Shown: in pieces, positions 1 through 32,142 of the stretch | Layout: the number at the start of each line of letters is the position of its first letter | Numbering within the stretch: position 1 is the first letter of the stretch | NCBI GenBank assembly: GCA_009691785.1 | Contig: SIAM01000026.1 | Span: 1 to 32,142 of the forward strand | Source: Phycisphaerales bacterium | GTDB taxonomy: Bacteria > Planctomycetota > Phycisphaerae > Phycisphaerales > SM1A02 | Length of the DNA stretch: 32,142 nt | Direction of reading: 5' to 3' | Program-made: the position numbers and the translations under genes | Notes under the pieces: generated by a model | Databases searched by the model: none | Seen by the model: the letters and a program-made list of their open reading frames with translations, nothing else | What the model was told of the DNA's origin: nothing

Positions 1-73
1 GGGCATTTCATTGGTCGTGCGCCTTGGTTCGTCCGGCTTTGAAAGGCGGCTGCTAGGGGCATGAAGACACCAG

Positions 74-102
74 TTGAGTTTGTGGCGCATCTACGCTATT
101 CT
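74..102 (+). promoter_or_regulatory. candidate sigma-70-type promoter for rpmH
   Basis: A TTGAGT element at 74-79 and a TATTCT element at 97-102 are separated by 17 bases. Each matches the consensus at four of six positions. Transcription would begin near 109, giving a leader of about 20 bases before rpmH. This is a manual match only; other weak matches exist nearby. Confidence 0.35.
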
Positions 103-117
103 GTTCGACCCTACTTG

Positions 118-122
118 AAGGA
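118..122 (+). promoter_or_regulatory. ribosome binding site of rpmH
   Basis: AAGGA lies six bases before the ATG at 129. It supports that start codon for this very short gene. Confidence 0.7.
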
Positions 123-128
123 ACCGAC

Positions 129-263
129 ATGCATTATCCGCACAAACTCAGTCGAATTAAAAAGCTCCGCAAAGTTGGCTTCCGAGCCCGCATGAAGACC
201 AGCAAGGGTCGCGCCATTGTCAATCGTCAACGACGCATCGGTCGAGCTGTTAAGACCCGCTAA
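129..263 (+). CDS. rpmH: 50S ribosomal protein bL34
   Basis: This 44-residue, very basic protein has the L34 core GFRARMKTSKGR followed by an arginine-rich tail (RQRRIGR), the pattern that anchors L34 in 23S rRNA near the polypeptide exit tunnel. Length matches the family (44-46 residues). The N-terminus, MHYPHKLSRIKK, differs from the usual MKRTYQPS start. The ATG has a good Shine-Dalgarno sequence six bases upstream. In most bacteria the next gene is rnpA, the RNase P protein. Here it is a shikimate kinase gene starting five bases after the stop, so the two are probably cotranscribed. The family call is confident. Confidence 0.93.
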   Translation: MHYPHKLSRIKKLRKVGFRARMKTSKGRAIVNRQRRIGRAVKTR

Positions 264-268
264 TCAGC

Positions 269-841
269 GTGTCAACATCACCAATATTGGTTTTGATTGG
301 ACTGAGACTTTCCGGAAAGTCCACGCTTGGTTCTATTGTGGCCGCGCATTTGCAATGCGAGTTTGTGGATCTTGACAATGCGGTTCTACAAAAACTTGGA
401 GCAACAAATGTCAGGCAAACATTTCACGACATGGGCGAGGCCGCGTGGCGCGATGCCGAGCGCGTTGAACTGACGCGCTTGCTTGCGGCGAAATTGTGTG
501 GCGTGCTTTCGCTTGGCGGCGGAGCGCCAACGGCGCCGGGCGTGGCGGACATTCTGCAAGCCGCCAAAGCGCGTGGCGACATTTTCATAGCCTTGCTTGA
601 TCCAGGTGAATGCGAACTGGCCACGCGATTGACTAACAACCGCGGTGATCGACCGTTGCTCAACGCAGCCAATGCAAGTGGCGACGCGGCCGCCGACGCC
701 ACGGCGGAAGTGCGCGCGCTTTGTGCAAGCCGCATGCCGCTGTATCGCACGCTTGCCAATGTGATTGTGGACACAAAAGAAAGTGAACACGCGTGCGCCA
801 AGACTTTGCTTGCCGCGTTTGCTAGCGCGCGCGCGCGGTGA
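269..841 (+). CDS. aroK: shikimate kinase
   Basis: The 190-residue protein phosphorylates shikimate at the 3-hydroxyl with ATP, the fifth step of the chorismate pathway. Visible motifs are a Walker A loop GLRLSGKST near residues 11-19, the shikimate-binding DLD (FVDLDNAV), GEAAWRDAE with the substrate-binding arginine, the LSLGGGAP loop, the lid arginine in RGDRPLL and the RMPLYRTLA adenine-side motif. All key residues are present, so it should be active. The start is a GTG five bases after rpmH. The last 16 codons lie in the first copy of a 60-bp tandem repeat whose unit carries an in-frame TGA. Without the repeat, the frame of the third copy would run to a TGA at 989-991, giving a slightly different C-terminus. 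Confidence 0.9.
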   Translation: MSTSPILVLIGLRLSGKSTLGSIVAAHLQCEFVDLDNAVLQKLGATNVRQTFHDMGEAAWRDAERVELTRLLAAKLCGVLSLGGGAPTAPGVADILQAAKARGDIFIALLDPGECELATRLTNNRGDRPLLNAANASGDAAADATAEVRALCASRMPLYRTLANVIVDTKESEHACAKTLLAAFASARAR

Positions 842-951
842 AATCTCAATGCGTGCGCCAAGACTTTGCTTGCCGCGTTTGCTAGCGCGCGCGCGCGGTG
901 AAATCTCAATGCGTGCGCCAAGACTTTGCTTGCCGCGTTTGCTAGCGCGCG
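791..951. repeat. 60-bp direct tandem repeat, about 2.7 copies
   Basis: Copies start at 791, 851 and 911. The first two are identical over 60 bases, and the third is identical for 41 bases and then diverges. The unit ends in a run of alternating GC followed by GGTGAAATCTCAAT. It overlaps the 3' end of aroK and supplies its stop codon. Perfect identity points to a recent slippage event, or to an assembly artefact. Confidence 0.95.
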
Positions 952-1031
952 TGCCAAGCGCTTCTATGCGGCGGTCGAATTCAGTTTGTGAAAAACTGAC
1001 CGCTTGGAGACAAACTTACGCGCACACCGCG

Positions 1032-1826
1032 CTATTTCCCTGCGCTTGGATCTGGCTTCACGCGCGCCAAAGGGCGAGCCACTTCAATGCCGCGCTCATC
1101 CAGCGCAATCACGCCTAATTCACGCAACGCCGACTGCGCCGCAGCCTGCTCGCCGGCTTTTTTACTGGCGCCCCAACATGATGTAAAGCGACGATCCCCG
1201 CTGAGAACCGCTATTTCAAAGCACTTTGCGTGGTCGGGTCCCTTCTCATCCAGAATCATGTAAATAGGAGGCGTCATGTGCAGCGACACCAGCGTTTGTT
1301 GCAGCACGCTCTTGAAGTTGTGTTGATGCCCGCCCTGCAATGACTCATGAATGCGCGGTCCAAGATGGCGAAGAATGAACGCCTGCGCCGGCGCAAGTCC
1401 GCCGTCCAAATAAATGGCGCCAATGATGGACTCCAGCACCGCCGCGCTCACGGAACCCGGAAGCGTGGACGCGGGACCCATGCCCTTGCCAAGGCGCAGC
1501 GCCTCGTGCAATTTCAACTCAATGGAAATTTCAGCGCAAACTTGGCGGCTGACCGCGTGGCTTTTCACTTTGGTTAAATCGCCTTCCAAACTTTCCGCAA
1601 GCAAGCGGAACAAATGTTCGCACACCACAAGACCAAGTACCGCGTCACCCAAAAATTCCTGGCGCTCGTTGCTCTTTGATCTATGGTCCGACAGCGACGC
1701 ATGCGTCAAGGCCGTTTCCAAATGCGTGATGTCTTTAAAGTGATAGCCAATGCGCTCTTGAACTGCTACAAACGAAATGTCTTTCACAAGAACCTCTTGC
1801 CGCGTGGGCGGCGCTAAACGACTCAA
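1032..1826 (-). CDS. rnc: ribonuclease III
   Basis: The 264-residue enzyme cleaves double-stranded RNA in rRNA processing and mRNA turnover. An N-terminal endonuclease domain (about residues 20-165) has the signature NERQEFLGDAVLG, with a Q where L is usual. A C-terminal double-stranded RNA-binding domain (about 170-245) ends in the typical GASKKAGEQAAAQSAL helix. The first two catalytic acids (E and D of EFLGD) and the last (E of LESIIGAIYLDGG) are present. The position that aligns with E. coli D114 is alanine in SAAVLESIIGA, where ADxxEAxIG is usual. The gene is convergent with aroK and starts at an ATG with no strong ribosome binding site. Family identity is secure; full activity is less certain. 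Confidence 0.93.
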   Translation of the reverse strand: MSRLAPPTRQEVLVKDISFVAVQERIGYHFKDITHLETALTHASLSDHRSKSNERQEFLGDAVLGLVVCEHLFRLLAESLEGDLTKVKSHAVSRQVCAEISIELKLHEALRLGKGMGPASTLPGSVSAAVLESIIGAIYLDGGLAPAQAFILRHLGPRIHESLQGGHQHNFKSVLQQTLVSLHMTPPIYMILDEKGPDHAKCFEIAVLSGDRRFTSCWGASKKAGEQAAAQSALRELGVIALDERGIEVARPLARVKPDPSAGK

Positions 1827-2006
1827 TGTCGCGGGTTCTCCAGAAGACTCCCGTTTGAAACAAGGAAGTCACCTGGAGATCACGCGTTCAAATTGCTCAC
1901 GCGAGCAACTTGGGCAATACGGCAAACGCAAATCAGTAAGTCAGACAAGTAATCATAGGCGGCTCAGGCACAAACTTTCCAAGGTTTTGACGGCTTTTGA
2001 AAAAAA

Positions 2007-2399
2007 TTATCTTAACTGTCCAAGCGAAGCGCTTTCAATCAACTCACTCATGCGCATCTCATCCGTGTCGCTGGCAAAACTTTGAATTTCAATGCCCATT
2101 CGCCGCGGTCCTGGATCATCGATCTCATCAAAGACGCGCGTGACAACGCCGACGAAATGAATAGCCTTGAGAATGCCCGCGAAAAAGAAATCAACTTTAA
2201 CTTGTTTGCCCACTGTCAGAGCGTTGTCCAGCTCCAAACGAATTCCGTTCGCACTGAGGTTGTACACATGACCTTCCATTGGCTCGCCGTCGCTATGAAC
2301 AACCACTCGCGAAACATCAGGTCGCAAAGCGAAGCGTTCATTCACGCGTCGTTCATTGATGCTGTTGGGTTCAAGGGTTTGCATTGAGGAATTTTGCAT
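2007..2399 (-). CDS. PilZ domain protein (predicted c-di-GMP receptor)
   Basis: This small protein consists almost entirely of one PilZ domain. The c-di-GMP-binding RxxxR motif appears as RRVNERF, and the second motif (D/N)xSxxG appears as NLSANG about 35 residues later. Stand-alone PilZ proteins bind c-di-GMP and often act on the flagellar motor or export. An ATG at 2417 would give 136 residues. I chose the ATG at 2399 (130 residues) because a sigma-28-like promoter ends at 2425, which would put the transcription start almost on the 2417 codon, and because AAAGAA lies just upstream of 2399. A short T-run follows the stop codon on this strand, without a clear hairpin. The partner is unknown. 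Confidence 0.85.
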   Translation of the reverse strand: MQNSSMQTLEPNSINERRVNERFALRPDVSRVVVHSDGEPMEGHVYNLSANGIRLELDNALTVGKQVKVDFFFAGILKAIHFVGVVTRVFDEIDDPGPRRMGIEIQSFASDTDEMRMSELIESASLGQLR

Positions 2400-2424
2400 A
2401 CAATTCTTTAGCGTCATACGCCTG

Positions 2425-2452
2425 TTATCGGTCGAAAGATCTCGTGAACTTA
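2425..2452 (-). promoter_or_regulatory. candidate sigma-28 (FliA) promoter of the PilZ gene
   Basis: On the minus strand, TAAG (2452-2449) and ACCGATAA (2432-2425) are separated by 16 bases. The FliA consensus is TAAA, 15 bases, GCCGATAA, so this matches 3 of 4 and 7 of 8 positions. A FliA-family sigma factor is encoded at 7585-8601. Confidence 0.5.
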
Positions 2453-2497
2453 AACTTCTTTAAACATTCGGGACACAAATACGCCATACATGTAGTG

Positions 2498-2506
2498 TGC
2501 TATTAA
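2498..2506 (+). promoter_or_regulatory. possible extended -10 promoter element for ilvC
   Basis: TGC followed by TATTAA (2501-2506) resembles an extended -10 element (TGnTATAAT). No convincing -35 is present. The start point would fall inside the inverted repeat at 2508-2535. Confidence 0.3.
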
Positions 2507-2507
2507 A

Positions 2508-2535
2508 TTTGGCATCACCAAATAAGAATGCCAAA
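2508..2535. promoter_or_regulatory. 8-bp perfect inverted repeat upstream of ilvC
   Basis: TTTGGCAT at 2508-2515 is the exact reverse complement of ATGCCAAA at 2528-2535, with a 12-base AT-rich spacer. It lies between the candidate promoter and ilvC, so it may be an operator or an mRNA hairpin. Confidence 0.5.
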
Positions 2536-2539
2536 ATGC

Positions 2540-2560
2540 GACAAGTTTTTGTCTTTTTTT
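2540..2560 (+). terminator. weak hairpin plus T-run just upstream of ilvC
   Basis: GACAA (2540-2544) pairs with TTGTC (2549-2553), followed at once by seven T residues. The five-pair stem is weak, so this is at most a leaky terminator or attenuator in the ilvC leader. Confidence 0.3.
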
Positions 2561-2573
2561 GTACCCTGCCATT

Positions 2574-3611
2574 GTGTCAACGCCAAAGAACACGCTTAAA
2601 GAGGCGATAATTATTCAAAATGAGGTGGATGCGCCATTGTCACCGCTGATTGGAAAGTCTGTTTGCATATTGGGTTACGGAAATCAGGGGCAGGCACACG
2701 CACAAAATTTGCGTGACAACGGTGTGTTGGTGCGAGTTGGTAGCGAGCCTGGCACCCGTGGTTGTACGGCGGCGAAAGCGGCTGGATTTGAGGTGCTTTC
2801 AAGCGCCAAAGCAGTAGAAAACGCGGATTTGGTGATTATGGCCCTACCCGATGAGATTCATGGAAAAATGTGGGATTCGGCTATTGAGCCAAACCTTGCG
2901 CCGCATGCCGTGGTGGGATTTTTGCATGGGTTCTCAATTCGCTTTGGCATGGTCAAGCCCCCCGCCCACATTGGCGTGGTCATGGTGGCGCCCAAGGGTC
3001 CGGGCAAGACAGTGCGCGATCGCTTTGTCATGGGTCAGGGAATTCCTAGTTTGTTTGCGGTGCATGCGGGCGGCGTGAACGCAAGCAACACACGCGCGCT
3101 TGGACTGGCGTGGGCCAATGGAATTGGTTCGCTGCGCGCGGCGATTATTGAAACCACTTTCACCGCCGAAGCGGAAACGGATTTGTTTGGCGAGCAATCG
3201 GTGCTGTGCGGCGGAATGTTGGCGCTGGTGCAAGTGGCGTATGAAACTTTGGTTGAAGCTGGATATCCACCCATGCTTGCGTACATAGAATGTTGCCATG
3301 AACTGAAACAGGTCGCGGACTTGATGTACGCGCGTGGGCCATCCGGCATGCGCGACTCCATAAGCACCACGGCGGAGTTTGGCGCGTTTGATGCGCAGCA
3401 TATTTTGTTGACCCAACAATTGCGCGCGGACTTCAAACGCATTCTGACTTCCGTGCAAAATGGAACTTTTGCGGCGCGCTTTCAACGCGACGCAGATGAT
3501 GGATTTACGCGCTTGAAAAAAATGCAGGGCGCCGCGCTGCAACATCCAATTGAAGCCACTGGTCGCGCGGTGCGAGGCCTGATCCCCTGGCTGAAGGATG
3601 AACAAAAATGA
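2574..3611 (+). CDS. ilvC: ketol-acid reductoisomerase, class I
   Basis: The enzyme converts acetolactate or acetohydroxybutyrate to the dihydroxy acid in valine, leucine and isoleucine synthesis. The Rossmann fingerprint is GYGNQGQAHAQNL. The catalytic histidine lies in FLHGFSIRFG, the magnesium ligands in ETDLFGEQ and IECCHELK, and the substrate-binding serine in SISTTAEFG. Length fits the class I family. The start is unclear: TTG at 2559 lies in a T-run, GTG at 2574 is my choice, and neither has a ribosome binding site. The cofactor loop reads GSEPGTRGC, where NADPH enzymes usually have LRPGSKSW. That change places an acid near the 2'-phosphate site. The stop overlaps the uppP start (ATGA), so the two are cotranscribed. 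No ilvB or ilvN is nearby. Confidence 0.95.
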   Translation: MSTPKNTLKEAIIIQNEVDAPLSPLIGKSVCILGYGNQGQAHAQNLRDNGVLVRVGSEPGTRGCTAAKAAGFEVLSSAKAVENADLVIMALPDEIHGKMWDSAIEPNLAPHAVVGFLHGFSIRFGMVKPPAHIGVVMVAPKGPGKTVRDRFVMGQGIPSLFAVHAGGVNASNTRALGLAWANGIGSLRAAIIETTFTAEAETDLFGEQSVLCGGMLALVQVAYETLVEAGYPPMLAYIECCHELKQVADLMYARGPSGMRDSISTTAEFGAFDAQHILLTQQLRADFKRILTSVQNGTFAARFQRDADDGFTRLKKMQGAALQHPIEATGRAVRGLIPWLKDEQK

Positions 3612-4525
3612 CCGTATTTGACGCAATTATCCTTGGAATTGTCGAAGGCGTGACGGAATATTTGCCCGTGAGCAGCACTGGACATCTCATTCTGGCGGCC
3701 TCCATGCTGGGTCTTGGCAAAGAAGCTGGCGGCGCCAACATGGCGTCCGTTAAGGAGTCGCTGGATCAATTTGAAATCATTATTCAAGGCGGCGCAATTT
3801 TGGCGGTGGCCGGCTTGTACTGGAAACGCTTGCGCACCATGGCGCAAGGTTGCGTGGGCGTGGCCCTGCCGCAGTTGGCCACTCGGGAATCTAAAATTGG
3901 TTTTGGATTGCTGGTGAAACTTGTGATTGCGTTCATTCCCGCGGCCGTGGTTGGCTTGGCGTTTCGCAAGACCATCAAGGAGCATTTATTTTTTCCTGGA
4001 CCTGTTGTGGCGGCGCTCTTGATTGGCGGCTTGGTGATGGTGCTGTTAAAAAATTGGAACCAGAAAAAAATAGATCAGCACTATGAGCCGGGCGACGCGC
4101 TGGCTCGGCTTACACTGCGGGGAGCGTTATTGATTGGCATGATGCAAGTGTTGTCCCTGATGCCAGGCACCAGCCGCTCACTGGTGACGCTGCTTGGAGG
4201 AATGCTGGTTGGCCTTCCACCGGTTGCCGCGGCGGAGTTTGCGTTCTTGTTGGGCTTGCCAACATTGGGCGCGGCCTCGCTGAAGGAAAGTTGGGACATA
4301 TTTCATAACGATGCAACAACGGTGCAACAATTTGTGGCGGCTTTGGGCGGACCACTTCCCATTATCGTGGGGCTTGTCACGGCCACCATCAGCGCGGCTA
4401 TAAGCGTGAAATGGCTGGTGAAATGGCTGGGAAACCACACTTTGGCGGTCTTTGGCTGGTGGCGCATTGTGGTGGCTGGCAGCTTCGCCTGGGCCGTGTA
4501 CGCCGGTTGGATCGCGCGTTCATAA
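3608..4525 (+). CDS. uppP: undecaprenyl-diphosphate phosphatase (UppP/BacA)
   Basis: This 305-residue multi-pass membrane enzyme removes a phosphate from undecaprenyl diphosphate, recycling the lipid carrier used for peptidoglycan and O-antigen. The first motif, EGVTEYLPVSSTGHL (from residue 13), holds the family's glutamates, serine and histidine. The second, LMPGTSRSL near residue 190, holds the arginine; the residue after SRS is L instead of the usual G. Eight or so hydrophobic segments are visible. Length is slightly above the usual 265-280, through an N-proximal insert (KEAGGANMASVKE) and longer loops. Its ATG overlaps the ilvC stop. Confidence 0.95.
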   Translation: MTVFDAIILGIVEGVTEYLPVSSTGHLILAASMLGLGKEAGGANMASVKESLDQFEIIIQGGAILAVAGLYWKRLRTMAQGCVGVALPQLATRESKIGFGLLVKLVIAFIPAAVVGLAFRKTIKEHLFFPGPVVAALLIGGLVMVLLKNWNQKKIDQHYEPGDALARLTLRGALLIGMMQVLSLMPGTSRSLVTLLGGMLVGLPPVAAAEFAFLLGLPTLGAASLKESWDIFHNDATTVQQFVAALGGPLPIIVGLVTATISAAISVKWLVKWLGNHTLAVFGWWRIVVAGSFAWAVYAGWIARS

Positions 4526-4577
4526 GCTCAAATTTATTTTCCCAATATGACTAGGATCACGCTTCGAAAGAAATCCA

Positions 4578-5015
4578 ATGGGACAAGCCACACTTGCATT
4601 TCGTAATTTACTTGTGCGCGCAGCCATCTTCGTGGTGCTTGCGGCGGCATTGGCGTGGTTTGTTGGTGGAACACTTTTTGGTAAGCACCGCGTGAACTTT
4701 CCCGCCATCACATGGGATGGCCGCGAATGGGCCGCGCAAGTGATTGGCAATGGAACGCGCCCCGATGAAGTTCGTTGGCGATTGCTTTCTAAGACAGGCG
4801 AGGACCCATGGCATGTCCTGCCAATTTCTGAAACTGGCCGATGGAGCCAACTTGTTGGACCCAGTGTTGACGAGCAAGGTTTGTGGATCAAGGTCGCCGA
4901 AAATGCTTCCACGACATCGCCAAAATTGACATGGTCGCTCATTCGATTCGCAAAGGCGAACTCCAAACCGACCAAGACACTCATTGCAAGCGTGACGCCA
5001 CCAGCCGCGCAGTGA
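4578..5015 (+). CDS. hypothetical protein with one N-terminal membrane segment
   Basis: I do not recognise this 145-residue protein. Residues about 12-32 form a hydrophobic segment (AAIFVVLAAALAWFVGGTLF), preceded by arginines, so it is probably anchored with a periplasmic C-terminal part. The remainder is tryptophan-rich, including ITWDGREWAAQ and RWRLLSKTGEDPW, and shows no catalytic motif I know. It starts 52 bases after uppP in the same direction and may share its transcript. The coding frame is supported by the membrane segment and by codon use like that of its neighbours. Confidence 0.65.
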   Translation: MGQATLAFRNLLVRAAIFVVLAAALAWFVGGTLFGKHRVNFPAITWDGREWAAQVIGNGTRPDEVRWRLLSKTGEDPWHVLPISETGRWSQLVGPSVDEQGLWIKVAENASTTSPKLTWSLIRFAKANSKPTKTLIASVTPPAAQ

Positions 5016-5126
5016 TTGCTCCGCGCATGCCAGCGTGGGCACACCAACATTCATGATTCAACGCACCAACCAATCCAACGGATGGCCATTGTTCACAATG
5101 CAAACGGCGCGTGGCAACAACTCTGC

Positions 5127-6677
5127 TTAGTCGCCAAAGCGAATGCCCTGGGCCAGCGGCAAATCAGTGCCCCAATTCACGGTGCATGTTTGACGGCGCA
5201 TGTATTGCTTCCACGAATCAGAGCCACTTTCGCGGCCGCCGCCCGTATCTTTTTCCCCGCCAAACGCGCCGCCAATTTCAGCGCCACTGGTTCCCAAGTT
5301 CACATTGGCAATGCCGCAATCGCTGCCTTGATGCGACAAGAATCGCTCGGCGCCGCGCACGCTGTCGGTGAAGATGGCGCTGGAAAGACCTTGGTCGACG
5401 CCGTTGTGAATCTCCATGGCCTCCTCGAAATTTTTCACGCTGAAGATGTACAAGATTGGCGCGAAAGTTTCTTCGCGACAAATCGCCGGCACAACGCCCT
5501 TGGGCACGCTGATGATTGTGGGCTCGCAGAAATATCCTGGACGATTGTCGTATTTGGCAAGACCAGGCAAGCCGCCACAATTCACATGGCAGCCTTGCGC
5601 AACAGCTTGCTCAATTGCGCTCTTCATTGCGTTTTTTGTTTCCGCATGAATGAGCGGACCCATGAGCGTGGACTCATCCATTGGGTCGCCAATTTTTATG
5701 CTGGCATACAAGTGCGTCAACTTGTCCGTCAGCTTCTCAACAATGCTTTCATGCACAATCAATCTTCGGGTGCTGGTGCAGCGTTGCCCCGCCGTTCCCA
5801 CCGCGCCAAACACAACCGCGCGCTCCACCAATTTCAAATCGGCGTCGGGCATGACAATAATGGCGTTGTTGCCGCCCAATTCAAGCAGCGCGCGGCCCAA
5901 GCGCCCCGCCACAACTTGCCCAACTTTGCGCCCCATTCGGCAGCTTCCAGTGGCTGAAATCAGCGGCAATCTGCGGTCCGCCACCATGCGCTCGCCCACT
6001 TCGCTGTCGCGGCCAATGACAAGCCCAAACACATCGCGCGGGTCGCCGTAGGCTGGTCTGAAAATAGTTTGCGCCTGCATGACGCGCTGCGCCACTTCAT
6101 TGCAGGCAATGGCAACAACCGGCGTAATTAAACTTGGCTTCCACAATGTGGCGTTGCCACAGGTTGCGGCAAGCATGGAGTTCCACGCCCATACCGCGGC
6201 TGGAAAATTAAACGCGGTAATGCAACCAATGGTTCCAAGCGGGTGCCACTGTTCAAACATGCGATGACTTGGCCGCTCGCTGTGCATGGAGTTCCCATAG
6301 AGCTGGCGCGAAAGTCCAACCGAAAAATCCGCGATGTCAATGCACTCTTGAATTTCGCCAAGACCTTCGGCGCGAATTTTTCCAGCTTCAAGCGTGACCA
6401 ATTCGCCAAGATCACTTTTATATTTGCGAAACTCCTCGCCAATTTGACGGACAATTTCGCCGCGCTGCGGAGCGGGCAACATGCGCCACGCTTTTTGCAC
6501 CGCCACGCAACGCCCAATGGCGGCTTCCAACTCGGCCGCAGTATCCATGCGCACCGTCGCAATGGGTTCGCCAGTTGCGGGACATTCGCTCACAATGCTG
6601 TCGGCGCCGCCACAAGGCAGCAAGCGTGGATGTCGATCAATTCCAAGGCGTTTCAATAGGTCTTTTGCGTTTGGCAT
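5127..6677 (-). CDS. aldehyde dehydrogenase, ALDH7 (antiquitin/AmaB-like) family
   Basis: The 516-residue NAD-dependent dehydrogenase matches the alpha-aminoadipic semialdehyde dehydrogenase group, which acts in lysine breakdown. The C-terminal stretch GGEKDTGGGRESGSDSW, then KQYMRRQTCTVNWGTDLPLAQG, is characteristic of ALDH7. Catalytic residues are Cys300 in GTAGQRCTSTRR, Glu266 in LELGGN, Asn157 in AFNFPAAVW and Lys180 in LWKPS. Length fits. Its start faces scoB with about 65 bases between the two genes and no clear ribosome binding site. No other lysine-catabolism gene is adjacent, so the physiological aldehyde is not settled by context. Confidence 0.93.
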   Translation of the reverse strand: MPNAKDLLKRLGIDRHPRLLPCGGADSIVSECPATGEPIATVRMDTAAELEAAIGRCVAVQKAWRMLPAPQRGEIVRQIGEEFRKYKSDLGELVTLEAGKIRAEGLGEIQECIDIADFSVGLSRQLYGNSMHSERPSHRMFEQWHPLGTIGCITAFNFPAAVWAWNSMLAATCGNATLWKPSLITPVVAIACNEVAQRVMQAQTIFRPAYGDPRDVFGLVIGRDSEVGERMVADRRLPLISATGSCRMGRKVGQVVAGRLGRALLELGGNNAIIVMPDADLKLVERAVVFGAVGTAGQRCTSTRRLIVHESIVEKLTDKLTHLYASIKIGDPMDESTLMGPLIHAETKNAMKSAIEQAVAQGCHVNCGGLPGLAKYDNRPGYFCEPTIISVPKGVVPAICREETFAPILYIFSVKNFEEAMEIHNGVDQGLSSAIFTDSVRGAERFLSHQGSDCGIANVNLGTSGAEIGGAFGGEKDTGGGRESGSDSWKQYMRRQTCTVNWGTDLPLAQGIRFGD

Positions 6678-6742
6678 AGGGCGTGAAGCATATCGAAATT
6701 ACGGCAGTTGCCGTGGCGGGCAAGTCAGCGCACAATCACCCA

Positions 6743-7405
6743 ATGCCCTTGAACCGTGACCAACTTGCAAAGCGTGCCTCGCTTGAACTTCGCGAAGGTT
6801 TTTATGTGAATCTAGGAATTGGCATTCCAACATTGGTGGCCAACTTTGTGCCCGCCAATATGACCGTGTGGCTGCAAAGCGAGAATGGCATGTTGGGCAT
6901 GGGTCCGTTTCCAACCGAAGCGAATGTGGACGCTGATTTAATCAACGCCGGAAAGCAAACCGTGACCGGTGTTGCTGGCCATAGTTTTTTTTCCAGCGCC
7001 GATAGTTTCGCCATGATTCGTGGCGGCCATATTGACTTGGCCATTCTGGGCGCCATGGAAGTGAGCCAAGCTGGCGACCTTGCCAACTGGATGATTCCAG
7101 GAAAGTTGGTCAAGGGCATGGGCGGCGCCATGGATTTGGTGGCGGGCGTGAAGCGGCGCGTGGTGGTGATGGATCATTGCAACAAAAAAGGCGAAAGCAA
7201 AGTGTTGCCCAAGTGCACGCTGCCGCTGACGGGTTTGTCCTGCGTTGATTTATTAATCACCGATTTATGCGTGATGGAATTTGACCGCAAACGCGAGCGA
7301 TTTGTGCTGAAGGAATTGGCGCCGGGCGTGACGGTTGATGAAATCAAAGCAAAAACAGCCGCGGAATTCATGGTTGATGCGCCGCCGATTGCCGTGCGTT
7401 TATAA
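6743..7405 (+). CDS. 3-oxoacid CoA-transferase, subunit B
   Basis: The 220-residue protein is the beta subunit of a type I CoA-transferase (the ScoB/AtoA/PcaJ group), which moves CoA between acyl-CoA and a 3-oxoacid. It has the N-terminal helix RASLELREGFYVNLGIGIPT and the catalytic glutamate in SENGMLG (Glu47). The C-terminal half has GGAMDLVAGVKRRVVVMDH and the usual CNKKGESKVLPKCTLPLTG. I chose the ATG at 6743; a GTG at 6683 would add 20 residues unlike the family. The enzyme normally needs subunit A, encoded just upstream. Here the upstream gene is the divergent dehydrogenase, and no A subunit is present in the window. Confidence 0.92.
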   Translation: MPLNRDQLAKRASLELREGFYVNLGIGIPTLVANFVPANMTVWLQSENGMLGMGPFPTEANVDADLINAGKQTVTGVAGHSFFSSADSFAMIRGGHIDLAILGAMEVSQAGDLANWMIPGKLVKGMGGAMDLVAGVKRRVVVMDHCNKKGESKVLPKCTLPLTGLSCVDLLITDLCVMEFDRKRERFVLKELAPGVTVDEIKAKTAAEFMVDAPPIAVRL

Positions 7406-7518
7406 ACATTCCGTCTAGAAACCAAGTTCACTTGCGCTTGACTTGCGCATTAATGTGGCTGCACCAGCGCGCTGATACATGTCCTGGTCACAATGCAAAT
7501 GTACATAAGGAAAGAGAA

Positions 7519-7555
7519 AGGCCGCCCCCTCTGATCGGACGAGAGGAGACGGCCT
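7519..7555 (-). terminator. intrinsic terminator of fliA
   Basis: AGGCCG...CCTCT (7519-7532) pairs with AGAGG...CGGCCT (7542-7555), a 14-position stem with two mismatches and a 9-base loop. On the minus strand it is followed by TTTCTCTTTCCTT. It lies 30 bases past the fliA stop codon. Confidence 0.75.
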
Positions 7556-7584
7556 AGAAAAGTGAAGACCTTAGATGGATTTGT

Positions 7585-8601
7585 TCAGAGATCTTTCACG
7601 CGAAGTTTCTGGGCTTTCAGGCGCGCCAAGATGGAAGAGTGCATTTGGCTCACGCGGCTCTCTGAGAGATCAAGCGTGATACCAATTTCTTTCATGGTCA
7701 TTTCTTCGGAGTAATACAGAATCAAAATCAAGCGCTCGGAACGGCTCAGGCCCTTGGTCAGCAAGGCTTCCACATCTTTGCTCTGACTTCGATCGGTTGG
7801 CATTTCTTGGCGGCGATCACTGGCCACATCCATTTCACGCGACTCGTTTCCAGAATCCTTGTCATTCCATTTGCGATTCAAACTGACAATGCCCACGGGC
7901 TTGGAGTCGCGGTTGAGTTTCTCAAAGTCATCTGAATTCATTTGCAAACGCTCGGCCACCTCGTCCTCGGTCGCTTTTTTGCCGTGCTCCATTTCAATGG
8001 CTTTTTTGGCGCGGTCCATAATTGTGGTGCGACTGCGCACAAGCCGCGGAACCCAATCCATGGCGCGAAGCTCGTCAAAGATGGCGCCCCGAATTCGCTG
8101 AGCGCAATATGTTTCAAACTTCACATTGCGGCCCAGGTCAAATGAATTAATAGCGTCCATTAAGCCAAAAAGTCCGGCGCTGGTGAGGTCGTCCACATCC
8201 ACTTCGGCGGGCAAACGCTTGTGCATTCGCTCGGCGGTATAGCGAACCACATCGCGGTAGCGCTCCATGAGGCGGTTGCGAAGTTGTTGGCGCTCTGGCG
8301 AATCGCGCGCGCATTCACTGAACAATTTCCAAACCACATTCACGCTTTCGGGCGTGTCCATGGGCAGGTCGGCGATTGACAGTGGGCGACCACGAACCGC
8401 TTTTTTGGTCCGAGGCCTTTCAGGTGCGACATGCCCCGCGGGAACTAACTCTGAAATATCAGAAATGCGGGAGGTACTAGAACGCTTTGTGCTTTTAATA
8501 CGAGATGAGGAAGTTGCTGGCGATTTATTCGCCACCTCTTTCATCGATTTGTCAGCGCGGGCTGCGTTTGTACGCGAGGCCTGCGAATTGAACTTGGACA
8601 T
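7585..8601 (-). CDS. fliA: RNA polymerase sigma factor, FliA/sigma-28 family
   Basis: The 338-residue sigma factor should direct transcription of late flagellar and motility genes. Region 2 (about 107-189) reads DVDDLTSAGLFGLMDAINSF, then FETYCAQRIRGAIFDELRAMDWVPR, typical of the FliA/WhiG group. Region 3 follows, and region 4 (about 280-338) has LSRSERLILILYYSEEMT with the helix-turn-helix MKEIGITLDLSESRVSQMHS. I chose the ATG at 8601 because AAGGAG lies seven bases upstream; the frame stays open further but looks non-coding. It carries about 90 extra N-terminal residues rich in Ser, Arg and Lys, absent from typical 240-260 residue FliA proteins. It lies downstream of flhA, the usual position after flhF/flhG. 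Confidence 0.92.
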   Translation of the reverse strand: MSKFNSQASRTNAARADKSMKEVANKSPATSSSRIKSTKRSSTSRISDISELVPAGHVAPERPRTKKAVRGRPLSIADLPMDTPESVNVVWKLFSECARDSPERQQLRNRLMERYRDVVRYTAERMHKRLPAEVDVDDLTSAGLFGLMDAINSFDLGRNVKFETYCAQRIRGAIFDELRAMDWVPRLVRSRTTIMDRAKKAIEMEHGKKATEDEVAERLQMNSDDFEKLNRDSKPVGIVSLNRKWNDKDSGNESREMDVASDRRQEMPTDRSQSKDVEALLTKGLSRSERLILILYYSEEMTMKEIGITLDLSESRVSQMHSSILARLKAQKLRVKDL

Positions 8602-8608
8602 GCGGTCG

Positions 8609-8614
8609 CTCCTT
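8609..8614 (-). promoter_or_regulatory. ribosome binding site that fixes the fliA start
   Basis: AAGGAG on the minus strand, seven bases before the ATG at 8601. It favours this start over alternatives upstream in the same open frame. Confidence 0.8.
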
Positions 8615-8745
8615 GACCTAAAGCCCATCAACCAGCCACCCCCGCGGGGCGACATGGCGCAATATCTCGCGGAAAATTCACCCGCGAATCTTGATGTACC
8701 GAATCCTTGGCAACACCTGAGATATTGACAGTCTAACTTAAGAGT

Positions 8746-8776
8746 TGAAGTACGCAAGTGAAAGTTGCATACTTCA
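8746..8776. promoter_or_regulatory. 12-bp imperfect inverted repeat upstream of fliA
   Basis: TGAAGTACGCAA (8746-8757) and TTGCATACTTCA (8765-8776) pair with one mismatch across a 7-base spacer. It lies about 145 bases upstream of the fliA start. The size and symmetry fit an operator for a dimeric regulator, or an mRNA hairpin. Confidence 0.55.
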
Positions 8777-8988
8777 TCAAAATTATTATTTAAAAATGCG
8801 AGCCACAATTTCACATCAAATTCAAACCCAAGTGCGGCACATTATCCAAACACGCTTGCATTGATTGCTGCGCGGCACACACTGAAGAAGCGCTTGAAGC
8901 GGCGCGCAAGCGATTGAGGGAACCGAGTGTAAATCTTTTTATGCGCGTGATTTAGCGCAACAATGGCACGACGCGTGGGTGCATGATG

Positions 8989-9285
8989 TCAGCGGCGTGG
9001 TTGCTGATTGGAATCATGCGCGTGGCTTATGACATCCTGCTGCGCCGCCTGTTGATGGCGCAACTCGCGTTGCGCATAAATAGCGGAAACAAGCCTTATT
9101 TTACGCATTTCTTGGGGCGCAGTTGAAGCCAATGGTCTCACCAGCACAACCGTATTTTTCCACCATAAAAATCCTAATTTCTGCACGGAGAGAATTTCAA
9201 AACCATCAGGATTCTCTGCGTGCGCTTGCGCCAACACGCTCTGTTCATCCGCGCCGCAATACCTTTGGGCGTTGTGGCCACTCAT
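8989..9285 (-). CDS. small protein resembling the N-terminal region of FlhF
   Basis: This 98-residue gene overlaps the flhA stop by four bases (ATGA), so it is probably translated with it. The segment AQAHAENPDGFEILSVQK and then GFLWWKNTVVLVRP resembles the N-terminus of FlhF, where a helix and ELGPDAVIL are followed by a strand and a glycine/phenylalanine turn. The position directly after flhA is that of flhF in many bacteria. No GTPase domain follows: the frame stops at 8989 and no Walker A is present up to fliA. It may be a truncated flhF, or a separate small protein with a Jag-N/FlhF-N-like fold. The family assignment is tentative. Confidence 0.5.
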   Translation of the reverse strand: MSGHNAQRYCGADEQSVLAQAHAENPDGFEILSVQKLGFLWWKNTVVLVRPLASTAPQEMRKIRLVSAIYAQRELRHQQAAQQDVISHAHDSNQQPRR

Positions 9286-11378
9286 TGAACCGCCTCAACC
9301 TGCGCGGTTTCCGCCAAGACTAGTTCCACACCTTCTGGAATTTCCTCACGGGAAATCACGGACACATCGCCCAAACGACCACGCAATGCGCGGCTGACTG
9401 CCGCACGAAGATGCTTTGGCGTGACCACCACCGCCGGCAGTCCTTGGCGCAGAAGATCACGAAGTCCAGGCGCTACGAAACGCAGCAACTTTTCGGCGGC
9501 TGCGGCTTCGGGCACAACACTGCGAGAAGCAGCACCCAATGCCCCGCTTGAAATCATCACGGACTCATCCATCCAAACCGCACGCAAGATCCTTTTGCCA
9601 CTAGAGTTATGCGTGGTCAATCGATCACACACATCAATTGACACAACGCTGCGAACCACGGCGACCGTTTGCTCTAGCAACGCAGTGGCCGGCATGGACA
9701 CCATGAGTTCCGCGATCTTTTCAATGTCGCGAATGGCAATGCCTTCACGCAAAAGTTCCTGAAGAATTCCACGGATGCGATCCAGACCCCACACGGGCGG
9801 CGTCAACATGGAAGCCAAGTTTGGCGAGCGCGCGCGGAGTCGCTCAAGCATTTTGGCGGTCTCTTCAAGCGTGATCAATTCCCATGCTTTTTTGCGCAAA
9901 AGCTCAAGCAAATGCGTGGCCAATACGCCCCCTGCATCGGCGATGGCAAAGCCCTGACCCTCTAGATTTTTAGCGGTCGAAGCCACAACCCACATCGCCG
10001 GCAAACCAAATGCCGGCTCCGTGGCCAATTCACCCGCAACATCGGGCACACCGCCTTTGGAATCCATAACCAACATGTGACGCGGGCGAAGCACTCCACC
10101 ACCAACCGCCGCGCCGCGCATGCGAATGACATATGAATCAGTAGGCAAATTTGGGTCGTCACGAATTCTGACCGAGGGAACCACCACGCCCAGTTCCATG
10201 GCTAAACGGCGGCGCACGCCAGCCACCAACGAAAGCAAGCCCAACTCCGCGCGTTCTTCATGCGCCAACATCAACAAGTCAAGGCCAAGATCAATGCTGA
10301 TGGCCTCAATCTCAAGCGCGTCTTCAAGAGATTCCGAAGCGCTTAGGGCGGATCGTTCCGTGTGCGCGGCGAGTTTTTTTGCGGCGACTCGCACGCGGCC
10401 AATCCACCACGCCGCCGCGGCAAGAAGAAGCGACGCGCCCAAAAGCGGAACTGTGGGAAGCGGCGTCATGGACATCGCCGCCAGCAACCCCGCGACAATC
10501 CAAAGCGTGACGGGCCGCGCGCCAAGTTGACGCGGAATTTCCGCGCCCAGCGTCTCGCCGCTGGCGGCTTTGGCGGCCACCAAACCAGATGCCGTTGCCA
10601 CCAAAAACGCTGGTATTTGCGTTACTAAACCATCACCCACCGCCAACAGCGTGAACACTTGCAGCGACTGCGCAACGGTCCAATTTTTTTGGATCATGCC
10701 CACAACAAATCCACCCACGATATTCACAAGCACAATCACTATTCCCGCCACGGCGTCGCCACGCACAAAGCGACCTGCTCCGTCCATGGCTCCATGAAAA
10801 TCCGCCTCGCGCAAGACCACCTCGCGCCGCTCGCTGGCCTGGGTCGCGGTGATGGCGCCCGAAGCCAAATCCGCGTCGATGGCCATTTGTCTTCCTGGCA
10901 ACGCGTCAAGCGCGAAGCGCGCCGAAACTTCTCCCATGCGCACCGAGCCACGCGTGACCACCACAAACTGCACGACCACCAACATGGCGAACACGCTTAG
11001 ACCAACGATTGGATTTCTTCCCGCGGCAATTTCACCAAAGGCCTCAATCACGGAGCCAGCCACGGCGCGCCCCTCTTCTGGCGTGTTGGCGTCCATGCCC
11101 AAAATCAAACGCGTGCTGGCAATGTTGATGCCCAATCGCAGCAGAGTGGTGCCCAACACCAGCGCTGGAAACACGCTGAAATCAAGCGGTTTTCGCATGT
11201 TCGCGGCGGTGGCCAGCACCAAGCCACTGAGCGCGAAATTTATGGCGATCAGCGCGTCCATGGCTATGGGTGGAAGCGGAACAACCAGCACCGCCACCAG
11301 TGCTATGAACGCCGCCGGAACCAACCACTCCATGCGCAACGCTGGTTTGTTCTGCGTGTCGATCAAGTTTGGAATCAT
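9282..11378 (-). CDS. flhA: flagellar export gate protein FlhA
   Basis: The 698-residue protein is the largest gate component of the flagellar type III export apparatus and couples export to the proton motive force. The N-terminal part (about 15-330) has eight hydrophobic segments, including SVFPALVLGTTLLRLGINIAS. The FHIPEP-type signature region RFALDALPGRQMAIDADL is present, with the conserved ERREVVLREADFHGAMDGAGRFVRGD loop. The cytoplasmic part (about 350-698) includes VTPKHLRAAVSRALRGRLGDVSVISREEIPEGVEL near its end. Length fits the family (680-710). Its ATG overlaps the flhB stop (ATGA) and its stop overlaps the next gene in the same way. Confidence 0.97.
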   Translation of the reverse strand: MIPNLIDTQNKPALRMEWLVPAAFIALVAVLVVPLPPIAMDALIAINFALSGLVLATAANMRKPLDFSVFPALVLGTTLLRLGINIASTRLILGMDANTPEEGRAVAGSVIEAFGEIAAGRNPIVGLSVFAMLVVVQFVVVTRGSVRMGEVSARFALDALPGRQMAIDADLASGAITATQASERREVVLREADFHGAMDGAGRFVRGDAVAGIVIVLVNIVGGFVVGMIQKNWTVAQSLQVFTLLAVGDGLVTQIPAFLVATASGLVAAKAASGETLGAEIPRQLGARPVTLWIVAGLLAAMSMTPLPTVPLLGASLLLAAAAWWIGRVRVAAKKLAAHTERSALSASESLEDALEIEAISIDLGLDLLMLAHEERAELGLLSLVAGVRRRLAMELGVVVPSVRIRDDPNLPTDSYVIRMRGAAVGGGVLRPRHMLVMDSKGGVPDVAGELATEPAFGLPAMWVVASTAKNLEGQGFAIADAGGVLATHLLELLRKKAWELITLEETAKMLERLRARSPNLASMLTPPVWGLDRIRGILQELLREGIAIRDIEKIAELMVSMPATALLEQTVAVVRSVVSIDVCDRLTTHNSSGKRILRAVWMDESVMISSGALGAASRSVVPEAAAAEKLLRFVAPGLRDLLRQGLPAVVVTPKHLRAAVSRALRGRLGDVSVISREEIPEGVELVLAETAQVEAVQ

Positions 11379-12088
11379 GATCGCTTCTCCGATGCGCGGT
11401 TGACGCTGTGGCGCAATGGCCGCCGTGCCACGCGACCTTCACCAGACTCGCGCGCCGCCTCACGGGCTTCTGCGCTCGTCAAACGAATGCGCGACTCAAA
11501 TGTATTTCGCGTCCGCAAGCGCTGCATGATGGAGGCCACGCACAAGGTGAGCGCGGCGCCAAGATTCGTCATGGCAATCATGCCAAGCACGGACCACACC
11601 ACATTAGTCAAGGAGTCAGAACTCCATGTTGAAATGTTTTTCAACCAAGGCCAGGCGAACGCCAAGCTTGTGGCCATGGTGATCATGGCCACACAAACAC
11701 CCGCAAAAACACTGGGAATGCGCTGAAAAAAGGAACTGCGCGGTCGCATTTTCCAAGTGCCCATTCGTATCCATGTTCCATGCGCGCAGGCGTGACCCAA
11801 CAGCGCGCCAAGCAGCGCAATGGCCACCATCCACAATGTTGGCGTAATGGCGGCGATCCATAATTGCGTTGGTGAGCTGATTGAAGTCTGTTCAAAAAGA
11901 TCGCGCGCCATGCGCACAAGCGAGCCAATCCACAGTGGCATTGCCACGCACGCCAGCACTATGAAAAACACAATTCCAAGAAACGATGCAAGCCAACTCG
12001 CTCGTGGGCCATGACCTTGTGAAACAACCTGCTCGCGTTTGGAAGGCGAAGGCGGATGAACGCGTTCGGCGGATTCAGCGGACATCAA
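11375..12088 (-). CDS. flhB: flagellar export protein FlhB, lacking the C-terminal autocleavage domain
   Basis: The 237-residue product matches the membrane part of FlhB. It has an N-terminal basic stretch (SPSKREQVVSQGHG) like the family's RxxKAREKGQV, then four hydrophobic segments and a GTWKMRPRSSFFQRIPSVFAGV cytoplasmic loop. The linker RIRLTSAEAREAARESGEGRVARRPLRH corresponds to LRMSKQEVKDEYKESEGDP. It then stops after NRASEKRS. Normal FlhB proteins (350-380 residues) continue into a cytoplasmic domain with the self-cleaving NPTH motif that switches substrate specificity; that domain is absent. No frameshift can restore it, because flhA starts at the stop codon. Membership is supported by motif and by place between fliR and flhA. 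Confidence 0.85.
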   Translation of the reverse strand: MMSAESAERVHPPSPSKREQVVSQGHGPRASWLASFLGIVFFIVLACVAMPLWIGSLVRMARDLFEQTSISSPTQLWIAAITPTLWMVAIALLGALLGHACAHGTWIRMGTWKMRPRSSFFQRIPSVFAGVCVAMITMATSLAFAWPWLKNISTWSSDSLTNVVWSVLGMIAMTNLGAALTLCVASIMQRLRTRNTFESRIRLTSAEAREAARESGEGRVARRPLRHSVNRASEKRS

Positions 12089-12816
12089 GGTGAAACTCCC
12101 TTGGCAATCTGCGCAAGCGATTGTTGGATGAACGCATTTTCACTTGTCCAAATCACTCCGCAGGTGGCCAGCGCGGCCACCATTGCCACCGTGGCGCGCG
12201 AGCCAAAGCCAGCGGAAAACGTTGAGAAACCAGGCACAATGCGCACCACCAACGCGGCCACCGCGCTGACCGCGGCCAACACGCCAACAACTGGCAAGCA
12301 TGCTTTGAATCCAACCACCATGGCCGCATCAAGCAACATTGCCACTGAGTTGGCGAACCCGCGTTGCTCGAACGATCCAGGCGGCAGCGTGCGAACGCTT
12401 GCGGCCGCCGTCATGGCGATGGTTTGAATTCCACCCACGGCGACAAAGATGGTGATGGCGCTCCATGTAAAAAGCATTTCGGCGGCGTTGGCTTCGCCAT
12501 CAATTGCGGGGTCGTATGTCTGCGCCAATGACAAACCCATTTGCTCACCAATGACCCGACCACACACGCGAAGCGCCTCAACGGAAATGGCGGCAAGCAA
12601 GCCAATCATCGCGCCAATGGAAATTTCAATCAGAAGTTGTGGCAATGAAATAGTGGTGATCATGGAATCACCCGCGGCTATTGGCGCCGCCGCCCAACCT
12701 GCCGCGGCCGCAAAAGCAATGCGAAAACGCCATGGAATCATGGTAAATGCTGGCGCGCACATGGCCACTCCAACGGCGCGCGCCGCGCCCGCTACGGCGA
12801 TCGCTGAGACACTCAC
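12085..12816 (-). CDS. fliR: flagellar export gate protein FliR
   Basis: The 243-residue protein has six hydrophobic segments and the family motif EISIGAMIGLLAAI, then VEALRVCGRVIGEQMGLSLAQTYDP, centred near residues 65-105. FliR forms the export gate with FliP and FliQ in the inner membrane. The start is a GTG at 12816 that overlaps the fliQ stop (GTGA), and its own stop overlaps the flhB start (ATGA). Length is slightly below the usual 255-260. Alanine and valine replace many of the larger hydrophobic residues of the enterobacterial protein. Confidence 0.93.
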   Translation of the reverse strand: MSVSAIAVAGAARAVGVAMCAPAFTMIPWRFRIAFAAAAGWAAAPIAAGDSMITTISLPQLLIEISIGAMIGLLAAISVEALRVCGRVIGEQMGLSLAQTYDPAIDGEANAAEMLFTWSAITIFVAVGGIQTIAMTAAASVRTLPPGSFEQRGFANSVAMLLDAAMVVGFKACLPVVGVLAAVSAVAALVVRIVPGFSTFSAGFGSRATVAMVAALATCGVIWTSENAFIQQSLAQIAKGVSP

Positions 12817-13106
12817 TTAACAACCCCCGTCAAAGTCAACACATGCAAGTCCAACACACATCCCATCATCATCACTGCGAAGTCAACCACCTTTGAACTC
12901 ATCCAACCAGCCAACGCAATGGCCACCAACGCCACCGCGATCAAGCGTGGCGCGAACGCCGCCGCTGCGTCTTGCACATTGGAAAGCGACTGGATTAAAC
13001 CAGAGATCAATCCCACAAGAAGTCCCACCAACAACAATGGCAACGCCAACACCAACGCCGCTGACAGCGCCGACCGCAACGCATCGATCATGTCGGCTTC
13101 GGTCAT
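12813..13106 (-). CDS. fliQ: flagellar export gate protein FliQ
   Basis: This 97-residue protein has two membrane segments: LVLALPLLLVGLLVGLISGLIQSLSNVQDAA and LIAVALVAIALAGWMSSKVVDF. The N-terminus MTEADMIDALRSAL matches the family. FliQ surrounds the FliP-FliR core of the export gate. The frame remains open to a GTG at 13169, but only the ATG at 13106 gives the usual N-terminus; this leaves 52 bases after fliP. Length is a little above the standard 89. Confidence 0.92.
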   Translation of the reverse strand: MTEADMIDALRSALSAALVLALPLLLVGLLVGLISGLIQSLSNVQDAAAAFAPRLIAVALVAIALAGWMSSKVVDFAVMMMGCVLDLHVLTLTGVVK

Positions 13107-13158
13107 GATTGACACCCGCGCATATGATTGAAGTTTGCATGTGGTTGGCACGCATTGT

Positions 13159-13878
13159 TCATGTTGCACCCACGCGCGTCACGCCCGCGATTAAACCTGT
13201 GGACACAAGTGCCCAACCATCCACTGCCACAAAAAGCAGCAATTTCATGGGCAAACTGATCAAAGATGGTGGCGTCATGAACAAGCCAAGACTGGCCATG
13301 ACCGCCGCCACGGCCAAGTCAATCACCAAGAATGGCAGCAACACTTTAAAGCCCAACATGAACGCCACTCGTAATTCATTCAGCGCGAATGCGGGCGCAA
13401 GAGTGAGGGTGTCCACTTCGCGGCGCGTCAGGGACTGCCCCGCTTGAACTGGCGTGCCTTTGGATTTCAACACAGCCTCCAACGTGGGTCCACCATTTTG
13501 CGCTTGCAGTTGATCAAACATGAACGCGCGCAGTGGAGCCTCGGCGCCCTTGACCGCGACCATGGGATCCGCGCTGCCGCCGCTTGCAAGTTGCGACAAG
13601 CCGCCATCCCACGCGGCCTTTAATGTTGGCGTCATGGCGGCAACAGTCAGCGCAACGCTAAGGCCAAGCAAAATCAGATTGCTGGGCACGGCGCCCAAAC
13701 CAAGGCCTTGTCGAAGAATGCTGAGCGTTATAAATATGCGCGGAAAACAAGTGCATAACGCAAGCGCAGCGGGCAGCAGCGCGAAGCCCACGGCGGCGGC
13801 GGCAAGTTCCGCGCCACCGCTTAAGCCCACTGGCACATTGCCCACTGTTTGATTGATAGCCGCTAGAAACAGCATCAA
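13159..13878 (-). CDS. fliP: flagellar export gate protein FliP
   Basis: The 239-residue protein has the family's first membrane hairpin with CTCFPRIFITLSILRQGLGL and a central soluble region (about 95-155). The highly conserved C-terminal part is KVLLPFLVIDLAVAAVMASLG, then LFMTPPSLISLPMKLLLFVAVDGWALV. FliP pentamers build the export channel with one FliR. No long cleavable signal peptide is visible, unlike enterobacterial FliP. The start overlaps the fliO stop by four bases (ATGA). Confidence 0.95.
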   Translation of the reverse strand: MMLFLAAINQTVGNVPVGLSGGAELAAAAVGFALLPAALALCTCFPRIFITLSILRQGLGLGAVPSNLILLGLSVALTVAAMTPTLKAAWDGGLSQLASGGSADPMVAVKGAEAPLRAFMFDQLQAQNGGPTLEAVLKSKGTPVQAGQSLTRREVDTLTLAPAFALNELRVAFMLGFKVLLPFLVIDLAVAAVMASLGLFMTPPSLISLPMKLLLFVAVDGWALVSTGLIAGVTRVGAT

Positions 13879-14396
13879 CCAACCCTCCGCCGCAAGTCGC
13901 TGACCGAATGATCGCGTTCAGCATGTTCGGCAATGGCGTTGACCGCTTCAGATGAGTCCGCCGCGAATTCCGCCAACCGCTGAAAGCCTTGGGAACTTTG
14001 TCCAAGCAACACCACTCGATCACCAACGCGAACAAGCGTGAGCGCTTGCCCTTTGGCCATGACGGCGCGATCAAGAATTTCAATGGCTCCGTTGCCAACG
14101 GCGCGTTTGGAATTTCCTTTGGAAAACAATTTCCAAAGAAACCCCACGCCTCTTCCACCTTGAAGGTCTGGCTTTGCGCGCAACCACAATGCCACTCCCA
14201 ACACGCACAATACGCCAAATGCAAAAATAGAAATCCAACTTCCACCAGTCGCCACATGCGCCTCGACCGGGGTGAGCACCACGATCTGCGATTCTGGATC
14301 GACAGAATTGCCAAGCGCAACCGCATGGATTGAACCAAATGCGATGACCGCGCTCGCAATGCGAGCAATCAATAAGTGAGGGTTACGCCCATCCAT
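13875..14396 (-). CDS. fliO: flagellar assembly protein FliO
   Basis: The 173-residue protein has an N-terminal signal-like segment, a short periplasmic stretch and one membrane helix near residues 53-72 (WISIFAFGVLCVLGVALWLRA). The cytoplasmic domain has the FliO strand pattern IEILDRAVMAKGQALTLVRVGDRVVLLGQSSQGFQRL. FliO helps FliP assemble. It is the first gene of the leftward export set. It is poorly conserved in general, so the call relies on domain pattern and on position before fliP. Confidence 0.88.
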   Translation of the reverse strand: MDGRNPHLLIARIASAVIAFGSIHAVALGNSVDPESQIVVLTPVEAHVATGGSWISIFAFGVLCVLGVALWLRAKPDLQGGRGVGFLWKLFSKGNSKRAVGNGAIEILDRAVMAKGQALTLVRVGDRVVLLGQSSQGFQRLAEFAADSSEAVNAIAEHAERDHSVSDLRRRVG

Positions 14397-14447
14397 GGCA
14401 GCCCCTAAGCTTCACGCCCCGCATCCTGCGAAAACGGCCGGACCCAT

Positions 14448-14465
14448 CCGACCTATGTAGATCGG
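14448..14465 (-). other. small hairpin in the fliO leader
   Basis: On the minus strand CCGATCT and AGGTCGG pair (7 positions, one U-G wobble) around ACAT. No T-run follows, so it is not a terminator. It may be a leader structure or a protein site. Confidence 0.3.
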
Positions 14466-14493
14466 CACTTTGCCTACTGAAGGCGTAGTGAAA

Positions 14494-14523
14494 TTTACAA
14501 ATTCATGACATGATTTGTTGCAA
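14494..14523 (-). promoter_or_regulatory. candidate promoter of the fliO-flhA operon
   Basis: On the minus strand, TTGCAA (14523-14518) and TGTAAA (14499-14494) are 18 bases apart, each matching the sigma-70 consensus at four of six positions. The leader would be about 90 bases. No sigma-28 or sigma-54 match was found here. Confidence 0.3.
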
Positions 14524-14599
14524 TCTTTCCCGCAAAATACCCCTTGCGCCCACCCGCCCGCAACGCCATAGCCTTACAGGCATCGCTACCATTCCCACA

Positions 14600-15793
14600 A
14601 TGATTCGTCGGCTTCAGTTGAGTGGTTTCTTGGCGGTGATTAGCGCCTGCGCGTGCCTATTCACGACAACTGAACTCGCCCACGCCCAAACGGACTACAC
14701 ACTGGATGATTTTGATCGCTGGACTCCGTCCAAGGTGCCGTCGCCTGTTGATGAACAATTGCAACAGGCGCGCGTGGCTCTTGCCAATGGAGATGCGGCC
14801 CGCGCGTTGAACCTGTCTGAAAATTTTCTAGAAAACAATCCACTTGGCCAAGGCCGAGCCGACGCATTTTTAATTCAAGGTGACGCCCAGTTGGCGTTGG
14901 GCAATGAATACAAAGCGCTCTTCGCCTATGAAGAAGTGGCGCGCAGATACACCTCCACCACTTCATTTATTCCGGCGTTGGAACGCGAATATGAAATTGC
15001 CAATGCCTATGCGCATGGCTTGCGAAAAAGATTCATGGGAACATTCCGCTGGATCGACGCAGGCGATGATGCCCAGGAAATTTTTATACGCATTCAAGAG
15101 CGACTGCCCGGCAGCGAGCTTGCGGAAAAAGCGGGCATGGAATTGTCCGACTATTACTTCCGCATTCGCGACATGCCATTGGCGGCGGATTCCTACGACC
15201 TATTTGTGCAAAATTATCCGCGTTCAAAGCGCGTCAATAAAGCCAAATTACGCTTGATTTACAGCTATTACGCGCAGTTTAAAGGTCCACAATATGACGC
15301 CAGCGGCTTGCGCGAGGCCACATCCCGACTCAAACTATTGCAATCAGACGATCCCGCTCTCGCGCAGCAAATTGGCGCCGAAGCCCTTCTTGTGCGCGTG
15401 TATGAAAGCGAGGCCGCCAAACTTCTCAACGACGCGCTTTGGTATCAAGGCATGGGCGATTTAATTTCCGCGGAACTCACGCTTCGCTCTTTGATCAACC
15501 GATTTCCAAAATCGATCGCCACCATTCAAGCCTTAAAGATTGCCCCAGAAATTGTGGCCAACTTGCCGGTGAATGTGGCCAAGGGATGTCCCAATTACGC
15601 GGAACTTCAGAGCGCATTGATTGGAACTCCAAAGATGGTGGAGCCAACAGGTGTAGTGCCTATTGCGGAGGCGCCCCTTCCAGCAACTTCCGAAACATTG
15701 CCAGAGCAACCCGTCGGTGGCGCCACGCTTGCGCCAGAAGATTTAATCAAATCGCCTCCAGCGCCAACTCCTAATCCAACTCAGCCAAAATGA
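14600..15793 (+). CDS. BamD-like outer-membrane assembly TPR protein
   Basis: The 397-residue protein starts with a signal peptide (MIRRLQLSGFLAVISACACLF, cleavage likely after AHA near residue 31). Residues about 50-230 hold TPR-like repeats as in BamD/YfiO, for example ALFAYEEVARRYTSTTSFIPAL and AADSYDLFVQNYPRSKRVNKA. BamD helps the BAM complex insert beta-barrel proteins. Unlike typical BamD there is no clear lipobox cysteine at the cleavage site, so it may be soluble. The protein is longer than the usual 240-280 residues, ending in a proline-rich tail (SPPAPTPNPTQPK). I chose the ATG at 14600 because it begins the signal peptide; the frame is open from 14510. The stop overlaps the lptE start (ATGA). 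Confidence 0.75.
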   Translation: MIRRLQLSGFLAVISACACLFTTTELAHAQTDYTLDDFDRWTPSKVPSPVDEQLQQARVALANGDAARALNLSENFLENNPLGQGRADAFLIQGDAQLALGNEYKALFAYEEVARRYTSTTSFIPALEREYEIANAYAHGLRKRFMGTFRWIDAGDDAQEIFIRIQERLPGSELAEKAGMELSDYYFRIRDMPLAADSYDLFVQNYPRSKRVNKAKLRLIYSYYAQFKGPQYDASGLREATSRLKLLQSDDPALAQQIGAEALLVRVYESEAAKLLNDALWYQGMGDLISAELTLRSLINRFPKSIATIQALKIAPEIVANLPVNVAKGCPNYAELQSALIGTPKMVEPTGVVPIAEAPLPATSETLPEQPVGGATLAPEDLIKSPPAPTPNPTQPK

Positions 15794-16338
15794 AATTGAA
15801 ATGCAAACCCAATTCCATTGACAAAGTCATGGCAGTGATTGTGCTTGCAAGCGCCACAATTCTGATGACCAACACTCTAGGTTGCGCCTCCAAAGGCATG
15901 AAGGGCGGCAGCGTTCTGCCTACCAAATATCACAGTATTTCCGTGCCAATTTTTGACAATGCCACGCCTGACCGCGACATGGGATTTCAATTGACGGAGG
16001 CTTTGCAAAAACGCCTGCAACAAACCACGCCGTACACCGTCACGCATGACGGCAAAGCCGACACCATTCTTCGCGGCAAGGTGGTCAGCGTGAAACTTTC
16101 ACAAATGAGTCAAAGCGTGGCTACTGGTTTGTCCGAGGAAGTCGCCTACACTGTGACTCTGGACTGGGATTGGGTTGATGTGCGAACTGGAAAGTCCATC
16201 ACGTCTCGTAAAGGGTTTTCTTCCAGTGGCGTGGTGGTGACAAGTCGCTCGCAAGCGGAACCACTAGACTTGGCGCGATTTGAAGTGACACAACGGCTTG
16301 CCGATGACATTGTGGCAAACCTTCAAGCAGAGTGGTGA
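15790..16338 (+). CDS. lptE: LptE-like LPS assembly lipoprotein
   Basis: The 182-residue protein has a lipoprotein signal with lipobox TLGC (Cys32). The core YHSISVPIFDNATPDRDMGFQLTEALQKRLQQ, followed by ADTILRGKVVSVKLSQMSQS, matches the LptE family, which plugs the LptD barrel in the outer membrane. The pattern indicates an outer membrane with LPS. Its ATG overlaps the stop of the BamD-like gene, so outer-membrane protein and LPS assembly genes are coupled. Homology is moderate by eye, but the order of motifs is typical. Confidence 0.82.
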   Translation: MKLKCKPNSIDKVMAVIVLASATILMTNTLGCASKGMKGGSVLPTKYHSISVPIFDNATPDRDMGFQLTEALQKRLQQTTPYTVTHDGKADTILRGKVVSVKLSQMSQSVATGLSEEVAYTVTLDWDWVDVRTGKSITSRKGFSSSGVVVTSRSQAEPLDLARFEVTQRLADDIVANLQAEW

Positions 16339-16370
16339 TTTTGCAGAATTCAGACGCAAGAATTGAATAC

Positions 16371-16375
16371 AGGAA
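16371..16375 (+). promoter_or_regulatory. ribosome binding site that fixes the ftsH start
   Basis: AGGAA ends six bases before the ATG at 16382. It favours this start over the in-frame TTG at 16376. Confidence 0.65.
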
Positions 16376-16381
16376 TTGAAC

Positions 16382-18439
16382 ATGAGCAACAACTTCATTG
16401 ATATAAACGCGATGGCCTTCGCCTCTAAAAAGAAAATGGACAAACCTGTGAAGCGGATTGATCCGCCCACTCCAAATTCTTCCGGCCAATCAGGCAAGCC
16501 GCATCGCCAAAGCGTGACATGGTTCACTCTGGGGTTGCTTGCCATTCTGATTTGGATTGTCATTAACGGTAGTTCAACACGCGGCAAACCAATTGAAACC
16601 TGGCAGCAATTTATGTTGCTTGCCAAAGAAGGCAAGTTGGTGAGCGAGTCCGTGGTGATTCAGAGCGAACGCATCAGCGCGGAGGTGAAGCCAAATACCA
16701 AGGGATTTACCGAGCAATTTGGCGATAAACCAGCGCCAGTGCATGTTGCGATTATTCCAGCCAATTACGAAAAATACACCAAGGATTTAGAGACTGCTGG
16801 CATTCCATGGCGCGCCGATGTGGCCACAAGCACTTTCGCGCAAATTGCCATGACCATCTTGCCCACGCTGATCATTCTTGGAATTCTGTGGTTCCTGCTT
16901 TCGCGCAGCATGCGCAACGCGGGCGGTGGCGCGGGCGGAATGCTTGGCAACTTTGGTCGCAGCAAGCACCGCGTCAGTAATAAGGACTTGGCGCACACCA
17001 CATTCGCCGATGTCGCTGGCATTGATGAAGCCAAGGAAGAAGTTTCCGAATTGGTTGAGTTCTTGAAGGATCCGAAAAGATTTCAACGCCTTGGCGGACG
17101 CATTCCGCGTGGTGTGCTACTTGAAGGTCCACCCGGTTGCGGAAAAACATTGCTGGCCAAGGCCATTGCCGGCGAGGCGGAAGTTCCGTTCTTCTCTATT
17201 TCTGGAAGCGACTTTGTTGAAATGTTCGTGGGCGTTGGCGCCAGCCGCGTGCGCGATTTGTTCAAGCAAGCCAAGGACAATTCTCCGTGCATTATTTTTC
17301 TTGACGAAGTGGACGCCGTTGGCCGCCGCCGTGGTGGTGGCTTCACAACGGGTGGGCACGACGAGCGCGAGCAAACTCTCAACGCCATTTTGGTTGAAAT
17401 GGACGGATTTGACGCCAATGACCAGGTGATTGTCATCGCGGCAACAAACCGCGCCGATGTGCTTGATCCAGCATTGACACGACCCGGCCGCTTTGACCGC
17501 ACCGTGGCCGTGCAATTTCCAGATGTGGCGGGACGACGGCAAATTCTTTCCGTGCACGCCAAGAAAGTGAAGATGGGTCCGGATGTGAACCTGGAGCGCA
17601 TGGCGCGCAGCACGCCCATGTTCAGCGGCGCTGATCTTGCGGCCATCATCAATGAGGCCGCCATTCTTGCCACCATGCTTGACAAGGACTTTATTGAAAT
17701 GACGGACATGGAAGAGGCGCGCGACAAGATTCGATATGGCCGCGCCAAGAAAAGTCGCCGCATAGAGCAACAGGAACGAATTGCAACGGCCTATCACGAG
17801 GCTGGCCACGCCATTTTGCAAGTTCTTTTGGCAGACGCGGATCCACTGCACAAGGTGACGATTATTCCGCGCGGGAATATGTTGGGAGTGACATTTAGTT
17901 TGCCAGAGAAGGACCGATATGGTTTCTCGCGCAAATATTTATTGGCGACCATGCGTGTGTTGTGCGGCGGCCGCATTGCCGAGTCGCGCCAAAATGGCGA
18001 CATTTCCAGCGGCGCGTCCATGGACATTAAAATGGCAACCGCCTACGCGCGCGCCATGGTTCTGGAATGGGGCATGAGCGAAAAGCTTGGATTTGTGCGG
18101 TATGCGGGCTCGGATTCGCGCGAGTCATATGTTCCAGAACGCGATTATTCAGATGACACGGCGCGCATTATCGACGAGGAAATTCGGCGCATGATTGACG
18201 ACGCTTTCAGGGACGCGGAGCGCATGGTGAATGAATCGTGGGATAAAATTTCCATTCTGGCCGAGGCGCTTCTGAAATATGAAACACTTCATGTGGAGGA
18301 TGTGCAGCGCATTATTCGTGGCGAAGCGATCAACCCACCGCCCGCGGTTGAAATTCTTTCCACGGGAACGACTGCGCCAACCCCCATCAAGATTGATCCG
18401 CCCGAGCCTGAAATTGGCATCATGCCAAGTCCGGCATAA
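16382..18439 (+). CDS. ftsH: ATP-dependent zinc metalloprotease FtsH
   Basis: The 685-residue protein is a membrane-bound AAA protease that degrades misfolded membrane proteins and regulators. Two membrane segments lie near residues 47-63 and 154-175. The AAA domain has Walker A GPPGCGKT (249-256), Walker [15 protein letters not shown] and the second region of homology with [20 protein letters not shown]. The peptidase domain has HEAGH at 472-476, and a third zinc-ligand region in [19 protein letters not shown]. An extra cytoplasmic N-terminus of about 45 residues precedes the first helix. It lies 43 bases after lptE in the same direction. Confidence 0.97.
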
Positions 18440-18556
18440 GTGAAGAAATTGCGTGCGCATGAACTGATGCCGAATTGCGCCCAATGAATAGCGCCAACCG
18501 TAACCCCTGTCATGTTGATTTTTTGTGCCTTCAACTTCTGGCGTTTGGTTGTTTGA

Positions 18557-19885
18557 TCACACCAAAAGCGTGGCCGGATTTTCAAGCAGCCTCTTGAGCG
18601 TGTTCAACCATCGCGCCGCCATGGCGCCATCAATCACGCGGTGATCCAGCGACAATGTGACCGTCATTTCGTAACCAATGGTGAGTTGATCATCGCGCAC
18701 AACGGGCTGCTTCAGCGCCGCGCCGCAGGCAAGAATGGCGGAGTTGGGTGGATTGATGATGGCCGTGAAATGCTCCACGCCAAACATGCCCAAGTTTGAA
18801 ACTGTGAAGGTGCTATCGGAAATGTCCTCCATGGACAAGCCGCGGGTGCGGGCCTTCTCAGACAAGGCTTTGGTTTCGCTGGAAATGACGCGCAAACTCT
18901 TGCGGTCCACGTCGCGGATGACGGCCACCAACAGGCCGCCGCCCTTCTCCTCATCAAGCGCCACGGCCACGCCGACATTCACTTGTTGATGCATGAGAAT
19001 TTTTTCGCCGGCCCAACTTGCGTTGACATACGGATGCTTGGCCATGGACAACGCGCAACCACGCACAATGAAATCATTCACGGAAAGTTTAATTCCCATG
19101 CCAGCGAGTTCGCTGTTCAGTTGCTCGCGCAGCGCCATCAAGCGGTCCAACTCAAACTTCATTGACACTTGGTAGTGCGGAATGGTGGTCTTGCTTTCAA
19201 CCAATCGCTTGGCAATGATTTGCCGCATTGAACTCACAGCCACTTCGGTACTTTGCAACCCAGCCACAACAAGGCCGCCCGCGCGATGCGTTGGCGTCAC
19301 TGGAACAGCAAGCGAACTGGAAACCGTGACATGCGCTGGCGTTGAACTCTGGGGCGCGCTGGAAGACATTGAACTTGCGCGCGCCGACTCCGTGGTTTGC
19401 GAGGCGGGAGTGGCGCCGCGATTTTCCAAAGCGTTCATCACATCGCGCTTGATAATGCGCCCGCCAGGACCGGACCCCTGAAGCGATGCAAGATCAACGC
19501 GCTCTTGCTCCGCTATTCGCCGCGCCACAGGACTTACGCGGACGCGCGCGCCGTTGGATTGAAGAATTTCCCCGGCTTGCGCGTCGATTGGCTCAACATT
19601 CTGCGCGCCCGAATGTGTCTCGGTTTGCGCGCCATCAAGGCTTTCACCATCCTCTAAAATAAGCGCGATCTGCGTGCCAACTTTCACTTGCTGACCAGCT
19701 GGCACAAGCAACTTCAAAATTTTTCCGTCGTCAAAGACCGGCATTTCCATTGTGGCCTTGTCGGTTTCAATGTCTGCCACAACCATTCCGCTTTTTACGG
19801 CGTCGCCCTCTTTCACATTCCAACGAACAATGGTTCCAGATTCCATGGTGTCCGAGAGGCGCGGCATTGTGACGGAGATTGGCAT
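18557..19885 (-). CDS. pdhC: pyruvate dehydrogenase complex E2, dihydrolipoyl acetyltransferase
   Basis: The 442-residue protein transfers the acetyl group from E1 to CoA. An N-terminal lipoyl domain (1-80) has the attachment lysine Lys43 in DIETDKATMEM. A linker rich in Ala, Ser and Thr surrounds the E1/E3-binding domain (about 125-162, SPVARRIAEQERVDLASLQGSG). The catalytic acyltransferase domain ends with LDHRVIDGAMAARWL, active-site His415. I chose the ATG at 19885; the longer open frame runs back over E1 beta. It is the last gene of the operon, 13 bases after E1 beta. The complex also needs an E3 subunit, not encoded in this window. Pyruvate as substrate is inferred from the subunit set. 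Confidence 0.92.
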   Translation of the reverse strand: MPISVTMPRLSDTMESGTIVRWNVKEGDAVKSGMVVADIETDKATMEMPVFDDGKILKLLVPAGQQVKVGTQIALILEDGESLDGAQTETHSGAQNVEPIDAQAGEILQSNGARVRVSPVARRIAEQERVDLASLQGSGPGGRIIKRDVMNALENRGATPASQTTESARASSMSSSAPQSSTPAHVTVSSSLAVPVTPTHRAGGLVVAGLQSTEVAVSSMRQIIAKRLVESKTTIPHYQVSMKFELDRLMALREQLNSELAGMGIKLSVNDFIVRGCALSMAKHPYVNASWAGEKILMHQQVNVGVAVALDEEKGGGLLVAVIRDVDRKSLRVISSETKALSEKARTRGLSMEDISDSTFTVSNLGMFGVEHFTAIINPPNSAILACGAALKQPVVRDDQLTIGYEMTVTLSLDHRVIDGAMAARWLNTLKRLLENPATLLV

Positions 19886-19898
19886 TGTTGGTGTCTGA

Positions 19899-20891
19899 TT
19901 AGGAATTGTAAGTGGCGCTTCGAACAGCCTCGCAAATCTTGCGCGTGTTGGGCAAATATTCCTGCTCCAAATTGTAAGCGTACGGGGCGGGAACATCCTC
20001 GGCGTGCACACGGTGGACGTGGTTGTCCAAGTCGTCAAAGCAGCGCTGATGAATTTGCGCCGCGACTTCCGAACCTGGACTTCCAAAGCTCCACGACTGA
20101 TCGACAATGACAAGATTGGAAGTCTTGCGCACCGATCGCTCGATGCAACCAATATCCAGCGGCCGAATGGTGCGCAGGTCAATGACCTCACACGAAATTC
20201 CCTCTTTGGCCAGTTCTTGCGCGGCTTCCATGCAGAAATGCACGGGTCGACCCCATGAGGCCAGCGTGCAATCCGCGCCTTCGCGGCGAATCAACGCCTG
20301 ACCAAATTTCACCAGCACATCCTCGCCAACAGGAACGTCGCCCTTCATGCCAAGCATGCGCTCGCTCTCCAAGAAGAACACCGGATCGTCGTCGCGAATG
20401 GCGGTCTTCATGAGACCCTTGGCGTCGGCTGGCGTTGATGGAATGACAATTTTTATTCCAGGCACATTGGAGAACAACCCTTCAACACTCCAACTGTGGG
20501 TGCTACCAAGTTGACCGCCCGCGCCGTCGTTGCCGCGAAAAACAATGGGGCAACCAAATTGTCCGCCGCTCATGAACAACATTTTTGGCGCGTTGTTCAG
20601 AATTGGATCGGCGGCCACCAAACTAAATGACCAACTCATGAATTCAACCACGGGTCGCAAGCCCAACATGGCGGCGCCAATGGCCATGCCTGCGAAACCA
20701 CTTTCAGAAATGGGCGTGTCAATGACTCGACGCGGGCCAAACTCGTCCAGCATTCCGCGGCTCACTTTGTAGGCGCCGTTGTACTCGGCCACTTCCTCGC
20801 CGATCAACATGACGCGCTTGTCGCGGCGCATTTCCTCGCTCATGGCGTCGCGGATTGCGTCTCTAAATTCAAGTTCTTGCGTGGCGCTCAT
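19899..20891 (-). CDS. pdhB: pyruvate dehydrogenase E1 component, beta subunit
   Basis: The 330-residue protein pairs with the alpha subunit to form the thiamine-diphosphate-dependent E1. Typical motifs are EFRDAIRDAMSEEMRRD, IGEEVAEYNGAYKVSRGM, DTPISESGFAGMAIGAAMLGLRPVVEFM and FRGNDGAGGQLGSTHS. The C-terminal domain has IDLRTIRPLD and then VDQSWSFGSPGSEVAAQI. The ATG at 20891 overlaps the alpha-subunit stop (ATGA). Alpha/beta E1 pairs are also used by branched-chain complexes; the VSRGM and GNDGAGGQ(L) motifs favour the pyruvate type. Confidence 0.92.
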   Translation of the reverse strand: MSATQELEFRDAIRDAMSEEMRRDKRVMLIGEEVAEYNGAYKVSRGMLDEFGPRRVIDTPISESGFAGMAIGAAMLGLRPVVEFMSWSFSLVAADPILNNAPKMLFMSGGQFGCPIVFRGNDGAGGQLGSTHSWSVEGLFSNVPGIKIVIPSTPADAKGLMKTAIRDDDPVFFLESERMLGMKGDVPVGEDVLVKFGQALIRREGADCTLASWGRPVHFCMEAAQELAKEGISCEVIDLRTIRPLDIGCIERSVRKTSNLVIVDQSWSFGSPGSEVAAQIHQRCFDDLDNHVHRVHAEDVPAPYAYNLEQEYLPNTRKICEAVRSATYNS

Positions 20892-22081
20892 ATCAAACCA
20901 TCTCCCTCGCGCGTGGCGCGAAATGTTGGCGGATTCAGGGCGCCACCGTACATGCGCGGCTCGCTGGTTCCGCTGTATTTGCCCCATGGTTCGCGGTAGA
21001 CATCGTGATACAAATCTGACAGCGGCGGCACCGGACTGTTGTCGGCAAATTCCACCGCTTCGCGCACTTCGAGCTTCACTTCTTTTTGCAGCGACTTGAT
21101 TTGATCCTGCGTGATGGTGCCTTGATCAAGAATAAATTTCTCGAATGTTCCAATGGGGTCGCCTTGCTCCCAGATGGCCTCCTCATCGCGCGAGCGGTAC
21201 TTGCGCGGATCACTCATGGAGTGGCCCTTGTAGCGGTAGCAACGCATGTCGACAAACGCGGGACGACTTTCACGGCGGCATTTCTCTACCACATCCTTCA
21301 TGCCGTGGTAGACCTCCAGTAAATTCATTCCGTCAATCACCGTGGCGTCAATTCCATAGCCAAGCGCCTTGGATGAAAGATCGTGGCTTTGCGTTGTGCC
21401 GCGGTGAATGCTGGTGCCCATGGAGTAGCCGTTGTTCTCCACCACAAAGATCACGGGCAAATTCATCAAGCCCGCCAAATTTAAAGCCTCGTGGAACGCG
21501 CCTTGATTCAGCGCGCCGTCGCCCAAGAAACACAGCGTGACGCGTGATGATTTTCCATTGTTGATGACCTCGTCCTCATACTTTGTGGCGAAGGCCAGCC
21601 CTGCGCCAAGCGGCGTCTGCGCGCCAACTATTCCGTGACCGCCAAAAAGATTGTGCTCGCGGTCGAACATGTGCATTGAACCGCCCTTGCCTTTGGCGCA
21701 GCCATCAACGCGGCCAAACATTTCCGCCATGCACGCGCGCGCCTTCATGCCGCGCGCCAAGGCGTGGCCGTGATTCCGGTACGCGGTCACCAACGGGTCC
21801 TGCGGTTTCAGCGCAGCCACGCAACCAACGGCCACCGCTTCTTGACCGATGTACACGTGGCAGAAGCCGCCGATTTTTTTATCTTGATACGCCTGCATGC
21901 AGCGAATTTCAAATTCGCGAATGAGAATCAAATCGCGGTACCAGGCGCGCAACAAATCCGCGCTTGGAACGGGTCGATTGGCGGCGCGGCGCGTAATTGG
22001 AAGTCCGCCGTGGACATCATGCGCAGAATTTCCGTCAGTGGTTGGTGTTGGCATACATGAATTTCCGCGGGGTGAATCCAT
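20888..22081 (-). CDS. pdhA: pyruvate dehydrogenase E1 component, alpha subunit
   Basis: The 397-residue protein carries the thiamine-diphosphate motif GDGALNQGAFHEALNLAGL, then NLPVIFVVENN. The region YRYKGHSMSDPRKYR corresponds to the conserved loop that is phosphorylated in eukaryotic enzymes. It is the first gene of the pdhA-pdhB-pdhC set. The start may be the ATG at 22081 or one at 22054; neither has a strong ribosome binding site. A promoter candidate lies at 22105-22133. Confidence 0.93.
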   Translation of the reverse strand: MDSPRGNSCMPTPTTDGNSAHDVHGGLPITRRAANRPVPSADLLRAWYRDLILIREFEIRCMQAYQDKKIGGFCHVYIGQEAVAVGCVAALKPQDPLVTAYRNHGHALARGMKARACMAEMFGRVDGCAKGKGGSMHMFDREHNLFGGHGIVGAQTPLGAGLAFATKYEDEVINNGKSSRVTLCFLGDGALNQGAFHEALNLAGLMNLPVIFVVENNGYSMGTSIHRGTTQSHDLSSKALGYGIDATVIDGMNLLEVYHGMKDVVEKCRRESRPAFVDMRCYRYKGHSMSDPRKYRSRDEEAIWEQGDPIGTFEKFILDQGTITQDQIKSLQKEVKLEVREAVEFADNSPVPPLSDLYHDVYREPWGKYSGTSEPRMYGGALNPPTFRATREGDGLI

Positions 22082-22104
22082 TCAGGAACCGCGGACAGTC
22101 CTTC

Positions 22105-22133
22105 GTTATAGGGTAGATGTCGCTTTCAAGCAA
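22105..22133 (-). promoter_or_regulatory. candidate sigma-70-type promoter of the pdh operon
   Basis: On the minus strand, TTGCTT (22133-22128) and TATAAC (22110-22105) are 17 bases apart. The -10 matches the consensus at five of six positions. The start point would be near 22098, shortly before pdhA. Confidence 0.5.
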
Positions 22134-22250
22134 GATGCATACCAAGAACTTTTATTCAGGCGCAAGCCATTGAACAAACAGTCTTAGCGGCGTAAGTTGG
22201 GCATATTGCTTGCAGCTATGGCGAAATGGAACCGAACACTTGCTGGGGTC

Positions 22251-24644
22251 TTAAGGGTTGGCGGTTTCGGTAGTGGCTTTGGGTGCCCCCGCCACTTCGG
22301 TTCCACCCGCGTCTTTGACAACGCGCGCGCGCATGGCCAACAACGCCATCTCTAGTTGCGGGTCAAGTCCCTTGGCGAATAAATCGTTAGGGTCTGGTCG
22401 TGGCTTCGCCTTTGGATCATCGGCGGCAGCAACAGTGTCCGACTTCAGTCGCAACTCGGTGGATTTATCAATTTGATCCGGCGTCATCTTGGCGCGCAAA
22501 TCTGGGTTCACACCCCAATCATTGGAGCCTGGCTTCTTGTGGACAAGACGACCTTTGGTGCCTTCGGGCTGTGAAACTTCCGGCGGCAACACATAATGTT
22601 GCGTTGTAATTTTCACCGCGGCCTGCTTGCCACGATCCGCCAGTGGATTCACTTCTTGCACGCTGCCTTTGCCGAAACTTCGCTCACCAACAATCACGGC
22701 CTTGTCATAGGCCTGCAAGCACCCGCTTAAAATTTCGCTGGCGCTGGCGGAAGATTGATTCACCAAGACGGCAACAGGCAAATCTTTCAACTCGGCTCGG
22801 TTGGCTTCGGCGCTTTTACTGGATGTGGTAATTCCAAAGCGATTCTCAGTGGAAACAAGCACCCCGACCTCCACCCAGAGATTGCAGAAATCAACGGCCG
22901 ACGAAAGAAGCCCGCCGGGATTTCCGCGCAAATCCAGAATGAGTCCATTCAGTTTGCGCTGCGTGCGCATTTCTTTCAAAGCCGTTATGAAATCCGTAAA
23001 ACTGTCCTCATTGAAACTGGTCAAGCGCACATAGCCAATTCCCAAAGTGGGATCCATATACCACTCCCAGGTTGGATTTCCACTTTCGTTCAAACTCTTT
23101 TTGTTCCATCCATTCACGGAGCGAATCTTGATGTTCTCGCGCTTCATTGAAACATCAAATGGCTCAACAACATTTGGCCTGCGAATTGTCAGCGTGACAA
23201 TCTCGCCTTCGGGGCCGGTGATCAGGTCGACCGCTTTGGTCAGAGCCCAACCAGTTGTGCTTTGACCATCCACCGCAATAATTCGATCATTTGGTTTCAG
23301 CCCGACGCGCGACGCGGGCGAACCTTCCAATGGATTGATGATTTGAATGTCGCGCTTCTCGTCGTGGCGAATCATAATTCCAACGCCGACAAAATTGCCA
23401 TCCACTTGTTGACGAAAGCGACGAGTGGCTTCGGGCCAAATCAGGGCTGAATAATTATCCTCGAATCGACGTGAAAGTACCCCCATTGCGCCCTCGCCAA
23501 ACTCATGCAGGACAACCTCCTCGGGAAAAGCAACCGTTACATCATTGGCCGCTAACAATTGGGAAATCACTTCGCGAAATAGCACGCTTGTGGAGGTCTC
23601 GCGCGTGGCCGCCGTGACACTTGCCGCCGCCTTATCAATGGCGGTGATCCACGCGGCGAGTTTGGTTTGGTCGCTCAACGCTGGAAAACTCTCTTGACAT
23701 TCAGTCGTGGTCGCCAGCAATCGAAGCGCCTCAATGCCGCCCTCGAGCAAAGGTTTCCATCCACCATTTTCAATGTGCTCCGTGGCGGCCTTGCGCAGAC
23801 CCTCTTTCAACATGCCTACAGAAATACCTTGGAACTGATCCTTCCAACCATCAATTAAAGCGGCGTTATATTCAGGAAATACAGCCGTCGCCTTGGTGGA
23901 CAATTCCCCTTCAGGATCATTGGGATCAACCGCGTCCTCGTCAACCACGGCGTCTTTCATTTCCGCCTTAGGTTCAAGCGCTTCCATTGCCTTGAATCGA
24001 TCATTTTGTTTTTTGCGCAAGTCATACAAATGTTTCGGCGCATACTCCGCCAACAATTGCACGCGATCGCCGCAATCATCAAGTTGATCTGTCAGCTTCT
24101 TCAGTTGCGTCGCGTCGCCACCATCCTCGTAAAGCGCCCTTAAACGAAACAACATTTCTTGCGCAAGAAGCCAATCGGAGTCCTTCAACGCCTCCAGATA
24201 TGTGGCTTGTCCTTTGGATTGCAGCTCCATGACGGTGTTGCTCTTCAGTTCCAATTTCCACGCTTCGTTGTCCAGCAGAAACTTTAAATTAGCGGCGGCA
24301 ATCATGGCTTTGGTCAAATTATTCTTGGCCAATTCATCAACAAGTTCCTTGCGCCGGGTGATGACGGATTCTGCACGCGTTTTTTCTTGCTCCACTTGAT
24401 GCGCGGCATACAAATCAATCGCGTCATGCAACACCTTCAGTGATGCCGTGTCTCCACTTGGTGAATTCGCAATAGCTGCATCAAACGCCGCAGTGTCGCC
24501 GCGGCGCGCGGCGTCCCAAGTGGCATCACTCCATGCCGCAACATTGCTGTTGGGCGTTGCGGCCTGAAACGCAAATGCCACCTTGACAAGCGAAAGCACC
24601 GCGACAAGCGTGCCACCAACAATCATGCGAAATTGCGACTTCAT
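22251..24644 (-). CDS. S41 family carboxyl-terminal processing protease with PDZ domain
   Basis: The 797-residue protein begins with a signal peptide (MKSQFRMIVGGTLVAVLSLVKVAFAF, cleavage near residue 26), so it acts outside the cytoplasm. Residues about 40-370 are helical and charged, with no motif I can name. A PDZ domain (about 418-490) holds GVGIMIRHDEKRDIQIINPLEGSPASRVGLKPNDRIIAVDG. The S41 domain (about 525-720) has Ser634 in NQSSASASEI and Lys659 in SFGKGS, 25 residues apart as in E. coli Prc. The long N-terminal region is larger than in CtpA-type enzymes. AAGGA lies 11 bases before the ATG. Its substrates cannot be read from context. Confidence 0.93.
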   Translation of the reverse strand: MKSQFRMIVGGTLVAVLSLVKVAFAFQAATPNSNVAAWSDATWDAARRGDTAAFDAAIANSPSGDTASLKVLHDAIDLYAAHQVEQEKTRAESVITRRKELVDELAKNNLTKAMIAAANLKFLLDNEAWKLELKSNTVMELQSKGQATYLEALKDSDWLLAQEMLFRLRALYEDGGDATQLKKLTDQLDDCGDRVQLLAEYAPKHLYDLRKKQNDRFKAMEALEPKAEMKDAVVDEDAVDPNDPEGELSTKATAVFPEYNAALIDGWKDQFQGISVGMLKEGLRKAATEHIENGGWKPLLEGGIEALRLLATTTECQESFPALSDQTKLAAWITAIDKAAASVTAATRETSTSVLFREVISQLLAANDVTVAFPEEVVLHEFGEGAMGVLSRRFEDNYSALIWPEATRRFRQQVDGNFVGVGIMIRHDEKRDIQIINPLEGSPASRVGLKPNDRIIAVDGQSTTGWALTKAVDLITGPEGEIVTLTIRRPNVVEPFDVSMKRENIKIRSVNGWNKKSLNESGNPTWEWYMDPTLGIGYVRLTSFNEDSFTDFITALKEMRTQRKLNGLILDLRGNPGGLLSSAVDFCNLWVEVGVLVSTENRFGITTSSKSAEANRAELKDLPVAVLVNQSSASASEILSGCLQAYDKAVIVGERSFGKGSVQEVNPLADRGKQAAVKITTQHYVLPPEVSQPEGTKGRLVHKKPGSNDWGVNPDLRAKMTPDQIDKSTELRLKSDTVAAADDPKAKPRPDPNDLFAKGLDPQLEMALLAMRARVVKDAGGTEVAGAPKATTETANP

Positions 24645-24739
24645 ATTGCGTACATTCCTTGCTTAAACAAATGGGGTGAGGGAAAATTTCTTATTCATAT
24701 AATGCGCTCAAGTTCGACCAATCATAATAAAGAAACCCA

Positions 24740-24755
24740 ATGAATTTCAATTCAT
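24740..24755. promoter_or_regulatory. 16-bp palindrome between divergent genes
   Basis: ATGAATT and AATTCAT form perfect 7-bp arms around TC. It lies between the divergent protease and membrane-protein genes, about 95 bases from each. It may be an operator, but short AT-rich palindromes also occur by chance. Confidence 0.35.
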
Positions 24756-24841
24756 CAAATACTTTTACACGGCATCATCCATAATCAGACTATCCTAGGT
24801 CCGCAAACAAGTTGCGTAGCATTGAATTGAAAATAATTGCT

Positions 24842-25540
24842 ATGACAAAACTTCCACCACAACTCTCGCCGGCCAAAGCCTTGAACTGCTTTTTGTCCGC
24901 ATCTGGCACCTGCGCGATGGGATTCTGGCTCATGATCCCACTACCACTTGGAGCCATGTGGTGGCCCATGTTTGGAGGCGTGGCCCTGTTGGTATTGACT
25001 CTGAGTTGCTTTTTTCGATGTATTGGAATTCGCGACATCAACCGCGGTTTTGTTCTTGGGGGCATTCCAAAACTTGCCTGGTTGCGTGTCTGGTTCTTGG
25101 TGAACTGCATCAACTGCCTATTTGGGGCTGTCGTGGGATTCGGCGTCATTTTAATCAATTGCGAAATTTTTTTTAATGAGGATGGCAAGAATCACCTGGT
25201 GAAAATTGAAAATATATGGATCATCTTGCTTGTCCTTGAACTTTTGATCACAACTCGCGTCATCAACGCGGCGGCGATCTGGCTTGAATCAACATGGGTA
25301 CAAGTGTTTCAAGCCATCGTGGTCTGTATGATTCTATTTTCTTTTGCTTTGCACATGACGCTCTCGTTGGTTCCACAGACTCCTGATGACATAGGTGTTG
25401 CAACATTGATCAGAACGGGCGCCATTCTTACCGCTGCGGCGGTTAGTTTAGTCTCCATTTGGTGGATCACCGATGGCGTGACCAGAATGACGCTCGCACT
25501 AGCCAATGAGGTCGGCGCAGAATCGCCGAAAGCCGTGTGA
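24842..25540 (+). CDS. hypothetical multi-pass membrane protein
   Basis: I do not recognise this 232-residue protein. It has about five or six hydrophobic segments, near residues 25-45, 48-68, 82-108, 124-148, 155-177 and 192-214. Several cysteines (for example FLVNCINCLFG) lie inside membrane segments. A charged loop of about 12 residues (FFNEDGKNHLVKIEN) separates the third and fourth. The start at ATG 24842 is chosen over a TTG at 24812. It stands alone, facing trpE convergently and the protease gene divergently. Confidence 0.6.
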   Translation: MTKLPPQLSPAKALNCFLSASGTCAMGFWLMIPLPLGAMWWPMFGGVALLVLTLSCFFRCIGIRDINRGFVLGGIPKLAWLRVWFLVNCINCLFGAVVGFGVILINCEIFFNEDGKNHLVKIENIWIILLVLELLITTRVINAAAIWLESTWVQVFQAIVVCMILFSFALHMTLSLVPQTPDDIGVATLIRTGAILTAAAVSLVSIWWITDGVTRMTLALANEVGAESPKAV

Positions 25541-25603
25541 ACTTATCCAAAACCACATGATTTCAGAGCTATAAAAGTTCGCGTTCGCAACACCCATCAT
25601 GGT

Positions 25604-27130
25604 TTACTGTGCGCGACATGATGTGGCAAAAATATCCTCGGCCAAATCCATGGCGCGCGCCAAACCAGCGGCTTTTGCCATGGTTTCCTGCCATTCTTTG
25701 GCGGGATCGCTGTCAAGCACCACGCCCGCGCCCGCCTGCAAATGCACCGTCCACGGATCGCCAGGCGCGCGTGCGGTTGGCATGACCATGGTGCGCAGCG
25801 AAATGGCCATGTCCATGGAGCCATCAAAACCAATCACGCCAATTCCACCGGCATAAGGACCGCGGCGAACGGGTTCAAGTTCATCAATAATTTGAATGGC
25901 GCGAATTTTTGGCGCGCCTGAAACCGTTCCAACTGGAAGCGTGGCGCGCAGCGCGTCCCATGCGTTAAATTTATTTTCAAGCGTGCCCGAAACGGTTGAA
26001 GATAAGTGCATCACATGGCTGTAGCGCTCAACATCCATGCAGCGGTCAATATGAACCGAGCCTGGTTCGCACACGCGGCCAAGATCGTTGCGTCCAAGAT
26101 CCACCAACATGACATGCTCCGCGCGCTCCTTCTCGTCGGCCAATAATTCTGTTTCAAGTTGAGTGTCAAGTTCTGGCGTTGCGCCACGCGGGCGCGTTCC
26201 GGCAAGCGGGCGATTGACCACAATTCGATCGCGCACACGGCACAAAATTTCCGGGCTTGAGGCCGCCAAAATGCAGCCAGAAGCCTGCAAATACACTTGA
26301 TATGGACTGGGGTTCACAATGCGAAGCGCGCGGTACAACTCAAATGGATCAATGTTTGTTTGACGCTCCAAGCGCTGCGAAAGCACAATTTGAAACGCGT
26401 CGCCGGCGGCGATTGCGTGCTTGGCTTTCACCACCGCGCTTTCAAATTCCGCGCGCGTCATTGAACTCCGCGCGGGCGCTTTGGGCGGCGATCGAAGATC
26501 CATTTGTATTTCGCCAGTTGGTAATGCGGGTCGCTGATCAAGTAAATCCGCTTTCAATTGATCAAGCGCGACGTTGGCGGCGGTTTGCGCGGCGGCTTCG
26601 CTGCCATGCTCATCAAGGGCCTGCGCCACAACGCAATCAAGCGTGCGCGTGAAGTGGTCAAACACAACCACTTGGCGATACAAACCCAGGTGCATGTCTG
26701 GAAGGTTGCGGTCGTCTTTGGGCGCGTTTTGAAATGACAGCGCCTTGGGTTCAAGCCAACGCACCGCGTCAAAGGAAAGAAATCCAACCCAGCCGCCGTG
26801 AAACGCGCCCGGCAGCGCGGCGCGCGAAAATGGTTTCCACAGCGCGGCCATGTCGCGCGGAACTTGCAGCGGATCGGCGCATTCAAAGCGTTTCTCGCTT
26901 GTGCCGTCGCGAAAAAGTTCAACCATGTTTTCTTTGGCAACCACTTCTTGCACGGGCCGCGCGCCCAACATGGAATAGCGACCAACGCTTCCGCCTTGCT
27001 CCACGCTTTCAAAAAGAAAACTTGGCGCGTTGCGATCATCCGGCGCCACAAGCCTGCGATATGCAAGCACGGGCGTGAGTTGATCCGATGGAACTCGCCG
27101 ACATTGAATCAGAAGATTTCCTGCTGACAT
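25604..27130 (-). CDS. trpE: anthranilate synthase component I
   Basis: The 508-residue protein converts chorismate to anthranilate, the first step of tryptophan synthesis. The N-terminal domain has SFLFESVEQGGSVGRYSMLGARP, including the LLES-like feedback site. The C-terminal chorismate-binding domain has NPSPYQVYLQASGCILAASSPE, then NRPLAGTRPRG, RYSHVMHLSSTVSG, GTVSGAPKIRAIQIIDELEP and GPYAGGIGVIGFDG. Length fits. I chose the ATG at 27130, ten bases after the ruvC stop; the frame runs further up but overlaps ruvC. No trpG or other trp gene is adjacent, which is unusual. The related PabB is possible but the N-terminus favours TrpE. Confidence 0.93.
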   Translation of the reverse strand: MSAGNLLIQCRRVPSDQLTPVLAYRRLVAPDDRNAPSFLFESVEQGGSVGRYSMLGARPVQEVVAKENMVELFRDGTSEKRFECADPLQVPRDMAALWKPFSRAALPGAFHGGWVGFLSFDAVRWLEPKALSFQNAPKDDRNLPDMHLGLYRQVVVFDHFTRTLDCVVAQALDEHGSEAAAQTAANVALDQLKADLLDQRPALPTGEIQMDLRSPPKAPARSSMTRAEFESAVVKAKHAIAAGDAFQIVLSQRLERQTNIDPFELYRALRIVNPSPYQVYLQASGCILAASSPEILCRVRDRIVVNRPLAGTRPRGATPELDTQLETELLADEKERAEHVMLVDLGRNDLGRVCEPGSVHIDRCMDVERYSHVMHLSSTVSGTLENKFNAWDALRATLPVGTVSGAPKIRAIQIIDELEPVRRGPYAGGIGVIGFDGSMDMAISLRTMVMPTARAPGDPWTVHLQAGAGVVLDSDPAKEWQETMAKAAGLARAMDLAEDIFATSCRAQ

Positions 27131-27140
27131 GTTGTTGAGA

Positions 27141-27638
27141 TTAGCGGGACTTGCCTTCCAACGAGAGTCGCCGCGCCGCCGTGAGTGCGATGGCCATTGC
27201 GTCGCTGGCGTCATTCGGACCCTTGAGCGTGCGCAATCCGTATTGCGCCATGACCGCGCGGCGAACTTGCTCCTTGCTGGCGTTGCCATTTCCCGTGACA
27301 GCGCGCTTGACTTCTTTGGGGGCAAACTCCGTGATGAGGAGGTTTTTTCCCGCCATGGTGGCTAGCAACACTCCGCGCGCATGCCCCATGATGATGGCGG
27401 TCTGCGCGTGCTTGACATGGCTGAACAGCGTCTCAACAGCGGCGTGATCCGGCTTTAAATCAGCCAAAACCTCTAGTAATTCCGTGCGAATTTGCAACAA
27501 CCGCGCGTGCAGCGGACCAGTTGTGGCGATGCGCAACACCCCCGCTTCAACCAACGTTGGCTCGCCACCGCGCGCGTTTATTTTCACGCACGCATATCCA
27601 GTGCGCCGCAGACCAGGATCAATTCCAAGAATTCGCAT
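27141..27638 (-). CDS. ruvC: Holliday junction resolvase RuvC
   Basis: The 165-residue endonuclease cuts four-way DNA junctions made in recombination. The four catalytic acids are visible: Asp7 in GIDPGLRRTGYA, Glu69 in AAVETLF, and Asp143 and Asp146 in NDASDAMAIAL. The central EFAPKEVKRAVTGNGNASKEQV stretch is conserved. Length fits. It follows the YdjY-like lipoprotein gene by nine bases and precedes trpE by ten, so the three are probably one transcript. The usual partners ruvA and ruvB are not here. Confidence 0.96.
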   Translation of the reverse strand: MRILGIDPGLRRTGYACVKINARGGEPTLVEAGVLRIATTGPLHARLLQIRTELLEVLADLKPDHAAVETLFSHVKHAQTAIIMGHARGVLLATMAGKNLLITEFAPKEVKRAVTGNGNASKEQVRRAVMAQYGLRTLKGPNDASDAMAIALTAARRLSLEGKSR

Positions 27639-27647
27639 GGCGACATG

Positions 27648-28388
27648 CTACGGCGTGAGCGCCTTCAAGATCAGCACCACGTCGCTGCCCTCGGGTGGAA
27701 TGCGCGCGGTGTTGGCTTGCCAATGCGGTGTTGCAATTTCCGCTTGATCGGGAATCACTTGCGCGTAGGCGACAAGTTCATCGCCAAAGGTCACAAGGCC
27801 CACGATGCTGCCCGTGACATCCGCCGTGTAGCGCTTCCCACCGCGGCCGTCTGCTTCAAAGTGGCTGCCCGCGAATACAAATATGGATTTGAATTGATCC
27901 TGATGGCGCGCGTCCTCTATCCACTCGCCCAAATCGCAGCGGCGCGTCACGCCGTCCATTACATATTGAACTTGCACGCTTAACACATCGCCCGCGGGCG
28001 GCTCCAGTTTCAAATCGTTTGTCGTGGACTTATCGCGGCTCCATATTCCAGGGTGTGTTGCGTGTGCGCCCACGGCCAACAAGGCGGCGTGAATATGCGA
28101 CGCGGCCACATTGACAACAATCAACGACTCGTGCTCGCGTGTTCCCTTGAAGCACACCAATTGCTCTAGAAAACCTTGCCGAATAGCCACTTTGCCACGC
28201 ACCAGAACTTCGCCAGCGCTTTGGTTGATTAAAAGGCCATTCGCCAGATTTATTTCAACCGCACTAGTGCTGGGCGCCGAAGTTGGCGCCGGAGTTGGCG
28301 CCGGCGTAACTAACGCTGTTGGCGGGGTGCAACCACATATATGCAACACAATGCAAAGCGCCGCAGCTATTTGATATTGCAACGCCAT
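27648..28388 (-). CDS. YdjY-domain lipoprotein
   Basis: The 246-residue protein begins with a lipoprotein signal; the lipobox ends at Cys20 (HICGC). A proline/alanine/threonine linker (TPAPTPAPTSAPSTS) follows. The domain from about residue 45 has VRGKVAIRQGFLEQLVCFKGTREHESLIVVNVAASHIHAALLAVGA, the core of the YdjY domain, which is common in Planctomycetota proteins but of unknown function. The start is set at the ATG at 28388; a TTG two codons earlier is possible. It leads the ruvC-trpE set. Product function cannot be assigned. Confidence 0.8.
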   Translation of the reverse strand: MALQYQIAAALCIVLHICGCTPPTALVTPAPTPAPTSAPSTSAVEINLANGLLINQSAGEVLVRGKVAIRQGFLEQLVCFKGTREHESLIVVNVAASHIHAALLAVGAHATHPGIWSRDKSTTNDLKLEPPAGDVLSVQVQYVMDGVTRRCDLGEWIEDARHQDQFKSIFVFAGSHFEADGRGGKRYTADVTGSIVGLVTFGDELVAYAQVIPDQAEIATPHWQANTARIPPEGSDVVLILKALTP

Positions 28389-28506
28389 GGTCAAGGCAAT
28401 GCTAACCCACTGAAGTCACACCGCTTGCTGGGTGCGAACATCTGTTTCTACAAGCAATTTCAATAGCCACGCAAGGTGTATCTGGGCGGGGTTCATTTGG
28501 GCAAAT

Positions 28507-28543
28507 AAAAAAGGCTCAGCGGAGGCAAGCCTCACGCCGAGCC
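28507..28543 (-). terminator. strong intrinsic terminator in the leader of the YdjY-ruvC-trpE set
   Basis: On the minus strand GGCTCGGCG (from 28543) pairs with CGCTGAGCC (to 28513) and the inner GAGGC with GCCTC, one mismatch and one bulge, AA/TT loop. Six T residues follow at 28512-28507. The direction is leftward, toward the gene at 28388. Confidence 0.75.
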
Positions 28544-28610
28544 CTTCCGGGGGCTTGGTAATGCTCGAAGTCTATCCCCTTACGCAGTACAATTCAAGAA
28601 ATACGACCTA
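28507..28610 (-). ncRNA. candidate small RNA or attenuated leader, about 100 bases
   Basis: A minus-strand transcript starting near 28610 would end at the T-run at 28507. A promoter-like pair lies upstream: TTGCAT at 28645-28640 and TATTTA at 28622-28617, with a 17-base gap. Before the terminator there is a second hairpin, AGCCC (28555-28551) with GGGCT (28544-28540), whose 3' arm overlaps the 5' arm of the terminator stem. Either structure can form, but not both. No known RNA family was recognised. Confidence 0.35.
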
Positions 28611-28699
28611 AAATGATAAATATTTTAAAAAAGTTTGATATGCAAGGATTGCTAATTACAAGTTGGGGTCTACGCCACTACTTATATGACTTACGGGGA

Positions 28700-28726
28700 T
28701 TGCTTCTGAAATATGCGCTTTATAAA
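28700..28726 (+). promoter_or_regulatory. possible promoter for the PTPS-like gene
   Basis: TATAAA at 28721-28726 matches the -10 consensus at five of six positions. TTGCTT at 28700-28705 is only 15 bases upstream, shorter than the usual 17, so the assignment is weak. Confidence 0.3.
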
Positions 28727-28765
28727 TATTCGCTCACGCATGAATGGCGTGGATAGTCTTTGGAC

Positions 28766-29545
28766 ATGCTGCTGTGCCGAACCGTTCGCTTTGCCCTGTC
28801 ACCAACGCGCCCCGTTGATCTGATTTGCCCTAAAACCAACGCCTATGCGGCTTGGCCAAGCGCGCAGGGCTGGCACGCGCATATTTCTTTAGAAGTTGTG
28901 ATTGCCGGCGTGCCCGATCCGCGCACGGGCTACCTGATTTCCATTTCAGAAATTGATGAAATTACGCGTCGAAAAGCTCTTCCCTTGCTCGACCAGGCGT
29001 TCCGCTCTGGTGGCGCTCAGGAATTGTCTTTACAGCCCATCGCCCAGGCCTTAAAAAATGAAATGCCCTTTCCGTTGCAATCCATCACGCTTGTGCAAAG
29101 CAACTTTCTTTCATTCTTCTACGAGGTTTCCATGCCCAACCACGCCACCATGACTCAATCGTTTGAATTTGCCGCCAGCCACCGCCTGCACTGCGACGAT
29201 CTTGACGCCGCCACCAACTTGAAGATTTTTGGCAAGTGCAACAACGCAGCGGGCCACGGCCATAATTATCGAATTGAAGTTTCTGTTCGCACGCTGATTC
29301 AGGATCCACCCAAAGTTCGGCTTGATCAACTTGAACACGTGGTGCGACAGAATGTGATCGTCAAACTTGACCACAAGCATTTGAACACCGATGTTCCCAG
29401 CTTTGCCAAGCACAATCCAAGCGTTGAAATGATCGCGCGTGTTTGCCACGACTGGTTGGTTCAACCCATCAAGGATGTGGGCGGAGAACTTGTTCGTGTG
29501 CGCGTGTGGGAAACCGAAAAGACCTCGGCTATGTACCCAAGTTGA
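28766..29545 (+). CDS. two-domain 6-pyruvoyl-tetrahydropterin synthase / QueD family protein
   Basis: The 259-residue protein has two halves that both resemble the PTPS/QueD fold. The C-terminal half (about 125-259) is complete: SFEFAASHRLHC, the catalytic cysteine and zinc histidines in GKCNNAAGHGHNYRIEV, KLDHKHLNTDVP and the ending VRVWETEKTSAMY. The N-terminal half (about 5-120) has HAHISLEVVIAGVPDPRTGYLISISEIDEI, like HGHNYxLEVxVxGxxDPxTGMVxDFxxL, but the first zinc histidine, the cysteine and the DHxxLN motif are missing. A single-domain QueD has about 120-140 residues. Function is in queuosine or pterin synthesis; no other queuosine gene is adjacent, so the exact reaction is open. Confidence 0.85.
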   Translation: MLLCRTVRFALSPTRPVDLICPKTNAYAAWPSAQGWHAHISLEVVIAGVPDPRTGYLISISEIDEITRRKALPLLDQAFRSGGAQELSLQPIAQALKNEMPFPLQSITLVQSNFLSFFYEVSMPNHATMTQSFEFAASHRLHCDDLDAATNLKIFGKCNNAAGHGHNYRIEVSVRTLIQDPPKVRLDQLEHVVRQNVIVKLDHKHLNTDVPSFAKHNPSVEMIARVCHDWLVQPIKDVGGELVRVRVWETEKTSAMYPS

Positions 29546-29633
29546 AGACTTGGTTGAAGCGCTGGCAGCGGCCTGACATATTTCCACAAAGGATGGCTAC
29601 TGGCATGCCGCGCGCTTGAGCGCGTTCACGCAC

Positions 29634-29831
29634 TCACTCGGCGACTTCGGTGCGCTCTTGATCCGCGTTGTACACAAAGCACTTTCCTTCAGGTTCATCG
29701 CGGCATTTCTTGTGGCTGCCATCGCAAAAAGGAGATTTTTTTGTAAGGCCACACGCGCAAATAAAGATGGGCTTGTCTTGCGGCTCTACTTTGATTGGAC
29801 CAGTTGCGCCGAGGCGGATTATTCGTGCCAT
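29634..29831 (-). CDS. CDGSH-type iron-sulfur domain protein
   Basis: This 65-residue protein has the CDGSH signature CACGLTKKSPFCDGSH, three cysteines and a histidine that bind a [2Fe-2S] cluster, as in mitoNEET. The start at ATG 29831 is supported by AAGAGAG upstream and by the MARIIRLGATGPIKVEP beginning usual for these proteins; the frame stays open further back. It is probably a soluble redox or cluster-transfer protein. Neighbouring genes do not indicate a partner. Confidence 0.88.
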   Translation of the reverse strand: MARIIRLGATGPIKVEPQDKPIFICACGLTKKSPFCDGSHKKCRDEPEGKCFVYNADQERTEVAE

Positions 29832-29886
29832 GGGGATTCTCTCTTTTAAATGTTGTGAAAGGAAATAATCAAGCAAGGCAGTGCCG

Positions 29887-30354
29887 TTATGACAAATCTT
29901 CTTCACCCAAAAGCCGAAACCCTTTGCGAAGCAGAATTTGACCGGCAAGCGTCAGATCGTCAACGGCAATGGCCACGGTTGGAGCGTCTTGGCGGCGCAA
30001 CATCACTGGATAGGCGAAGCGAATATTCAACTCCGCTCCCAATAAATGCAGGCACAAATTGGTCAGGCTTTTGCCCTCGGGCAATTCAACCACCAGCAAA
30101 TCCACTTCGCTGAAAGTGAAGTGGTTGGCGCGCAACACCACGCGCGCGGCGTCGGCGTTGTTAAAGATGAGTCGCACAACGGCGTGATCGCTTGAATCCA
30201 GAATGCTAAATGCCGCCAAATTCAGGCCAGATTGATCGTCGCACTTCTGCAGAAGGTCGAGCAACTTGCCAACTTTGTTGTCCAGAAAAACGCCAAACTG
30301 CCGCACCGATGGCGGGGTGTAGCCTTGCAGGGTTTCTTGAGGAAGAATGCTCAT
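29887..30354 (-). CDS. tandem ACT-domain protein
   Basis: The 155-residue protein looks like two ACT domains. The first (about 15-75) begins VRQFGVFLDNKVGKLLDLLQ and continues LAAFSILDSSDHAVVRLIFNN; the second (about 85-150) has RQDAPTVAIAVDDLTLAGQILLRKGFRLL. ACT domains bind amino acids and regulate metabolic enzymes. Similar stand-alone proteins are often annotated as acetolactate-synthase-like, but no catalytic domain exists here. I chose the ATG at 30354; the upstream open part shows no homology. No ribosome binding site is visible. The ligand is unknown, though branched-chain amino acids are plausible. Confidence 0.75.
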   Translation of the reverse strand: MSILPQETLQGYTPPSVRQFGVFLDNKVGKLLDLLQKCDDQSGLNLAAFSILDSSDHAVVRLIFNNADAARVVLRANHFTFSEVDLLVVELPEGKSLTNLCLHLLGAELNIRFAYPVMLRRQDAPTVAIAVDDLTLAGQILLRKGFRLLGEEDLS

Positions 30355-30577
30355 GTGAGGGGGCAAGAATATAGCCGCGATTGAAGAATGCGTTGCGCGG
30401 TGAATAGTCCGTGCCCGCTTGATGGCTTTCATGCCGACTTGGGTTGTGTAGAGAACATTGAAATTGCGCTTGAAAACCCACAATGCGGGCGCGTAAAGTC
30501 TTGGTGCTGCGAAATTGCCTTGGCCAAGTTGAATGGGCACTCGGTGAAAGAAACCAAACACCTGATACTTTCAAGCC

Positions 30578-32142
30578 ATGACTGTACAGAATCTTTCGCG
30601 CGTGAATGGTTGGCGCAGGTTGTGGGTGGGCGTGATCATGCTGACCGCTCAGACCAATGCGTTTGCACAAACAACTTCAAGCGCCGTGGTGAATGCGACA
30701 AATGATTTGAAATCTCAGAGGCAATCGCAAACGGAAGTGAACGCGCAAATGCCAGCTGAAAAGTCCCCCGCCCCAGTCCCCGCTTCCGCTACGGACAACT
30801 CCGCCGTGTTGCGCGAAGCCTTTGACGCCATTCAAACGTTCCGCGATCGCGAGGATCCAATGGAGGCGATCGCCAATGGCAGACCAGGCGACGCGTTTCG
30901 AATCAGCGACCACAGCGCCGCCGCCATCGCGCGCCGTGATAAGGAAACAATTGGTTTGTTGAAGGCATTGCAAACCGTGCCGCGCGAAGGGTTGAGCGAA
31001 TCGGAGGCGCTTGATCTGAATCTTGTCATTCGCGATCTCTCTTTGGATGTGCAGGCGCAAAAATTTCTTGGGCACTTGCTTGTGATTGGTCCGCTTGGCG
31101 GGCCGCAACAATCCATCGCGCAAATGTGCGATCGAATGCCGTTTGAGCGCGCCAATGATGTGCAGGCGCACGCCGCGCGCCTGGAGCAAGTGCCAAAGCA
31201 ACTGGCCGACGATCAGGCGTTGCTGGAGAAGGGCTTGCAGAAACACATCACGCCAGCCAAGGTGATTTTACAGGGAATTGACGCCCAATTTGCGGCCGTG
31301 ATCGCTGGAAAGTTGGACACGCTGCGCGCGCCGTTTCTTCGCGAGTACCCCGACATGACGCCAGAGATGCGCGCGCAATTGGTGGAGCGCGCGGACAAAG
31401 CGATTGAAAAAATTCTGGCGGCCATGGAGGCCATGCGCAATTTTATTCGCGATACATACTTGCCCAATTGCCGCGATGACATTGCCTGCGCGGCTTTGCC
31501 CGATGGACAAGAGTGGTACGCCTTTCGTTTAAACCAACAAACCACTACCAAACTTTCGCCGCAAGAAATTCACGCGCTGGGATTGTCGGAGGTGGCGCGC
31601 ATTCACGCGGAAATGTTGGTTGTGATTCGAAAGACCGATTGGTTTACCAAGGACGCGGCGCTTGCGGCGCTGAATGATGACGAATTGTTCGCGCGTTTCA
31701 CGGCATACTTGCGCAGCGACGCGCGATTTTATTTTGAAAGCGCCGAGGAATTGCTGCGCGGCTACCGCGACATCTGCAAGCAAATTGACGCGCACTTGCC
31801 AGAGTTGTTTGGAAAGTTGCCGCGCCTAACCTACGGCGTGCGCGAGATTCCGCGCTTCATGGCGCCCAGTCAAACTACGGCGTATTACCAACAAGGCAGC
31901 ATTGATTCGGGTAATCCAGGTTGGTTTTACGCCAACACTTTCGCGCTGAATCAGCGGCCCAAATATGAAATGATTCCGCTGGCGTTGCATGAGGCGGTGC
32001 CGGGGCACCATTTGCAAATCGCGCTCACGCAGGAATTGCCGCAGCGCCACTCGCTTCGGCGCGACATGGGCTTCACGGCGTTTGTGGAAGGCTGGGCCCT
32101 GTACGCGGAGCGTCTTGGAATGGAAATGAAATTGTTCGACGA
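30578..32142 (+). CDS. secreted DUF885 family protein (partial, cut at the window edge)
   Basis: The frame is open from the ATG at 30578 to the last base (521 complete codons) and continues outside the window. A signal peptide is visible (RRLWVGVIMLTAQTNAFA, cleavage near residue 32). A low-complexity linker of about 35 residues rich in Gln, Pro and Ala follows. The DUF885 features are the HEAVPGHH motif at about residue 471, as in HExxPGHH, and EGWALYAERLG about 30 residues later. These residues fit a zinc-peptidase-like active site. The family's substrates are poorly known. The missing 3' end should hold roughly the last 100 residues. Confidence 0.9.
   Translation, partial: MTVQNLSRVNGWRRLWVGVIMLTAQTNAFAQTTSSAVVNATNDLKSQRQSQTEVNAQMPAEKSPAPVPASATDNSAVLREAFDAIQTFRDREDPMEAIANGRPGDAFRISDHSAAAIARRDKETIGLLKALQTVPREGLSESEALDLNLVIRDLSLDVQAQKFLGHLLVIGPLGGPQQSIAQMCDRMPFERANDVQAHAARLEQVPKQLADDQALLEKGLQKHITPAKVILQGIDAQFAAVIAGKLDTLRAPFLREYPDMTPEMRAQLVERADKAIEKILAAMEAMRNFIRDTYLPNCRDDIACAALPDGQEWYAFRLNQQTTTKLSPQEIHALGLSEVARIHAEMLVVIRKTDWFTKDAALAALNDDELFARFTAYLRSDARFYFESAEELLRGYRDICKQIDAHLPELFGKLPRLTYGVREIPRFMAPSQTTAYYQQGSIDSGNPGWFYANTFALNQRPKYEMIPLALHEAVPGHHLQIALTQELPQRHSLRRDMGFTAFVEGWALYAERLGMEMKLFD

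Follow-up and report, generated by a model that had tools for sequence, protein, structure and literature searches.

Between a 6-pyruvoyl tetrahydropterin synthase-like gene and a divergently oriented gene for a YdjY-domain lipoprotein-like protein, itself followed by ruvC (PF02075) and trpE-like (PF00425) genes, the minus strand of a Phycisphaerales contig carries a strong intrinsic terminator. Does this terminator belong to an attenuator of the genes downstream, or does it end a small RNA in its own right? The sequence-only reading had proposed the former and given the latter as the other explanation. The locus lies in a window (the whole stretch of DNA analysed) of 32,142 nt, which is contig C63 of a 2.19-Mb genome in 77 contigs from the Planctomycetota, a phylum with unusual cell biology. 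ARAGORN found nothing in the window, and Rfam 15 returned no match there at gathering scores, the best sub-threshold scores being 20.6 bits (cut-off 51.4) and 19.9 bits (cut-off 50).

We consider it probable that the locus holds a free-standing small RNA (sRNA) gene of about 56 nt, belonging to a Phycisphaerales-wide family that is proposed to act independently of Hfq and to make contact through a run of C. Its status as a gene is well supported; its transcription, stability, ends, pairing mode and targets we infer from sequence. The features are collected in Table 1.

Table 1. Features of the sRNA locus in the window.
Feature	Coordinates	Strand	Basis
ydjY-domain lipoprotein-like gene, downstream of sRNA	27648..28388	-	NCBIfam NF040466, E 4.3e-37
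-10-like TAGCAT, 10 nt before ydjY ATG	28399..28404	-	TANNAT in close relatives
39-codon frame, GTG start within terminator stem, peptide not conserved	28416..28535	-	
Predicted sRNA, ~56 nt, both ends predicted	28507..28562	-	Conservation block, fold, covariance model match
U-tract, intrinsic terminator	28507..28512	-	Sequence; terminator scan
Terminator hairpin, single bulged U, CUUG loop	28513..28543	-	Covariation
Alternative hairpin AGCCC/GGGCU (28555-28551 with 28544-28540), exclusive with terminator	28540..28555	-	
Invariant C-rich motif GCCCCCGGAA, proposed contact site	28545..28554	-	Enriched before T-runs vs controls, 10 genomes
-10-like TAGACT, 17-nt spacer from TTGAAT	28569..28574	-	Alignments; weak in window
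-35-like TTGAAT, conserved proximal promoter	28592..28597	-	TTGA in 9/9 aligned close copies
6-pyruvoyl tetrahydropterin synthase-like gene, divergent from sRNA	28760..29545	+	Pfam PF01242, E 9.2e-30

Promoter, ends and fold of the predicted RNA

When nine close copies were aligned, the block from ATTACCAAGCC to the U-tract was nearly invariant, and the -10 element and the upstream TTGA were kept too. Conservation was lost between this proximal promoter and RNA block and the TANNAT element with the ydjY ATG. The promoter pair suggested earlier (TTGCAT at 28645-28640 and TATTTA at 28622-28617), from which an RNA of about 100 bases would start, was unconserved even in close relatives. Because the conserved promoter lies nearer to the RNA than that pair, we shorten the predicted sRNA to about 56 nt, and its position would place the start at about 28562; the covariance model match in the window's own genome spans 28500-28570.

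In the window the proximal pair TTGAAT-17-TAGACT has 8 of 12 consensus bases when scored by eye, and a strict consensus promoter scan with a cut-off of 9/12 found none at this site. Relatives carry TATAGT (several close ones) or TATTAT in place of TAGACT, and the position of TTGAAT agrees with the promoter peaks across a set of 168 dissimilar copies, which was obtained by merging identical 60+40-base contexts (leaving 192) and then those at least 70% identical upstream. Promoter-like pairs were found in 69 of these 168 copies (shuffles: 8.7, sd 3.3); the commonest distance of the -10 element before the motif was 16-25 or 30-50 bases. Since a small hairpin tends to fold in the 5' segment of copies lacking a near promoter (n=135, mean z -1.05; visible by eye in many) and less so where one is present (n=33, mean z -0.09), the RNA comes in two builds: a short leader, C-run and terminator, or a 5' hairpin, A/U-rich linker, C-run and terminator.

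The strong minus-strand terminator that had been noticed in the sequence stands: the 56-nt RNA folds with -28.8 kcal/mol (z -3.86), a value equalled by none of 200 shuffles. The second hairpin described with it does draw on bases of the terminator, which makes the two mutually exclusive, but at -7.9 kcal/mol (z -1.27) it was equalled by 22 of 200 shuffles and is thus not beyond chance. It never varies in the 15 genus copies and so gives no covariation there, and it is lost in paralogues, where the C-run is kept. The locus shows an upstream promoter signal (weak in the window), a 3' intrinsic terminator and no conserved frame, as an intergenic sRNA gene would.

Distribution, covariation and the C-rich motif

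By DNA search, 15 of the 16 genus genomes contain the element, with 88-97% identity over 58-64 nt in most copies, whereas at the same loci YdjY falls to about 40% identity and the synthase to 35-42%. A first covariance model, built from the 15 genus copies, matched 160 of 181 family genomes in 44 of 45 genera and thereby locates the gene in roughly nine tenths of them; 97 of the 104 good-quality family genomes had a match, as did 175 of 301 genomes in a sample of the order, the family included. A second covariance model, applied to a phylum sample, matched 22 of 31 order genomes and 14 of 361 genomes outside the order, the latter never above 31.8 bits. Given the score gap we took these extra-order matches as background; two order genomes (G184 and G202) score about as weakly. 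Among 80 of the at least 119 stretches matched by a motif pattern scan, the labels included Phycisphaerae, Phycisphaerales, Phycisphaeraceae and other Planctomycetota, and virus contigs gave no match in one wide-pattern scan.

When the 21 unmatched family genomes were searched more sensitively, nine gave some match. Inspection of eight of these showed, in five (G143, G144, G145, G148 and G111), a diverged copy whose C-run is longer; the other three resemble a plain terminator or something unrelated. The ninth is a partial match (L365) in G068.

Covariance in relatives, which the sequence-only reading had named as a check, was found for the terminator stem. Three pairs were changed on both sides and no pair was broken among the 15 genus copies. 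In an alignment of 80 copies, which was fitted to the structure and is therefore biased in favour of covariation, 98.6% of stem cells were paired (83.3% when shuffled) and 10 of the 13 pairs showed double-sided changes, with 143 double changes in all, a result reached by none of 500 shuffles; sliding the pairing partners abolished the signal.

Sequence constancy narrows towards the C-run as more distant copies are compared. All genus copies share AAGCCCCCGGAAGGGCTC and most of the stem unchanged, and across the family the apical stem is free to vary, with compensation. In paralogues the stem base differs too (GGGCGGCGAG...CTCGCCGCC) and the GGG is replaced as well, giving GGAAGCCC, GGAAGCACCC, GGAAGCTCGC, GGAAGCTGCC or GGAATGG. 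One set of copies has GAAA in place of GGAA, and five loci (L358, L359, L360, L361 and L362, from four genomes of genus g38 and G111) have a run of C8-C9 followed by ACAAGGAG instead of GGAAGGG, a form that the first covariance model missed. Nearly all copies nevertheless have five or more C in a row, usually GCCCCCGGAA, immediately 5' of an intrinsic terminator (L290 has four C), and judged from these copies the C-run, predicted to be unpaired, is the most constant part of the family. In the sets selected by the motif (the pattern scan and the 168-copy promoter set) this constancy holds by construction, and the genus DNA search, the family covariance search and the sets of paralogues and diverged copies give the fairer view. 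As a control independent of the covariance models, the motif followed by N26-54 and TTTTT was present in 10/10 multi-copy genomes, against 0/10 for the reversed pattern and 0/10 for the permuted motif, although several of the matches, mostly in G230, were not obvious hairpins.

Pairs of copies, often at a short distance from each other, occur at L068 and in other genomes of genus g7, and at L165, L168, L191 and L234; one member of the pair has CCCCCGAAAGGG rather than CCCCCGGAAGGG.

Copies elsewhere, the ydjY link and candidate partners

In ten genomes chosen for several copies or good assemblies, we found 4 to 14 matches each at E 0.05 or better, the weakest of them doubtful. Several copies are also present in record CP050848, from a cultured Phycisphaerales strain. 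In G224 (C5:198604-198844), two or three motif-plus-terminator units stand in tandem within 250 bases. In G205 (2.5-3.2 Mb), six copies (L274, L275, L276, L278, L279 and L284) are GGAATGG variants that follow a repeated gene, which in five of the six stops some 45 bases short of the RNA; the frame at L274, as called, is shorter and further off. At L276, the sole one of the six scanned, this gene is a phage-type integrase (PF00589, PF02899). The six copies align through the gene end, promoter and RNA and diverge directly past the U-tract, and in this genome the sRNA thus marks one end of a repeated unit that is possibly mobile. One might read the whole family accordingly, as a dispersed terminator or mobile-element end with no regulatory role, and both the homology that stops at the U-tract behind an integrase-like gene and the high copy number in some genomes would fit. 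We regard this as highly improbable: within the family of the window's genome the element is mostly present once, in one syntenic place, downstream of no in-line gene; it has a promoter signal of its own, and constancy is highest in the unpaired C-run.

Another rival reading is a cis-acting attenuator of ydjY(-ruvC-trpE). Its terminator would stop RNA polymerase except where one of three things prevents this: the alternative hairpin, a ligand, or a ribosome that starts at the stem GTG, 6 nt behind the SD-like GGAAGGG. This reading draws on synteny, as a co-directional ydjY follows in 15/15 genus loci, 33/39 family loci and 7/20 order loci, and on a start codon, as 41 of 55 copies have an ATG or GTG 4-7 nt after the GGG. 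Yet ydjY is inverted in two of the family loci (G089 and G099) and absent within the stretch in four (the family loci are L065-L104 minus L084, a 100-base placeholder, so that 59 of 60 loci count, none of the stretches extending beyond about 2.5 kb), 13 of the order loci are without ydjY, many family loci carry ruvC on the opposite strand, and many copies lie away from ydjY altogether. Because the sRNA keeps its place beside the synthase gene at L088, L089 and L097, loci with ydjY inverted or not found, shared synteny is favoured over obligatory cis control. One copy in G205 (L285) likewise precedes a YdjY-like gene, and the ydjY link is therefore old in both families. Close relatives of the window also have a separate -10-like element directly before ydjY, and paralogues lose the GGG partner of the alternative hairpin, for which reason we rejected the hairpin as a general attenuator. 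With no conserved exclusive antiterminator and no constant in-line downstream gene, attenuation or a riboswitch as the general function, one of the two explanations offered by the sequence-only reading, is not borne out, and we judge it quite unlikely.

At the place of this start codon 14 of the 55 copies have neither ATG nor GTG, and the frames that open from it elsewhere run for 9 to 300 codons, with no conserved open reading frame among them. A leader peptide was accordingly rejected as a candidate, the frame in the terminator stem not being conserved; the absence of a Trp-rich leader, remarked on at the outset, holds, as the 39-codon frame of the window has one Trp and is unconserved. We also rejected a conserved start codon as the cause of the TG in the stem, since CTG, TCG and ACG occur at the same place, and the site is better described as a bulged pyrimidine with a G after it. 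The exceptions are L011, L013, L014, L015, L016 and L103, in which the frame from the stem GTG continues into YdjY with a lipoprotein-like signal peptide, GGAAGGG precedes the GTG and no better ydjY start is visible. Here the sRNA seems, from its sequence, to double as the ydjY translation start. Attenuation may be an added role in the few genomes in which ydjY starts inside the RNA, and the co-directional ydjY in most family loci may leave room for a cis role.

A search for Hfq (PF17209) was negative in 61 order genomes and positive in 5 of 14 controls, and CsrA was present in 61/61 order genomes, mostly in two copies. These counts, together with the GGA within the motif, which the first hairpin (AGCCC/GGGCU) would present in its loop as a CsrA site, could mean that the RNA works by binding protein, titrating CsrA or being escorted by it. 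Csr/Rsm decoy sRNAs carry several GGA motifs, indeed many, whereas the window RNA (28562-28507) contains one; moreover, one set of copies has GAAA instead, and CsrA binding leaves the constant C-run unexplained. We therefore find a protein-binding RNA of this kind unlikely. As to targets, the seed complement was not enriched before 907 gene starts, which were crudely taken as the first ATG of long frames. In the window's genome the motif complement TTCCGGGGGC is confined to the RNA gene; the 16 genus genomes together contain it 48 times, 15 times as the RNA gene and 33 times elsewhere, against 74 for the reversed control, and among the 30 of the 48 sites viewed as loci those outside the RNA gene were mostly within long frames. 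Because of this lack of enrichment before starts and the scarcity relative to the reversed control, pairing over the full ten motif bases is unlikely; if the sRNA pairs, it would do so over a shorter stretch, or it would bind protein. The rarity of TTCCGGGGGC could reflect avoidance of pairing or plain base composition.

Proposed action and comparison with known systems

A free small RNA, the other explanation given by the sequence-only reading, is the one we retain. It accounts for the promoter signal, the compact terminated unit, the conservation above that of the flanking proteins, the many paralogues elsewhere and the persistence of the element where ydjY is inverted or missing. In the action that we propose, the promoter directly upstream would start an RNA with a short A/U-rich leader (a small 5' hairpin in many genera), followed by the C-rich GCCCCCGGAA and the intrinsic terminator. 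During transcription the C-run would pair briefly with the GGG, and formation of the terminator would then release it as a single strand. This C-rich stretch would serve as the contact site, most likely by pairing with short G-rich stretches in mRNAs, and the RNA would act without Hfq, perhaps helped by CsrA.

A more far-reaching picture makes this RNA the central Hfq-free riboregulator of the order, with an ancient copy by ydjY and paralogues multiplied to a dozen or more, some beside integrases, all sharing the C-rich site and CsrA as partner, and one lineage using the RNA as the ydjY translation start; we hold it to be doubtful, if conceivable. Apart from that picture, the family has a defined motif, strong covariation, an order-wide spread and, within the family of the window's genome, mostly a single syntenic copy. 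With CsrA found in the hosts and Hfq not, sRNA action without Hfq becomes testable there.

Among the papers searched, none turned up that describes an sRNA from Phycisphaerae or reports this C-rich family. Closest by description are SmelA075/SmelA099 of Rhizobiales, which, as presented in PMC3927594, likewise combine a constant C-rich motif and proposed contact site with diverged stems and a spread within one group; their motif CCUCCUCCC is there placed in three or four hairpin loops and called anti-Shine-Dalgarno, whereas here GCCCCCGGAA occurs once, in a single strand before the terminator, and no relation in sequence was apparent. RNAs of the LhrC/RsaE type from Firmicutes also have a C-rich contact site, and LhrC is multicopy and does not need Hfq for its target, but these RNAs belong to another phylum, carry UCCC motifs, three per LhrC molecule, and have known targets according to the account in PMC4132741, which mentions a GGA motif as well. 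SR1 of Bacillus subtilis, a base-pairing sRNA helped by CsrA, provides the setting proposed here; it is described in PMC8501984 as a dual-function RNA that encodes a small protein, and we claim no homology. The Csr/Rsm decoys, as outlined in PMC7652899, resemble the present RNA in being GGA-containing sRNAs in several copies with CsrA present. Rhodopirellula-1 is a candidate structured RNA that PMC2864571 lists for Planctomycetes but also for Proteobacteria, whereas the Phycisphaerales family has no strong match outside the order; compared by listed distribution only, identity of the two is unlikely. The RNA is thus probably a member of an undescribed sRNA family of a known kind, order-wide, terminated and C-rich.
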